Source of the DNA: Verrucomicrobiota bacterium
Lineage (GTDB): Bacteria; Verrucomicrobiota; Verrucomicrobiia; Limisphaerales; UBA8199
NCBI GenBank assembly: GCA_029974925.1
Contig: JARKQH010000017.1
Location: 1-52,154 of the forward strand
Reading direction: 5' to 3'
DNA: 52,154 nt
Part shown: positions 1 to 52,154 of the stretch, in pieces
Numbering within the stretch: the first letter of the stretch is position 1
Layout: every line of letters begins with the position of its first letter
Notes under the pieces: model-generated
The model's database searches: none
Told to the model about the DNA's origin: nothing
What the model saw: only the letters and a program-made list of their open reading frames with translations
Program-made: the position numbers and the translations under genes

Positions 1-2
1 AC

Positions 3-410
3 CCCTGCAACGAGCCGGGAGGGGACTGGCCATGGCCACGGTGCCCCCAGCCCCTTTCGGTTCAAAATGGGGGAAGAGAATACGGTCAAAACCTTAGTCT
101 AAAAACCGCTTCCATTGGTCGGACAAATGGGGAGCACCTCATAGTGATGCCCAATGGCGAACTCCGTCTGGGGATTCAAGGTATCCCGGGAGTTAGAAAC
201 GGGCATTTCGATTTGGCTAACGGACAAAAAATCATAGCCGCCGGTGAGGTGGTGATTGAGAGCGGGGTCGCTAAGATCGTTAATAATGCTTCTGGACATT
301 ACCATGGAGCAGGGCTTTCGCTGGAGCAGAAGGCAGCACACCGCGCTGCAACGATGGAGGCGTTTAAGAATCATGGCTTGCCTGTTGAAGACTACTTCGA
401 CCTTTTCTGA
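3..410 (+). CDS. C-terminal fragment of a polymorphic-toxin-like protein (5' end outside window)
   Basis: The reading frame is open from the window edge to the TGA at 408-410, so the gene starts upstream. A GTG at 144 and an ATG at 147 are only internal candidates. The visible tail reads like the end of RHS/YD-type or other polymorphic toxins: a short strand-rich stretch (LIVMPNGELRLG), a segment with GQKIIAAGEVVIE, then NNASGHYHGAG and a helical tail ending in VEDYFDLF. The phrase 'NNxSGHY' close to the C-terminus is common in secreted toxin tips. No catalytic site can be assigned from this fragment. The next gene starts 2 bases after the stop, as expected for an immunity gene. Base composition is clearly lower in GC than the rest of the window, which suggests transfer. 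The first ~20 codons are Cys/Pro/Trp-rich and may not be coding. Confidence 0.6.
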   Translation, partial: PCNEPGGDWPWPRCPQPLSVQNGGREYGQNLSLKTASIGRTNGEHLIVMPNGELRLGIQGIPGVRNGHFDLANGQKIIAAGEVVIESGVAKIVNNASGHYHGAGLSLEQKAAHRAATMEAFKNHGLPVEDYFDLF

Positions 411-412
411 GA

Positions 413-787
413 ATGAGTACTGAGCTGGAAACGTTCATGCAGAAGGTTCGTGATGTTGGAGATATTCTGCGTGCTACCGAGGACTACAAGGCCGCTGAGC
501 CTGTCTTACAGGAAGCCTTGTCTATTGTGCAATCGTGTCCTGAACAGCAGTCGCAATTTGAGAAGGCATTCATATCCATTCTGGCGGATCCCGAGCACTA
601 CTCCCCATTAGTCGTTGAGTATTGCATGCACGTACTGCGATTCCCGGCCGTTCGGCAGTACGTGGAGGCCCGGCTATCTCGCGATCCACTGCGGATTGAC
701 TCAAATGCAAGGCATGTATTGGACGCGTACTCGGATCGCTGGCGACTGGCGTCAGTTTTCAAGCGGACTTTAGGGCGGCCACGGTGA
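413..787 (+). CDS. Putative immunity protein for the adjacent toxin
   Basis: This encodes 124 residues, all predicted alpha-helical, with no signal peptide or membrane segment, so a cytoplasmic protein. It begins with ATG 2 bases after the stop of the toxin-like gene, so the two are surely co-transcribed and probably translationally coupled. The sequence (for example LETFMQKVRDVGDIL, then HYSPLVVEYCMHVLRF) resembles HEAT-like helical proteins, a fold often seen in immunity proteins, but I do not recognise a named family. The function is inferred from position, size and the shared low-GC composition. It could also be an unrelated small protein acquired with the toxin tail. Confidence 0.6.
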   Translation: MSTELETFMQKVRDVGDILRATEDYKAAEPVLQEALSIVQSCPEQQSQFEKAFISILADPEHYSPLVVEYCMHVLRFPAVRQYVEARLSRDPLRIDSNARHVLDAYSDRWRLASVFKRTLGRPR

Positions 788-838
788 AGATCTGAGAAAT
801 CGCTCTGGTCTGTACAACTAACCCCATCGCCAAGACTT

Positions 839-890
839 GCCGGCTTTCGCTTCCCCTTGAAAGAGCTCACGCCTCGTGGGGAAAGCCGGC
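839..890. repeat. Long inverted repeat downstream of the immunity gene
   Basis: The 10-base arm gccggctttc (839-848) is perfectly complementary to gaaagccggc (881-890). An additional CCC/GGG pairing is possible inside (853-856 with 878-880) after a small bulge. It lies about 50 bases after the immunity gene stop. A T5 run occurs only at 904-908, 14 bases beyond the stem, so this is not a textbook terminator. It may be a mobile or palindromic intergenic element, or a terminator with a displaced T tract. Confidence 0.5.
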
Positions 891-930
891 GGGCGCGGGG
901 GGCGGTTTTTGGATTCGACAAGGCGGGGGG

Positions 931-1197
931 TTGGATGAGAATGGGGTTGGACGGATGCGTATGAAGCGCTGGTGGCGGTTGCTCTGGATTGTCGCGGCCT
1001 CGGTCCTGCCGGCCTGGCCGGGCCATGGGGTGCCGGTTTGTCCTCTTCCCGCCTCCCCAACTTCGGCTTTCTTCGGCACCGATCTCCTCGCCAACGGGAA
1101 CCCGATTGGTTCCGGCGGAGACAGCTATCAGTATCAGCCGCTGGACCGGCTGGTGAGCGGGGACGGCGGGGCGATTGCGCTGGGTTGGGATGCGACC
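931..1197 (+). pseudogene. Decayed ORF carrying an RHS/YD-repeat fragment
   Basis: An open frame runs from 931 to 1344, but its composition looks like a patchwork. It starts with a basic-hydrophobic stretch like a signal peptide (MKRWWRLLWIVAASVLPAW at about 961-1017). It then changes at 1078-1194 to a recognisable RHS-type repeat: ANGNPIGSGGDSYQYQPLDR followed by LVSGDGGAIALGWDA. Compare the usual 'DxNGN ... YxYDxLxRLVS ... YDA' pattern of RHS proteins. After 1197 the frame runs into a repetitive hairpin and loses any protein-like character. A single isolated repeat with no partner repeats is not a functional RHS protein, so I read it as a remnant of the locus that also left the toxin tail upstream. 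The exact ends are uncertain. Confidence 0.45.
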
Positions 1198-1210
1198 TCC
1201 TCTCCCCCTG

Positions 1211-1242
1211 CCCCCTCTCCTCCGCAGGCGGAGGAAAGGGGG
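1211..1242. repeat. GC-rich palindromic element
   Basis: Two 15-base arms (1211-1225 and 1228-1242) are complementary except for one position and are separated by the two bases 'ag'. The arms are pyrimidine-rich and purine-rich (ccccctctcctccgc / gcggaggaaaggggg). Hairpins of this kind are widespread as interspersed intergenic repeats in high-GC bacteria. It sits inside the decayed RHS region, about 100 bases before the next real gene. No T run follows, so a terminator role is not supported. Confidence 0.55.
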
Positions 1243-1340
1243 AGGGAATGGTGGGGGACGGTCCACCCGGGGTGGCGGCTCCGCCCGCTGACAAAGGCCA
1301 CAAGGCGGGTGGCAGGCGGAAACCAATTGGCCGAGTCATT

Positions 1341-1817
1341 ATGAAAGGATACCTTGCGATTGTTGCGGCGCTCACGCTGGCGGGTTGCGCGGATGCGAAG
1401 AATACCAAAGGAGATATTAACAGGAGAGACCGAGAGGCAGACCTCAAAGCCATCAAACAACTTGCTGCGGATTGGCGCGCGGGGTGGCTGGCAGGTGACG
1501 TCGAGGCGCTGCTGTCCCTTTACGCCGATGATCCGGTCTTGTTGCCTCAAGGCCAGCCCGCCGTCAGTGGAAAAGCGGCAATTCGCGAGCTCTACCAAGC
1601 CGTGTTCAAGGAAGTCGTGATTACGAGTGAGAGCAGTCTGATGGAGATGGAAATCTCAGGCAATCTGGGATATTTTTGGTCCACCTACAAGATCTCGGCG
1701 ACTCCGAAGGCCGGGGGTGCACCAATTCAAAGCGAGGGAAAGTCCTTGTTTGTCGTGCGGCGGGTGGCTGGCGGCGCCTGGAAGATTGCGCGATTGATGG
1801 ACAACAGCAGCCGATGA
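1341..1817 (+). CDS. Lipoprotein with a SnoaL/DUF4440-like (NTF2-fold) domain
   Basis: 158 residues. The start is the ATG at 1341, chosen because it gives a clean lipoprotein signal: MKGYLAIVAALTLAGC, with the lipobox Cys at residue 16. The frame stays open far upstream, but only through the non-coding repeat strip. The mature part has the NTF2-like pattern of DUF4440/SnoaL proteins: a helix with DREADLKAIKQLAADWRAGW, then GDVEALLSLYADDPVLLPQG, then a beta-rich half ending in WKIARLMDNSS. Family members are often annotated as ketosteroid-isomerase-like or SgcJ/EcaC proteins. Their substrates are mostly unknown, and no catalytic residue can be claimed here. It is probably anchored in a membrane facing the periplasm. 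It appears to be transcribed alone and faces the convergent argJ. Confidence 0.8.
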   Translation: MKGYLAIVAALTLAGCADAKNTKGDINRRDREADLKAIKQLAADWRAGWLAGDVEALLSLYADDPVLLPQGQPAVSGKAAIRELYQAVFKEVVITSESSLMEMEISGNLGYFWSTYKISATPKAGGAPIQSEGKSLFVVRRVAGGAWKIARLMDNSSR

Positions 1818-1953
1818 AGGCGCGAATCTGTCGTGGTCAGCTTTCGGGACCCTGGTTGCCACGGTCTGCCCGCCCAGCGCTCGGTCAAGGCGGGCGCCCC
1901 CAACGCAAATTCTTGTCAGGTCAGTTCGTGCCCAGGTCCGGAAATGGCGGGGA

Positions 1954-3282
1954 CTAACCGCCCAGGGCGGAGGGATTGCTGACGTCGCCCTTGTTGAAAT
2001 CCACGTATGCCTCGGTCAGGTCGGCGGCGTAGAGCAGCGCGCTGGACCGGCCGAGGTTCAGACGGATGTGCAGGTCAAATTCGCGCGGGGCGACCGCGGC
2101 GCAGAGGTCGCGGAACGAAACGCGGGTCGGCTGGCCGTGTTTGAGGCTCCAGAGAATCTTGCGGCTGCCGGGCGCGCTGTAGCCAATGTCCACTTTTTCC
2201 TCGATCACTTTGGCGGGGCTGTAACCCAGGGCATCCATGATCCGGCCCCAGTTCGGGTCGCCGCCGTGCCAACTGGTCTTGACCAGCGCGCTGTTGGCCA
2301 CCGCGCGGGCCGCGGCGTCGGCTTCGGCCGCCGAGCGCGCCCCCTCGAGCCGCACGGTGACGAACCGCGACACCCCTTCTCCGTCGCGCACAATCATCCG
2401 CGCCAACTCGAGGCAGACCTGATCCAGCGCGGCCTGGAAAGCGGCAAAGCCGGCGCCGCCGGCGGTTCGGAGGAGGGGATTCTTCGCCAGGCCGTTGGCC
2501 AGCACCAGGACGGTGTCGTTGGTGCTCATGTCGCCGTCCACCGTGATGCGGTTGAAACTGCGGGCGACGGCGTGTTCGAGGGCGGTCTGCAGCGGGCGCG
2601 GCGCGATGGCCGCATCCGTGGTGATAAAGCAAAGCATGGTGGCGTGCAGGACGGAGGCGGCGGGCCGGCGGCCGGTGGCGCTCATGCCGGGCTGGATCAT
2701 CCCTGCGCCCTTGCAAATGCCGCCCAGACGAACCGTCTTGCCGCCGAGTCTGAATTCCACAGCGGCCTGTTTGGGCCGGGTGTCGCTGGTCAGGATGGCT
2801 TCGGCGGCCTGGTCGGCATGCCGCACGGTGTCGCCCAGCTCGACGGCCGCTTCGATAATCCCGGCGCGCACCTGGTCCATCGGCAGCGCCACGCCGATCC
2901 GGCCCGTCGAGCCGACCAGCGCGGAGCCCCGCGGCAAAGCAAGCGCGCGTTCGGTGAACCGCGCCATTTCCCCGGCATCCCGGAGGCCCTGCTGTCCCGT
3001 GCAGGCGTTGGCGTTGCCGGAATTGACCACAATGGCCTGCGCGCTGCCCTTGCGCACGCGCGGGACACAGACCTTGACCGGCGCGGCGCAGACCTGGTTG
3101 GTGGTGAACATGCCCGCCACAGCGGCGGGGACGTCCGACACAATCAGTGCCAGGTCGCGTTTGCGTCCCTTCTCGGAGCCTTTGCCCGTGCCGAGCCGTT
3201 TGATGTCACAAAACACCCCCGACGCCCGAAAACCCCGGGCGGCGACGACGGACCCGGAAACCGACTTGAGTTTGATTTTCAT
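1954..3282 (-). CDS. argJ: Bifunctional ornithine acetyltransferase / N-acetylglutamate synthase ArgJ
   Basis: ArgJ transfers the acetyl group from N-acetylornithine to glutamate (and can make N-acetylglutamate from acetyl-CoA) in the cyclic arginine pathway. It is a cytoplasmic self-cleaving N-terminal-nucleophile enzyme. Visible marks are the oxyanion-hole GSTGRIG (about residues 124-130), KGAGMI (191-196) and the cleavage/nucleophile site ATML, with Thr215 as nucleophile, followed by FITTDAAI. The start is the ATG at 3282; a TTG 3 codons upstream is in frame but sits too close to the GGAG-like ribosome site. Length 442, slightly longer than usual. The oddity is about 13 extra residues (201-213, SATGRRPAASVLH) between MIQPGM and the nucleophile, where most ArgJ proteins go directly from 'PNM' to 'ATML'. 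The gene stands alone; other arg genes are not in the window. Confidence 0.95.
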   Translation of the reverse strand: MKIKLKSVSGSVVAARGFRASGVFCDIKRLGTGKGSEKGRKRDLALIVSDVPAAVAGMFTTNQVCAAPVKVCVPRVRKGSAQAIVVNSGNANACTGQQGLRDAGEMARFTERALALPRGSALVGSTGRIGVALPMDQVRAGIIEAAVELGDTVRHADQAAEAILTSDTRPKQAAVEFRLGGKTVRLGGICKGAGMIQPGMSATGRRPAASVLHATMLCFITTDAAIAPRPLQTALEHAVARSFNRITVDGDMSTNDTVLVLANGLAKNPLLRTAGGAGFAAFQAALDQVCLELARMIVRDGEGVSRFVTVRLEGARSAAEADAAARAVANSALVKTSWHGGDPNWGRIMDALGYSPAKVIEEKVDIGYSAPGSRKILWSLKHGQPTRVSFRDLCAAVAPREFDLHIRLNLGRSSALLYAADLTEAYVDFNKGDVSNPSALGG

Positions 3283-3480
3283 TCCAATCAATTCCTCTCC
3301 GAATAACCCAAACCGGCGGCAAGCAAAAGCGAATTGTAAGCGGGCGGCCCATCTTTGCGGCCGTCAAGCCGGCGCACCGGGGCTTGCGAGCGCGCGTTGA
3401 CGAGGCGAAGCGAGCCGGTGGGGGCCGGGGGTGGAGAAATCTCGGCTTGAGTCAAGGCGCGGTTGGCGCACAATGAGAAA

Positions 3481-4686
3481 ATGCTGGACTTGGGCAAGCC
3501 CCTGGCAGGGATGCTGGCGTTGCTGGTCCTGGCGGGGTGTGCTACGTCGCCGCGCCGGGAGGCGGCCCGCTTTTCAGACCTCGAGTCCGCGCCTTTGCCG
3601 GCCGTGACGCTGGCGCCCGCGCCGCTGCTGGCGCCGCCGGCGACCGGCGTGCCCGAAATGCCGGCGGGGGTTCCCCTGGTTCGGCCCGGGTCCGGCGCGG
3701 TGTCGAGCTTGTTTGCGGGCAACTGGATTCCGCTCAATCGCTGGAGCGAGGCCAGTGGGTTGGCGCAACCACGGCTGGTGGCGGCCGGGTCCCAGCCGGT
3801 GTATGCGTTGGAGACGCCCGGCGGGCGGTTTTTGGTGCGGATTGGGAGTGAGCAGGCGAGCTGGGAAGGGTTGGAGGTGCGGCTGGGGTACGCGCCACAA
3901 CTGATTGACCAGCAGCCGTGGATGCATGCCTTGGACCTGAAAAAGACGGTGCAGCCGCTGTTGGGGGGGCTGCCGGAACCGGATGCCTCGGCGCGGCGCA
4001 CGATTGTGATTGACCCCGGCCATGGGGGCGTGGATGCGGGAACGCGGGACGCGACCGGCCGGCTGCGGGAGAAAGACTGCGCGCTGGATTGGGCGCTGCG
4101 ATTGCGGGAGCTGCTGGCCGCCCATGGCTGGCGGGTGTATCTCACGCGAAGCAACGATGTCGAAGTTTCCATCGCCGGCCGGGTGGCGCTGGCCGAGCGC
4201 TTGAACGCGGACTTGTTTGTGAGCCTGCACTTCAACTCGGCGGCGCCGAATGAAACCGAGAGCGGGCTGGAAACCTACTGCCTCACCCCGGCGGGGCTGC
4301 CGTCGAACCTGACCCGCGGGTATTCAGATGATGCGGGGCAGGTGTTTCCGAACAACGCGTATGATGAGGAAAATTTGCGGCTGGCGGCGCGGGTGCATCG
4401 CGAACTGTTGCGCGTGAACGGCAGCGCGGACCGCGGGTTGCGCCGCGCCCGCTTCCTGGGGGTGCTGCGGGGTCAACAACGGCCGGCGATTCTGGTGGAA
4501 GGCGGTTATCTTTCGAATCCCCGCGAAGCGCGGCAGATTGCGATGCCCGGGCACCGGCAGAAACTGGCGGAGGCGGTGGCGCGGGCGTTGCTGGGCAACG
4601 CGATGCAGTACGCCGCGAGCGGCCGGACGGACGGCGATGGCGGGACCTCCACCCATGGCGCGCCGCAGGAGGCGCCTTCCCGTTGA
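3481..4686 (+). CDS. N-acetylmuramoyl-L-alanine amidase (Amidase_3), lipoprotein
   Basis: This zinc enzyme cuts the amide bond between N-acetylmuramic acid and the peptide stem of peptidoglycan. The start is set at ATG 3481, which gives the lipoprotein signal MLDLGKPLAGMLALLVLAGC with lipid-anchor Cys20; a TTG at 3463 is the alternative. Residues ~21-170 are a Pro/Ala-rich linker and an unassigned beta-rich part. The Amidase_3 domain follows: IDPGHGG with zinc His181, Glu197 in LREKD, His250 in VSLHFNS, and catalytic Glu340 in LVEGGYLSN. All zinc ligands and the catalytic Glu are present, so it should be active in the periplasm. Its TGA overlaps the ATG of the downstream epimerase by one base (TGATG), so the two are translationally coupled. 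Confidence 0.92.
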   Translation: MLDLGKPLAGMLALLVLAGCATSPRREAARFSDLESAPLPAVTLAPAPLLAPPATGVPEMPAGVPLVRPGSGAVSSLFAGNWIPLNRWSEASGLAQPRLVAAGSQPVYALETPGGRFLVRIGSEQASWEGLEVRLGYAPQLIDQQPWMHALDLKKTVQPLLGGLPEPDASARRTIVIDPGHGGVDAGTRDATGRLREKDCALDWALRLRELLAAHGWRVYLTRSNDVEVSIAGRVALAERLNADLFVSLHFNSAAPNETESGLETYCLTPAGLPSNLTRGYSDDAGQVFPNNAYDEENLRLAARVHRELLRVNGSADRGLRRARFLGVLRGQQRPAILVEGGYLSNPREARQIAMPGHRQKLAEAVARALLGNAMQYAASGRTDGDGGTSTHGAPQEAPSR

Positions 4687-5660
4687 TGGGCGGCTCGGCT
4701 TCCAAGACGTCGCACGTGCTGGTCACCGGGGGGGCCGGGTTCATCGGCTCCCACTTGGTGGAGCGGTTGCTGGCGGAGGGAAAGCGGGTGGTGGTGCTGG
4801 ACGACCTGTCCACCGGCAGCCTCGAGAACTTGCAGGCGGTGCGGGAGCATCCCGGACTTCGGGTGGTGGTGGCGAAGATTTCGCTGTGCGGCGAACTGGC
4901 CGAATGGGTGGCGGGGGCGGAGTGTATTTATCATCTGGCGGCCGCGGTGGGGGTGGACTTGGTGGTCAAGTCACCCATTCACGTGCTGGAGACCAACCTG
5001 CATGAAACCGAGGTGCTGCTGGAGGCGGCGGCGCCGGCGCGGGTGCCGCTGCTGCTGGCCTCCACCTCGGAGGTGTATGGGAAGAGCCGGAAGGCGGCGT
5101 TCGGGGAGGAAGACGATCTGCTGATTGGGCCGCCGCACCACGCGCGCTGGGGGTACGCGTGTTCCAAGCTGATGGACGAGTTTCTGGCGCTGGCTTATGC
5201 CCGCGAACAAGGCCTGCCGGTGGTCATCGCCCGTCTGTTCAACACCGTCGGTCCGCGACAGACCGGCCGCTACGGCATGGTGCTGCCCCGGTTTATCGCG
5301 GCGGCTCGCGCCAACCGGCCGTTGCAGGTGTTCGGCGACGGGCGGCAGACCCGCTGTTTTTGTCACGTGCGCGACACGGTGGAAGCCCTGGTGCGATTGC
5401 AGAACTGCGCGGCCGCGCGGGGGGAGATTTTCAATGTAGGCAGCACCGAGGAAATCAGCATCCTGAACCTGGCGCGGCTGGTGATTGAGATTCTGGGGTC
5501 CCGCTCGACGATTGAATTCGTGCCCTACACCCGGGCGTATGCGCCCGGTTTTGAAGACATGCGGCGGCGCCGGCCGTTGACCGACAAGCTGTTTGCCGTG
5601 ACGGGGTTTCGTCCCGCAACCCCCCTGCGCGAGATCATCCAGTCCACCGCCGGGCTCTGA
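4686..5660 (+). CDS. NAD-dependent sugar-nucleotide epimerase/dehydratase (extended SDR)
   Basis: 324 residues, cytoplasmic. Residues ~9-40 hold the Rossmann dinucleotide motif TGGAGFIGSH. The active site has ASTSEVYG (Ser/Thr) and the Tyr157-x3-Lys161 pair in YACSK, followed by ARLFNTVGPRQTGRYGMVLP, as in UDP-glucuronate decarboxylase, GDP-mannose 4,6-dehydratase and UDP-glucose epimerase relatives. The FGDGRQTRCFCHVRD segment is typical of the substrate-binding lobe. The overall pattern fits the UDP-glucuronate decarboxylase/epimerase branch best, but the exact sugar cannot be read from sequence. ATG 4686 overlaps the amidase stop (TGATG). A TTG one codon earlier is less likely. Confidence 0.88.
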   Translation: MGGSASKTSHVLVTGGAGFIGSHLVERLLAEGKRVVVLDDLSTGSLENLQAVREHPGLRVVVAKISLCGELAEWVAGAECIYHLAAAVGVDLVVKSPIHVLETNLHETEVLLEAAAPARVPLLLASTSEVYGKSRKAAFGEEDDLLIGPPHHARWGYACSKLMDEFLALAYAREQGLPVVIARLFNTVGPRQTGRYGMVLPRFIAAARANRPLQVFGDGRQTRCFCHVRDTVEALVRLQNCAAARGEIFNVGSTEEISILNLARLVIEILGSRSTIEFVPYTRAYAPGFEDMRRRRPLTDKLFAVTGFRPATPLREIIQSTAGL

Positions 5661-5810
5661 GGCACCGGCGGTTGGGGCTGCTGCCGGACACACGGACAGG
5701 GACAGCCAGGGGCGGGAGCAGGCCGAGCGCGAGGGGGCCTCAGCCCGTGCGCGTAACCCGCCACCCCGTGGTTTCACGGCACGGTCAAACGGAGGCGGAT
5801 GCTGCCCGGC

Positions 5811-7091
5811 TCAGGCGCGGGGCGGCAGCTTCTTTTCGACCTTGTTGCCTTCCAGAACGGTGTATTTGGGAAGCCCGGATTCGATGGGGAATTTGACTTC
5901 GCCCTCGATGAGCGGCTGGGCGTACTGCACAAATTTCTCGTTGGGCAGGAAGCCGTCCTCGCTGACCCAATCGCGCGGGACAAAATGTTCGACATTGGCG
6001 ATGTCGCCGAGCGGCTGCAGGCCGGTGGACCACTGGATGGCGCCATCCGGGGTGAGACCGCGGACGATTTTCACCATGTAACCACTTTGGCCGGCGATGG
6101 CGGCGCGCACGGCGGCTTCGCCGCAGGCAAAGGCGTTGTTGGAGTCGGTCAAGCTGGCGAAATGCGCGGCGGCGCGCTGCGCGTAGCCGAGCAGGACGGT
6201 GCGGGTCTTGGTGTTGAGTTTGCCTTGAACGAACTCTTTGATTTTTTCGGCGGCGCCAGCCAGGACGGGATGGCCGAAGGAGTCCAGCCGGGTCTTGTCG
6301 GCGCCGATTTCCTCGCCTCTCTCGTCCCGAATGCCCTCGCCCACCACCATGACGCAGTATTTGTAGGCGTCCACGGTTTCTTTGACCTTGGCGAGGATGG
6401 AATCCATGCTGTAACGGATTTCCGGCAGCAGGATCAGGTGGGGCGGCGCGGCAGGCTGCCCGCGTTTGGCGAGCACGGTTCCGGCGGCAATCCAGCCGGC
6501 GGAGCGGCCCATGACTTCGATGATGCAGCAGGAGCCGTCATCGGTGGCCATGCTGCCGACGTCTATGCCCACCTCCATGACCGTGGTGGCGCAGTATTTG
6601 ATCACCGAGCCGTAGCCCGGGCAACTGTCGGTGTGGGGCAGGTCGTTGTCAATGGTCTTGGGCACGCCAATGACGCGCATTTCGTAACCGCGTTTGACGG
6701 CTTCCTCGTGGATTTTGTGCGAGGTATCCTGCGAGTCGTTGCCGCCAATGTAAAAGAAATAGCGGATGTTGTGCGCCTGGAAGACCTCGAAAAGGCGGTC
6801 CATGTCCCTGGCGGCCTTTTCGGGTTTCTTTTTGAAATCAATCTTGTAGCGGCAGGTGCCCAGCGCGGCGGCGGGCGTGCAGCGCAGCCCTTCGATGGTC
6901 CGGGCCCGCTCGTCGTTGATATCAATCAAGTCCTCGTTGAGTACGCCCAGAATGCCATTGGCGCCGCCATAGATTTCCTCGATACAATCGTGGTGTCCGG
7001 CTTCCTGGATCACCCCGGCAAGGCTCGAGTTAATAACGCTGGTTGGGCCGCCCGATTGGGCGACCAATAGATTTCCGACTAGTTCTGCCAT
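5811..7091 (-). CDS. pfp: 6-phosphofructokinase, pyrophosphate-dependent type
   Basis: 426 residues, cytoplasmic. It phosphorylates fructose 6-phosphate to fructose 1,6-bisphosphate and is reversible when PPi is the donor. Visible motifs are AQSGGPTSVIN near the N-terminus, IGGNDSQDT (the GGDD-like nucleotide/PPi site, about residues 116-124), and GVPKTIDNDL, containing the catalytic Asp and a Lys at the position that favours PPi over ATP. Also present is MGRSAGWIAAG, which contacts the sugar phosphate. The size and motif set match the PFK group with PPi specificity found in spirochaetes and other bacteria. PPi specificity is inferred from residues, not shown. It is a single gene with a possible promoter at 7159-7189. 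Confidence 0.9.
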   Translation of the reverse strand: MAELVGNLLVAQSGGPTSVINSSLAGVIQEAGHHDCIEEIYGGANGILGVLNEDLIDINDERARTIEGLRCTPAAALGTCRYKIDFKKKPEKAARDMDRLFEVFQAHNIRYFFYIGGNDSQDTSHKIHEEAVKRGYEMRVIGVPKTIDNDLPHTDSCPGYGSVIKYCATTVMEVGIDVGSMATDDGSCCIIEVMGRSAGWIAAGTVLAKRGQPAAPPHLILLPEIRYSMDSILAKVKETVDAYKYCVMVVGEGIRDERGEEIGADKTRLDSFGHPVLAGAAEKIKEFVQGKLNTKTRTVLLGYAQRAAAHFASLTDSNNAFACGEAAVRAAIAGQSGYMVKIVRGLTPDGAIQWSTGLQPLGDIANVEHFVPRDWVSEDGFLPNEKFVQYAQPLIEGEVKFPIESGLPKYTVLEGNKVEKKLPPRA

Positions 7092-7158
7092 AAATTGTCC
7101 CGACGTTACATGTTCAGCGAGATTTCAGACTGCAACCCTGAAAACCTCGGTTGGGGCG

Positions 7159-7189
7159 ATAACTTGCCAATCCCCCTGCCGGCTGTCAA
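7159..7189 (-). promoter_or_regulatory. Possible sigma-70 promoter for pfp
   Basis: On the minus strand there is a perfect -35 TTGACA (7189-7184). It is followed after 19 bases by AGTTAT (7164-7159), a weak -10. Transcription would start about 60 bases before the pfp ATG. The 19-base spacer is longer than ideal. The rest of 7092-7390 shows no gene. Confidence 0.35.
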
Positions 7190-7390
7190 AAAGTAATTCC
7201 GAAAAAATGGGGAAAGCGCCTGTGTTTCGCGATTTGCGAGTTCAGGAGGGTCACGGGTGGCGCGTGGCGTCAGGCGGTAGGGCCGACGAGTGCCGCCGGC
7301 GAAAGCAAGAGAAGCCGGGTCCCCACGCCGAGACCGGCCGGGCGGGTTTTCTGGCTTTTCCGCGCGCCGCCTTTCAACGATGTTTTCGTC

Positions 7391-10300
7391 ATGACTGGTA
7401 GCGCAAACTGGGGTGCGCCTCGTGGAGGGCGCGTCCGGCGGAGAGCCGCCGCGCGGCGCCGGCCGTGGGTTATTGCGGCGGCCGCCGCCGCAGGCCGGGT
7501 TCGCCATGCCTTGGCGGCCGGGCTGGTGGCCGGCGTGCTGGGCTGCCTTGCCGCGGGAGCGGCTGAGGAGACAATCCCGGTCCCGGCGTCCGGGAGTGTG
7601 ACCGACCCGGCAGCCGAACCGGGGCCGGGTGTTCCGGCTGAAAGCACGAATGCGCCCGCCCCATCCGAGGCCGCTGCACCCTCGATCAAGGCTGTGCCCC
7701 CGGCTGCCGCCCTCCGGCCGTTGCCCGGTTTGCGGGCCGAGGTGGTGGCGGATGAGACTCTCGTGTCGGCCCCGGTGGCCATGGCGTTCGACGAGCAAGG
7801 ACGGTTGTTTGTGGCGGAACGGCCCGAGGACAACCCGCGGCTGGGGCGCATCCGGCTCTTGTCGGACACAGACCACGACGGCGTGTTCGATCAGAGCTCG
7901 GTTTATGCCGAAGACCTGCCCCACGCCTCGTCGGTGGCCTGTTACAAAGGCGGGGTGTTCGTGGCGGCGACGCCCGAAATCCTGTACCTGAAGGACCTCG
8001 AGGGAGCGGGAACGGCAACCGTCCGGCGGGTCATGTTCAAAGGCTTTGGGCAGAACGGGACGTCGGGAGGAGAGACGGGAAGCTCGAGGCTGATCGGGCA
8101 TCTGACCTGGGGGCCCGACGGCCGGATTTACGGCACCAGCGCGGGCCTTGGCGGCGAGGTCAGTTCCCCGGCCGCGCCATCCCTGCCCGCGGTGGAACTG
8201 GAGGGAGCCGACTTTTCATTTGACCCTCGCACACTGGCGTTGCGGCGCGAAGCCGGGCCGGCGGAATCGGGGATTCTCTTCGACCCCTTCGGGCGGAGAT
8301 TCGTCAGCGAATACCGGCGGCCGCTGTTGCAGGTGATGTACGACCCCGCGCATTTCCTGCGGAACCCCGGCTTTGCCCCGGCGCCGGCGTTGCGGGAGGT
8401 GGTTCCTCCGTCGGTGCGGTTGTGGGTTGGCGATTCTGGCGGCACGCGCCTGCCGGCAGCCAGCGAAACTCCAGGCGCGTTGACTGGCGCGAAACGGGAA
8501 GGCGGGGAGGGACCCCGGCGTTCGCGTCCGTTCCTGGCGGCTCAAGGGGGCTGCATTTATGCTGACGCGCTCCTGCCCACCAACTTTTACGGGAACCTGT
8601 TCATTGCCGAACCGGCGGCGGGGGTGGTCTGCCGCCTGGTTTTGCGGACCAATGGGCTGGAATGGGTTGCCCACCGTCCTGCCGGCCAGGCGACCCGCGA
8701 GTTCCTCGAAGCGTCCGATCCGCAATTTCACCCGGTGCAGGTGGCGGTGGGACCCGAGGGGGCGCTGTATGTGGCGGACCGACGGGATGGCGCCAGCGGG
8801 CGGATTTATCGGGTGGTGCCGGAGACCTATCGGCCCGCCCCGGCCAAGGGATTGGAAAAGGCCGATGCGCGCGAGTTGGTTGCCGCCCTGGCCAGCACCA
8901 ACCAATGGCGGCGCGAGACGGCCCAGCGCCTGCTGGTTGAGCGCGAGGAGTCGAATTTGACCCCGACGTTTCTCGGTCAGATGCTGCTCAAGTCGCCCGC
9001 GCCGGTCGCCCGCATCCAGGCGCTTCATGCGCTGGCGAACCTGGGCGTGCTCACCGAGAAGCTGTTGGTGAAGGCGTTGCAGGCTCAGGACGAGCGGGTT
9101 CGTGAGCAGGCGTTGCGGGTGGCGGATGCCTACCTCGGCGGGCGCCCGTTTTCAGAGACGCTCGCAGGCCAGTTCAAGACGCTCAGCCGCGACAGCTCCC
9201 TGCGGGTCCGGTACCAGCTTGCGCTGGCGTTGGGCCAGGTGCAGCACCCCGGCCGCGGGCTGCTCCTGGCCGAGATTCTGGCGCAGGATGCCGACAATCC
9301 CTGGCTGCGGACGGCGGTGCTTTGTTCAGTCCCGCCGGACGCGGGGGCGTGGTTCACGTTGTTGTCGCGCAACCCGCGGTTTGCCCGGAGCCCCGCCGGT
9401 GAGGAATTCCTGCGGGTGCTGGCGGGGACGATTGGGCTGCGCAGCCGCCCGGGCGAGGTGGCGGCGGTGATTCAACACGCGACTTCGAGTTCGGTCCTGC
9501 CGGTCGAATCCCTGGGGTTGCTGGCTTCGTTGGGGGAGGGGCTGAAACGGAACGGCAATGAGCTGGCCGCGGCGAACACGAACGGCGTGCTCGACCGTGT
9601 CTTCAGCTCCGCGCTGCTGGCGGCCGGGGCGGCGGGGACCGAGGAACGCCTTCGTCTCGAGGCCCTGCGGTTGGTCGGCGTCTCCCGTTTCACTTACGCC
9701 GAGGCGGGAGATGTGTTGTTGCTGTTGCTGACCAACCCGAGGGTCTCCCCCGCCGTGCAGGCCGCGGCCGTGTCGGTCCTGAGTCAGTATGCCGACCCTC
9801 GCCTGGCAACCAATGTGTTGAACCGTTGGACGGCTTTCGCTCCCGCCCTGCGGCCAGAGCTGGTCAGTTGCCTGTTGGCCCGGGTCGAGCGGGCGGGCAT
9901 CACCCTCGAGGCCATCCAAAACGGCGTGATCCCTCCCGCCGACCTGTCGTTTCAACACGTCCACCTGCTGCGGTCGTGGCCGGACCCGACAATCCGGCAA
10001 TGGGCCGAGCGGGTGTTTGGGCCCCTGAGCTTGCGGCGGCCCGAAGCGGTGGAGTTTTTTCAACCGGCACTCCGGCTCCAAGGCAACAGCTCCCGCGGAC
10101 AACGGATTTTTTCCGCCCGGTGCGCCTCGTGCCATTCCGCTTCTCCGGCTGACGGCCAGCTTGGGCCCAGCCTGCGCGGCGTCGGCGCCTGGACCCCGGG
10201 AGAGTTGTTGAGCGCCGTGCTCGAGCCCACGTACGAAATCCGGACGGGGTACGAAACCTGGCTGTTCGAAACCCGGGAAGCCGCGGTGTTCGTTGGGCGT

Positions 10301-10483
10301 GTCGAGGCGGTCACGCCTGAAACGATTGTTTTGCGCCGTCCCGGGCAGGCGGCCACGGTCTGGCCGCGGGCCGCCTTCTTTCTCACGGAACCGCGGCCGT
10401 GGTCGCTGATGCCCGAGGCGCTCGAGAACGGGCTGACGCCGCAGGACATGGCCGACCTGCTGGAATACCTGCGGGGGTTGTAG
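7391..10483 (+). CDS. PVC-type membrane-bound dehydrogenase with HEAT repeats and C-terminal cytochrome c domain
   Basis: 1030 residues, exported. The N-terminus has a basic stretch and a hydrophobic segment (HALAAGLVAGVLGCLAAGAA, about residues 38-57), then an Ala/Pro-rich linker to ~105. Residues ~110-470 form a beta-propeller-like sorbosone/glucose-dehydrogenase domain (VAMAFDEQGRLFVAERPEDN; GHLTWGPDGRIYGTSAGLGG; VGPEGALYVADRRDG), matching the 'PVC-type' dehydrogenase domain. Residues ~480-870 are HEAT-like helices. The last ~130 residues are the matching haem domain, with CASCH (Cys911, Cys914, His915) and a distal SLMPEAL that supplies a Met ligand. Such proteins are abundant in Planctomycetes and Verrucomicrobia and are thought to oxidise sugars or related compounds in the periplasm; the substrate is unknown. 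It is monocistronic and convergent with the DegT gene. Confidence 0.9.
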   Translation: MTGSANWGAPRGGRVRRRAAARRRPWVIAAAAAAGRVRHALAAGLVAGVLGCLAAGAAEETIPVPASGSVTDPAAEPGPGVPAESTNAPAPSEAAAPSIKAVPPAAALRPLPGLRAEVVADETLVSAPVAMAFDEQGRLFVAERPEDNPRLGRIRLLSDTDHDGVFDQSSVYAEDLPHASSVACYKGGVFVAATPEILYLKDLEGAGTATVRRVMFKGFGQNGTSGGETGSSRLIGHLTWGPDGRIYGTSAGLGGEVSSPAAPSLPAVELEGADFSFDPRTLALRREAGPAESGILFDPFGRRFVSEYRRPLLQVMYDPAHFLRNPGFAPAPALREVVPPSVRLWVGDSGGTRLPAASETPGALTGAKREGGEGPRRSRPFLAAQGGCIYADALLPTNFYGNLFIAEPAAGVVCRLVLRTNGLEWVAHRPAGQATREFLEASDPQFHPVQVAVGPEGALYVADRRDGASGRIYRVVPETYRPAPAKGLEKADARELVAALASTNQWRRETAQRLLVEREESNLTPTFLGQMLLKSPAPVARIQALHALANLGVLTEKLLVKALQAQDERVREQALRVADAYLGGRPFSETLAGQFKTLSRDSSLRVRYQLALALGQVQHPGRGLLLAEILAQDADNPWLRTAVLCSVPPDAGAWFTLLSRNPRFARSPAGEEFLRVLAGTIGLRSRPGEVAAVIQHATSSSVLPVESLGLLASLGEGLKRNGNELAAANTNGVLDRVFSSALLAAGAAGTEERLRLEALRLVGVSRFTYAEAGDVLLLLLTNPRVSPAVQAAAVSVLSQYADPRLATNVLNRWTAFAPALRPELVSCLLARVERAGITLEAIQNGVIPPADLSFQHVHLLRSWPDPTIRQWAERVFGPLSLRRPEAVEFFQPALRLQGNSSRGQRIFSARCASCHSASPADGQLGPSLRGVGAWTPGELLSAVLEPTYEIRTGYETWLFETREAAVFVGRVEAVTPETIVLRRPGQAATVWPRAAFFLTEPRPWSLMPEALENGLTPQDMADLLEYLRGL

Positions 10484-10495
10484 ATTGAAGAACGG

Positions 10496-11872
10496 CTAAG
10501 CGCTTCTAAGCCTGGCGGAGTTCTTGTGGATTTTTTCCACGGCGCGCACGACGTCATCCATGTCGGCCTTGGAGCCCAACAACATGCCGGTGCTGCTCAG
10601 CCATACGGACGTGTCAAAGGTCTTCAGCAGGCCGGGGCAATGATTCCGAGCCTTGTAAGCTTCCCAATCGAGTTCCTGGCTGGTGTAGAACTTTTTGTAC
10701 ACCTCCGTCTTGAACATTTCGTGGATGAACTCCTGGGTGTAAATCGGGTACTTGGGATAGCCGGGGCTGGCCGGCACCCCCTCGGCCGAGAGCGCCTTGA
10801 CAAAGTCCGCCCGCGACAAGCCGTTGAACTCCGCCTCGTTGTAGATGAACGGGTACATGTAGTACGAGAGCCGGGTCACGCCGGGATACGGCTTGACCGG
10901 GGTGATGCCGGGGATGGCGGCCAGTTTGGGCGTCAGATACGCGGCGTTTTCGTTGCGGATGCGCGTTTGCTCCTCGAGTTTCCGCATCTGGCACAAGCCG
11001 ATGGCCGCCTGGTATTCGGCCATGCGGATTTTGTTGCCCAGGATGAAGGCGGCGATGTTTTCATACGACCCCGGGGCAACGTTGGTTTTGTAGCCGTAGT
11101 TATGGTACGAATAGACCTTGTCGTACAAGGCGGCATCATCGGTGAGGATGGCGCCGCCTTCGCCGATGGGCATGACCTTGGAGGTCTGGAAACTGAAGCA
11201 GCCGGTCGTGCCGAACGTGCCGAGGTTCTTGCCGTTGATTGCCGTCAGGTGCGCCTGGCAGACATCCTCGACCACCTGCAGCTTGTGTTTTCGGGCAATC
11301 TCCATGATGCGCTCCATGTCGGTGGCGTAGCCGCAAATGTGGACCGGCAGGATGGCCTTGGTGCGCGGGGTGATTTTTTCCTCCACCTTGGCGGGGTCCA
11401 TCTGGTAGGTCAGCGGGTCAATATCCGCAAAGACGGGCATGGCGCCTTTGTAGAGCACCCCCAGCAGGCTGGCGCTGAAGGTGTAGGGGGCGCAAATCAC
11501 TTCGTCGCCCGGGTTCAAATCCATCACCATGAAGGAGGCGCTGAGCGCGTTGGTGCCGTTGACGACGGCCAGGCAGTACTTCGCCCCCAGCAGCGCGGCC
11601 CACTTCTCCTCGAACTCCTTCACCAGCTTGCTGCGCGACCACGTCCGGCTGTGGAGCACCTGGGTAACGGCGGCATCATCGGCCGGATCCCAGGCCGGCC
11701 AGGCGGGCCAGCCTTTGGCGTGGGCCTTGGGGCCGCCCAGCAACGCCGGGGTCGCGGCCTCGCCGCTGACCTCCGCAAGGAGCGACCCGGCGGCGCCCGC
11801 CGCCAGCCAGGCGCTGCCGCCGGCCACCGAGCTGCGTTTGAGGAACTCACGTCGCGAGAGATTTGTCTTCAT
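10496..11872 (-). CDS. DegT/DnrJ/EryC1/StrS-family PLP protein with a twin-arginine signal
   Basis: 458 residues. The start is ATG 11872, preceded by AGGAAAT; it gives a twin-arginine signal SRREFLKR (Arg7-Arg8) followed by a hydrophobic Ala/Gly stretch to ~35. The rest is a full DegT-type aminotransferase fold: VVNGTNALSASF binding the PLP phosphate, VVEDVCQAH with the pyridine-binding Asp203, and CFSFQTSKVMPIGEGGAI with the Schiff-base Lys232. DegT enzymes normally make amino sugars on nucleotide-linked substrates in the cytoplasm. Here the signal predicts export of the folded, PLP-loaded protein. All cofactor residues are kept, so it may be catalytic outside the cytoplasm or have been reused for binding. 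An in-frame start 17 codons upstream is ignored because it would bury the Tat signal. No partner genes for nucleotide-sugar synthesis are adjacent. Confidence 0.88.
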   Translation of the reverse strand: MKTNLSRREFLKRSSVAGGSAWLAAGAAGSLLAEVSGEAATPALLGGPKAHAKGWPAWPAWDPADDAAVTQVLHSRTWSRSKLVKEFEEKWAALLGAKYCLAVVNGTNALSASFMVMDLNPGDEVICAPYTFSASLLGVLYKGAMPVFADIDPLTYQMDPAKVEEKITPRTKAILPVHICGYATDMERIMEIARKHKLQVVEDVCQAHLTAINGKNLGTFGTTGCFSFQTSKVMPIGEGGAILTDDAALYDKVYSYHNYGYKTNVAPGSYENIAAFILGNKIRMAEYQAAIGLCQMRKLEEQTRIRNENAAYLTPKLAAIPGITPVKPYPGVTRLSYYMYPFIYNEAEFNGLSRADFVKALSAEGVPASPGYPKYPIYTQEFIHEMFKTEVYKKFYTSQELDWEAYKARNHCPGLLKTFDTSVWLSSTGMLLGSKADMDDVVRAVEKIHKNSARLRSA

Positions 11873-11982
11873 ATTTCCTGGATGCCATGGATTTGCGGGT
11901 GTGCCATCACACGATGTTTGCACCGGAAGCTCTTACCTCAGCCGCGTCCCCTTGGCAATCCCAGCCGCCGAGCCTTCGCGGG

Positions 11983-12013
11983 TGGCACGGGCAGCTTGCC
12001 CGGGTCCGTGCCA
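11983..12013. repeat. Short interspersed-type hairpin between the DegT and lipoprotein genes
   Basis: tggcacgg (11983-11990) pairs perfectly with ccgtgcca (12006-12013). Inside it, gggca (11989-11993) can alternatively pair with tgccc (11997-12001). There is no T tract. Sequence of the type 'GTGGCACGGGCA..TGCCCG' looks like an interspersed intergenic repeat. I see no gene in 11873-12221. Confidence 0.4.
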
Positions 12014-12221
12014 TCTGGGGCAGGATGTCAGGCGCCAGCCCCCGGCCCGGTCCGCCTGCCCCGGGGGCTGGGGGCATGGCGTCCAGACGGCGACGGGGGT
12101 CGTGAATTCCGCGGAGGCGGCCCGGCTCCGAGTCGGGCCTCTCTGGGGCTGACCTTTTGCGGCCGGATTTTGACAGAGGTCAAACCTCGCAGATGCGCGA
12201 AGGTGTAAGGTCCGCTTGGTC

Positions 12222-12704
12222 ATGAAGAGTATTGCACAGATAACCCGCCGGCTGGCGAGGCTGCGGTTTCTTTCCGGCGCGGCACTGGTCTTGGGGCTCG
12301 TGTTGGGACCGGCCGGGTGCAGCACGCGCAGGTCCGGCTCCGCAAGTCCGGCTCCTGCCGCGCCAGCCCGCTACGCCAGGCTGGAACTGAACGACGGGAA
12401 AAAGTGGGTGGTGGACAAGCCGATGATGGCGCACCTCCGCAATCTGGAACAGGCGGTTGTGGAGTTTGATCGCACGCCGGGGAAGAACCACGCGCTGCTC
12501 GCCTCGGAGATTCAGGAACACCTTGGCCGTCTGGTGACCCACTGCACGATGGAGGGCAAGGCGCACGACGAGCTGCACAAATGGCTGATGCCGTTCCTGG
12601 GGCTGAGCGCGGACTACTCGAAGGCCGCCGAGCTTCAGGTCCAACAACAGAAACTCCAGGAAATCCGCCACGCCCTGCGCGTGTTCAACGAGTATTTTGA
12701 ATAG
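12222..12704 (+). CDS. Lipoprotein with a conserved Cys/His motif, possibly metal-binding
   Basis: 160 residues. The start is ATG 12222 (a TTG two codons upstream is ignored). A signal with a long hydrophobic stretch ends at a lipobox LGPAGC (Cys about residue 33). After a short Ala/Pro/Ser linker comes an all-helical domain: LNDGKKWVVDKPMMAHL, then heptad-like helices, then HCTMEGKAHDELHKWLMPFL near residues 107-126. The combination 'NxGKKWxVDxxMxxH' plus 'CxMxGxAHxxLH' recalls a small periplasmic family, seen in Bacteroidetes and relatives near metal-efflux genes. That is from memory and unverified. The Cys, Met and three His residues are suited to binding copper or another soft metal. The neighbours give no support for or against this. 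I cannot name a function with confidence. Confidence 0.75.
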   Translation: MKSIAQITRRLARLRFLSGAALVLGLVLGPAGCSTRRSGSASPAPAAPARYARLELNDGKKWVVDKPMMAHLRNLEQAVVEFDRTPGKNHALLASEIQEHLGRLVTHCTMEGKAHDELHKWLMPFLGLSADYSKAAELQVQQQKLQEIRHALRVFNEYFE

Positions 12705-12766
12705 CTCGTTTCGGCGGACTGCGGACCCTCCACGACCGCGCCGTTGCGGTCCGGGCCGGACGAGGC

Positions 12767-14242
12767 TCAGGAATCGGAGGGCGGGCGGGGTTTGCGGTAA
12801 AGCCAAGAGATGGGGGTGCCGGCGAGGACCAGCGCGGCGCCGAACAGGGCGTTGAGCATCGCCGGCCTTCCGGCGGCAAGGGCGGCGCGGTAGCTCGAGA
12901 TATCATGCAGCAGTGTCAGCGCCAGGTAGAGCACCGAGAAAAGGATAAACACGCCGGGAACGAGTGGGTAGCCGGGCACCCGGTACGGGCGCGGCGTGTC
13001 GGGTTCTTTGCGGCGCAGCACAAACAGGCCGAACGCGCCGGCCGCATAAAACACCCAGCTCACAAAGATCAGCGTGTCGGTCAGCGTGTCGAAGGTTCCA
13101 CTGAAAAGCAGCGCCACGCTCCACAGGCCCTGAACCCCCAGCGACGCCGCCGGCGTATGAAAGCGGGGATGGGCGCGCCCCAGCCAGCGCGGGAACACCC
13201 CGCGCCGGGCCATGGAAAAATAGACTCGCGCAGTCGCCAGGATGGTGGCGTTGACGGTGCCGAAAGTGGAGACCATTACGGCCATGGCGATCCATTTGCC
13301 GCCGCCGGCCCGGCAGCGCTCGGCCACATCGGCGGCGACGAGTTTGGATTGGGCCATGAGCTCGACCGGCAGCACGTAAGCGAACGCGAGGTTCATCAGG
13401 AGGTAAACGGCCGTCACCATCAGCAGCCCGATGAGCAGGCCCCGGGGGATGTTCCGTTGCGGTTCCCGAATTTCGCCCGCGATATAGGTCAGCTTGTTCC
13501 AGCCGTCATAGGCCCAGAACGCGCCCTGCAAGGCGGCGGCGATGCCGACGAGCAACAGCCAGCCATGGGGGCGGAGCGTCGGTGAATCCGCGGTGAGGTT
13601 GGCGGCCGTGCCCACGCCCGGCGCCAGGAACGCCACCAGCACCAGCGCAGCCATGGCGGTCACCTTGGCGACCGTGAACACGTTCTGCACCAGGCCGCCA
13701 AATTTCACGCCGAGGTAGTTGATGGCGGTCAGCAGAAGGATCAGGGAGGCGGCGACCACTTTGATCCCGAACTCGCGCAGCGGCGCGACGTCGCCAATGC
13801 CCGGCAGGTGGAATGACCAGCCGGCGGCCGGGCCGGACCATTCCGGCAGGTGGACCCACTGCGTCGCGTACTCGGCAAAGACATAGGCAATGGCGGCGAT
13901 CGAACCGGTTTGGATGACGGCGAACACCGCCCAGCCGTAGAGGAACGCCGTAAAGGGGCCATAAATGCGCTCGAAATAGACGTATTGGCCGCCGGTTTCG
14001 GGAATCATGGCCGCGATCTCGGCGTTGGTGAGCGCCCCGAACAGGGTGATCACGCCGGCCAGCGCCCACACGGCCAGCAGCAGTTCGGGCGAACCCAACT
14101 GCCCGGCCATCACTCCCGGTTTGCGAAAGATGCCGGACCCGATCACCCCGCCCACCACCATCATCACGGTGGTGAACAGGCCCAGGCTCGGGCGCAAGCC
14201 CGGCTTGACGGCGGAAGGCTCGGGGGACGGAGCTGGGGGCAT
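12767..14242 (-). CDS. Amino-acid permease, APC superfamily (LAT/SLC7-like)
   Basis: 491 residues with about 12 hydrophobic segments, placing it in the inner membrane. The first helix has the APC signature VVGGVIGSGIFRKPG, where the broken helix forms the substrate site. It is followed by GALTNAEIAAMIPETGGQYVYFERIYG, given here only as its role: the conserved TM2-3 region of LAT-type transporters. Later segments carry FWAYDGWNKLTYIAGEI and a C-terminal RRKEPDTPRPYRVPGYP, also typical. It probably carries neutral amino acids by exchange or uptake, but specificity cannot be read from sequence. Convergent with the preceding lipoprotein; no linked biosynthetic or catabolic gene. Confidence 0.9.
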   Translation of the reverse strand: MPPAPSPEPSAVKPGLRPSLGLFTTVMMVVGGVIGSGIFRKPGVMAGQLGSPELLLAVWALAGVITLFGALTNAEIAAMIPETGGQYVYFERIYGPFTAFLYGWAVFAVIQTGSIAAIAYVFAEYATQWVHLPEWSGPAAGWSFHLPGIGDVAPLREFGIKVVAASLILLLTAINYLGVKFGGLVQNVFTVAKVTAMAALVLVAFLAPGVGTAANLTADSPTLRPHGWLLLVGIAAALQGAFWAYDGWNKLTYIAGEIREPQRNIPRGLLIGLLMVTAVYLLMNLAFAYVLPVELMAQSKLVAADVAERCRAGGGKWIAMAVMVSTFGTVNATILATARVYFSMARRGVFPRWLGRAHPRFHTPAASLGVQGLWSVALLFSGTFDTLTDTLIFVSWVFYAAGAFGLFVLRRKEPDTPRPYRVPGYPLVPGVFILFSVLYLALTLLHDISSYRAALAAGRPAMLNALFGAALVLAGTPISWLYRKPRPPSDS

Positions 14243-14376
14243 GGGGCGGTCAGGTTGAGGCGCGCAGTGGAGGGGGAGGGGGGGAGGATTATTGCAAGTG
14301 CTGTCACCCGGCTTGGCGGTGCGTTTCCGTCACCTGTCAGCACCTCGTTCCCGCCCCGGCCCCGGGATGCGGGGCG

Positions 14377-15309
14377 CTAAAAGCGGAGACGCAAGTAACC
14401 TTGCCCAGCCTCGATCAACACCAGGGCCGTGTTGGTGGTTCCGTCCGAAGTAATGGCCGGCTGCGGGTTCAAGTCCTGCCAGTCGGGAGGGGAAAGGCTG
14501 GCCGTGGATTGAATGGCTGCGCCCTGGGCTGGTCCCACCCAGGACAAGGCCAGGTTGTTGCCCACTCGAACCGCGGACAGGGCGGGGGGGCGAGTGGCGG
14601 CAAGGACATCAATTTCCCACACCAACGGCGAAACAAACGCCGCGGTCAATCCATCATCCGTTCCCGTGAAGGGGTTCAGGCCGTCAAAGGGGTCGCGCAT
14701 TTGGCCCCCGGTGTTGTCCACGGAGTAGAAGTCGAACTCGACATGAGTCGCCTGTAGGGCCAGGGGGCCGGCGGTGTCGGTCAATTGTGACAGCACCACG
14801 CGCCAATTGTTGATTTGCGGAGTGTTCAAGGTGCCGGAGGGGTGGGATTGCACATAGACAGGCTCGGTAAAAGTTTGCCCGCCATCGGAAGAGAACCGCA
14901 CCGTGTAGGTGTGGAACACCCGGCCATCGCGCCCGTTGTTGCCGGTGAAAACCCGGATTTCGCCAATGTCGGCCGGGGCCGCCAGGGCATACTGAATTCG
15001 TTTGGCCGGCAAGCCCGCCCCGGGAAAATCGTTGAGCAGCCCGGTCAGGCCCGAAGCCAGGATGCCGGCCCCGTCCGTGAACGCGGGCAGTTTGTCCTCG
15101 GCATTGACCACCGCCGGGTGCCATCCCTTGTCGCCAGGCAGCTCGGTGGCGATCAGCCCCTGGATCAAATCCGTCGAATCGTACAACACCGGCAGAGCCG
15201 ATTCCTCACCCTGGCTCACTGCCAGGCTGGGTGCGGCACAGGCCGGCGCCTGCCAAAGGCAAATCGCGGCGCCGGATAAGGAACACAGGAAAGGGATCAT
15301 TGTTTTCAT
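14377..15309 (-). CDS. Secreted beta-rich protein of unknown function
   Basis: 310 residues with a signal peptide (MKTMIPFLCSLSGAAICLW, cleavage probably after PACA). Residues ~40-235 look like a jelly-roll/galactose-binding module: DIGEIRVFTGNNGRDGRVFH, VRFSSDGGQTF and HVEFDFYSVDN are the kinds of strands found in F5/8 type C or related domains. The last ~65 residues (NLALSWVGPA ... DWQDLNPQ ... GYLRLRF) form a small Ig/FN3-like tail often present at the end of verrucomicrobial secreted proteins. The C-terminus of the giant protein at 18915-26612 resembles it. It is likely extracellular or surface-bound. Function unknown; monocistronic. Confidence 0.8.
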   Translation of the reverse strand: MKTMIPFLCSLSGAAICLWQAPACAAPSLAVSQGEESALPVLYDSTDLIQGLIATELPGDKGWHPAVVNAEDKLPAFTDGAGILASGLTGLLNDFPGAGLPAKRIQYALAAPADIGEIRVFTGNNGRDGRVFHTYTVRFSSDGGQTFTEPVYVQSHPSGTLNTPQINNWRVVLSQLTDTAGPLALQATHVEFDFYSVDNTGGQMRDPFDGLNPFTGTDDGLTAAFVSPLVWEIDVLAATRPPALSAVRVGNNLALSWVGPAQGAAIQSTASLSPPDWQDLNPQPAITSDGTTNTALVLIEAGQGYLRLRF

Positions 15310-15448
15310 GACAAAACAGGGGCCAACCGGGTTTTAATTTCATCTTTACTCTACGCCGGTTGGGCGTTCGCGCAAGGGGAGAATCAATGCCGCCTCCGAA
15401 GCCTCTGGACCGTTGGGCGGGCCGGCCTCCCGCCAAGGAGAACGCCGT

Positions 15449-15850
15449 TCAGCTCTGCAGCCTCGGCGGGGGGATTGGCGCTTGGGCGCGGCGGGCCTCG
15501 CGGACAATGGCCCAACTGGTGCCCAGGGCCCAGAGCCAGCTCGCCGCAAAGAGGGCGATTCCCAGCAACGGCCAGCGGACCGCCTGCCACAGTTCGCCCA
15601 GCACCACCACCGGATCGGCGGCGGGGTCTTGAATCCGCGACCAGTTTTTGAAGAACCACCAGAAAAAACGGACGCCGCAGCCTGTGGTGAGCAGCACGCC
15701 GGCCAGTCCAAGCCCAGCCTGGACGTAGCCAATGCGACGGCCCCCCAGCAGGGAGCCGAACCCCGGAATCGCCAGGTTGGTGGTGAGGCACCCCCAGGCG
15801 GTCTGGGGACTAAGCCCCCGACGCGGGCCGAGAGCCAAAGAGATCTTCAT
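15449..15850 (-). CDS. Small membrane protein (TM2-like)
   Basis: 133 residues. The start, ATG 15850, lies 41 bases inside the end of the GYF_2 gene, so the two genes overlap and are co-transcribed. It begins with a short basic segment, then PGFGSLLGGRRIGYVQAG, which resembles the TM2-domain pattern of a glycine-rich loop between two helices (about residues 28-60). A third hydrophobic helix lies around 92-118, after the charged segment NWSRIQDPAADP. It is an inner-membrane protein of unknown function. Membership of the cluster with the GYF_2 and DUF2752 proteins suggests a shared membrane role. Confidence 0.7.
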   Translation of the reverse strand: MKISLALGPRRGLSPQTAWGCLTTNLAIPGFGSLLGGRRIGYVQAGLGLAGVLLTTGCGVRFFWWFFKNWSRIQDPAADPVVVLGELWQAVRWPLLGIALFAASWLWALGTSWAIVREARRAQAPIPPPRLQS

Positions 15851-16793
15851 ACGCGAACATCAGCGCGCCGAGCGCGAAGGGAAGATTCAGCAAAGTCACC
15901 AGCTTGGTCAGCATCACCAGCGGCAGGCTGACCCGCGCCACCTCGGCCATGAGCTCCGGCATCTTCTCCATGAGTCGCGCAAAATCCGGCGCGCCCGAGC
16001 CGGTAAGGTCGCGCATCGAATCGAGCAGCACGCCGGTCACGCGCAGCTCGGTGATGCCGTGCATGAGGATTACCGGCAGGTACGCCACCACGGCCAGCAC
16101 GAACACCTTGAACCACACGCGCGTGACCGCCTTGCGGCTGAGTTCCATCGCCGACCAGAATTCCATCCCCCGGTCCGCCACCAGTGGAATGGCAAAAAGC
16201 CAGGCGACCGTCAGATACACCCAGGGCAGCACACAAAACAGGAAACCGATCCCGCTCAACAGCGAAGTCATCACCCCCGCCAGCAGCAGTTGGGCAAAGC
16301 CCGTTCCGAATCCGGAAAACACCTCGGCCACGCCCGTGCTCCGTCCGCGGATGCAGCTTAGGAAGACCAGGTAAAGCCCGCCGTAGAGAACGCCTTGGAG
16401 CAGCCAGTAAACGAATCCCACCAGCGGCAGGAACTGCATGATCATTCCCAGCATCCAAACCAGGAACGTGGCGGCGAACAAAAGGCCGAAGTGGGCGCGC
16501 AGGAGGTCCCAGGACCGAACCAGGCAGGAGCCGACGTGCAGGTCCGCCACAGGTGAAACGGCGGGGCCGCTCCAGGAGGTTTCCAGGGGCGGTGGCGCCC
16601 CCGGCGCGGATTGCGGGGGGAGCGCTTGGGCCAGCTCGGGGAAGGTGGCCAGCGGGAGCCATTGGGCCGAGCCTTCCGGGCGGACCAAGCTCTGGCCGTT
16701 GAGCCGGCCTTCGGTGATCCATTGCCGGACTTCGTCAGCCGTCGCCGGTCCGTATTCCTGCCGATCGCCACCGAGAACTGTGTAGGTTGCCAT
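15810..16793 (-). CDS. GYF_2-domain integral membrane protein
   Basis: 327 residues, start ATG 16793. The frame is open for 80 codons upstream, but that stretch lies in the intergenic region and has no domain. Residues ~3-55 form a GYF_2 (DUF4339) domain with EYGPATADEVRQWI and WLPLATFPEL. In this family it is a small protein-interaction module that usually sits on membrane proteins. A Pro-rich linker (59-80) leads to about five or six hydrophobic segments (103-148, 166-205, 228-248, 288-314), resembling DUF4013/glycerophosphoryl-diester-phosphodiesterase-like membrane domains. The cytoplasmic GYF_2 part may recruit a partner to the membrane. The next gene starts within its last 41 bases. Confidence 0.82.
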   Translation of the reverse strand: MATYTVLGGDRQEYGPATADEVRQWITEGRLNGQSLVRPEGSAQWLPLATFPELAQALPPQSAPGAPPPLETSWSGPAVSPVADLHVGSCLVRSWDLLRAHFGLLFAATFLVWMLGMIMQFLPLVGFVYWLLQGVLYGGLYLVFLSCIRGRSTGVAEVFSGFGTGFAQLLLAGVMTSLLSGIGFLFCVLPWVYLTVAWLFAIPLVADRGMEFWSAMELSRKAVTRVWFKVFVLAVVAYLPVILMHGITELRVTGVLLDSMRDLTGSGAPDFARLMEKMPELMAEVARVSLPLVMLTKLVTLLNLPFALGALMFAYEDLFGSRPASGA

Positions 16794-16890
16794 GTGTTGG
16801 GGCACTGGTTTGCCAGAGAGCGGGGCGGATTGAAAGCGCGAATGCGGTAAAACCAGCCGGAGCGGTCTGGCTGGGACCCTGCGGGGGGAT

Positions 16891-17328
16891 TCAGGGCCGG
16901 CCCGCAAACGCGAGGAAAGGCAGCCCGAGGTTCCGGAGCACGCCAAACAACACCACCAGCGCCACGGCCGCCCACAACCAGCCGCGCCGCACTTGGAAGC
17001 CGGCGCGCCTGCCCCGCCACCGGCTCCAGGCACAGGAGCCGGCCAGCACGGTCCCGAGCAGCGTGCCCAGAACCAGCAACGCGTTGAACTGCAGCGCCGT
17101 CAAAAGCTCCCCGTGCAGCAAATGGTGAAGCGCCCGCAGGGAACCGCAACCGGGACATTTCAGCCCCGTGAAATGGTGAAACAGGCAGGGCGGATAAAAG
17201 CCGTACCGGGCGGGATCAAAGAAAAACAGAACCAGCACGACCAGGACGGCGGCCGCCACCCATCCGTAGCGCGCGGGGGGCCGCGAAGCCGGACGGCCGG
17301 GCGGGCCGAGTGGAGGCGGGGAACTCAT
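16891..17328 (-). CDS. DUF2752-family membrane protein
   Basis: 145 residues with three hydrophobic segments (about 23-38, 76-96, 116-138). It carries the DUF2752 signature: YPPCLFHHFTGLKCPGCGSLR with Cys48, Cys58 and Cys61, followed by ALHHLLHG. The CPGCG cluster is on a short loop between helices and could bind metal or form a disulfide; the family's function is unknown. It starts 54 bases after the kamA stop and lies 97 bases before the GYF_2 gene, all on one strand, so it may be in the kamA transcript. The N-terminal 20 residues are Pro-rich and cytoplasmic. Confidence 0.88.
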   Translation of the reverse strand: MSSPPPLGPPGRPASRPPARYGWVAAAVLVVLVLFFFDPARYGFYPPCLFHHFTGLKCPGCGSLRALHHLLHGELLTALQFNALLVLGTLLGTVLAGSCAWSRWRGRRAGFQVRRGWLWAAVALVVLFGVLRNLGLPFLAFAGRP

Positions 17329-17382
17329 GCGAATGCCCTTAGCCCGCCGTCAGTTCCGTTTCCATGGGCCTGCAAAAACTGG

Positions 17383-18621
17383 TCAAACCCATTCCGGCTC
17401 GCGGATGGCCGGGGGGCGGGTTGCCAGCGGCGTTCCATCCGGCGCTTCCGGATATTCGAAGACCTTCCCTTCGTAATTGCGAATCACCACGCGGTCCGCA
17501 TTGCGGCTCAGAACATAATCAGGGTTGATGGGCACCTTGCCGCCGCCGCCGGGCGCGTCAATCACGTACTGGGGCACGGCGTAGCCGGAGGTGTGGCCGC
17601 GGAGTTTCTCCATGATGGCCAGGCCCTCCCGCACGCTGGTTCGCAGGTGCGCCGACCCGGCGATGAGGTCGCACTGGTAAATATAGTAAGGTTTCACCCG
17701 GCAGCGCAGCAGCTTCTGCACGTGGATTTTCATCACCGCCGGGTCGTCGTTGACATGGCGCAGGAGCACCGATTGGTTGCCCAGCGGGATGCCCGCGTCG
17801 GCCAGCCGTTCCAGCGCGGCGCGCACCTCGGTTGTCAACTCCCGGGGGTGATTCGAGTGAATGCTGATGAACAGCGGATGAAACTGTTTCAGCCGCTCGC
17901 ATAGTTGCGGCGTGATTCGCTGGGGCAGGAACACGGGAATCCGCGTTCCAATCCGCAGGAACTCCACATGGGGAATGGCGCGAAGCGCGCGCAGCAGGTG
18001 TTCCAGTTTCTCGTCGCTGAACAGGAGGGGGTCCCCGCCGCTGAGCAGGACGTCCCGAATGGCCGGGTGGTCGCGGACGTACTGGATTTGCTGCTCAAAC
18101 TGCGGATGGAAATCGTAACCAGTGGCGTTGCTGACGAGGCGCGAACGCGTGCAATAGCGGCAATAAGCCGCGCAACGGTCCGTGACCAGGAACAACACCC
18201 GGTCCGGATAGCGGTGCACCAGCCCCGGCACCGGGGAATGCGCGTCCTCCCCGCACGGATCGGTCATTTCCCAAGGCGCAAAATGAGTCTCCTCGACCCG
18301 GGGAATGACCTGCCGCCGAATCGGGCACAATTCGTCCGAGGGATCAATCAGGTTGAAGAAGTACGGCGTGATGGCCAGCGCCAACTTGTGGTTGGCAAAT
18401 GCCGCCCCGGCGTACTCCTCGGGGCTCAGGCCGGGCATCAGCCGCTGCAGTTGCTCCACCGTCGTGATCCGGTGCTTCAACTGCCAGTGCCAGTCATTCC
18501 AGTCAGAGTCGGAAACGTCCCGCCAATAGCCACGCCCTGCCGGCCGAAATTCTCTAAGCTCCGCGTGGAGGTCTGCTGGCGCAGGCTCCTCGTCCTCGCT
18601 CCCCTTTGGTTCAATGTGCAT
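17383..18621 (-). CDS. kamA: Lysine 2,3-aminomutase (radical SAM)
   Basis: 412 residues, cytoplasmic. It converts L-lysine to L-beta-lysine using a [4Fe-4S] cluster, S-adenosylmethionine and PLP. The radical-SAM triad is CAAYCRYC (Cys150, Cys154, Cys157), SGGDPLL binds SAM, and the PLP Schiff-base Lys362 is in DAPGGGGKVP. The two Asp residues that hold the lysine side-chain amino group in known aminomutases have equivalents here: Asp318 in YQCDL and Asp355 in IDAPGG. This argues for lysine rather than glutamate. The long N-terminal region shows it is the KamA type, not the short EpmB type. No beta-lysine acetyltransferase (AblB) is adjacent, so whether beta-lysine is used as an osmolyte, in a product or in catabolism is open. 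A strong promoter lies just upstream. Confidence 0.93.
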   Translation of the reverse strand: MHIEPKGSEDEEPAPADLHAELREFRPAGRGYWRDVSDSDWNDWHWQLKHRITTVEQLQRLMPGLSPEEYAGAAFANHKLALAITPYFFNLIDPSDELCPIRRQVIPRVEETHFAPWEMTDPCGEDAHSPVPGLVHRYPDRVLFLVTDRCAAYCRYCTRSRLVSNATGYDFHPQFEQQIQYVRDHPAIRDVLLSGGDPLLFSDEKLEHLLRALRAIPHVEFLRIGTRIPVFLPQRITPQLCERLKQFHPLFISIHSNHPRELTTEVRAALERLADAGIPLGNQSVLLRHVNDDPAVMKIHVQKLLRCRVKPYYIYQCDLIAGSAHLRTSVREGLAIMEKLRGHTSGYAVPQYVIDAPGGGGKVPINPDYVLSRNADRVVIRNYEGKVFEYPEAPDGTPLATRPPAIREPEWV

Positions 18622-18645
18622 TTTCAGTTTTATATCAGTTATGGC

Positions 18646-18673
18646 ACTATAGGTTTGTTCAAGACCGTGTCAA
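18646..18673 (-). promoter_or_regulatory. Sigma-70 promoter for kamA
   Basis: On the minus strand TTGACA (18673-18668) and TATAGT (18651-18646) are separated by 16 bases. This is six of six and five of six matches to consensus. Transcription would begin near 18639, giving a leader of only about 18 bases before the kamA ATG. It is the best promoter seen in the window. Confidence 0.65.
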
Positions 18674-18861
18674 GGAGGCGGGCCGCGGCTCGAACCGAGG
18701 TTCCTTACCCAACACACTGCAAGGTATCCGTTTGCGTGTTCGGCCAGAATCTCCCCCTTGGCCGACAGCGTGAGGCCACCCGGCTTGCAGGCCGTCCCCG
18801 GCCGGCTCCCGCTCACAACGTCCGCGCGATGGCCTGGGTGCGACAGGCCGGCTTCGTGCAA

Positions 18862-18881
18862 ACTCCGCACAAATTCGGAGT
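18862..18881. repeat. Small inverted repeat before the giant gene
   Basis: actccg (18862-18867) and cggagt (18876-18881) are perfect complements with an 8-base AT-rich centre. It lies 34 bases before the ATG of the giant secreted protein. It could be a regulator-binding site or an mRNA hairpin, or chance. Confidence 0.25.
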
Positions 18882-18914
18882 GACTTTTGTTCCACTCTTT
18901 GCCAAGTTATTAGT

Positions 18915-21900
18915 ATGGGCTTGAGTTGTTTAGCGCCGCGGCGCCCCCCCTTGTTGCGGCGAGACGTGTGGCCACTGCTGGCGTGTCTGGCTTTTTCCGG
19001 CCAAGGCGCGAACATGACGCCTCTCGCGGTGTCCGGTTTCAATTACGATGTCGTCGTTGAGAACACCGCCTCGGGTCCGCCCTACGGCGCCTACGCGCGT
19101 ACTTTCGGGCCCGGCGAGGACAAGTCCTTTTACCAGGCTGGCCTGCCCGGCACCAGCTATGGCCTGCCGGCCGGCCGTTCCTTCACCAGCGCGGTGGGGG
19201 ACGGAACGGTCTTTGAATTTCAACCCTACACCGCCAACAACGCGCTGGTCATGAGCAGCGACACCGGCATCAGCCAGGGCACCCTCACGCTGGTCACTCC
19301 CGCCGTGCTCGCGCGCCTTGCGGTCATCGCCAACTCCGCCGGCGGCGGCGGCAACCCGAACCTGACGCTCAATTTTGCCGACGGCTCCACCTACACCACC
19401 AACTATAACGCCCTGGACTGGTTCAACAATTCCGGTTATGCCCTGTCAGGTGTCGAGCGCATCAACCTTTCTTCCGGGACGACAGAGGGCAGCCCCACCA
19501 ATCCCCGTTTTTACCAGACAACCATCAATCTCTCCACACTCCCGGAAGTGGCGGGCAAGCTTCTGGTCAGCATCACTTTCAATCAGGCGGCTTCGGCCCG
19601 GTCCACCGGCGTTTACGCCGTGAGCGCCGAGCCCGGGCCGGAATCTCCGCCGGTGTTTCTCTCGCAACCCGCGGACATCACGGTGGCCGAGATGCAGCCG
19701 GCGTCGTTCTCGGCGCTGGTGTCCGGCAACCCCGTCCCCACGTTTCAGTGGTTCAAGAATGGCGCCGTCCTGCCCGGTGCGACCAACTCGGCGTTATTCC
19801 TGCCGCTGGTCCCGCTTTCGGACCACGGGGCCGGTTTCCGGGTGGTGGCCTCCAACCCCAGCCTTTCGGTCACCAGCCGGACGGCGGTGCTAAGCGTCCT
19901 GGCGGACACCAATCCGCCCGCGCTCCAAGCGGCGCGCTCGCGGGGTTTGAGCGAGGTCGAAGTCGTCTTTTCCGAGAAGGTCACCGCCGCCTCCGCCACC
20001 AATCGTGCCAACTATTCGCTCACGGGTCCGGCGGGCGCGGTTTCGATCACCGCGGCCACACTTGCTGCCGGCCAGAGCAACGTGCTGCTGGCGGTCCCTG
20101 CCCTGATCGAAAACGCGACCTACACCCTGGTGGTCAACGGCATCACCGACCTGGCAGCCGGGGCCAACCGTATCCCGACCAACAGCCAAACCACTTTTGT
20201 CGCCCTGCCTTGGACGCCGGCGGACATTGGCAGCCCTGCGCCCGGCTGGATAACCTGGGCGCCCGGGGGGGTGGATGTTTCGGGCAGCGGAGCTGAAATC
20301 GGCGGCACGAGCGACCAGCTTCACTTCAGCTACGAGTTGCGCACCGGCGATTTTGACCAGCGCGTGCGTCTCGAGGGGCTCAGCCTCACGGACCCGTGGG
20401 CCGAGGCGGGGTTGATGGTGCGCGAGACCCTTGAGCCGGGCAGCCGGTTTGCCAGCGTCCTGGCCACCCCCTCCATCAGCGGCTGCTACTTCGAAGGGCG
20501 GACCCTGGCCAATTTCGCCAGCTTCCGCAGCGGCGCTTTTCCGGTCAACTACCCGGCCGCGTGGCTTCGGTTGCGCCGGGCCGGCACGCTGTTCGCGGGC
20601 TACGCGAGCCTGGACGGCCTGAACTGGACCTTGCTGGGCTCAATGAACGTGGCGTTGTCCAACACGGTGTGCTTTGGTTTTGCGGTCTCCAGCCACGCTC
20701 CGAGCCAGCTCGCCCTGGCCCGGTTTCGGGATTTCTCCCCCGTGACCACCGCCCTCAGCAACGCGCCGGCTTCGGACCGCGAGCCGCTGGCCCAGTGCAG
20801 CCGCCGCACCCCGCTGGTGATTTCCGAGATCATGTATCACCCGCCCGACGTGATCTTGAACGGCCGGAAAGCCGAACTGGAGTTCATCGAGCTTTTTAAT
20901 TCGCGGGGCGAACCCGAGGACATCAGCGGCTACCGCATTTCCGGCGATGTGGACTACGTGTTTCCGCAAGGCACCGTCCTGCCCGGCGGCGGATTCCTGG
21001 TCGCCGCCCGGGCGCCGGCGGACCTGGAGGCGGTGTATGGATTGTCCGGCGCGCTGGGGCCATGGGCGGGCGCCGTTACCAACAACCTGCCCAACAGCGG
21101 CGGCACGGTGCGCTTGCGCCATCGGACGGGGGCGGTTTTGCTGGAAGTCAGCTATTCGGACCAGCCGCCGTGGCCGGTTGCCGCTGATGGAGCCGGCCAT
21201 TCGCTGGTGCTGGCGCGTCCCTCCTACGGCGAACGCAACGCCCGCGCCTGGGATGCCAGCGACACCGCGCTCGGCTCGCCCGGTCGGATGGACCCGGTGA
21301 CGTTCAATCCGCTCGCGCCGCTCAAGATCAACGAGTTCCTGGCTCACACAGACGATCCGGAGCTGGACTACGTCGAGCTGTACAACCACAGCAACGACAC
21401 GCTGGACATCTCGGGCTGCATCCTCACCGACGACGCCAGCACAAACCGGTTTGTGGTGCCCGCCGGCACGAGCATCCCTCCCCGTGGCTTCGTCGTGTTC
21501 ACCCAGACCACTCTCGGGTTCGCCCTGAGCGCCGAGGGGGAGACCCTCTATCTTTACAGCCCCGGCCGTGCCCGCGTCCTGGACGCCGTGCGGTTCGAGG
21601 GCCAGGAAAACGGCGTGTCAACCGGGCGCTGGCCTGACGGCGCCGAGGCGTTCTACCGCCTCCTCGCCAAGACTCCAGGCACGAACAACGCCGGCATCCG
21701 CCGCGGCAACATCGTCATCAACGAAATCCATTACCATCCGGCGAGTCATGATGACGACGACCAGTTCCTCGAGCTTTACAATCGGGGCGGCGCGCCGGTG
21801 GCGCTGGGGGGCTGGCGGTTGACGGATGGCATTTCGTACACGTTTCCCACCAACGCCTACCTGGCTCCCAACAGCTACCTGGTCGTCGCCCGCGACGCCG

Positions 21901-24900
21901 CGCGGCTGCGCACCAATTACACCCATCTCAACACGGTCAACTGCTTTGGCAATTTCAGCGGCCGGCTCTCGGGCCGCGGCGAACGGGTGGCGTTGACCAT
22001 GCCCGACACGGTCCTCTCGACCAATGCGTCGGGCCAGGTCGAAACCAACCTCATTCACGTGGTGGTGGACGAAGTCACCTATGGCACCGGCGGGGCCTGG
22101 GGCCAATGGTCCGATGGGGGCGGGAGCAGCCTGGAACTTCGAGACGCGCGCGCCAACGGCCGCCTCGGTGCCAATTGGGCGGACAGCGATGAAACCGCCA
22201 AGGCGCCGTGGACCCTCATCGAAACGACCGGGGTGGTGGACCTCGGCAACGTGGCCGCAGATCAGCTTCAGGTCCTGCTCCAAGGGGCCGGCGAATGTTT
22301 GATTGATGATGTGCAGGTGCTCGACGCTTCCGGCAGCAACCTGATTGCCAACTCGACCTTCGAGGGTGGCGTCTCCGGTTGGACGGCCCAGGGCACCATG
22401 TCCCAGTCCTCCTGGGAAAGCACCGAGGGTTTCAACAGCAGCCGCTCCTACCACATCCGCGCGGTGGACCGCGGTGACAACCAGGTCAACCGCGTCCGTG
22501 TTCCCCTCACTGCGACGTTGTCCAGTGGCAGCGTCGCCACGATTCGCGCCCGCGCCCGGTGGTTGCGCGGAAACCCGGAACTGATCTTCCGTCTGCGCGG
22601 AAACTGGCTCGAGGCCGCGGGCCGCATGACGCTGCCCGCCCAGCCCGGCACTCCCGCTTTGCCCAACAGCCGGGCGGGGCAAAACGCGCCGCCGGTGATT
22701 TACGAGGTCAGCCATCGTCCCGTCCTGCCGGCCGCCAACGAACCCGTGGTGGTCAGCGCCCGGGTGCATGATCCGGACGGCGTCAGTTCGTTCTTGCTCA
22801 CCTATCGGGTGGACCCGTCGGGTTCGAGCTCGACCCTCACCCTGCGGGATGACGGGCTGATGGGCGACGCGGTGGCTGGCGACGGTCTGTATAGCGCCAC
22901 CCTCCCCGGCCAGAGTGCGGGCACGCTGGTGGCCTTTTATCTCCAGGCCACCGACCGATTCTCGCCGGCCGCGACCGGCCGATATCCCGCCGACGCCCCC
23001 ACCCGGGAATGCCTGGTTCGCTTTGGCGAAGCGACTCCTACGGGCAATTTCCCCGTCTATCGCTTCTGGATGACCCAGGCCACGTTTGATGCCTGGACCA
23101 GTCGTCTCAAACTCGACAACACGCCCAACCCGGTCACTTTCGTGCTGGGGGACCGCCGCGTCATTCATCTGACCCAGGCCTTGTTTGCCGGCAGCCCTTA
23201 TATTGCCCCCGGCTTTTCCACCCCTTCCGGCAACCGTTGCGGCTACAGCATCACGTTCCCGGACGATGACCCGTTCCTAGGGAGCGAAGACCTGGTGCTG
23301 GACTGGCCGGGGGGCCATGGCGGAGAAAACACCGCCATTCAGGAGCAAATGGCCTACTGGATTGCCGACCGCATGAACCTCCCGTTCAGCTACCGCCATT
23401 TCATCCGCCTTTATGTCAACGGCGTCTCCGACATGCAGCGGGGCGGCATCTTCGAGGCCATTATCCAGCCGGCCGGCGAGTTCCTTGATCAATGGTCCTA
23501 CGGCGACAGCGACGGCGATTTCTACAAGATTGACCGCGCGTTCGAGTTCAACGACAGCAACAGCCGGGTTGCGGACCCCATGCCGCGCCTCGAGCCATAC
23601 CGCACCACCGACCTGGCTACCGGCGGCACAAAATACAAAACGGAACGTTATCGGTGGACGTGGCTGAAGCGTTCCTACGACAGCGTGCTGGATTACACCA
23701 ACCTGTTCGTGCTGGTGGATGCGCTCAATGCCACCAGTCCCGAACCCTACACCGCCCAAACCGCGGCTTTGGTGGACATTCCCGAGTTCATGGGCATGTT
23801 CGCGTTCGAACACATCATCAACAACTTCGATAGCTGGGGCCACAACATCGGCAAGAACATGTACATGTACAAGCCCCAGCGCGGGCCCTGGCAGCTTTAC
23901 GCCTTCGACCTGGACTGGCTCATGCTCGTTTCGGCCCGAAACTCCAGCACCTACTCCGCTCTCAACGGCCCCCTCTTCAGCTCCGACGACCCGACGGTCA
24001 CCCGCATGTACAATCATCCACCCTTCCGCCGCGCCTATTTCCAGGCCGTGCAGGCGGCGGTGGACGGTCCGCTGCTGAGCGCCAACTGCGACCCGGCGAT
24101 GGACGCCAAGTACGCCTCGCTCGTCGCCAATGGCATCACCTTGTGCGACGGGGGCGCCCTCGTTGACCCGTCCGCGGTCAAGACCTGGTTCCAACAACGC
24201 CGCACCGCGCTCCTGGCCCAACTGGTGGCCGTCGCCGCCAATTTCGCCGTGTCGGGCCCCACCACGCTGACGGTCTCGTCCAACCTGGTCACGCTCTCGG
24301 GCACCGCTCCGCTGAACCTCCATGACCTCAAGATCAATGGGGTTTCCTGGCCGCTGACCTGGACGTCGGTGAACCAATGGACCGTCCGCTTTCCGATTGC
24401 GCCCGGCACCAACCAGTTGACTGTGGCTGGTTATGACCGGGAAGGCAACCCGCTGGCGGGGGCGTCCCAGGCGCTAACCGTTGTCTTCCCTGGCGCCGTT
24501 CCTTCGCCTGAGAATCGGGTGGCGCTTAATGAAATCATGATTCAACCGCCGGTTGCCGGGGCGGAATATGTCGAGCTGTTCAACACCTCCACCAACACGG
24601 CGTTCGACCTGTCCGGCTGGAGGTTCAACGGCCTGTCCTACACCTTCCCCGCCGGCAGCTTCATCGCGCCGCAATCCTATCTGGCTCTGACAAAGAACCG
24701 CGTGGCCTTCAATGCCGCTTACGGTGTCAATGCCGTGGCTTTTGGGGAATATGAGGGCAACTTGCAGTCCGGCGGGGAAACGCTGACCCTCCTCGAGCCG
24801 GGCGCTTCTCCGGGGGCGGAAACCGTGGTGACCAAAGTGCGCTACGAGGGCGGTCTGCCGTGGCCGGTTTCGGCGAGTCCGGGAGCGGCGTTTCAATTGA

Positions 24901-26612
24901 TGGACGCGGAGCAGGACAACTGGCGGGCCGGGAATTGGTGGAGTGTGCAGGCCGGCACGCGAGCGCCGGCGCAGTGGAAGTTCGTGACCACAAACATCAC
25001 GGCCAGCAGCTCGACCCTTTACGTTTACCTCGGTTCCGCCGGCGACATTTATCTCGACGACTTCTCCCTGGTGGGAGCGGCCGGCACGAACGCGCTGGCC
25101 AACGGCGGCTTCGAGTCGCCCCTGGCCGGGTCGTGGACGGTGACTTCGGGCTTCGCGCAATCCACGCTCAGCACGGCGTTCAAGCGCAGCGGCAGCTCGA
25201 GCCTGCATCTGGTTGCAACCGCGGCCGGCAGCGGCAGCGGCAATTCGATTTACCAAGTCATCACGCCGGCGCTGTCCATCGGCCAGCCCTACACCCTGAG
25301 CTTCTGGTACCTGCAAAGCACCAACGGGAGCCCGCTCATCGTGCGGTTGTCGTCCTCGACCACGCCGGTCAACCTGAACCCCGCCCCGCCGTTGCTCGAC
25401 AACGCCGCCCGCGCAACCCCCGGCGCGGCCAATGCTGTCAGGGGTTCCTTCACTCCGTTCCCGCCGCTGTGGATCAATGAGTTGCAGGCCGAAAACCTCA
25501 CCGGCATCACCAACCGCGCGGGCCAGCGCGTGCCTTGGGTGGAAATCTACAATGCCGGCACAAACGCCGTCAGCCTCCAGGACTGCTACCTGAGCCCGGA
25601 TTATTCCCAACTGACGCAATGGGCCTTCCCGACCGGGGCGGTGATTGCTCCGGGCCAGTTCAAGGTGGTTTTCGCCGACGGCCAGACGCACCTCTCCACC
25701 GCCGAGGAATGGCACACCAGTTTTGCCCTCCCGCCCGCCGGCGGCTCGGTGGCGCTGACCCGCACCGCCAACAACGGGCAGCTTCAGGTGATGGATTACG
25801 TGAATTATACGAACCTGCCGGCCAACCAATCCTATGGGTCTCTGCCCGACGGGCAGAGCTTTGCGCGGCGTCACTTCATCTATGCAACGCCCGGGGCCCC
25901 CAACAATGCCGCCAGTCCGCCTGTGACGGTTTTCATCAACGAATGGATGGCTGACAACACCATGACCCTGGCGGACCCCGCCGATGGGCAATTCGAGGAT
26001 TGGTTCGAAATCCACAACCCGGGGGACCAGACCGTGGACCTGGGCGGGTATTACCTCACCGACAATCTCAACAATCGTTTTCAGTACCGGGTGCCGGCCA
26101 ACGGCCATTACACCATCCCTCCCCGCGGCTTCCTCCTGGTCTGGGCCGACGAGGAAACGGGCCAGAACAACACCAGCCGGCCCGATCTCCATGTTAATTT
26201 CAAACTGAGCAAGGGTGGCGAGGCGATTGGCATTTTCGCCGAGGACGGCACCCCGGTGGACTATGTCACCTTCGGCCCGCAAGAGACCGATGTCAGCGAG
26301 GGCGTGTATCCCGACGGCGGAACCCTGCGGCTGTTCATGGCGCAGCCCAGCCCGCGGGCGCCCAACATTCTGCCGGCCTCGTACGCTCCACCCGACGTCA
26401 TCGCGTTTTCCTGGAGCAACGGGCATCCACTGACTCTCACCCTGCGGACCGCTCCGGGCCACTCCTACCGCGTCGAGTTCAAGGACGATCTTTCCGCCCC
26501 CTTCTGGCTGCCGCTGACGGGCGATTTGATGGCCACCGGCTCTCAGTTGGTGATTACCGATCCCGCTCCCAACGCCGCCCAGCGCTATTACCGTGTCGTC
26601 CAGGTGGAGTGA
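18915..26612 (+). CDS. Giant secreted protein with six lamin-tail domains and a CotH kinase-like domain
   Basis: 2565 residues, the largest gene here. The signal peptide is RRDVWPLLACLAFSGQGA. Order by residue: beta-rich N-domain (35-240), Ig-like (245-326), SbsA/Big_5-like Ig (328-430), concanavalin/DUF1349-like (432-610), lamin-tail domains 1-3 starting near 631, 799 and 932 (each opening with 'xINEx' or 'ISEIMYHP' then 'EYVELYN'-like strands), carbohydrate-binding-like (1100-1232), Ig-like (1259-1372), CotH-like (1379-1775), Ig-like (to 1858), lamin-tail 4 (1868), carbohydrate-binding-like (2016-2150), lamin-tails 5-6 (2184, 2337), and a tail (2495-2565) ending in YYRVVQVE. The CotH part keeps NNFDSWGHNIGKNMYMY and YAFDLDWLM, whose Asp residues bind metal in CotH kinases. 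Expected at the surface or secreted. The role may be adhesion, polymer binding or extracellular protein phosphorylation; substrate unknown. Confidence 0.9.
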   Translation: MGLSCLAPRRPPLLRRDVWPLLACLAFSGQGANMTPLAVSGFNYDVVVENTASGPPYGAYARTFGPGEDKSFYQAGLPGTSYGLPAGRSFTSAVGDGTVFEFQPYTANNALVMSSDTGISQGTLTLVTPAVLARLAVIANSAGGGGNPNLTLNFADGSTYTTNYNALDWFNNSGYALSGVERINLSSGTTEGSPTNPRFYQTTINLSTLPEVAGKLLVSITFNQAASARSTGVYAVSAEPGPESPPVFLSQPADITVAEMQPASFSALVSGNPVPTFQWFKNGAVLPGATNSALFLPLVPLSDHGAGFRVVASNPSLSVTSRTAVLSVLADTNPPALQAARSRGLSEVEVVFSEKVTAASATNRANYSLTGPAGAVSITAATLAAGQSNVLLAVPALIENATYTLVVNGITDLAAGANRIPTNSQTTFVALPWTPADIGSPAPGWITWAPGGVDVSGSGAEIGGTSDQLHFSYELRTGDFDQRVRLEGLSLTDPWAEAGLMVRETLEPGSRFASVLATPSISGCYFEGRTLANFASFRSGAFPVNYPAAWLRLRRAGTLFAGYASLDGLNWTLLGSMNVALSNTVCFGFAVSSHAPSQLALARFRDFSPVTTALSNAPASDREPLAQCSRRTPLVISEIMYHPPDVILNGRKAELEFIELFNSRGEPEDISGYRISGDVDYVFPQGTVLPGGGFLVAARAPADLEAVYGLSGALGPWAGAVTNNLPNSGGTVRLRHRTGAVLLEVSYSDQPPWPVAADGAGHSLVLARPSYGERNARAWDASDTALGSPGRMDPVTFNPLAPLKINEFLAHTDDPELDYVELYNHSNDTLDISGCILTDDASTNRFVVPAGTSIPPRGFVVFTQTTLGFALSAEGETLYLYSPGRARVLDAVRFEGQENGVSTGRWPDGAEAFYRLLAKTPGTNNAGIRRGNIVINEIHYHPASHDDDDQFLELYNRGGAPVALGGWRLTDGISYTFPTNAYLAPNSYLVVARDAARLRTNYTHLNTVNCFGNFSGRLSGRGERVALTMPDTVLSTNASGQVETNLIHVVVDEVTYGTGGAWGQWSDGGGSSLELRDARANGRLGANWADSDETAKAPWTLIETTGVVDLGNVAADQLQVLLQGAGECLIDDVQVLDASGSNLIANSTFEGGVSGWTAQGTMSQSSWESTEGFNSSRSYHIRAVDRGDNQVNRVRVPLTATLSSGSVATIRARARWLRGNPELIFRLRGNWLEAAGRMTLPAQPGTPALPNSRAGQNAPPVIYEVSHRPVLPAANEPVVVSARVHDPDGVSSFLLTYRVDPSGSSSTLTLRDDGLMGDAVAGDGLYSATLPGQSAGTLVAFYLQATDRFSPAATGRYPADAPTRECLVRFGEATPTGNFPVYRFWMTQATFDAWTSRLKLDNTPNPVTFVLGDRRVIHLTQALFAGSPYIAPGFSTPSGNRCGYSITFPDDDPFLGSEDLVLDWPGGHGGENTAIQEQMAYWIADRMNLPFSYRHFIRLYVNGVSDMQRGGIFEAIIQPAGEFLDQWSYGDSDGDFYKIDRAFEFNDSNSRVADPMPRLEPYRTTDLATGGTKYKTERYRWTWLKRSYDSVLDYTNLFVLVDALNATSPEPYTAQTAALVDIPEFMGMFAFEHIINNFDSWGHNIGKNMYMYKPQRGPWQLYAFDLDWLMLVSARNSSTYSALNGPLFSSDDPTVTRMYNHPPFRRAYFQAVQAAVDGPLLSANCDPAMDAKYASLVANGITLCDGGALVDPSAVKTWFQQRRTALLAQLVAVAANFAVSGPTTLTVSSNLVTLSGTAPLNLHDLKINGVSWPLTWTSVNQWTVRFPIAPGTNQLTVAGYDREGNPLAGASQALTVVFPGAVPSPENRVALNEIMIQPPVAGAEYVELFNTSTNTAFDLSGWRFNGLSYTFPAGSFIAPQSYLALTKNRVAFNAAYGVNAVAFGEYEGNLQSGGETLTLLEPGASPGAETVVTKVRYEGGLPWPVSASPGAAFQLMDAEQDNWRAGNWWSVQAGTRAPAQWKFVTTNITASSSTLYVYLGSAGDIYLDDFSLVGAAGTNALANGGFESPLAGSWTVTSGFAQSTLSTAFKRSGSSSLHLVATAAGSGSGNSIYQVITPALSIGQPYTLSFWYLQSTNGSPLIVRLSSSTTPVNLNPAPPLLDNAARATPGAANAVRGSFTPFPPLWINELQAENLTGITNRAGQRVPWVEIYNAGTNAVSLQDCYLSPDYSQLTQWAFPTGAVIAPGQFKVVFADGQTHLSTAEEWHTSFALPPAGGSVALTRTANNGQLQVMDYVNYTNLPANQSYGSLPDGQSFARRHFIYATPGAPNNAASPPVTVFINEWMADNTMTLADPADGQFEDWFEIHNPGDQTVDLGGYYLTDNLNNRFQYRVPANGHYTIPPRGFLLVWADEETGQNNTSRPDLHVNFKLSKGGEAIGIFAEDGTPVDYVTFGPQETDVSEGVYPDGGTLRLFMAQPSPRAPNILPASYAPPDVIAFSWSNGHPLTLTLRTAPGHSYRVEFKDDLSAPFWLPLTGDLMATGSQLVITDPAPNAAQRYYRVVQVE

Positions 26613-26724
26613 GGCGGAAGAACAGGGATTCAACCACGAAGAACCCGCCCCGGAACCGCGACGTTGGCGCCCCGCCGGCCTTGCGGCCAGCCTCCGCACG
26701 CCGCGGCACGGCATCGCGGTTGCT

Positions 26725-27624
26725 TTAGAAGCGGGTGAGGTGTTCGAGCTGTTTTACGCGCTCATCAATTTGTCCGCGGCGGAGGCCGGTGGTGCGGGCA
26801 AGGCCGAACCCCTCGCAGCAGAAGGAGGCCACCACGCTTCCATAAACCATCGCCCGGCGGATGTGGGTTTCAATAGAGCCTTTGGCGCTCGCAAGGTAGC
26901 CCATCAGGGCGCCGACGAACGAATCCCCGGCGCCGGTGGGGTCCACCAGCCTGGGCACGGGATAGGCGGGGCAGAGGAACAAGCCCTTGGGGCTCGAAAG
27001 AATCGAGCCGTGCGAACCTTGCTTGATGATGACGTACCGGGGGCCCAGCCGGTGAATGCGCTGGAGGGCGGCGAACGGGTTGGTCTGCTTGGTCAACTGG
27101 CAGGCCTCACTGTCATTGAGGACGAACCCGTCAAGGCGCTTGAGCAACCGCAACAGGTCCGCCAAGGCGATGTTCAGCCACAAATCCATCGTGTCGGCCA
27201 CCACGAAACGCGGGCGCCGCATTTGGTCCAGGACATGGAGCTGAAGGGCGGGAGCGATGTTGGCCAGCAGGACGAAGGGGGTGTCGCAATAGGCGCGCGG
27301 CAGGGTGGGGTTGAAAGTCTCGAACACGCCCAGTTCGGTCAGCAAAGTCCGCCGGCGGTTCATGTCGGCTTCATACTCGCCCGACCAATGGAACGTCTTG
27401 CCCGGCACGACCTGCAAACCTTCCAGGTTGATTCCGTGCCGGCGGTAGAGAGTCAGGTAACGGCGGGGAAAATCCTCGCCCACCACCCCCACCAGCCGCA
27501 CCGGGCTGAAGAAGCTCGCGGCCACGGCCGCGTGGCTGGCGGAACCGCCCAACAGGCGCGGGTTCTCCGCTTTTGGGGTTTTGATCGAGTCCAAGGCCGT
27601 GGAACCCACAATCAGTACGCTCAT
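26725..27624 (-). CDS. PfkB-family sugar kinase
   Basis: 299 residues, cytoplasmic. It has the ribokinase/PfkB fold: an N-terminal strand with VGSTALDSI, GGSASHAAVA (substrate-loop region), VGVVGEDFP, and near the C-terminus the ATP/anion-hole motif DPTGAGDSFVGAL with the catalytic Asp in GAGD. It therefore phosphorylates a sugar or nucleoside with ATP. The substrate cannot be predicted; the short lid (YEADMNRRRTLLTELG) is unlike that of fructokinase or adenosine kinase. The gene is monocistronic and convergent with the giant gene. The ATG at 27624 has no strong ribosome site. Confidence 0.88.
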   Translation of the reverse strand: MSVLIVGSTALDSIKTPKAENPRLLGGSASHAAVAASFFSPVRLVGVVGEDFPRRYLTLYRRHGINLEGLQVVPGKTFHWSGEYEADMNRRRTLLTELGVFETFNPTLPRAYCDTPFVLLANIAPALQLHVLDQMRRPRFVVADTMDLWLNIALADLLRLLKRLDGFVLNDSEACQLTKQTNPFAALQRIHRLGPRYVIIKQGSHGSILSSPKGLFLCPAYPVPRLVDPTGAGDSFVGALMGYLASAKGSIETHIRRAMVYGSVVASFCCEGFGLARTTGLRRGQIDERVKQLEHLTRF

Positions 27625-27970
27625 AGGTTGATGTAAAACGCGCTATTGCCGCGGCAGGACGATAAGAGAAGCTGTCGGCGTTGGGCAATGGGAAAACGGC
27701 TCGCCGGCAAGGCGGGCGGCGGGCAACGGATGGTCGGGGGGGAACGTCTCGTCCCCCGCAACATTCCAGTCCCTGACAAACTCCAGACCGGGTCATCCTG
27801 CCCCAGGGCCGGCAAAAGTGCCTTGGGCCTCCCGACCAGGGCTGTCGGCACCAGCGGCTCGCAGCCAACACGGGCAAGGTGCCCCTGCCACAGCCGCCGT
27901 CGCCGTGCCGCCCCATGCCGCCCCCGCTTTCTGCTTTAAGTCTCAGGGGAGGGCTTGGTAAGCTCGGGAG
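27625..27970. other. Intergenic stretch, no gene seen
   Basis: This lies between the divergent PfkB and LOG genes. It is GC-rich, with an imperfect inverted repeat around 27735-27758 (a G run followed by a C run). No convincing promoter, RNA gene or ORF with protein-like content was found. Confidence 0.5.
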
Positions 27971-28657
27971 ATGCTGAACAACCATCTGCAACCGTCGTTC
28001 ATCCGGGAGGACCCCTGGCGCATTTTTCGGATCATGGCCGAATTTGTGGATTCGTTTGAAATCCTGTCGCGGGTGGGGTCCGCTGTCACCGTTTTCGGGT
28101 CGGCGCGGATGAAGCCGAGCAACCCGTATTACAAGCAGACGGTGGAACTGGCCCGGATGCTGGCCCGGCATAATTTCGCGGTGATCACGGGGGGAGGTCC
28201 GGGGATCATGGAGGCGGCCAACAAGGGCGCGCGCCAGGCCAAAGGCCGGTCGGTCGGGTTGAACATCGAGCTGCCGTTCGAGCAAAAGGCGAATCGTTAC
28301 GCGAACATTCCCATCCACTTTCATTACTTTTTTTCCCGCAAGGTCTGCTTCGTCAAATACAGCATTGCGTTCATTTTCATGCCGGGCGGTTTCGGAACGC
28401 TGGACGAGTTTTTCGAGGTGTTGACGCTGGTCCAGACGCAGCGCATTCCGGAGTATCCGATGATTCTGTTTGGGCGCAAACACTGGGAGGGGCTCCTCAA
28501 ATGGATGAAGGAGCGCCTGGAAGGCAACGGCTACATCAGCCCGGGGGATTTGAACCTGGTCACGCTGACCGACGATCCCCAGGAAGCCGTGGACCTGATC
28601 CTGGATTACGAGCGGCGGGTGGGACCGCCGGAGATGGTGCCGAAGGCGTTTGCGTGA
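27971..28657 (+). CDS. LOG-family protein (nucleoside-monophosphate phosphoribohydrolase fold)
   Basis: 228 residues, cytoplasmic. It has the LOG family signatures: ITGGGPGIMEAANKGA (phosphate binding and catalytic Glu) and MPGGFGTLDEFFEVLTLVQT. LOG proteins cleave adenosine or cytokinin riboside 5'-monophosphates to the base and ribose 5-phosphate. Bacterial members may act on ordinary purine nucleotides (PpnN-like) or serve unknown roles, so a lysine-decarboxylase label would be wrong. The N-terminal ~35 residues (FIREDPWRIFRIMAEFVDSF) are a helical extension that is common in the longer LOG subgroup. It lies upstream of rpsA, with 330 bases between, and is probably a separate transcript. 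Confidence 0.9.
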   Translation: MLNNHLQPSFIREDPWRIFRIMAEFVDSFEILSRVGSAVTVFGSARMKPSNPYYKQTVELARMLARHNFAVITGGGPGIMEAANKGARQAKGRSVGLNIELPFEQKANRYANIPIHFHYFFSRKVCFVKYSIAFIFMPGGFGTLDEFFEVLTLVQTQRIPEYPMILFGRKHWEGLLKWMKERLEGNGYISPGDLNLVTLTDDPQEAVDLILDYERRVGPPEMVPKAFA

Positions 28658-28762
28658 CCCCGGTGTTGGCGCCGGCGTTTGAAAGACCCGGTGGCGCCGA
28701 AGGAGCGCTTGAAGAGGTTCTGCGGCGCGGGGCGCCGGTGCCTGATTCGCGAGTTTTTTCAC

Positions 28763-28790
28763 TTGCAATCGGGCGGGGGAGGATTAAGCT
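28763..28790 (+). promoter_or_regulatory. Weak candidate promoter for rpsA
   Basis: TTGCAA (28763-28768) and TAAGCT (28785-28790) are separated by 16 bases, just before the structured leader. The -10 matches poorly (three of six), so this is tentative. It would give a leader of about 190 bases. Confidence 0.25.
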
Positions 28791-28800
28791 CCATCTTGCC

Positions 28801-28888
28801 TGAACGCCGCGTGTGCGGCTGTTCATTGAGGCTGAGAAAGAGAAGTTAACGAACAACCTAACCCTCAACCTCCGTTGCCCTCGCAACG
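28801..28888 (+). promoter_or_regulatory. Structured 5' leader of rpsA with two hairpins
   Basis: The first hairpin is tgaacgccgc (28801-28810), loop gtgt, and gcggctgttca (28815-28825), with a single bulged T. The second is cgttgc (28873-28878), loop cctc, and gcaacg (28883-28888), a perfect stem. Neither is followed by a T run, so they are not terminators. Both lie between the weak promoter and the S1 start codon. Ribosomal protein S1 represses its own mRNA through a structured leader in enterobacteria; a similar role here is an inference. Confidence 0.4.
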
Positions 28889-28987
28889 TCTGGTCTGTTA
28901 GGCAATGGAGCTTCGGAAAGCCCGCGCTGACCAAGCCTCCCCAAAGTTCGTCGGAGAACCGCAGTAGAGTTATCAGAGACGCAAAGT

Positions 28988-30667
28988 ATGTTGACCATGG
29001 AAGAGGCCATGAAGCAGACGGGGACGCTCCCGTTTGCGGCTGGCAATATCGTTAAAGGCACCATCATCGAAGTCCGCCCCAAGGAAGTCCTCGTGGACAT
29101 CGGTTACAAGAGCGAAGGCGTGATTTCCGCCCTTGAATTCGAAGACATCAAGACCGTCAAGGTTGGCGACCAGATTGACGTGTTGATCGAAAAACTGGAG
29201 GACCGTGACGGCATGGTCGTCCTGTCCAAGGAAAAAGCCGAGTTCAAGCAGAATTGGGAGCGAATCCTGACGATTTGCAACGAAGGCGGCACCATCTCCG
29301 GCAAGGTCAAAGCCATTGTCAAGGGCGGGTTGCTGGTCAACATCGGCGTCGAGGCTTTCCTGCCGGCCTCCCAGATTGACATTGTCACGCCGAAGAACCT
29401 CCAGCAATACGTTGGCAACACTTACGATTTCAAGGTCGTCAAGATCAACCAGGAGCGGCAGAACATTGTCCTGTCGCGGCGCGAGCTGATTGAGCAGGAG
29501 CGGATGGAACGCCGCCAGAAATTGCTGGCCGAGATGACCCCGGGCGACATCCGCAAGGGCACGGTCAAGAACATCACGGACTTCGGCGCGTTCATTGATT
29601 TGAACGGGATAGACGGCCTGCTGCACATCACCGATATGAGCTGGGGCCGCATCGGCCATCCTTCCGAACTGCTCAAGGTCGGGCAGGACATTGACGTGGT
29701 GGTGCTGGACATCAATCGCGAGAAGGAGCGGGTGAGCCTTGGCCTCAAGCAGAAGCTGGCCAACCCGTGGGATACCATCGAGCAGAAATACCCGGTGGGC
29801 GCCCGCGTCAAGGGCCGGGTGGTCAACCTGGTGCCCTACGGCGCCTTTGTCGAGCTGGAGCCGGGGGTCGAGGGGTTGGTGCATGTCACCGAAATGTCGT
29901 GGACCAAACGCATCGCCAAACCCTCCGATGTGCTCAAGCAGGACCAGGAAATCGAAGCCCAGGTCCTGGGCATCAACCGCGAGGAGCAGAAAATCTCGCT
30001 GGGCTTGCGGCAATTGGAAGCCAATCCGTGGGATAAGGCCCAGGAGAAATACCCGCCCGGCACCCGGGTCAAGGGCAAGATTCGCAACCTCACCAGCTAT
30101 GGCGCCTTTATCGAACTCGAAGAGGGTCTCGACGGAATGATCCACGTCTCGGATATCTCCTGGACCCGCAAGATCAACCACCCCTCGGAAGTGCTGAAGA
30201 AGGGGGACGAAGTCGAGGCCGTGGTGCTGGAAGTGGACAAGGCCAACCAACGCATTGCCGTCGGCATCAAGCAGCTCACCACCGATCCGTGGGAAACCAT
30301 TGACCAGCTTTACAAGGTCGGCGACCTGGTCACCGGCCAGGTCACCAAGCTGGCCAGCTTCGGCGCCTTCGTCGGCTTGCAGCACGAAATTGACGGCCTG
30401 GTCCATATCTCGCAGATCAGCGAGGAGCGCGTGGACAAGATCAAGAACGTGCTCAAGGTCGGCCAGGAGGTCACCGCGCGGGTCATCAAGATTGACAAGA
30501 GCGACCGCCGGATCGGCCTGTCCATCAAGGCCGCCAACTACTCGCCCGAGCAGCTCAAGGCCGAGCAGGCCGTGCTGGACGCGCTCAAGCCGGGCGAAGA
30601 CCTGGTGGCCCTGCAGCACGCTTTCGATGCCGCCGACGAAGCCCGGCAGCAGCAGGAGGAAAAGTAA
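28988..30667 (+). CDS. rpsA: 30S ribosomal protein S1
   Basis: 559 residues with six S1 RNA-binding domains, at about 20-90, 105-170, 190-260, 275-345, 360-430 and 447-520. The last four have the strong 'GxVxxxxxFGAFVELxxGxxGLVHxSxxS' pattern (for example VKNITDFGAFIDL and VTKLASFGAFVGL). The first two are the diverged ribosome-binding domains, as in full-length S1. It brings mRNA to the 30S subunit, which is essential in Gram-negative bacteria. There is no good Shine-Dalgarno sequence before ATG 28988, as is usual for rpsA; an ATG at 28997 is an alternative. A rho-independent terminator ends the unit. Confidence 0.96.
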   Translation: MLTMEEAMKQTGTLPFAAGNIVKGTIIEVRPKEVLVDIGYKSEGVISALEFEDIKTVKVGDQIDVLIEKLEDRDGMVVLSKEKAEFKQNWERILTICNEGGTISGKVKAIVKGGLLVNIGVEAFLPASQIDIVTPKNLQQYVGNTYDFKVVKINQERQNIVLSRRELIEQERMERRQKLLAEMTPGDIRKGTVKNITDFGAFIDLNGIDGLLHITDMSWGRIGHPSELLKVGQDIDVVVLDINREKERVSLGLKQKLANPWDTIEQKYPVGARVKGRVVNLVPYGAFVELEPGVEGLVHVTEMSWTKRIAKPSDVLKQDQEIEAQVLGINREEQKISLGLRQLEANPWDKAQEKYPPGTRVKGKIRNLTSYGAFIELEEGLDGMIHVSDISWTRKINHPSEVLKKGDEVEAVVLEVDKANQRIAVGIKQLTTDPWETIDQLYKVGDLVTGQVTKLASFGAFVGLQHEIDGLVHISQISEERVDKIKNVLKVGQEVTARVIKIDKSDRRIGLSIKAANYSPEQLKAEQAVLDALKPGEDLVALQHAFDAADEARQQQEEK

Positions 30668-30694
30668 CCGCGCGCACTGCGCCAAAGCTTTCAC

Positions 30695-30724
30695 GGGCGG
30701 GCCGGCCTCCGGTCCGCCCTTTTT
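30695..30724 (+). terminator. Rho-independent terminator of rpsA
   Basis: The stem gggcgggccgg (30695-30705) pairs with ccggtccgccc (30709-30719) with one G-T wobble, loop cct, followed by a T5 run at 30720-30724. It starts 28 bases after the rpsA stop. The convergent hybrid kinase gene ends at 30799. Confidence 0.88.
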
Positions 30725-30798
30725 CCATGTACGCGGCAGGGTTTGCCGGCGGCAAGGCGGCAAACGGCTGCGATCGGGCGTGCGAGCGGTGGAGCGGG

Positions 30799-33597
30799 TC
30801 AGCGGGCGTGCTCGGCGGCCGCGGGAAGGTCGTGCAGCGGCGGGCTGTCGAGCGCCTGACGGACCAACTGCGCCAACTGAAGCGGGAAATAGGGTTTGGG
30901 CAGGAAGAAGGCCCCCGGCTGGCTGAACTCGGCGCCCATGATTTCCGCGCTGTAACCGCTGGTGTAGATCACGCGCAGGGCGGGATTGCGGCGCTTGAGT
31001 TGGGTGGCGAGTTCAATGCCGCTCATGCCTTCAGGCATCACCATGTCCGTGAGCAGCAAATCAATTTCGCCATTGAACTCGTCCCAAAGGCGGAGGGCTT
31101 CAACGCCGGTGCCGGCTTCCACAACCCGGTAATGGTGTTGTTTGAGGACCTCGCGCACCAATTCACGAAGCACAGCCTCGTCTTCAACCACCAGGACCGT
31201 TTCGGTGCCGCCGCGCACGGTTTCGGTGAAGGGCGGCGCCGTGTCGTGAGACGGCTGCTCGTCCGCCGCCACGGCGGGAAGATAGATGTCGAAGGTGGAG
31301 CCGACGTTCACCTCGCTGGTGACTTCGATCCAGCCCTGGTGTTGGGTGACGATGCCGTAAACGGTTGCCAAACCCAGACCCGTGCCTTTGCCGACTTCCT
31401 TGGTCGAGAAGAACGGCTCGAAAATGCGCTCGAGGGTTTTGCGGTCCATGCCGCAGCCGGTGTCGGCGACGCGGAGGCGAACGAAGTGGCCGGGGCGAGC
31501 CTCCGGGCGTTGACTGGCGTAGTCCTCGGAGATGGTGACGCCGGCGGTGCTAATGTGGAGTTTGCCGCCTTTGGGCATGGCATCGCGGGCATTGACGGCG
31601 AGGTTCATGATGACCTGCTCGATCATGCCGGTATCGGCCTCGATGCGGGCCAGGTTGCGGGCGCAGGTGGTTTCCAGGGTGATGTGCTCGCCCAGGAGGC
31701 GGAGGAGCATTTTGGCGATGTTCTGCAGGACGGTGTTGAGGTCAAGCAGTTTCGGCTGGATCACCTGCCTGCGGCTGAACATCAGGAGCTGGCGCGTGAG
31801 CGCGGCGGCCCGCTGCGCGGCTTCGGATATTTGGCGCAGAGCCGAGGCGGTGTTCGGGTCGTGACGGCAGCGGGAAAGCAGGGTTTCGGAGTAGCCCTGG
31901 ATGACGGTCAGCACGTTGTTGAAGTCGTGCGCCACCCCGGCGGCCAGTTGCCCAACCGATTCAAGTTTTTGCGCATGGCGGAACTGAGCCTCCAGGTTGA
32001 GCATGTCGGTGACGTCCGCCCCATAACAATGGACGACCTGGCTGCCGACGACGGGGAAGAAGGACCACACCAGGGTCCGCCCCTCGACGGTGACCTCCTC
32101 GCGGAGGCGTTTGGCGCCGGTGGCAATACATTCGCGAACGATGGCGGGGGCGTTGGCCGGAAGGATGGACAGCACGTCCTCGCGGCCCAAGGACCGGGCG
32201 GTTTCGCGCGCGGCCTCGTTGGCATACGACAGGGTACCGTCCCCGGCGAATTCCAGGACGGGATTGGGGTTGACCTGCGGGAACGCGGCGAGTTTTTGGA
32301 TTTGCAGCTCAGCGGTCTTGCGGTCGGTGATGTCCGTCAAAGTGCCGGAGACGCCGGGACTTCCCTCCCGGGCGTCGTGAGTGGGTTGAAGATAGGCCTC
32401 GACCCAGCGGAACTTGCCGTCGCGGGTCAGCAGGCGGGTTTCGTAGCGGCAGTATTCCAGTTTGCCTTGGAGCAGCTCGATGAACACATGCCGGTCGTGT
32501 TCGCGGTCTTCCGGATGGATAAAGTCCACAAACAGCGACCCCAGAGTGGTTTCCACCTCGAAACCGGTGACGTTGGTCCAGGCCGGGTTCAGGAAGGCCC
32601 AGTTTCCGAAATTGTCCAACTGGAAGATGACCTCTTTGATGTTTTCGACCACCGACCGGTATTTGCTTTCGCTGGCGTCGAGGGCCTGCTCCGAGCGTTT
32701 GCGTTCGATGCAGGAGGCCAGGTTGGTGGCGACCGACGCCATTTCCTGAAGGATTTGCTGGGAAAGCGCATGACGGGTGAAGATGGACATCAGGCCGATC
32801 AGTTTGTCCTCAAGGACCAGGGGGCAGGCCGCGTAGGAAACCAGCCCTTCCCGGCGGGCCCATTCGCCATCGGACAGGCGCGAATCGGTGGCCAGGTCCC
32901 GGATCAGGACGGGCACGCCGCGGACGAGGGATTCGATGTCAAGTTTGACAGCGGGGAGGCTCGCCGCCGCGCCGCCGCTCTCCCAGAGGCAGCCGGCAGT
33001 GGCACGCGGTTCGAGGGCTTGCTGGCGGGGATCGAAGATCTCGATGCGCGCCAGGGCAGCGTTGAGGTATTGGGCCATGGCCCGGGCGCACTGCGCCAGG
33101 ATGCTGTCGAGAGAATCCCGGCGGGTGAGGGCCAGGCCGAATTCCGCGCCAAAGGCGGCGAGGCGGGCCTGTTCAAACGCAGCCTGGGCGGCGGCGCGTT
33201 TGCGCTGGACGGCGTAGCGGACACTGCGCTCGAGGGTGCGCGCCTGTAATTCGGCCTTGACGAGATAGTCGTCCGCCCCGGCGCGCATGGCTTCCAGGTC
33301 CACCAGATGCTGGGAGGAGCCGGTCAGGAGGATGATGGGAGCCTGGCAGCCGTGGGCGATGGCCTCGCGCAAGAGCTCGACCCCGTTGCGGGCGCCGAGG
33401 CGATAGTCCAGAAGCACCACATCATGCTCATTGCGGATCATGGCCGCGAGGCCGGCTTCGAAGGTCTTGACCCACTCCAGGGTGAATCGCTGGCCGGAAA
33501 TCTCCGCGAACAGTTCCCGCGTGATGATATAGTCGTCCTCGTCGTCCTCGACGAGCAGGACTCGCACGGTGCCCAATTGGAACATGACAGTATCCAT
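30799..33597 (-). CDS. Hybrid histidine kinase: REC-GAF-PAS-PAS-HisKA-HATPase-REC
   Basis: 932 residues, no membrane segment, so cytoplasmic. The start is ATG 33597, with GGGGGGA 5 bases before it. Order: receiver 1 (~10-130, phospho-acceptor Asp64 in VVLLDYRLG), GAF (~150-300), PAS (~312-430), PAS-like (~435-535), HisKA with the phospho-His557 in [13 protein letters not shown], HATPase with the N-box [11 protein letters not shown] and G-boxes DTGCGMD and [13 protein letters not shown], and receiver 2 (~796-925, Asp851 in LLLTDMVMP). HDFNN kinases of this kind often act at the end of phosphorelays. It starts 10 bases after the stand-alone receiver gene, in one operon with the membrane kinase upstream. 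No DNA-binding domain is present anywhere in the operon. Confidence 0.92.
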
Positions 33598-33607
33598 GAT
33601 TCCCCCC

Positions 33608-34057
33608 TCAGACTTTTGGCAGTTCCACGCTCTGAAACCAGTATTGGTCAATGATGCGCATGACCTTGACCAGCGCTTCAAACTGGAACGGTTTGGTGAT
33701 AAAGGAATTGGCGCCCAGGTCGTAGAGCGCGCCGATGTCCGTGTCCGCATTGCTCGTGGTGAGGATCACCACCGGAATCCGGCGCAAGTCGGGATGCCCT
33801 TTGATTTCGCGCAAGGCTTCGCGGCCGTCTTTGAGCGGCATGTTGAGGTCCAACAGAATGAGATGGGGCCGGGGGGCGGCGGCCGCCTCGAGGTATCGGC
33901 CGCGGCGCAGCAGGTAATCCATCAGTTCTTCGCCGTTTTCGACAAAACGCAGGTCGCTCTCGGCGCGGGACTCCTGCAGCGCATCGCCGGCCAGCAGCCG
34001 GTCGTCGGCATCGTCGTCGGCCATCAGGATAACCTTCTTGCTGGGGACCGGGGTCAC
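33608..34057 (-). CDS. Stand-alone receiver protein (Rcp1-like response regulator)
   Basis: 149 residues, a single receiver domain: the acidic pocket ADDDADDR (13-20), phospho-acceptor Asp70 in LILLDLNMP, Thr in VVILTTSN, and Lys in FITKPF. The pattern ADDDxDDR plus GEELMDYLLRRGRY is typical of the Rcp1 type, which receives phosphate from phytochrome-like kinases. It has no output domain, so it passes phosphate on or binds a target. Its ATG overlaps the stop of the sensor kinase by 4 bases (ATGA), and the hybrid kinase begins 10 bases after it. Confidence 0.92.
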   Translation of the reverse strand: MTPVPSKKVILMADDDADDRLLAGDALQESRAESDLRFVENGEELMDYLLRRGRYLEAAAAPRPHLILLDLNMPLKDGREALREIKGHPDLRRIPVVILTTSNADTDIGALYDLGANSFITKPFQFEALVKVMRIIDQYWFQSVELPKV

Positions 34058-35742
34058 GGCTTGGCGGGGCGATGGTTCTGTTTGACGGGAAGCGTGACAA
34101 TGAACGTGGCGCCCTGGCCGGGCTGGCTGCGGGCCACGATGGTGCCGCTGTGACGGTCGGTGATGCGGCGGCAGACGGCCAGTCCCACGCCGGTGCCTTC
34201 ATACTCAGTGCGGCCATGAAGGCGCTGGAACACCGCGAAAATGCGGTCCACGTATTTTTCGTCGAAACCGATGCCATTGTCCTGGATGGTCAGTTCGCAC
34301 AATTCGGCGCCGGATACGGCGGTCAGCAGGCGGCTGGTGATTTTGACACAGGGCTTGGCGCCAGGCGGTTGAAACTTGAGGGCATTCCCGATCAGGTTCA
34401 GGAGGAGCTGGCGCATCTGCATGGCATCGGCCTCGATGGTGGGCAGCGGGCCGACCTCGACGGTGGCGCCGCTTTTCTCGATGCGCACCTCCAGGTCGCC
34501 CAGGACCTCGCGGGTGACCACGTTGAGGTCCACGGGAGCGAAGGGCTCGGTGCTGCGAATGGCGCGGGAAAAGGTGAGCAGATCGTTGATCAAGGTGCGC
34601 ATGCGGGCCGAAGCGCTGTGCATGCGGTCGAGATAATCCTGGGCCTCGGGCGGGAGCAGGCCGTCACACTTTCCGCGCAGGCGGTCGCCAAAAGCCTGGA
34701 TTTTGCGCAGCGGTTCCTGGAGGTCGTGGGAAGCCACAAAGGCGAACTGCTCGAGTTCGGCGTTGGACCGCGCCAGTTCCGCCGCCTTTTGGGACAGTGT
34801 TTCCTCGACCCGCTTGCGCTCGGTGATGTCCTTGAAGACCAGCACGGACCCCACCACGCGCCCCATTTCGTTAATGGCGGTGCGGACGTATTCGACCGGA
34901 AAGCAGGTGCCATCCTTGCGGTAGAAGATGGTTTCCGCGGCTCCGTCGCGGAGTGTGCCATCCGCGTTGCCCCGGGCTGGACGGCCAAAAATCTCGGCCT
35001 CGGTTTTCCCAATGAGCTCGCTGAGGGGCAGGCCGGTGGCCCGGGCCACTGCCGGGTTGACGAAGGTGGCTTTGCCTTCGATATCAAAGCCGCAGATGCC
35101 TTCACCGGCGGCGTTGAGAATCATTTCATAAAGCCGCTGGAGCTTTTGGAGCTCCTGGGTGCGCGCCTGAACGTGAAGTTCAAGGACGCTCTTGGAGCTT
35201 TCCAATTCCTGGCGTTTTTGGGCCAGGGCTTTTTCCGTGCGGGTGCGTTTGTCCAACTCCTCCTGGAGAGCTGTTTTGGCCGCGGTCAGTTTGGCGACCT
35301 GGGCCTCGAGTTCCAGTTGGGCGGCCTGGGCCTGCTCGCGAGCGCGCCGGGCGTCCGCCAGTTGGTTTTGCGTCTGGACCAGTTCCGATTCCATCTGGCG
35401 GGACTGCCGGTCCAGGCACTCGGACAGGCGCCGGCGCCAGAGCGCATGGAGGAACAAAAAGGAAGTGAGAGAACCGGCGCCAGCCAGGGCTGCGGCGCTG
35501 GCAATCCGGCCCATGGAATAGTCTATATGGGTAACCAGAGCCCCGGCGACCTCCCGCCCCGCTGCGGGTGAAGTGGCTTCGCGATGGAGCACGCGCTGCC
35601 CATCCCAGCACAGCCAAAGGCTCAAGCCGACGGTGGCCAAAACCACCAAGGCGCACACCGTGACCGCGCGCCGGGAGTCCGTCAATAACCGGTCTCCGGC
35701 TGATACCGCATTTTCCGCTGTCCAAGTAGCGGTTGTATTCAT
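34054..35742 (-). CDS. Membrane sensor histidine kinase with coiled coil and PAS domain
   Basis: 562 residues. Two membrane helices (about 26-46 and 77-101) enclose a short periplasmic loop of ~30 residues. A long charged coiled coil follows (105-205), then PAS (~203-315), HisKA with phospho-His339 in FVASHDLQEPLRKIQ, and HATPase with the N-box NLIGNALKF, the G1-box QDNGIGFDE and G2-box GTGVGLAVC. This arrangement and the SHDLQEPL box match kinases that pair with Rcp1-type receivers. The small loop makes a direct periplasmic ligand unlikely; sensing is more likely by PAS. First gene of a three-gene operon, coupled by ATGA to the receiver. Confidence 0.93.
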   Translation of the reverse strand: MNTTATWTAENAVSAGDRLLTDSRRAVTVCALVVLATVGLSLWLCWDGQRVLHREATSPAAGREVAGALVTHIDYSMGRIASAAALAGAGSLTSFLFLHALWRRRLSECLDRQSRQMESELVQTQNQLADARRAREQAQAAQLELEAQVAKLTAAKTALQEELDKRTRTEKALAQKRQELESSKSVLELHVQARTQELQKLQRLYEMILNAAGEGICGFDIEGKATFVNPAVARATGLPLSELIGKTEAEIFGRPARGNADGTLRDGAAETIFYRKDGTCFPVEYVRTAINEMGRVVGSVLVFKDITERKRVEETLSQKAAELARSNAELEQFAFVASHDLQEPLRKIQAFGDRLRGKCDGLLPPEAQDYLDRMHSASARMRTLINDLLTFSRAIRSTEPFAPVDLNVVTREVLGDLEVRIEKSGATVEVGPLPTIEADAMQMRQLLLNLIGNALKFQPPGAKPCVKITSRLLTAVSGAELCELTIQDNGIGFDEKYVDRIFAVFQRLHGRTEYEGTGVGLAVCRRITDRHSGTIVARSQPGQGATFIVTLPVKQNHRPAKP

Positions 35743-35963
35743 TTGTTTCGTTCCAACCCGGCGGGCACCCGGGGCGACGCCCTACCCAAACGGGGCGAAA
35801 TCGTTTCCAATAGAGCACGGAACAGGCCAACTCAGCGGTGAGAACGGATGGCGCAAGTAATTCGACCGCTTCGAATTGTCCCAGGAACGGGGAGCGGTTG
35901 TTGACCCGCCCGGAGGGTCAGGCAAAACCGGCAGTTCCGGTCCAGCCCAGTCGTTTTCAACGG

Positions 35964-35992
35964 TTTACAACGAAACATTTTTGTCGTCTAAT
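35964..35992 (+). promoter_or_regulatory. Sigma-70-like promoter for lpxI
   Basis: TTTACA (35964-35969) and TCTAAT (35987-35992) are separated by exactly 17 bases, with an AT-rich spacer. Each hexamer has five of six consensus matches. Transcription would start near 36000, about 125 bases before the lpxI ATG. The remaining part of 35743-36124 shows no gene; an open frame through it has no protein-like content. Confidence 0.5.
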
Positions 35993-36124
35993 GAGGCAGA
36001 TGTGTCCAGGATTTCACAGTTCGGCGGACCCGTCCACGAGCCGGATAGACCGCCCGCATGTTTGCCAGACTCACCGGCAACAGCCCGGTGGGAAAGCCTC
36101 CGGCAGCCTTTCTGCCGAGCTGAC

Positions 36125-36964
36125 ATGAGCCCCGTGCCCGACAGCCTGGGGATTATCGCGGGCAGCCGTTCCTTGCCGCTGCTCCTGGCCCGGCAGGCCC
36201 GCGCCATGGGCATCCGGCGGATCGTGGCGGCAGCCTTCGAGAACGAGACGGACCCCGCGCTGGGGGAACTGGTAGATGACATTGAGTGGCTCAAGGTCGG
36301 TCAGCTTTCAAAACTGATTGCCGTTTTCACGCGGCGGGGGGTGAAACAATGCGTGATGGCGGGGCAGATTGCGCCCCGGAACCTGTTCGACCTGAGGCCG
36401 GACCTGCGGGCGATGACGCTGTTGTGGCGTCTGAAAGAAAAGAACGCGCACACGGTGTTTGGGGCGATAGTCGAGGAGCTGCGCAAGGAGGGGGTTGAGG
36501 TGATTGAAGCCCGCCCGTGGCTCGGGCCCCTGATGCCGGGCAAAGGTTTTCGCCTCGGGCCCAAGCCCGTCGAGGCCCAGGAGGCCGACGTGGCTTTTGG
36601 CTTCCGGATCGCCAAAGAGCTGGCGCGGCTGGACATTGGGCAGACCGTGGTGGTCAAGAATGGCACAGTGCTGGCCGTCGAGGGTTTCGAGGGGACAGAC
36701 CAATGCCTGGCCCGCGGCGGCACCCTGGCCGGGCGGGAGGGGGGCGCCGTGGCCGTGAAAGTGACCAAGCCCGACCACGATTTCCGATTCGACATTCCGT
36801 GCCTGGGTCCGCAAACATTGGAGACGTGCGCCGCGTCCGGGGTGGCTGTGCTGGCGTTCGAGGCCGGACGTTCGCTCTTGCTGGAGCCGGAGATTTGCGA
36901 GACGCTGGCGCGGAAGAACAAGATTTCAGTCATCGCCGCCGATTACGGCGGCGCCAAAGAATAA
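36125..36964 (+). CDS. lpxI: UDP-2,3-diacylglucosamine pyrophosphatase LpxI
   Basis: 279 residues, cytoplasmic. LpxI (DUF1009) hydrolyses UDP-2,3-diacylglucosamine to lipid X and UMP, the fourth step of lipid A synthesis, in bacteria that lack LpxH. The start ATG 36125 was chosen because the domain begins at once: LGIIAGSRSLPLLLARQA. Other family marks are RGVKQCVMAGQI, FGFRIAKELARLDIGQTVVV, and GTVLAVEGFEGTDQCLARGG containing the catalytic Asp. The end ASGVAVLAFEAGRSLLLE is also typical. The protein implies an outer membrane with lipopolysaccharide. Followed after 22 bases by a conserved gene of unknown function. The open frame upstream of 36125 lies in the leader. Confidence 0.93.
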   Translation: MSPVPDSLGIIAGSRSLPLLLARQARAMGIRRIVAAAFENETDPALGELVDDIEWLKVGQLSKLIAVFTRRGVKQCVMAGQIAPRNLFDLRPDLRAMTLLWRLKEKNAHTVFGAIVEELRKEGVEVIEARPWLGPLMPGKGFRLGPKPVEAQEADVAFGFRIAKELARLDIGQTVVVKNGTVLAVEGFEGTDQCLARGGTLAGREGGAVAVKVTKPDHDFRFDIPCLGPQTLETCAASGVAVLAFEAGRSLLLEPEICETLARKNKISVIAADYGGAKE

Positions 36965-36986
36965 TTCGCGATCGCGATTTCGAGCC

Positions 36987-37487
36987 ATGCTAACTTCACA
37001 CGAACTGCTTGGATTCATGTCGCCGAACCTGGCGCAGGAAATCATTTTATACGCTTACGAAGAGGACAAACCGCTCTACAAGACCACGCTGGCGGCGGTG
37101 GCGGAAGCGCGCAAGCTGCGCCCCGTGTACTTCGAGCGGCAGCCGCGGACCCAGCGTCACGCGGCCATGCTCACAACCCTGACGCGTCCCGCGCTGGAAA
37201 TGGTGACGGCCAACCTGATTCGCACCTGGCTGCTGAAGAAACATAACGGGCTGCTGACGGATTTCCTCGACAGTCTCGGCATTCAGCACAAGGAGGGAGT
37301 CGTGGATGACCTCCCGGAAACCATGGAGGAGGAGAAGCTGCGCCAGGCGGTGGACGGATTGCTGGCCAAACACCCCCCCGAGGTGGTGGCGGTGTACCTG
37401 AACGCGTTCCAAGACATGAACGAAGTGGAGTGGCCCGCCCTTAAGAACATGCTCCAGAGCGACCCCCGGCTGCAACTGGGCGGCTAG
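36987..37487 (+). CDS. Conserved protein of unknown function downstream of lpxI
   Basis: 166 residues, no signal peptide or membrane segment; predicted helical. It starts 22 bases after lpxI on the same strand and is probably in its transcript. Notable segments are FMSPNLAQEIILYAYEED, RHAAMLTTLTRPALEM, FLDSLGIQHKEGVVDDLP, and the C-terminal VAVYLNAFQDMNEVEWP followed by DPRLQLGG. The pattern looks like an old, well-kept family in this phylum, but I cannot assign a domain or function. The linkage to lipid A synthesis may be coincidental. Confidence 0.8.
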   Translation: MLTSHELLGFMSPNLAQEIILYAYEEDKPLYKTTLAAVAEARKLRPVYFERQPRTQRHAAMLTTLTRPALEMVTANLIRTWLLKKHNGLLTDFLDSLGIQHKEGVVDDLPETMEEEKLRQAVDGLLAKHPPEVVAVYLNAFQDMNEVEWPALKNMLQSDPRLQLGG

Positions 37488-37514
37488 TCCGGCTTCCGTG
37501 GGCTCCAGCGGCGG

Positions 37515-38192
37515 TCAAGGCCGGGCCGGGGCGGCAAAGAGGTCCTGCTCGGTGGCGGTGGGCCGGAAGGGAGCAAAGCTGCGGCGGTGAATGGGACACG
37601 GGCCGAGGCGGCGGATGGCGTCGTAGTGTTTTGCGGTGCCGTAGCCTTTGTGCTCCGCAAACCCATAACCGGGGTATTGCCGGTCATATTCCAGCATCAG
37701 GCGGTCGCGCGTCACCTTGGCCAAAACGCTGGCGGCGGCAATCGAATAACTGCGGGCATCGCCCCCGGTCAACGCGGTCTGGGGATAGGCCAGCCACTTG
37801 ATTTTCAGACCGTCAATCAGCACGTGCTCGGGACGGGGGTCCAACCGATCGAGGGCTTGGGCCATGCCGCGCCAGGCAGCCTGCCGGATATTGATCCGGT
37901 CAATCGTTTCAACGTCCACCAGCGCAATCGCATGCCGCACTTGTGGATGAGTGGTCAGCAGCGCAAAGAATTCCTCCCGCCGCGCTTCGGACAGTTGTTT
38001 GGAATCGTTCAGTTCCCGCAATTCGGAGCAGACGCCCGCCTCCAGCCAATGGCAGGGGAGCATCACCGCCGCCGCCACCACCGGGCCGGCCAACGGGCCG
38101 CAGCCCGCTTCGTCCGCGCCCGCCACGTGCCGCAGTCCCTTGCGCCAAAGCTCGCGCTCGGAGGCAAGGCGGTCTGCCGGGGAGGGCGGCAT
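37515..38192 (-). CDS. rnhB: Ribonuclease HII
   Basis: 225 residues, cytoplasmic. It cuts the RNA strand of RNA/DNA hybrids and removes misincorporated ribonucleotides. The signature is AGADEAGCGPLAGPVVAAAV, with catalytic Asp27 and Glu28. LNDSKQLS and VLIDGLKIKWL (with Asp) follow, then AAASVLAKVTRDRLM with the fourth metal-binding region, and GYGTAKHYDAI. The start is ATG 38192, whose A is the last base of the TAA of the preceding gene (TAATG). An ATG 7 codons upstream would overlap that gene more and has no domain content. It is the last gene of the four-gene unit and is convergent with the unknown gene at 36987-37487. Confidence 0.95.
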   Translation of the reverse strand: MPPSPADRLASERELWRKGLRHVAGADEAGCGPLAGPVVAAAVMLPCHWLEAGVCSELRELNDSKQLSEARREEFFALLTTHPQVRHAIALVDVETIDRINIRQAAWRGMAQALDRLDPRPEHVLIDGLKIKWLAYPQTALTGGDARSYSIAAASVLAKVTRDRLMLEYDRQYPGYGFAEHKGYGTAKHYDAIRRLGPCPIHRRSFAPFRPTATEQDLFAAPARP

Positions 38193-39124
38193 TAGTGCAT
38201 TTCGACCTCGCATGAGCCGAGGCCGTGGCGGTAATAGTTGAACTGGACGTTGGGGTGGTCGGCCAGCAGGGACATGGGGACGGCGGTATCGGCGATCCGC
38301 TTGGAAACCATGAGGCAGGTCAGGCGCTGGCCAAACGGGTTGTCGTGGTTGCCGGCCTGCCAGATCGAGACTTTTTCGGCCTTCCAGGTCTCGACCGGGC
38401 CGACGGAAATCGCCTGGGTGGGCACCAGCGAAATGTTGCCGCCGCCGGACGTCCGCGCATTTTGGGCAATGGTGAGGGGGTGCAGGTCCACCACGCGGGT
38501 TGCCAGGCGGCGGTATTCCTCGGGGGCCGGGGGCTGGTTCTTGTATTTGCCGGTGCGGCGGGGCGGATCATTGAAAGCCCAGTGCTTCACGTCGCCCTGG
38601 CCTCCCTGCATGACGGCGCAGCGAATCGCTCCGGACCAGGTTTTGCGGTAGGCGGTGGTGTCGGCCTTCGGAAAATGGAGGTTGGCGTCCGGCATCCGCA
38701 ATTCGCGGCGGATGCGGTTGAAGCACAGCTCCCGGTCGGCCTTTTCGAAGGAGAGCGGATGAGTGGGGGGCACTTCCCGGCCGTCGAGAAACCACTCGTC
38801 CATGCCCCAGAAATGCGCCGATTTCACATTGAGGTCGAGGTCGTTGACGAGGCGGGCCACCAGCGGGAGTTGTTCCGTGGGGCCGATTGGGCCGCAGATG
38901 CCGACGGGATTGTCCGGGGTGGATTGGCGCCAGGCGGTGATGTACTCCAGCGCTTCAGCCAGATAAAACTCCTCGAGAGTGTCATACATGACGACCTTGA
39001 ATCCCGGGCGGGAGAGCTGCAGCATCCGCTGGGGCGTCAAGGCTGCGGCGTCGCGAATGAGGTCGGCGTCCAGGGTGGTGTAATCCCACCAATCCGGTGC
39101 GATGGAACTGAGTTTTCGTGCCAT
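38192..39124 (-). CDS. Glucosamine-6-phosphate isomerase/deaminase-like protein (NagB family)
   Basis: 310 residues, longer than classical NagB (~266), cytoplasmic. NagB enzymes convert glucosamine 6-phosphate to fructose 6-phosphate and ammonia. Visible family parts are [20 protein letters not shown] (N-terminal phosphate-binding loop), [13 protein letters not shown] (the 'LDE' active-site region) and [17 protein letters not shown] towards the C-terminus. The diverged loop sequence means the substrate may not be glucosamine 6-phosphate itself. It sits 16 bases after a PIG-L deacetylase and overlaps rnhB by one base. The deacetylase-isomerase pairing suggests removal of an N-acetyl group, then deamination of an amino sugar. 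Confidence 0.82.
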
Positions 39125-39140
39125 GGTGTTTTTGTGCGGG

Positions 39141-39953
39141 TTAAAGGCCGGGTCCGCCCCGGGCCAGCGCGCGCTCGTAGGCGAGGTTGACGAGGTAATC
39201 TCTGCCGAGGGCGTCGCGAAGCGGGTCGGCCTCGGCGCTGCAAAAGCCCAGATGCAGATGCCGCCGCCAGCCTTCGGCGCATTTGAACTTGCGCGACATC
39301 CGGCCCAGCTCGAGGGACATCGTTTCCATCGCCAGGAGGAAGGAGTTGATTTTCTGACTCCGGTCGAGCCAGCGCTGCTGGCTCTTGTGGGCCGCCAGGG
39401 CCTCGCGCTTGGTCTTTTGCACGGCGGTGGTGTTGACGAACGCGCCCGGGATGATGCGGCGGCGCAACCCGTCGCAGAGCCCGTGGGGCATGGCGTGGTA
39501 CACGGTCACTTCAAACTCGGCGGCGTCGCGCACCGGAACCGTTTTGAAATTGGGCATCCCCCGGCAGAACGCGGCGGTGACGGCCAGCCGCGAGGTGTTC
39601 ATGTGATCCTCCATGTAATCCTGCGGGGAATGGGTGAGGACAATTCGCGGTTTGACTTCGCGAATGATGGCGGTGACCTGGCGCAGCAGCTCCAGCGTGT
39701 AAAGAATTTCCAGATCGTCCACCAGGCTGGGATGATATTGCGCCCCGAGAATCCGCGCCCCCTGGCGCGCCTCCGCCTGCCGCACCGAGCGGGTGGTGGC
39801 GCTGTTGAACTCGACGGTTCCGCAGTTGCCGCTGGCCAGGCTGAGGTAGTGAGTCTCGTAGCCGGCGCGCTTCAGCAACAGGAGCGTTCCGGCCATGTAG
39901 AATTCGATGTCGTCGGGGTGCGCCCCGATGGCGATGGCGGCAGGAGCGGGCAT
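39141..39953 (-). CDS. PIG-L/LmbE-family zinc deacetylase
   Basis: 270 residues, cytoplasmic. It has the PIG-L zinc-site motif GAHPDDIEF (His12, Asp14, Asp15) and the second metal-site region [12 protein letters not shown], with conserved His. Family members remove N-acetyl groups from GlcNAc-containing substrates such as bacillithiol or mycothiol precursors, antibiotics, GPI precursors or GlcNAc oligomers. The sequence is close to the BshB1 type, but no other bacillithiol genes are present here. The adjacent Gfo/Idh dehydrogenase (8 bases upstream) and NagB-like protein (16 bases downstream) argue for sugar catabolism. No signal peptide. Confidence 0.9.
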
Positions 39954-39961
39954 ACGTCAGG

Positions 39962-40996
39962 TCATTTCAACTCGGATAATTTGACCGGCCGTCCCAGCCG
40001 GGCTGACAGGTCCGCGGCAAACACCGCCTCGTGCGTGGGAACGGCATCGGCCAGGCTGGTCAACGGCATTTCACGGCCCTTCGCCAGCGCCCGGAAAAAC
40101 GCGTCAAACTGCGTTTGGTAGGGATGGTCGGAGACATCGCCGGAATCCAACATTTTCACGGCGAGGGTGTTCCAGGCGTCCCGGCGGGTGGCCAGTTCGG
40201 CGGAATGGAAACGGTTGTCCAGCAGGCTGCCTTTGCTGCCTACCAGGTGCGTATGGAAGTAGTAGGGCTGGAGGCAATCCACCGACGAGGTGCATTTGCC
40301 CACCGCGGCGGACCGGAATTTCACCAGGGTGCTGACCGTGCCCGGGAACTGGTAATCGGCATAGCTGGGATTGGCGGAGCGGCAGGCGTAGCTCATGACT
40401 TCGACCACCGGCGAGTTCATGAACAACAGCAGCGCATCCATGGCATGGCATCCCGCCGATAAAAGCGAGCTTCCCGCCATGTCCTTGCGCTTGCTCCAAC
40501 GGTACTGCGCATACCAGGGCCCGATGCCGTGATAATAGTCCACCTCCGCGTAATGGAGCGTGCCGAGCAGACCGCGGTCCACCACGGCCTTGGTGGCGAG
40601 AAACTGGCTGGAATAGCGGCACTCGAAACCCACGCAGGTTTTGACTCCAGCCCGTTTCACGGCTTTTTGTACGCGGCGCAGGTCCTTGAGGTTGAGGGCA
40701 ACCGGTTTTTCGATGATGAGATGTTTGCCGGCTTCCGCCGCGGCGATGGCCTGGCCGGGGTGCAGCGGCGGAAAACTGCAAAGCGACACGACGTGGATTT
40801 CGGGATCCGCTAGGAGGTCCTTGAGTTTGCTGTAAACGCGGATTTTCCCGCCGTGTTTGCGGCTCAGTTCCGCGGGGTCCAGCGGTCGCGCCGAGCACAC
40901 CGCCGCAACCTGGGCCAGCTCGCAGGCATTGATTGCCGGGATGTGGGCGGAAGCCACCCACCCATAGCCAACCACACCAACGTTGAATCGCTTCAT
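39962..40996 (-). CDS. Gfo/Idh/MocA-family oxidoreductase
   Basis: 344 residues, cytoplasmic: unlike many family members in this phylum it has no Tat signal. The N-terminal Rossmann domain has VGVVGYGWVASAHIPAI, and the conserved Lys is in IIEKPVALN. The C-terminal half has YHGIGPWYAQYRWSKRKDMAG and LLSAGCHAMDALL, where the His of 'GxHxxD' is catalytic. It oxidises or reduces a sugar or inositol-like substrate with NAD(P). First gene of a run of four close minus-strand genes, followed 8 bases later by the deacetylase. Its product probably feeds the same pathway, for example keto-sugar formation before or after deacetylation. Confidence 0.92.
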   Translation of the reverse strand: MKRFNVGVVGYGWVASAHIPAINACELAQVAAVCSARPLDPAELSRKHGGKIRVYSKLKDLLADPEIHVVSLCSFPPLHPGQAIAAAEAGKHLIIEKPVALNLKDLRRVQKAVKRAGVKTCVGFECRYSSQFLATKAVVDRGLLGTLHYAEVDYYHGIGPWYAQYRWSKRKDMAGSSLLSAGCHAMDALLLFMNSPVVEVMSYACRSANPSYADYQFPGTVSTLVKFRSAAVGKCTSSVDCLQPYYFHTHLVGSKGSLLDNRFHSAELATRRDAWNTLAVKMLDSGDVSDHPYQTQFDAFFRALAKGREMPLTSLADAVPTHEAVFAADLSARLGRPVKLSELK

Positions 40997-41100
40997 GCCA
41001 CTGAATGAACGGTTTTGGTACTACGCCATCATCCGAACGCGGCGAAGCCAAAATGTCAATGGAAACTTGCCGAACCGCGCGTTCGTGCTTAACTGGGGCG

Positions 41101-41631
41101 ATGAAACTCGAAGCGTTGCACATCGGCATGCGCGTCCGTCACCCCCAATACGGGACGGGAACGGTTAAAGGGCTGACGGAAACCACCGCGGACATCCAAT
41201 TTGAAGCGGGGCGGCGGACGGTGGCGCCGGAACCCAGCGGGTTGGAGCCGGCGGAAGCGCAGGCGTCGGTGACGGCTCTGGACCTGCCGCTGAGCCAGCT
41301 CATCCGGCAAACTGTTGAAACCACGCTCGAAGGGCTTGGGGTCGAAAAGCCCGACACAACACCCGTGGCGCTGGCCAGCAAATGGCATCGGGGCAAGCTG
41401 GTGCTGCAGCCGGCCAACCCCGCCCTGCAAGCCAAGGAGGTCCCGCTGGAGACCTTCTTCCACAAGATCGTGGGCATGCGCAACCAGTTGCGTGTTCTGG
41501 AGCAAAAGATCAACGGGCAGGAAAAGCTCAGTGACGCGGAAAAAGTCGAGCTGCAGCAATATATCACGCGCTGCTACGGCTCCATGACCACGTTCAACCT
41601 CCTGTTCCGCGAACCGGAAGACCAGTTTTAA
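41101..41631 (+). CDS. Conserved protein with an N-terminal Tudor/SH3-like fold
   Basis: 176 residues, cytoplasmic. The start ATG 41101 was chosen because the first domain begins at once: MKLEALHIGMRVRHPQYGTG, continuing TVKGLTETTADIQFEAG. This resembles the Tudor-like tail of UvrD/PcrA helicases and the CarD/TRCF RNA-polymerase interaction domain (pattern 'GxxVxHxxxGxGxV...VxFxxG'). The second half is helical, with LETFFHKIVGMRNQLRVLEQ and LQQYITRCYGSMTTFNLLF. It could bind RNA polymerase or another DNA-processing protein through the Tudor-like part, but no helicase is attached. It stands alone, divergent from the Gfo/Idh operon. Confidence 0.8.
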   Translation: MKLEALHIGMRVRHPQYGTGTVKGLTETTADIQFEAGRRTVAPEPSGLEPAEAQASVTALDLPLSQLIRQTVETTLEGLGVEKPDTTPVALASKWHRGKLVLQPANPALQAKEVPLETFFHKIVGMRNQLRVLEQKINGQEKLSDAEKVELQQYITRCYGSMTTFNLLFREPEDQF

Positions 41632-41800
41632 CCCGGCCTTGACGCTCTCCGGTGGCCCGGAACGGCGAACAATTCCTGGTTGACAGCGTGAGCCATTTCA
41701 GGCGCAATAAAGGCGTGACGAGTCAGCGCCCAAGCCAGAACCTTGTCATCCGCAACCCGCGTCGTTGCGCCGGGCGCCGGAGCCCTGTATTCCCCCGGGT

Positions 41801-42091
41801 ATGACCACGTCGGGCAAATTGCATCCGCACCATCGAGCGCACCGCAAACGGCGGTTTCGGGTGCGGCCGCAATCCTTGGGGATTGGCTTCGAGTTCTTTG
41901 ACGTGGCGGATTTTCGGGCACGCAAATCCCCGCAGGCGCCCGCCGCCAACCCCGACCCGGGGCGGGAGCGGTTTCAGTATCTGGCCGGCTGGGTTAATTT
42001 TGTGCTGTGGATGGTGCTGGCCGGCATCCTGGTGCTGAACTCGGACGTCTTGCTGGCGGTGTTTTGGTTCCTCATCGGACGCCACTTTTAG
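41801..42091 (+). CDS. Small membrane protein of unknown function
   Basis: About 96 residues from ATG 41801; the start is uncertain, with no clear ribosome site and the frame open further upstream. The N-terminal third is basic and may be non-coding. The second half is coherent: FEFFDVADFRARKSPQAPA, then RFQYLAGWVNFVLWMVLAGI and LVLNSDVLLAVFWFLIGRHF, two hydrophobic helices at the C-terminus. It is probably an inner-membrane protein; no function can be proposed. The gaps on each side (41632-41800 and 42092-42309) show no other gene. Confidence 0.5.
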   Translation: MTTSGKLHPHHRAHRKRRFRVRPQSLGIGFEFFDVADFRARKSPQAPAANPDPGRERFQYLAGWVNFVLWMVLAGILVLNSDVLLAVFWFLIGRHF

Positions 42092-42309
42092 GGACTCAGG
42101 TCTGTCCTCCCGGGGGAGTCTCACCCAAGAGCCGCCGGGGGCCAGCCGGCGGACCCGTTGAAAGCCCGGGGGCGAATTCACAGCCGTTGGTCCACAGCGG
42201 GGTCGCTCGCAACCTGGCCGGAGGAGGGAACGCCGCATGAGGGCTTGGCCGGGATTTCAATGGCTCGGTTCGGGCTTTCAAAATCGCCGGGGTTTTGTAG
42301 GCTAAAAGG

Positions 42310-43275
42310 ATGCGAATTTTGTCAGGCATACAGCCCTCGGGGACCCTGCACCTGGGGAATTATTTTGGCATGATGAAGCCGGCCATCGAGCTGCAGGATA
42401 AAGGGCAGGCTTACTATTTTATCGCGGACTACCATTCAATGACCTCGCTGTTTGATCCGGCGCAGCGACGGGAAAACACTCTGGAGGTGGCGCTGGATTT
42501 TCTGGCCTGCGGGCTGGACCCGGCGCGGACGGTGTTTTTCCGGCAATCAGATGTCCCGGAGGTGACGGAACTGACGTGGATTCTGGGCACGGTAACACCG
42601 ATGGGATTGCTGGAGCGGTGTCATTCCTACAAGGACAAGCTGGCCAAGGGGATTTCGTTCAACTTCGGCCTGTTTGCGTATCCGGTGCTGATGGCGGCGG
42701 ACATCCTGATTTATGACTCGAACGTGGTGCCGGTGGGCCAGGACCAGAAGCAGCACGTCGAGGTGACGCGGGATATCGCGATCAAATTCAACGAGCAGTA
42801 CGGCCAGACGTTCGTGATCCCCGAACCGCAGATTCGCGCCGAGGTGGCCAAAGTGCCGGGGGTGGACGGGGAAAAAATGAGCAAAAGCTACGGGAACGCC
42901 ATCGAGATCTTCGGGGACGAGAAGGTCCTGCGCAAGAAGGTCATGAGCATCAAGATGGACAGCCGGACGCCGCAGGAGCCGAAGCCGGACGCGGACCAGA
43001 ACCTGGCGATCCAGTTGATGAAACTGGTGGCGCCGCCGGCGGTGGCGCAGCATTACGAGGATCGCCTGCGGGTGGGCGGGCTGGGCTACGGCGACCTAAA
43101 GAAGGCGCTGTTTGAGTGTTACTGGGAGTATTTCGCCACGGCCCGGGCGAGGCGGGCGGAACTGGTGGCCAACCTGGATTACGTGAACCAGGTGCTGGCC
43201 GACGGAGCGGTCAAGGCGCGCGCCGTCGCCAGCCAGGTTTTGCAGCGGGCAAGGAAGGCGTGCGGATTGAGTTAA
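42310..43275 (+). CDS. trpS: Tryptophanyl-tRNA synthetase
   Basis: 321 residues, cytoplasmic class I synthetase that charges tRNA-Trp. The start ATG 42310 gives MRILSGIQPSGTLHLGNYFG, with the HIGH-type motif HLGN at 14-17. The second class I motif KMSKS is at 189-193 (in DGEKMSKSYGNAIEIF). MAADILIYDSNVVPVGQDQ carries the tryptophan and dimer-interface region. Length and motifs fit the short bacterial form. The gene ends by overlapping the convergent hydrolase gene by 4 bases (TTAA shared by the two stops). It is probably transcribed alone. Confidence 0.96.
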   Translation: MRILSGIQPSGTLHLGNYFGMMKPAIELQDKGQAYYFIADYHSMTSLFDPAQRRENTLEVALDFLACGLDPARTVFFRQSDVPEVTELTWILGTVTPMGLLERCHSYKDKLAKGISFNFGLFAYPVLMAADILIYDSNVVPVGQDQKQHVEVTRDIAIKFNEQYGQTFVIPEPQIRAEVAKVPGVDGEKMSKSYGNAIEIFGDEKVLRKKVMSIKMDSRTPQEPKPDADQNLAIQLMKLVAPPAVAQHYEDRLRVGGLGYGDLKKALFECYWEYFATARARRAELVANLDYVNQVLADGAVKARAVASQVLQRARKACGLS

Positions 43276-44042
43276 TCCGCGCGCTGGTGACGCAACAGCC
43301 AGTCGTAGAGTTCGGGGTTCTGGTAGGTCTGGGTCCAGGAGTCGTGGTTGGCCTCGGGATAGACCGTGAATTTCACCTCGGCAACGCCGACGCGCTTGAG
43401 CGCGTCCACCATGCGCTGGGACTCCTCCAGCGGAACCACCGGGTCTTTGGCGCCATGGAAGGCCCACACGCCGAGGGTGCGAAGGGCCTGGGCTTTCTCG
43501 CGGCTGGAGAGCAGGACGTCAATCATCTGGCCGCCGCCGCAAATCGGGACGATGGCGGCGAATTTTTCCGGGTGAGCGCAGCCAAGGCTCCAGGTGCCAT
43601 AGCCGCCCATGCTCAGGCCGGTGAGATAAACCCGCCCGGCATCCACGGGCAAGGTTCGCATCACTTCGTCGAGCAAGCCCAGCAGAATGTCGTTGGACCA
43701 GCGCTGGCCCTCGGGACACTGCGGGGCGATGACAATGAAAGGAAAGTTCGAGCCGAGGCTGACTTGTTTGGGGGGGCCGTGAACTGCCACCCGCCAGACA
43801 TTGGTCCCGCGCTCGCCCGCGCCGTGCAGGAACAGCAGCAGCGGCCAGCGCTTGGCGCCGCCCGGCTCGCACCCTTCGGGCAGGTAAAGCAGATAGTTGA
43901 CCTCCGCGGTGCGGGTTTGGGTGAAGTGGAATTGTTTGGGGATTAATTTCGAGTTGGATTCGGCAGCCATAAGCGGTTGCGGGTTGAAAGAAACCAAGGC
44001 CGCCAGACCGGCGGCAGGAACCAAACCAGCGAGTATTTTCAT
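43272..44042 (-). CDS. Secreted alpha/beta-hydrolase (phospholipase/carboxylesterase-like)
   Basis: 256 residues. The start is ATG 44042; a TTG two codons earlier is rejected. A signal peptide MKILAGLVPAAGLAALVSF... ends near PLMAAES, so the enzyme is periplasmic or secreted. The hydrolase core shows YLPEG, LLLFLHGAGERG (oxyanion side), the nucleophile elbow GLSMGG with Ser144, HGAKDPVVP with the acid, and PEANHDSW with the catalytic His. Such 'prolyl oligopeptidase/dienelactone-like' esterases often cut feruloyl or acetyl esters from plant polysaccharide in this phylum. The substrate is not evident here. Convergent with trpS, sharing its stop bases. Confidence 0.88.
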   Translation of the reverse strand: MKILAGLVPAAGLAALVSFNPQPLMAAESNSKLIPKQFHFTQTRTAEVNYLLYLPEGCEPGGAKRWPLLLFLHGAGERGTNVWRVAVHGPPKQVSLGSNFPFIVIAPQCPEGQRWSNDILLGLLDEVMRTLPVDAGRVYLTGLSMGGYGTWSLGCAHPEKFAAIVPICGGGQMIDVLLSSREKAQALRTLGVWAFHGAKDPVVPLEESQRMVDALKRVGVAEVKFTVYPEANHDSWTQTYQNPELYDWLLRHQRAD

Positions 44043-44110
44043 AATCAAGGGTGAGGCCCGGGGTTTGAGGGTGTTGACGGCACGCAGACCCCGCCGGGCC
44101 GTGGCGGGGC

Positions 44111-45082
44111 CTACATGAATTTCAATTTGGGCAAGTCCTGCGAATCCACCAACCCGACCGGCTGGTGGCGGGCATTGACCACGATCAGGTCGTCAATGTT
44201 GCGCTGATCGAAAATCTTGAGGGCTTCCATGGCCAGGGCATCTTCCCGAATGCAAACCGGATTGCGGGTCATGGCCGCGCGGAGCGGTTTGCTGAGCAGG
44301 TTCGCGTCCGCGGCCATGTGCCGGCGGAAATCGCCGTCGGTAAACACGCCGACGAGCTTGCCGCGGGCGTCCACCACGCTGAGACTGCCGGCCTTGGCCT
44401 GGGTCATCACCAGGAGCGCGTCTTTGATGCAGAGGTCCTCGGGCGCAACGGGGTTGCGATTGCCCGCGCGCATGATGTCGCTCACGCGCAGCAGCATCGC
44501 CCGGCCAATGGCGCCCGAGGGATGGTATCGGGCGTAGTCCTGTTGTTTGAAGCCACGAGCGCGCAGCACGGCCATGGCGAGCGCGTCGCCCAGGGCGAGC
44601 ATGGCGGTCGTGCTGGCGGTGGGCGCGAGATTGAAGGGGCAGGCTTCCTTGGGCACGCGGGCTTTGAGCACGACATCGCTGTGGCAGGCCAGCGAGGATC
44701 GGGGGGAACCGGTCAGCGCGATGATCTTCACGGAGAATCGCTTCAGGGCGGGAAGCAGGTTCAGCAGCTCCTCCGATTCGCCGGAGTAGCTCAGGGCGAG
44801 GATGACATCGCCATCATTGACCACGCCCAGGTCGCCGTGAAGGGCATCCACGCTGTGGAGCACGACGCTGGTCGAGCCGGTGCTGGTGAGCGTGGCGCAG
44901 ATTTTCTGGCCGATGTGGCCGGATTTGCCGATGCCCACCACGATGATTTTCCCCCGGGCGCGAAGCGCGCGGACAATCACGTCCACGGCCTCGGTAAAGG
45001 CGGCATCCAGTTGGGCGCGCACCGCCTTGAGGGCGGCGATTTCGATGTCGAAAACCTTACGAGCCTGATCGAGATGACTCAC
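44111..45082 (-). CDS. kdsD: Arabinose-5-phosphate isomerase (KpsF/GutQ/KdsD family)
   Basis: 323 residues, cytoplasmic. It converts ribulose 5-phosphate to arabinose 5-phosphate, the precursor of KDO in lipopolysaccharide. The SIS sugar-isomerase domain covers ~35-170 (VVGIGKSGHIGQKICATLTS; LSYSGESEELLNL; SVDALHGDLG), and two CBS domains follow (~205-262 and ~270-323, with VFTDGDFRR and NIDDLIVVN). This agrees with the presence of lpxI and an outer membrane. It lies 63 bases after pheA on the same strand. The gene begins with ATG 45082; the region 44043-44110 shows nothing. Confidence 0.94.
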   Translation of the reverse strand: MSHLDQARKVFDIEIAALKAVRAQLDAAFTEAVDVIVRALRARGKIIVVGIGKSGHIGQKICATLTSTGSTSVVLHSVDALHGDLGVVNDGDVILALSYSGESEELLNLLPALKRFSVKIIALTGSPRSSLACHSDVVLKARVPKEACPFNLAPTASTTAMLALGDALAMAVLRARGFKQQDYARYHPSGAIGRAMLLRVSDIMRAGNRNPVAPEDLCIKDALLVMTQAKAGSLSVVDARGKLVGVFTDGDFRRHMAADANLLSKPLRAAMTRNPVCIREDALAMEALKIFDQRNIDDLIVVNARHQPVGLVDSQDLPKLKFM

Positions 45083-45145
45083 GCGGGGAGCATGCGCCAG
45101 ACCGCGGGCGGGATCAATCCAAATGGCGGCGCGGGGCGGCCGGTG

Positions 45146-46207
45146 CTATTCGGAGTTGGGGTAGGAGCCCAGAACTTTGACGAAATTGCAGTGATCCGAA
45201 AGGAGGTGGAGGGCCTTCTGCACTTTGCGATCCTCCTGGTGTCCCTCGAAGTCTATGAAGAAGAAATACTCCCAAGCTTTGCGCTTGCTGGGACGGGACT
45301 CGATTTTGGTCATGTTGATGCGGCACCGGCGGAAGGCGGCGATGGCGTTGTGGAGAGCGCCGACCTTGTGGGTGACACTGATCATGATGCTGGTGCGGTC
45401 CTGGCCGGTGGGAGGCGGACACTGCCGTCCCAGAACGAGAAAACGGGTGGCATTGGCCACGTTGTCCTGAATGTCGTAATCCAGAATTTCAAGGCGGTAT
45501 TTTTCCGCGGCCAGCACGCCGGCAATGGCGGCGCTGTTCTTTTCGCGCGCCGCAAACTCGGCGGAACGCGCATTCGAGGAGGTCTCAATGATCTCGACGC
45601 GGGGAAGATTGGTTTGCACCCAGTTGCGGCATTGGCCGAGCGACTGGGGGTGGGCGTAAAGCCGCGTGATGCTGGCCCGGGGCCAGTTGCTCAAGAGACA
45701 ATGCTGAACCGGGAGCACAATCTGCGCGACGATTTGGAGGTCGCTGTCCACAAACATGTCAAGCGTGTGGGTGACCACCCCCTCGGTCGAGTTTTCCACG
45801 GGCACCACGCCATAGTCCGCGCGATTTTTGCTCACCTCGGTAAACACGTCCGCGATGGTCTTCTGCGAAACGTATTGAAGGCTGGCGCCGAATTTGCGGA
45901 TGGCGGCCTGGTGGGTGAAGGTGGCTTCGGGGCCCAGGTAGGCGATGGTGAGAGTCTTCTCGAGCGAGAGCGCGCTGGACATGATTTCCCGATAGATCGC
46001 CTGCAACCCTTCGTTGGTAATGGGGCCCTGGTTGAGGCGGGCGATTCGCTTGAGCACCGCCCGCTCGCGGTGGGGGGCGTAAATCTCCTCGCCGGCGCGG
46101 CGTTTGATTTCTCCAATGGCCAGGACATGCCGGGTGCGCTCATTGAGCAACCGGATGATTTGGGCATCCAGTTTGTCAATCGCTTTGCGGTGTTCAGGAA
46201 TATGCAT
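45146..46207 (-). CDS. pheA: Chorismate mutase / prephenate dehydratase
   Basis: 353 residues, cytoplasmic bifunctional enzyme that leads from chorismate to phenylpyruvate. The N-terminal chorismate mutase (AroQ type, ~1-85) has EHRKAIDKLDAQIIRLLNER and YAPHRERAVLKRI. The dehydratase domain (~88-265) has AYLGPEATFTHQAA, GVVPVENSTEGVV and ANATRFLVLG, with the TRF catalytic motif. A C-terminal ACT domain (~275-350) keeps the phenylalanine-binding ESRP (in MTKIESRPSKRKAW), so feedback inhibition by phenylalanine is expected. Located 38 bases downstream of scpB and probably in the same transcript; functional relation to the segregation genes is unlikely. Confidence 0.96.
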   Translation of the reverse strand: MHIPEHRKAIDKLDAQIIRLLNERTRHVLAIGEIKRRAGEEIYAPHRERAVLKRIARLNQGPITNEGLQAIYREIMSSALSLEKTLTIAYLGPEATFTHQAAIRKFGASLQYVSQKTIADVFTEVSKNRADYGVVPVENSTEGVVTHTLDMFVDSDLQIVAQIVLPVQHCLLSNWPRASITRLYAHPQSLGQCRNWVQTNLPRVEIIETSSNARSAEFAAREKNSAAIAGVLAAEKYRLEILDYDIQDNVANATRFLVLGRQCPPPTGQDRTSIMISVTHKVGALHNAIAAFRRCRINMTKIESRPSKRKAWEYFFFIDFEGHQEDRKVQKALHLLSDHCNFVKVLGSYPNSE

Positions 46208-46245
46208 GGTTAAAAGGTGCTGGCTGCAAGCCCCGCCCGCCGCTC

Positions 46246-47001
46246 CTAGGCCGCCCGCCCCTCGCCGCCGGCGGGACCGGCGCCGGCCTCCGGTTCCACA
46301 GCCGGCGGGGGCGCCGCGACTGGCTGGGCCGGGACCGGGGTGTCCGGCGCCTGAGCCTCGGGCAGGGACAATTGTTCAGGAGGCACCGTGGCCAGGCCGG
46401 GCTCCGCCGTGGCCAGGGTTTCGGGCCGGGCAACCGGAATGCGGCGCAGCTCGTCCGCGGCGGGCAAATCCTCGAGGCTGCGCAGCCCGAAATATTCCAG
46501 GAAGACCGCGGTGGTGCCATAGGTCATGGGACGGCCCACCACCTCGGCGCGGCCCACCTGCTCGATCAGGCCCCGTTCGAGCAACGTCTGCATCACGCCA
46601 TCCACCGCCACGCCGCGAACCTGCTCGATTTCACCGCGGGTCACAGGCTGCCGGTAGGCGATGATGGCCAGCGTTTCGAGCGCCGGCTGGGAGAGGCGGG
46701 GTGGGCGGGCCTTGTGCCCCACCAAGGCCTTCAGCCAGGGGCTGTAATCGGGCTGGGTGACGAATTGCCACGCGCCCGCGACACACGCCAGCCGAAAGCT
46801 GCGCCCGGCGGTTTCGTGATCCCGGGCCAGCTCCTCGAGAGCGGCGGTGAGTTGCTCCTCCTTGACCCGTTTCAACGATCGGACCGTCTCGTTGCCTTCG
46901 GCGTGCTCGGGCGCTGCCGCGAACACGTCGCGAATTTCCTTCAAACTCAGCGGTTTTTGGGCCGAGAAAAGGATGGCTTCCAAAATCAACTTCAATTCCA
47001 T
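46246..47001 (-). CDS. scpB: Segregation and condensation protein B
   Basis: 251 residues, cytoplasmic. ScpB is the winged-helix partner of ScpA in the SMC condensin complex. Residues 1-185 have the usual domain: LILEAILFSAQKPLSLKEI, LSQPALETLAIIAYRQPVTR, VRGVAVDGVMQTLLERGLI and GRPMTYGTTAVFLEYFGL. The last ~65 residues are a Pro/Ala/Glu-rich tail with no fold, an extension common in GC-rich genomes. It follows scpA by 27 bases; the pair form the standard unit, with pheA next. The SMC gene is not in the window. Confidence 0.95.
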   Translation of the reverse strand: MELKLILEAILFSAQKPLSLKEIRDVFAAAPEHAEGNETVRSLKRVKEEQLTAALEELARDHETAGRSFRLACVAGAWQFVTQPDYSPWLKALVGHKARPPRLSQPALETLAIIAYRQPVTRGEIEQVRGVAVDGVMQTLLERGLIEQVGRAEVVGRPMTYGTTAVFLEYFGLRSLEDLPAADELRRIPVARPETLATAEPGLATVPPEQLSLPEAQAPDTPVPAQPVAAPPPAVEPEAGAGPAGGEGRAA

Positions 47002-47028
47002 GCGATGTACTCAGTTAACCCGCGCGCT

Positions 47029-47823
47029 TCAAGAGGGTTCGGCCGGGAGGGGGTTCGCCGCGCCGGCGGGCGCGGCCGCCGCGACCGGTTCGGCGTCCAC
47101 GGGGGCAATGCGCTGGAGGTAAATCTCGCCGAACGCCTCGTGTTGCAGCGCGATGAGTTGTTTGAGGCGAATGAGCTCCAGCAAGGCCAGGAAGGTGACC
47201 ACCACCTCGGCCCGGCTGGTCACCCCTTGGAACAGGTCGGAAAACCGCAGTTGCGGGCGTTCACTGATTTGCCGGAGCACAAACTCGATCTTCTCGCTTA
47301 CCGACCACTTGTCCTCGAAAATGTCCCGTTGGTCCTCGCGCTGGGCCACGCGCTGGAGAATGGCGCTCACCGCGTTGACGAGATCGAAGATCGAGGCCTC
47401 GAGGCGGCGGGGCGGTTCGCTTTCAAATTCAAGTTTGACCGGCGCCCGGGGAAAAACCTGTTCCTGCCGGGCCTCCAGCTCGGCCAGTTGGGCGGCGGCA
47501 TCCTTGAACTTCTTGTATTCCACGAGCTGCCGGATGAGTTCCCAGCGGGGGTCTTCCCCCTCGTCCTCCCCCTCGAGTTGGACCTGCTGGTCTTTGGGCA
47601 ACAGTTCGCGGCTCTTGATGTACATGAGCGTGGCCGCCATGACGAGGAACTCGCCGGCCACTTCGAGGTCAAGCAAGCGGAGCGTTTCGATATATTCGAT
47701 GAATTGCTCCGCCAGGCGGGTGAGGTTGACCTGGTAAATGTCCACCTCCTCCTTCTTTATCAGGTAAAGAAGGAGGTCCAAAGGTCCCTCGAAGACCTCG
47801 AATTTGACCTTGTAATCACCCAT
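47029..47823 (-). CDS. scpA: Segregation and condensation protein A
   Basis: 264 residues, cytoplasmic kleisin subunit that bridges the SMC heads. The N-terminal helix is YKVKFEVFEGPLDLLLYLI, followed by KKEEVDIYQVNLTRLAEQF and the region LEVAGEFLVMAATLMYIKS, all diagnostic. The middle part is Glu-rich and charged, and the C-terminal winged helix has RFSDLFQGVTSRAEVVVTFL and ALLELIRLKQL. The last ~25 residues are an Ala/Pro-rich tail. Start ATG 47823. First gene of the scpA-scpB-pheA run. Confidence 0.95.
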   Translation of the reverse strand: MGDYKVKFEVFEGPLDLLLYLIKKEEVDIYQVNLTRLAEQFIEYIETLRLLDLEVAGEFLVMAATLMYIKSRELLPKDQQVQLEGEDEGEDPRWELIRQLVEYKKFKDAAAQLAELEARQEQVFPRAPVKLEFESEPPRRLEASIFDLVNAVSAILQRVAQREDQRDIFEDKWSVSEKIEFVLRQISERPQLRFSDLFQGVTSRAEVVVTFLALLELIRLKQLIALQHEAFGEIYLQRIAPVDAEPVAAAAPAGAANPLPAEPS

Positions 47824-47969
47824 GCGACTCGAAGTTCAGAACGTCACTAATGGCCATCTTAAGACGGTCGGGGGGCCTTGGCAACGCCGGAGCGGGCCTC
47901 CCTGCGGGGGCGACTTGACACCGTTGGAGCGGCCTGGCCGGTCAGGTTGGCAGACACGCCGGTCAGTGG

Positions 47970-49229
47970 TCAGGAGGCCGGCTGGAGAGCCTGCTCGCGT
48001 TCGAGGAGAGTGGGATGCGAGTAGTAGAAACCGCTGTACAGGGGATGGGGAGTAAGATTCGAGAGGTTTTTTTCGCTCAGTTTGCGCAGGGCACGGATCA
48101 GCGCAGCGGCTTCGCCCATGGTCGCGGCGGCGAAAGCGTCGGCTTGGTATTCATGGCGGCGCGACCAATAATGGGCAACCGGCGAGAACCAGAACGTGAC
48201 CAGGCCCGCCGTCAGGCCAAAGAGCAGGAGCGCGGGGGCGATGTGGCCGGGCTCGAAGCCGAACGCCCGATAGAACCATTCCTGTTGCGCGAGCGTGGCG
48301 ATGGCAAAGAAGGCCGCCAGCGAGGCAACCGCTGAGAAGCCGAGCATTTTGGGAATGTGCTTTTTCTTGTAATGACCGATCTCGTGAGCGAGCACCGCCT
48401 CGAGCTCGGGTTCGGCCAGTTGCTGGAGGAGCGTGTCGAAGAGCACAATCTTGCGAAAGCGTCCAAAGCCGGTGAAGAAAGCGTTGGAGTGGCGGGAGCG
48501 CTTGCTGCCATCCATGACCTGGATGCTGCGGGCGCGGAAGCGGGTACGCTCGGCAAGCTGGAGCAAACGTTGGCGTAGCGGGCCCTCGGGCAGGGGCGTG
48601 AACTTATTGAAAAGAGGCAGGATCAGCACCGGGGCGAGGACGGCCATGAGGAGCTGAAACGCCAGCACCGCCGCCCAAGCCCAAAGCCACCACCAGCGGC
48701 CGGTCCAGCCCACCAGCTTGAGCACCAACCAAAGCAGCGGCAGACCCAGCCCCACGCTCAGGAGCAATCCCTTGAGCCGGTCCAGCCACCAGAGCTTCGG
48801 GGTGGTGGTGTTGAAACCGAAGCGTTCCTCAAGGCGAAACTGGTGGTGCCAGTCGAGCGGCAGGTTGACCGTAGCCAGCAGGAGGCCGACGGCCAGAATG
48901 AAGGCGGCCATGCCCCACTCGCTGGAGCCGCTCCAGGCGGCGGCCTTGGCGTAGCCCCAGGGCAGCAGGCCGCTGAACAGCACCCCCAGCAGCACTGCCG
49001 CCTGCCAGGTGGCTTCGACCAGGTGGAAGCGGCTTCCAGCCAGGGTGTAAGCAACGGATTTGCGGTAGGTGCCGGCATCCACGGTGTCCCGGAAGGCCTC
49101 CGGCACCGCCTCTGCGTGGGCCCGCACATGCCGCTGGTTAAGCCGTTCGAGGGCCAGTTGCGCCACCCAACGCGCCATCACGAGGAGGACCACAGCCCAA
49201 GCGGTTATGGCGGCTCCATCCACAAGCAT
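47970..49229 (-). CDS. M48-family zinc metalloprotease (Ste24/CAAX-protease type)
   Basis: 419 residues, an integral membrane protease with about seven or eight hydrophobic segments. The start is ATG 49229, which begins a hydrophobic first helix (GAAITAWAVVLLVMARWVA); the frame extends upstream into the dapL gene without domain content. The zinc site is HEIGH (His282, Glu283, His286) in EAVLAHEIGHYKKKH. The third ligand lies in RRHEYQADAFA, where the Glu is followed by the conserved Asp. SNAFFTGFGRFRKIVLFDTLL is also typical of the Ste24 branch. It probably degrades or processes membrane proteins facing the cytoplasm or the membrane interior. It follows dapL by 22 bases. Confidence 0.92.
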   Translation of the reverse strand: MLVDGAAITAWAVVLLVMARWVAQLALERLNQRHVRAHAEAVPEAFRDTVDAGTYRKSVAYTLAGSRFHLVEATWQAAVLLGVLFSGLLPWGYAKAAAWSGSSEWGMAAFILAVGLLLATVNLPLDWHHQFRLEERFGFNTTTPKLWWLDRLKGLLLSVGLGLPLLWLVLKLVGWTGRWWWLWAWAAVLAFQLLMAVLAPVLILPLFNKFTPLPEGPLRQRLLQLAERTRFRARSIQVMDGSKRSRHSNAFFTGFGRFRKIVLFDTLLQQLAEPELEAVLAHEIGHYKKKHIPKMLGFSAVASLAAFFAIATLAQQEWFYRAFGFEPGHIAPALLLFGLTAGLVTFWFSPVAHYWSRRHEYQADAFAAATMGEAAALIRALRKLSEKNLSNLTPHPLYSGFYYSHPTLLEREQALQPAS

Positions 49230-49251
49230 TCCTTGCCAGTGCGCCCCCGCT

Positions 49252-50523
49252 TTATGCCGGGCCCGCGTCCGACGGTTCGAACTCAAATCGAACATCGCCC
49301 AGCCGCTCCCGCACGGTCTGGAGAATGCGGGTTTCGTCCGCCGCATCCCGGGCCACAAACGTCACGCTGAACCGCAAGTAGGCGCCGGCGTCGTCCCATG
49401 GCACCGTCGAGATGAGTTTCTCGGTGATGAGCCACTGGGAGACGTCCTCGGCGGTGCGGAATTCGATCCGTGATCCATCGCGTTTCACCGCGGCGCGGGG
49501 CGCCTTGACGTAAAGGAAGAACGAACCGTTGGGTTTGCGAGCGTTGAATCCGACCCCGCGCAGCGCCTCCACCAGGGCGCTCATGCGGCGGGAATACTTG
49601 GCGGCGATTTTTTCCGTGATTTCCGGATGGTCAAAACCGTAGGCGGCGGCATGCTGGATGGCCAGGAACTGGCCCGAGTCGGTGTTGTCCTTTACATCGC
49701 CGTAGGCCTTGACCAGGAGTTCGTTGCCGGCCACAAAGCCGCAACGCCAGCCGGTCATGTTAAAGGTCTTGCTGGCGGAGTGGAGTTCGATGCCGACCTC
49801 CTTGGCGCCGGGAGTGGCCAGGAAGCTGAGCGGTTTGCCCTCGAAAACCAACGCGGCGTATGCGGCGTCATGAATGATTACGAGCTGGTTGCGCTGGGCG
49901 AAGGCAACGGCTTTGGCAAAAAACTCGGGCGTCGCGCTCGCGCCGGTGGGGTTGTTCGGATAATTCAGCACCAGCACCTTCGCCCGCTTCAGGATTTCGC
50001 CGGGGATACTGTCCAGGTCGGGGAGAAACCGGTTTGGTTCGGTCAGGGGCAGGTTGTGGACCAGGCCGCCATAGTATTTGGCATGCGTGCCGAACACCGG
50101 GTAGCCCGGCGTGGTCATCAGGACATAATCGCCGGGATTGATCAGCGCGGCCGGCAGGATGGAGAGAGCGGCTTTGCTGCCGATCGAGTGGATCACCTCG
50201 GTTTCCGGGTTGATCCCGGGCACGCCGCAGACCCGCTCCAGGTAACGTGCCGCGGCCTCCTTGAGACGGGCGTCCCCATTGTCCGCATACCCGCGGTTTT
50301 CCGGTTTCCGGGCCTCCTCGCACAGCGTGTTCACTACTTCCGGGAACGCCATTTCATCAGGTTCGCCAACGCCCATGTCAATGATTTCGGCTCCGGGATG
50401 GGCCGCCATGGCGGCGCGCTTGGCGCGCTTGATTTTTTCGAATTTGTAAATCGCGTGGGACTTGCCGTATTGACGGCCCCCGATGCGCTCCGCAAACAAG
50501 TTTTGTATGAATGATTCCGACAT
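49252..50523 (-). CDS. dapL: LL-diaminopimelate aminotransferase
   Basis: 423 residues, cytoplasmic PLP enzyme. DapL turns tetrahydrodipicolinate directly into LL-diaminopimelate for lysine and peptidoglycan, bypassing the acyl routes; it is typical of Chlamydiae, Verrucomicrobia and plants. Marks are IIDMGVGEPDEMAFPEVV, IHSIGSKAALSIL, LNYPNNPTGA with the PLP-binding Asn, HDAAYAALVF with the pyridine Asp, and HSASKTFNMTGWRCGF with the Schiff-base Lys252. A simple aspartate/aromatic aminotransferase is the main alternative. The start was taken as ATG 50523; ATG 50529 (MFMSES) is close, and the ribosome site does not decide. Confidence 0.87.
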   Translation of the reverse strand: MSESFIQNLFAERIGGRQYGKSHAIYKFEKIKRAKRAAMAAHPGAEIIDMGVGEPDEMAFPEVVNTLCEEARKPENRGYADNGDARLKEAAARYLERVCGVPGINPETEVIHSIGSKAALSILPAALINPGDYVLMTTPGYPVFGTHAKYYGGLVHNLPLTEPNRFLPDLDSIPGEILKRAKVLVLNYPNNPTGASATPEFFAKAVAFAQRNQLVIIHDAAYAALVFEGKPLSFLATPGAKEVGIELHSASKTFNMTGWRCGFVAGNELLVKAYGDVKDNTDSGQFLAIQHAAAYGFDHPEITEKIAAKYSRRMSALVEALRGVGFNARKPNGSFFLYVKAPRAAVKRDGSRIEFRTAEDVSQWLITEKLISTVPWDDAGAYLRFSVTFVARDAADETRILQTVRERLGDVRFEFEPSDAGPA

Positions 50524-50865
50524 AAACATGCTCAAACAGGCCTGCCATACGGCGTCATGGACCTGCCCTGGTTTCGGGGCCAAACCCTAACTCAATCCCG
50601 CGGACGGCGCAAGGAAACCGCGCTGCGCCCCCGCTCTTCGTCTTTTCAGGTGGAGGGATGCGGCCGCCGTGTCCGGGGCGTCTCACCCATGAACCACCTG
50701 GCATAGGGATGTCCCGCCGCGGAGTTCCCGCCACCCCCGCCGTTTGAAAGACGCGCGAGAAAATGCCCGGGCGATGCTGGCGATGGGAATGGCTGGGCGT
50801 GCGCGGAGCAAGTCGGGGGTTGACGGATGGAGGGGCTGGGCCAAGCTTGTAGGGAAAATTAACGT
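50524..50865. other. Intergenic region between divergent dapL and DUF1800 genes, no gene seen
   Basis: This is GC-rich, with no ORF of protein-like content and no RNA gene. A TTGACG near 50819-50824 lacks a good -10 partner (the nearest TTGTAG is too far). The promoters for both neighbours must lie here. Confidence 0.45.
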
Positions 50866-52154
50866 ATGCTCCGACCCTTGGCAGCGGAAAAATGGGATTA
50901 TGGCAGCGCGGCGCATTTGCTGAATCGTGCGGGGTTCGGCGGGCCGCCGGGGGAAATCGAGGCTTTGGTGGCGCTGGGGCCTGAGCAGGCGGTGGACCGG
51001 CTGGTCAACTATGAAGAAATCCCGGACCTGACGCCCGCGCCGGAATGGGCCAAGCCCGACCCGGAACGGGCGCGGCAATTGGCCGGGGCGCAACGGTTGA
51101 GCGTCGAGGAGCGGCAGAAGTTGCAGCGGGAGGAGCAGCAACGCCAGCGGGAGTGGTTGGCCGAGTTGCGGGGATGGTGGCTCCAGCGAACGGCCCGCGG
51201 AGCGCGCCCGTTGCAGGAAAAGATGGTGTTGTTCTGGCATGGGCACTTCGCGACCAGCTTCGAGAAGGTCCGGGACGCGACGTTAATGTGGCGTCAGAAC
51301 GAGACCTTTCGGCGCCTGGCCACCGGCAACTGGCTGGAGCTGTTGATTGAGACCGCCAAAGACCCGGCCATGTTGATCTGGCTGGACCAGGCCCAAAGCC
51401 GGAAGGAGCGACCGAATGAAAATTTCGCGCGGGAGGTGATGGAGCTGTTTACCCTCGGGGAAGGGGAGTTTACCGAGGAGGATGTCGCCGAGGGGGCGAG
51501 GGCGTTGACGGGCTGGACGTATGACCGGGCGGGACAGCGGTTTGTAAACCGCCCGGCCTGGCATGATCCCGGACGCAAGGTCATTTTTGGGAAGGAAGGC
51601 AACTTTGACGGAGAGGATTTCCTGGAGTTGATTGTGGCTCGGCCTGCGGCAGGACGCTTTATCACCCGGAAACTGTGGCGGTTTTTTGCCGGGACCGAGC
51701 CCTCGGAGGAACTGGCGGCTGCGCTGGCGAGTTTGTTTCGGCGAAGCGGAAACGAGTTCAAACCGCTGCTGCGGGCGATATTCCGGTCCGAGGAGTTTTA
51801 CAGCCCCCGTGTGCGGCGGAATCAGGTGAAAAGTCCGGTCCAATGGCTGATTGGCAGTGTCCGAATGCTGGAGCGGGAAGTGCCGCCGCCGGAGGTGTGT
51901 GCCGCGATGCTGCGCAGCATGGGGCAGGATTTGTTTGCCCCGCCAAACGTGAAGGGATGGGAGGAGGGGGTGGGCTGGATCACGACCAATACCTTGATGG
52001 CGCGCTACAATCAGGCGGCGGTGCTGGTGTATGGAGAGCCGGACGGGGTTGCGGGGCGGGCCCCCGCGGCTCAAACGGCCAGGGGAGCAGGGGCTAAAAG
52101 GAAAGGGCGCGCAGGGCAGCCGGGCGGTGCCGCGGCGACGTCGCCCGAGGCGCC
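50866..52154 (+). CDS. DUF1800-family protein (3' end outside window)
   Basis: 429 residues are visible; the gene runs past the window end. The ATG 50866 is preceded by AGGGA at a loose distance. The sequence is a clear DUF1800: WDYGSAAHLLNRAGFGG, WWLQRTARGARPLQEKMVLF, FWHGHFATSFEKV, NENFAREVMELFTLGEG, ARALTGWTYDR, and later GKEGNFDGEDFLELIV, FITRKLWRFF, and FAPPNVKGWEEGVGWI. There is no signal peptide at the N-terminus. DUF1800 genes in this phylum are usually followed by a DUF1501 gene, and the pair has an unknown, possibly extracytoplasmic, role. The last ~30 codons in the window become Ala/Gly/Lys-rich, a low-complexity insert. Confidence 0.9.
   Translation, partial: MLRPLAAEKWDYGSAAHLLNRAGFGGPPGEIEALVALGPEQAVDRLVNYEEIPDLTPAPEWAKPDPERARQLAGAQRLSVEERQKLQREEQQRQREWLAELRGWWLQRTARGARPLQEKMVLFWHGHFATSFEKVRDATLMWRQNETFRRLATGNWLELLIETAKDPAMLIWLDQAQSRKERPNENFAREVMELFTLGEGEFTEEDVAEGARALTGWTYDRAGQRFVNRPAWHDPGRKVIFGKEGNFDGEDFLELIVARPAAGRFITRKLWRFFAGTEPSEELAAALASLFRRSGNEFKPLLRAIFRSEEFYSPRVRRNQVKSPVQWLIGSVRMLEREVPPPEVCAAMLRSMGQDLFAPPNVKGWEEGVGWITTNTLMARYNQAAVLVYGEPDGVAGRAPAAQTARGAGAKRKGRAGQPGGAAATSPEA

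Follow-up and report, generated by a model that had tools for sequence, protein, structure and literature searches.

A giant modular protein of Limisphaerales with a CotH-fold core that keeps the kinase catalytic residues

In Bacillus, CotH stands alone as a spore coat protein of some 360 residues, and its phosphorylation of CotB and CotG leads to spore coat assembly. The window studied here, a stretch of 52,154 nucleotides from a Verrucomicrobiota bacterium of the order Limisphaerales, encodes a 2565-residue protein in which a CotH-like region lies among lamin-tail domains (LTDs). Is this region a true CotH domain, could it work as a kinase, and is the protein an oddity of one genome or a member of a wider family? 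Its gene starts with ATG, the open frame reaching back upstream to position 18774, and is laid out as follows.

18915–26612 (+): giant LTD-CotH open reading frame, 2565 residues
18915–19013 (+): probable N-terminal export signal, residues 1–33, RR...WPLLACLAFSGQGAN (inspection and ortholog N-termini)
19647–19853 (+): Ig_3-like domain, residues 245–313 (Pfam 2.4e-6, below cut-off; I-set above cut-off at 246–287)
19926–20198 (+): Big_5 Ig-like domain, residues 338–428 (Pfam)
20556–20702 (+): DUF1349-like (concanavalin-like) match, weak, residues 548–596 (3e-4, below cut-off)
20811–21167 (+): LTD 1, residues 633–751 (Pfam and local HMM)
21318–21626 (+): LTD 2, residues 802–904 (Pfam and local HMM)
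21708–22088 (+): LTD 3, residues 932–1058 (Pfam and local HMM)
22335–22559 (+): CBM_4_9-like module, residues 1141–1215 (Pfam 4.3e-8)
22836–22928 (+): choice-of-anchor X motif, residues 1308–1338 (NF041940, above cut-off)
23046–24236 (+): CotH kinase-fold domain, residues 1378–1774 (Pfam; AF2 model; 5jd9/5jda, Z 33.5)
24519–24851 (+): LTD 4, residues 1869–1979 (Pfam and local HMM)
25071–25376 (+): second CBM_4_9 or GTA-spike-like beta module, residues 2053–2154 (all matches below curated cut-offs)
25464–25838 (+): LTD 5, residues 2184–2308 (Pfam and local HMM)
25929–26303 (+): LTD 6, residues 2339–2463 (Pfam and local HMM)
26385–26609 (+): C-terminal beta domain, YRVE[FY]...W...RFYRV, residues 2491–2565 (profile matches; ends at the stop codon)

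A Pfam scan of the whole protein returned six LTD stretches (1.7e-87), one CotH, CBM_4_9, Big_5 and Ig_3, the six PF00932 stretches reaching 289.4 bits against a cut-off of 34.3. The LTD borders were drawn with a local HMM, built first from the LTDs of the protein itself and then iterated over its relatives, which places CotH at residues 1360–1804, between LTD 3 and LTD 4. The first-pass annotation had described three LTDs before and three after a single CotH, and this count is exact by both methods. The Ig, concanavalin-like and two CBM-like modules that it listed are also present, with DUF1349 and the second CBM_4_9 as weak, below cut-off matches (the latter at residues about 2059–2137); the paralog C354 covers most of the same DUF1349 model at 2.3e-6. 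The choice-of-anchor X motif lies immediately N-terminal of the CotH domain. Such a layout of modules is not due to chance.

The CotH region matches PF08757 at residues 1444–1734 (5.7e-21; 75.8 bits against a curated cut-off of 23.8). A sequence search of the PDB with this region alone gave no match, so that CotH homology rested on profile and fold. Profile–profile comparison with Bacillus CotH gave 4e-17 over 344 columns. An AF2 model of the CotH part, built with 84 natural relatives, reached a mean pLDDT of 92.7 and a pTM of 0.91; it superseded a mediocre first model from 15 sequences (pLDDT 68). With Foldseek against the PDB, the best matches of this model were the B. cereus CotH entries 5jd9 and 5jda (4.7e-16 and 1.6e-15), and VIA-align likewise put them at the top (Z 33.5–33.6, 349 aligned residues, 14–15% identity, rmsd 3.2–3.3), the runner-up after the CotH entries having a Z of 11.3. 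Remoter matches are kinase-fold structures: actin-fragmin kinase, PI4K, HipA, CtkA and Fam20. By profile and predicted structure, the core of the 2565-residue protein is a true CotH-fold domain, and the identity first proposed for it is borne out.

Three residues of this domain correspond to the catalytic positions of Bacillus CotH.

23829–23831 (+): D1639, catalytic Asp (B. subtilis CotH D228), by alignment
23856–23858 (+): N1648, catalytic-loop Asn (N233), by alignment
23907–23909 (+): D1665, metal-binding Asp (D251), by alignment

The kinase triad is D166/N171/D184 in PKA (PMC12189002), and its equation with CotH D228/N233/D251 is our own joint reading of PMC7821199 and PMC12189002. The substitutions D228Q and D251A abolish the kinase activity of B. 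subtilis CotH (PMC7821199). The correspondence between B. subtilis and B. cereus numbering was checked; the B. subtilis reference sequence was verified against 5jd9 (2e-142), with Asp at 228 and 251 as published. All three residues are invariant in 84/84 sequences, where identity falls to about 18% and 7 of 426 columns are invariant; the probability that three predefined positions would all be among these 7 by chance is 2.7e-6. A loss of catalytic residues, which for the first-pass annotation would leave a structural protein only, is therefore not what we found. The clade also has invariant residues of its own, T1408, Y1579, R1580 and R1706, and a nearly invariant K1538.

Of the two motifs singled out earlier, FDLDW (1664–1668) does contain the metal-binding D1665, whereas SWGHNIGKN (1640–1648), which starts right after D1639 and ends at N1648, is the catalytic loop (NFD...N) and no glycine-rich nucleotide loop. 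In B. cereus CotH, adenine is sandwiched by Y142 and W245 (PMC12189002). F1664, just before D1665, occupies the site of W245, so that both proteins have an aromatic residue before the metal Asp, and this residue is W in 44 and F in 37 of the 84 relatives; alignments differ on whether Y1537 or K1538 is the equivalent of Y142. The likeness to Bacillus CotH comprises a fold in common over about 349 residues and the equivalents of D228, N233 and D251. The window protein differs by its low identity, an extra loop ahead of the catalytic Asn, a changed N-lobe motif and the embedding of the domain in a long, predicted-secreted chain.

This N-lobe motif, RG...KKSY in Bacillus, aligns with AGS...NRCGY in the window protein. 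The position of K59 holds R here and, among the 84 relatives, R in 27, L in 20 and other residues in the rest. As the aligned sequences have it, the motif has decayed, and the clade does not conserve its basic residue. RG...KKSY was taken from the alignment and does not define the family, since PF08757 members above cut-off lack parts of it.

In the host genome, 13 CotH genes pass the Pfam cut-off, nearly all of them in giant frames; about a dozen giant, predicted-secreted CotH-fold proteins, the window protein among them, are encoded there. C354, C395 and C219 belong to its own CotH clade: C354 and C219 share with it both the C-terminal domain and the layout of three LTDs, CotH and three LTDs, and C395 has three LTDs, CotH and one LTD before the contig border ends it. 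C103, C390, C411, C102, C245a, C333, C334 and C448 fall into other CotH subgroups; in most of them the canonical N-lobe Lys is retained and 2–8 LTDs are present. A further copy of the window clade (G000 contig C359, about 1296–2528, locus L043) contains an in-frame TAA, which may mean that the gene is broken or misassembled. Another giant LTD-CotH paralog, C245b (locus L014, contig C245 of G000), has D228 replaced by E and N233 by D, and to judge from these substitutions is a probable pseudokinase. C245b shows that a CotH protein of this genome can lose its catalytic Asp and Asn, which gives meaning to their conservation in the window clade.

Beyond this genome, 111 of the 146 genomes sampled from the order carry the window CotH clade, often in several copies, and a phylum-wide sample of 145 genomes, the host among them, has it in 12. 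Among named records, its closest relatives are from Verrucomicrobiota MAGs, with Limisphaerales, Limisphaera and Pedosphaera among them. Among 20 full-length relatives from other genomes, nearly all repeat three LTDs, CotH and one to three LTDs. The protein is a member of a real, well-conserved, order-wide family and not a one-off. At 20 ortholog loci, counted after masking antisense frames within the giant gene, no neighbouring gene was conserved and no candidate substrate came to light; only other giant proteins recur nearby, which argues against an operon or a linked substrate.

In the window itself, a KamA-family radical SAM gene at 17383–18621 (−) is divergent from the giant gene; its product is near lysine 2,3-aminomutase and slightly below the AblA cut-off. 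A PfkB gene also adjoins the giant gene, on the opposite strand. Farther off are a GYF_2 domain protein with a weak BPSS1780-type membrane-protein match at 15810–17033 (−) and a 1030-residue protein with DUF7133, HEAT and cytochrome c at 7391–10483 (+).

LTD and CotH are already on record in one secreted protein: Cthe_0239 of C. thermocellum, cellulosomal and of 117 kDa, has the order LTD, LTD, Fn3, CotH, and the same organism has a CotH protein in Cthe_0044 CseP (PMC6083626). Like the window protein, Cthe_0239 unites the two kinds of domain; it is linked to a polysaccharide-degrading system. It has two LTDs, whereas the window protein has six, together with Ig and CBM modules and a different C-terminal domain. 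A dockerin would be expected in cellulosomal LTD-CotH proteins, and the Pfam scan of the whole 2565-residue chain found none at E 0.01. A secreted bacterial enzyme of another kind, the nuclease ExeM of Shewanella, also carries an LTD; it degrades extracellular DNA without need of this domain, whose role is unproven (PMC6085458). The window clade is hence a conserved subfamily of a known kind, and the rarity that the first-pass annotation implied is refuted by this precedent and by the stereotyped layout across the order.

The last 75 residues recur at about 97–110 places in the host genome (from scoring 150 out of more than 200 candidates), end at most 5 residues from the stop codon in 27 of the best 30, and also occur in 24 of the 25 genomes sampled from the order. 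Against Pfam and NCBIfam, the domain had no match. Loci L136–L165 display the uncatalogued pattern Yxvxy..L...W...RFYRv over about 75 residues. Our guess is that the domain may act in Limisphaerales as a signal for sorting or anchoring. The type IX secretion marker SprA (TIGR04189) had no match and controls were equally silent, so this is no evidence of absence; secretins are present, with 5 matches.

The CotH fold, the kept and clade-invariant D/N/D, the arrangement of modules and the spread across the order incline us, with somewhat better than even confidence, towards a secreted multi-modular protein whose core would be a catalytically competent, extracytoplasmic atypical kinase of the CotH family. 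The architecture and the N-terminal leader fit a predicted surface or matrix protein. In the mechanism that we infer, the leader would export the protein, and its LTD, CBM-like and Ig modules and C-terminal domain would anchor it to the cell surface or extracellular matrix. There the CotH domain would bind Mg-nucleotide, F1664 and an aromatic residue of the N-lobe enclosing the adenine, and would phosphorylate Ser/Thr on secreted partners or on the giant proteins' own modules, a role modelled on the action of CotH on CotB and CotG. A literature search found no experiment on the window CotH clade. Two points count above all against a working extracytoplasmic kinase: the N-lobe has changed, and ATP is scarce outside the Gram-negative cytoplasm. 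The ambiguous alignment at the N-lobe Tyr and the lack of a conserved neighbour or candidate substrate weigh against it as well.

The first two of these points favour a pseudokinase or nucleotide-sensing structural module in a protein that would serve as surface or matrix glue through its LTD, Ig and CBM modules. Modules of adhesion type do dominate the chain, and C245b makes it clear that kinase-dead CotH arises in this genome. A pure scaffold would, however, have no need of a D, N and D invariant throughout the clade, and we regard this explanation as unlikely.

Less probable still is an active transferase other than a protein kinase, which would phosphorylate carbohydrate or transfer another part of the nucleotide onto a glycan presented by the CBM-like modules. 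Fam20B and POMK are kinases of related fold that phosphorylate carbohydrate, and structures of the Fam20 family do appear among the remoter fold matches. Two CBM_4_9-like modules and one concanavalin-like module share the chain with the CotH domain, whose N-lobe is changed and whose clade-specific invariants (T1408, Y1579, R1580, R1706) would suit such an activity. Cellulosomal CotH proteins, too, are located among polysaccharide-acting enzymes (PMC6083626). By far the closest fold is nonetheless that of a protein kinase, CotH, and the CBM_4_9 matches are weak, their ligand binding putative. In a bolder form to which we give similarly little credence, the order-wide giant proteins would be CotH-fold transferases with a rebuilt N-lobe site and R1580, R1706 and K1538, modifying extracellular glycan or matrix while LTD and CBM modules present the substrate. 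That substrate and kinase lie in one chain, phosphorylation of its own LTDs or linkers controlling how the giant proteins assemble with each other, is very improbable: CotH does autophosphorylate (PMC7821199) and many giant LTD-CotH paralogs exist per genome, but no CotB/CotG-like Ser-rich or Lys/Arg-Ser repeat was noticed on reading the chain.

Should the CotH domains be active as kinases, each genome in a large, mostly uncultured order of Verrucomicrobiota would encode as many as a dozen, or even more, secreted enzymes of kinase fold. Extracellular phosphorylation would then be a common surface feature of these bacteria, and bacterial lamin-tail domains would gain a functional partner open to experiment.

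Follow-up and report, generated by a model that had tools for sequence, protein, structure and literature searches.

A three-gene signalling operon

The window, a 52,154-nucleotide stretch from a Verrucomicrobiota bacterium, carries a closely packed operon on its reverse strand that encodes, in order, a membrane histidine kinase (HK1), a response regulator (RR) and a hybrid kinase with an N-terminal receiver (REC1), a kinase core (HK2) and a C-terminal receiver (REC2). A sequence-only reading of this DNA had described the three proteins as packed together, and open frames, Pfam and all 12 close relatives examined bear it out. The five phospho-sites it named (His339, Asp70, Asp64, His557 and Asp851) and its 10-base gap between RR and the hybrid are all in place; its ATGA overlap between HK1 and RR in fact reads GTGA. 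The open frame of the hybrid extends to 33750, and we took the ATG at 33597 as its start because the 10-base gap fits, GAGGGGGGAATC precedes it and relatives agree. A divergent LpxI-like gene, whose NCBIfam match starts at about residue 91 of the listed frame, lies beside the triad here and in 7 of 11 relatives examined. A genome-wide receiver scan found only three receivers on this contig (C150), all belonging to the operon.

Table 1. Features of the HK1-RR-hybrid kinase locus (window coordinates).
Feature	Position	Strand	Description
HK1	34054-35742	-	562 aa membrane PAS histidine kinase
HK1 PAS	34810-35133	-	Pfam
HK1 HisKA	34561-34755	-	Pfam; phospho-site His339
HK1 HATPase	34081-34428	-	Pfam
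RR	33608-34057	-	149 aa, GTG start, single-domain receiver
Hybrid kinase	30799-33597	-	932 aa, REC1-GAF-PAS-PAS-HK2-REC2
REC1	33247-33567	-	N-terminal receiver; Asp64; docking code D21, D22, E28, RR-like
GAF of hybrid	32698-33111	-	Pfam
PAS domain 1 of hybrid	32323-32658	-	Pfam
PAS-like domain 2 of hybrid	32014-32280	-	AlphaFold2 model only
HK2	31267-32010	-	CckA-like HisKA-HATPase core, His557
REC2	30856-31191	-	C-terminal receiver; Asp851; docking code V, L, E, unlike RR/REC1
LpxI-like gene	35876-36964	+	Open frame as listed; divergent neighbour of triad

By Pfam, HK1 consists of PAS, HisKA and HATPase domains, with no GAF, PHY or bilin-binding module among its signalling domains. Its N-terminus holds two hydrophobic stretches about 35 residues apart and a long helix, and its core is nearest to 8f71 and bacteriophytochrome kinases. 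RR comprises one Pfam receiver domain with phospho-site Asp70 and docking code D18, D19, D25. Its top match is Rcp1 (1jlk/1i3c; E 3e-32) over residues 5-148, the whole length, and among solved structures Rcp1 and the related RcpA/RcpB are nearest. By sequence, RR is an Rcp1-type single-domain response regulator, a receiver of about 150 aa and nothing more.

In the hybrid, Pfam recognised two receivers, GAF, PAS, HisKA and HATPase. The REC-GAF-PAS-PAS-HK-REC order proposed earlier stands except for its second PAS (residues ~440-528), which had no Pfam match at E<=0.001; in that segment of the AlphaFold2 model (mean pLDDT 74.9, pTM 0.33), strands and helices follow one another as in a PAS domain. 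The same model joins REC1 to GAF through a continuous helix (residues 119-158). HK2 pairs HisKA (PF00512) with HATPase_c and is CckA-like rather than HWE; together with REC2 it scores best against CckA. A structure search with the whole hybrid model added matches to CckA and LvrB; its long multi-domain alignments are uninformative (rmsd 20-60). We rejected orthology to CckA-ChpT-CtrA: the NCBIfam CckA models NF046020 and NF046026 gave 404.9 and 326.2 bits against a cut-off of 1000 bits, and PF10090, the ChpT-type family, had no match in the genome in a search whose control was positive in Caulobacter.

Conservation of the operon and exchange of its third gene

The three genes occur in unchanged order in all 12 close relatives, and in every one 21-24 bases separate the HK1 stop codon from the point where the RR domain match begins. 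This arrangement is far beyond chance. The phospho-sites are conserved too: Asp and Lys are kept in 124 of 124 RR and 124 of 124 REC1 sequences, REC1 also keeps its Thr/Ser (123/124) and so an intact active site, REC2 keeps its Asp in 71 of 72, and the HK1 His is kept in all 120 aligned triads, the 4 of 124 triads lacking an aligned HK1 His having been dropped before counting.

Beyond close relatives, we surveyed 100 Verrucomicrobiota loci and 40 from the phylum of locus L108, probably Desulfobacterota, picked by us from the matches listed, roughly in order from the best down, with every locus judged by its top Rcp1-like receiver; one group of 16 (group E) was chosen because RR had already been seen there. 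A kinase gene adjoins RR, with REC1 adjoining or fused to RR, at 65 of the 100 loci, and the same layout, HK-RR-REC1-X, occurs at 27 of the 40; in a comparison set (20 loci, five related or distant genomes) it was found at 4 of 42 Rcp1-like receivers. Behind REC1, X may be a hybrid kinase, kinase, SpoIIE, GGDEF/EAL, NtrC or NarL domain, these labels being lower bounds from our own single-sequence seeds. The layout is thus widespread and X is interchangeable. RR is fused to REC1-HK2-REC2 at four of the 100 loci (L122, L124, L136, L176), where the HK match starts 2 residues past the REC1 match. HK-RR pairs without REC1 occur at 19/100 and 4/40 loci, so REC1 is not needed by RR.

As the earlier reading had it, no DNA-binding output is encoded in the operon, and none adjoins it in the 12 close relatives. 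That reading also proposed that such a regulator beside the operon in relatives would refute the circuit. None was found among the close relatives. Farther out such cases do occur: the third gene is itself a regulator, NarL-type at L252 and NtrC-type at L335 and L342, and at L197, L246 and L089 the fourth gene encodes a NarL-type one. In the same genome, contig C97 (L140) carries a kinase, then a REC-HisKA_3 kinase, then a NarL-type regulator. These versions leave the circuit unrefuted and show alternative outputs; operons like the present one can do without a DNA-binding output, a further enzyme taking its place.

Covariation of HK1 with RR and REC1

Across 120 triads, the charge at HK1 H+19 is opposite to that at RR +10 in 86 of 89 pairs and alike in 3 (Fisher 1e-21), and opposite to that at REC1 +10 in 69 of 73 and alike in 4 (Fisher 4e-16), values that are after the fact because the position pairs came from scanning, and in which related sequences are counted many times. 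Mutual information pairs H+34 with +3 in both RR and REC1, and H+7 with +4 in both, H+7 appearing in part of the tables only. HK1 and REC2 do not covary (15 opposite and 9 alike of 69; Fisher 0.4). At the sequence level, then, HK1 covaries with RR and REC1 at common docking positions and not with REC2. Event-level support is modest: only 9 edge-disjoint pairs with opposite HK1 charge were found, in which RR is fully reversed in 4 and has one neutral side in 5, and REC1 is fully reversed in 4, has one neutral side in 3, is neutral on both in 1 and is unchanged in 1; a Fitch count placed HK1 sign reversals on 7 branches, with RR fully opposite in 3 and REC1 in 2.

The two receivers also resemble each other where they would meet the kinase. 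Within one operon, RR and REC1 carry the same residues more often than in shuffles at helix-1 positions +3, +4, +6 and +10 (z 7-12), with a median z of 0 over the remaining domain, so the match is limited to the docking side of helix 1. REC2 shares residues beyond shuffles with neither. Among about 73 receivers read in the genome, only RR and REC1 carry the code D, D, acidic. These findings support the earlier suggestion that HK1 could target the hybrid at its N-terminal receiver.

For HK2, charge pairing gave no covariation with RR (15 and 13) or REC1 (10 and 11). Even HK2-REC2, the expected pair, covaries weakly (9 and 3 charged cells). The absence of a signal is therefore no proof, and the target of HK2 cannot be named in this way.

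We weighed a linear relay, in which HK1 phosphorylates RR only, phospho-RR alters the kinase of the hybrid by docking on it rather than by phosphotransfer, as in DivK-DivL-CckA, and REC1 has another phosphodonor. CckA-type kinases acted on by single-domain receivers are known from the available text of two reports (PMC9430884, PMC12471899), HK2 is CckA-like, and the four RR-hybrid fusions fit; against this, the docking positions of REC1 themselves covary with HK1, its match to RR is confined to the docking face, and HK2-RR covariation is absent. We regard this relay as unlikely. Less likely still is that HK1-RR and the hybrid are independent systems merely sharing an operon: the loci with HK-RR and no REC1, and the many hybrid kinases with the same core that occur without RR (for example, L049-L060), speak for separability, but the fusions, the invariant order in 12 of 12 relatives and the matched docking faces speak against it.

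A probable forked kinase-to-kinase switch and its precedents

The earlier reading proposed a complete phosphorelay, which we rejected: no HPt and no terminal regulator are encoded at the operon. The genome has seven HPt matches outside the operon, one in a 141-aa frame (L162:1372-1797) that we found no evidence to link to this operon. The layout, the HK1 covariation, the matched helix 1 and the code that RR and REC1 alone carry among the receivers read instead make a fork most likely, and we consider it probable, on this sequence evidence, that HK1 phosphorylates both RR and REC1 and that REC1 controls the CckA-like hybrid kinase. HK1 would sense through its membrane part or PAS domain, autophosphorylate at His339 and pass the phosphoryl group to two receivers with a common docking surface, RR at Asp70 and REC1 at Asp64. 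Phospho-REC1 would alter HK2 activity (His557) through the continuous helix leaving it, with the GAF and PAS domains adding cytoplasmic inputs; HK2 would phosphorylate the attached REC2 (Asp851), from which the group may move on to a protein whose gene lies elsewhere, an HPt or another partner. RR may compete with REC1 for HK1, act by protein contact, or both. Phosphotransfer itself, the sign of HK2 control and the exit from REC2 are what we infer.

The closest tested precedent is BphP1-AgR-ExsG-ExsF of Rhizobium NT-26/Agrobacterium (agp1-agR-exsG operon), where, in the available text, BphP1 phosphorylates both AgR and the ExsG receiver, thereby controlling ExsG (PMC3899027). The operon order is common to both, a kinase, an Rcp1/AgR-type receiver and a receiver-headed kinase (PMC3899027, PMC1552090, as far as their available text goes). 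HK1, however, has no phytochrome sensor, HK2 is not of the HWE type, and REC2 is attached to the hybrid, with no separate receiver beside the genes, whereas ExsF is a separate protein. In the LvrB system, the second kinase, LvrB, is phosphorylated on its N-terminal receiver by a kinase upstream of it, which alters LvrB activity, and the available text mentions no Rcp1-type receiver between the genes (PMC13269768, PMC5863495). The hybrid likewise has an N-terminal receiver with an intact active site; LvrB, a Rec-DHp-CA protein in the same text, has no GAF, PAS or C-terminal receiver. In Rec-controlled kinases of the LvrB kind, receiver helix 5 continues directly into the helix that leads to DHp; in the hybrid model it continues as residues 119-158 but enters GAF, and in relatives such as L122, L124, L136 and L176 only 2 residues part the REC1 and HK matches. 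Against the fork, GAF and PAS domains separate REC1 from HK2, which is not so in ExsG and LvrB.

These precedents also bear on whether REC1 is a decoy, which would bind HK1 or drain it to set a threshold for RR but would leave HK2 uncontrolled. A competitor would likewise need a matched docking face, and the third gene is scarcely more than a receiver at L320, L322, L324 and L115. Most third genes, however, place enzymes behind REC1, the layout of controlled outputs, and in the published work available ExsG (inhibited) and LvrB (activated) are under control of their receivers. We find the decoy the least probable of the alternatives weighed.

Two further systems resemble parts of the fork. In DivJ/PleC-DivK-DivL-CckA-ChpT-CtrA, too, a CckA-type hybrid kinase stands downstream of a single-domain receiver, though CckA, in the available text, has no N-terminal receiver (PMC9981736). 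Cph1-Rcp1 and other phytochrome kinase/Rcp1 pairs recall RR, nearest Rcp1, and the HK1 core, nearest bacteriophytochrome kinases, but HK1 lacks their bilin-binding module and the set here includes a third protein. Our literature search, which covered few subscription papers, turned up the precedents above and no account of an operon whose two receivers have matched docking faces. This kind of circuit is known; what looks new is the present version, together with the sequence support for how it is wired.

A two-component pathway is commonly taken to consist of one kinase and one regulator. We give even odds to a broader proposal, that HK-Rcp1-type RR-REC1-X is a general plug-in splitter in several phyla, in which one kinase is evolutionarily held to two matched receivers, the free RR sets the share of signal reaching REC1, and X is freely exchanged; its hybrid-kinase version would have two phosphotransfer tiers and no transcription factor. 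In this common three-gene layout, a single kinase appears to be under selection for recognition of two receivers, both of which show compensating charge reversals. The layout would offer a sequence code by which forks of this type could be predicted from genomes. It would also be a clean system in which to study how one kinase is shared between a free single-domain receiver and a receiver-controlled enzyme.

Gene content and neighborhood of the triad

On re-inspection, the three-gene set is as the sequence-only reading described it, except that the overlap of the membrane kinase (HK1) and single-domain receiver (RR) genes, given there as ATGA, is GTGA because the RR gene has a GTG start. All five named phospho-sites were correctly placed (HK1 His339; RR Asp70; Asp64, His557 and Asp851 in the REC1, HK2 and REC2 domains of the hybrid kinase). 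In HK1, two N-terminal hydrophobic stretches and a long helical segment precede the PAS, HisKA and HATPase domains; RR consists of a receiver domain alone; and the hybrid runs REC1-GAF-PAS-(PAS)-HisKA-HATPase-REC2, with a putative second PAS visible only in the predicted structure.

Gene content and order are identical in twelve closely related loci of our genome collection, and in 12/12 the RR domain match begins 21–24 bases from the HK1 stop. An LpxI-like gene (NCBIfam match of 113 bits, under its 400-bit cut-off) stands divergently beside the triad, as in the window, in 7 of the 11 loci examined; the 166-aa gene that follows it has no NCBIfam match. A domain scan with GerE, OmpR-type and NtrC-type seeds, taken from the window's own genome and verified with Pfam, detected no such regulator adjoining the operon in the relatives (0/12). 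Regulators of these types come nearest in locus L047, where an OmpR-type gene and its own kinase lie ~5 kb away, and in L042, with an NtrC-type gene ~8 kb from the operon.

Spread of the layout and its third slot

A search with RR matched 152 of 387 genomes of the phylum at E<=1e-12. Among 100 Verrucomicrobiota loci hand-picked from the matches listed, a histidine kinase lies upstream in 84, a REC1-type receiver is present in 70 (66 as the next gene, 4 fused), and 65 have both. In a second phylum, that of L108 (contig labelled Syntrophobacterales), 72 of 297 genomes matched at E<=1e-25; the corresponding counts over 40 loci are 31, 30 and 27. As a control, only 4/42 Rcp1-like receivers from 20 further loci of five related or distant genomes showed both features. 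The same layout recurs in named plasmid records: that of Paludisphaera borealis has a PAS kinase followed by a response regulator and a hybrid kinase, and that of Deinococcus taeanensis has a PAS protein followed by a response regulator and a diguanylate cyclase. The Aquisphaera giovannonii record inspected lacks it. In L122, L124, L136 and L176, RR and hybrid are fused as REC-REC-HK-REC directly after a large PAS kinase.

The third slot, the gene headed by REC1, is exchangeable. Pfam assigns the part behind REC1 to SpoIIE (L118, L119), a histidine kinase (L135) or a hybrid (L108); L116, of variant order, has GAF-GGDEF. Labels assigned with single-sequence seeds divide the 65 Verrucomicrobiota triads into hybrid kinase (38), kinase or PAS (9, plus 2 truncated at a contig end), SpoIIE (5), HisKA_3 kinase (5), EAL (1), GerE (1) and unlabelled (4), and the 27 of the second phylum into hybrid kinase (7), GGDEF with EAL (4), GGDEF (3), kinase or PAS (3, plus 1 cut), NtrC (2) and unlabelled (7). 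The fourth gene is a NarL-type regulator in L197, L246 and L089, and a kinase-to-kinase row of the window's genome, L140, has a DNA-binding protein as output (table). Thus, the proposed lack of a DNA-binding output holds for the window's group, where the domain scan detected no neighboring regulator in the 12 relatives, but not for the wider family, in which some loci encode one.

Rcp1-like receivers also occur in clusters, L291 and L292, that have no adjoining kinase of the two types searched. Rcp1-like matches number 59 in G388, 38 in G387 and, in a search that scored 10 candidates per genome, at least 3 in the window's genome.

Coordinates of features within and outside the window (G000, the window's genome)
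Feature	Location	Strand	Content
Neighbors of the triad	window 35876-37487	+	divergent LpxI-like gene, then 166-aa gene; both kept beside the triad in relatives
L140 row	G000:C97:1-4500		PAS kinase, REC-HisKA_3 kinase, REC-GerE (NarL-type) regulator, further receiver
L004 / L157	G000:C206		receiver joined to adenylate/guanylate cyclase domain (Pfam PF00211), adjoining a small receiver and a large PAS kinase
Receiver cluster, relative G388	L291:5000-14900		~nine Rcp1-like single-domain receivers, all full-length, within one 19-kb stretch
Receiver cluster, another contig	L292		six Rcp1-like single-domain receivers
141-aa open frame with HPt match	L162:1372-1797 (G000:C44)		possible stand-alone phosphotransfer protein

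Matching of HK1 with RR and REC1

We measured covariation in the 120 of 124 triads with an aligned HK1 histidine, counting HK1 residues from the phospho-histidine (H+n) and receiver positions from the second of the acidic residues that end strand 1. Mutual information paired HK1 H+19, H+34 and H+7 with RR +10, +3 and +4, and did so identically for REC1; REC2 gave no comparable set, nor did HK2 with RR or REC1. Charges at H+19 and +10 were opposite rather than alike in 86 versus 3 cases for RR, 69 versus 4 for REC1 and 15 versus 9 for REC2 (69 hybrids); for HK2, the pairs were 15 versus 13 (RR), 10 versus 11 (REC1) and 9 versus 3 (REC2). The signs reverse jointly, HK1/RR/REC1 being plus, minus, minus in 39/120 and minus, plus, plus in 27/120. 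In L108, all three charges are opposite to the window's; its RR is 62% identical to the window's and its HK1 helix similar. H+7 would be the position of EnvZ T250, taking H243 as the phospho-histidine. T250 is a published specificity residue, and the receiver residues reported to covary are found mainly on a single face of helix 1 (PMC2991266).

To control for shared ancestry, we compared RR and REC1 of each operon, per position, against shuffled partners. Identity exceeded the shuffles only at the start of helix 1 and on its docking side: identical pairs were 70/119 versus 19.9 at +3, 66 versus 23.7 at +10, 60 versus 21.2 at +6, 113 versus 97.9 at +4 and 67 versus 37.1 at +1, with a weaker excess at +9, +13, +14 and +7. 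Including the tested stretches that surround the Asp, Thr and Lys sites lowers the median z to 0; RR-REC2 and REC1-REC2 gave nothing over z 2.3. A match confined to one helix side is not expected from shared ancestry alone. Event-level support is smaller than the raw counts: in nine edge-disjoint pairs of opposite HK1 charge, full reversal occurred in 4 for RR and 4 for REC1, with 0 and 1 unchanged, respectively, and the L071/L224 pair contradicts the expected direction for RR.

Within the window's genome, a 5.7-Mb draft in which the scans matched 93 receivers and 7 HPt domains, we read helix 1 in 75 receiver rows (62 by script, 11 by eye and 2 copies from overlapping loci). Among the ~73/93 receivers read, a D, D, acidic code appears only in RR (D18, D19, D25) and REC1 (D21, D22, E28); their HK1 counterparts are R346, R373 and K358.

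A predicted fork and its likely exit

The best reading of these sequence patterns is a fork, in which HK1 would phosphorylate both RR and REC1, and REC1 would control HK2. RR would then presumably act as competitor, connector or both. Such wiring was demonstrated in vitro for BphP1, AgR and ExsG, in which the kinase is inhibited by the phosphorylated receiver (PMC3899027). For LvrA and LvrB the two-kinase part was demonstrated, with receiver phosphorylation activating the kinase (PMC5863495 and PMC13269768). By analogy, REC1 could either inhibit HK2, as in ExsG, or activate it, as in LvrB. The kind of circuit is thus already known; our literature search returned no description of a version whose hybrid kinase is CckA-like and carries an attached REC2 or of its spread, nor of the exchangeable third slot or matched docking faces. 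HK2-REC2 is CckA-like, but no ChpT-type protein was found in the window's genome, and the signal therefore more likely leaves the hybrid through an HPt protein or direct contact.
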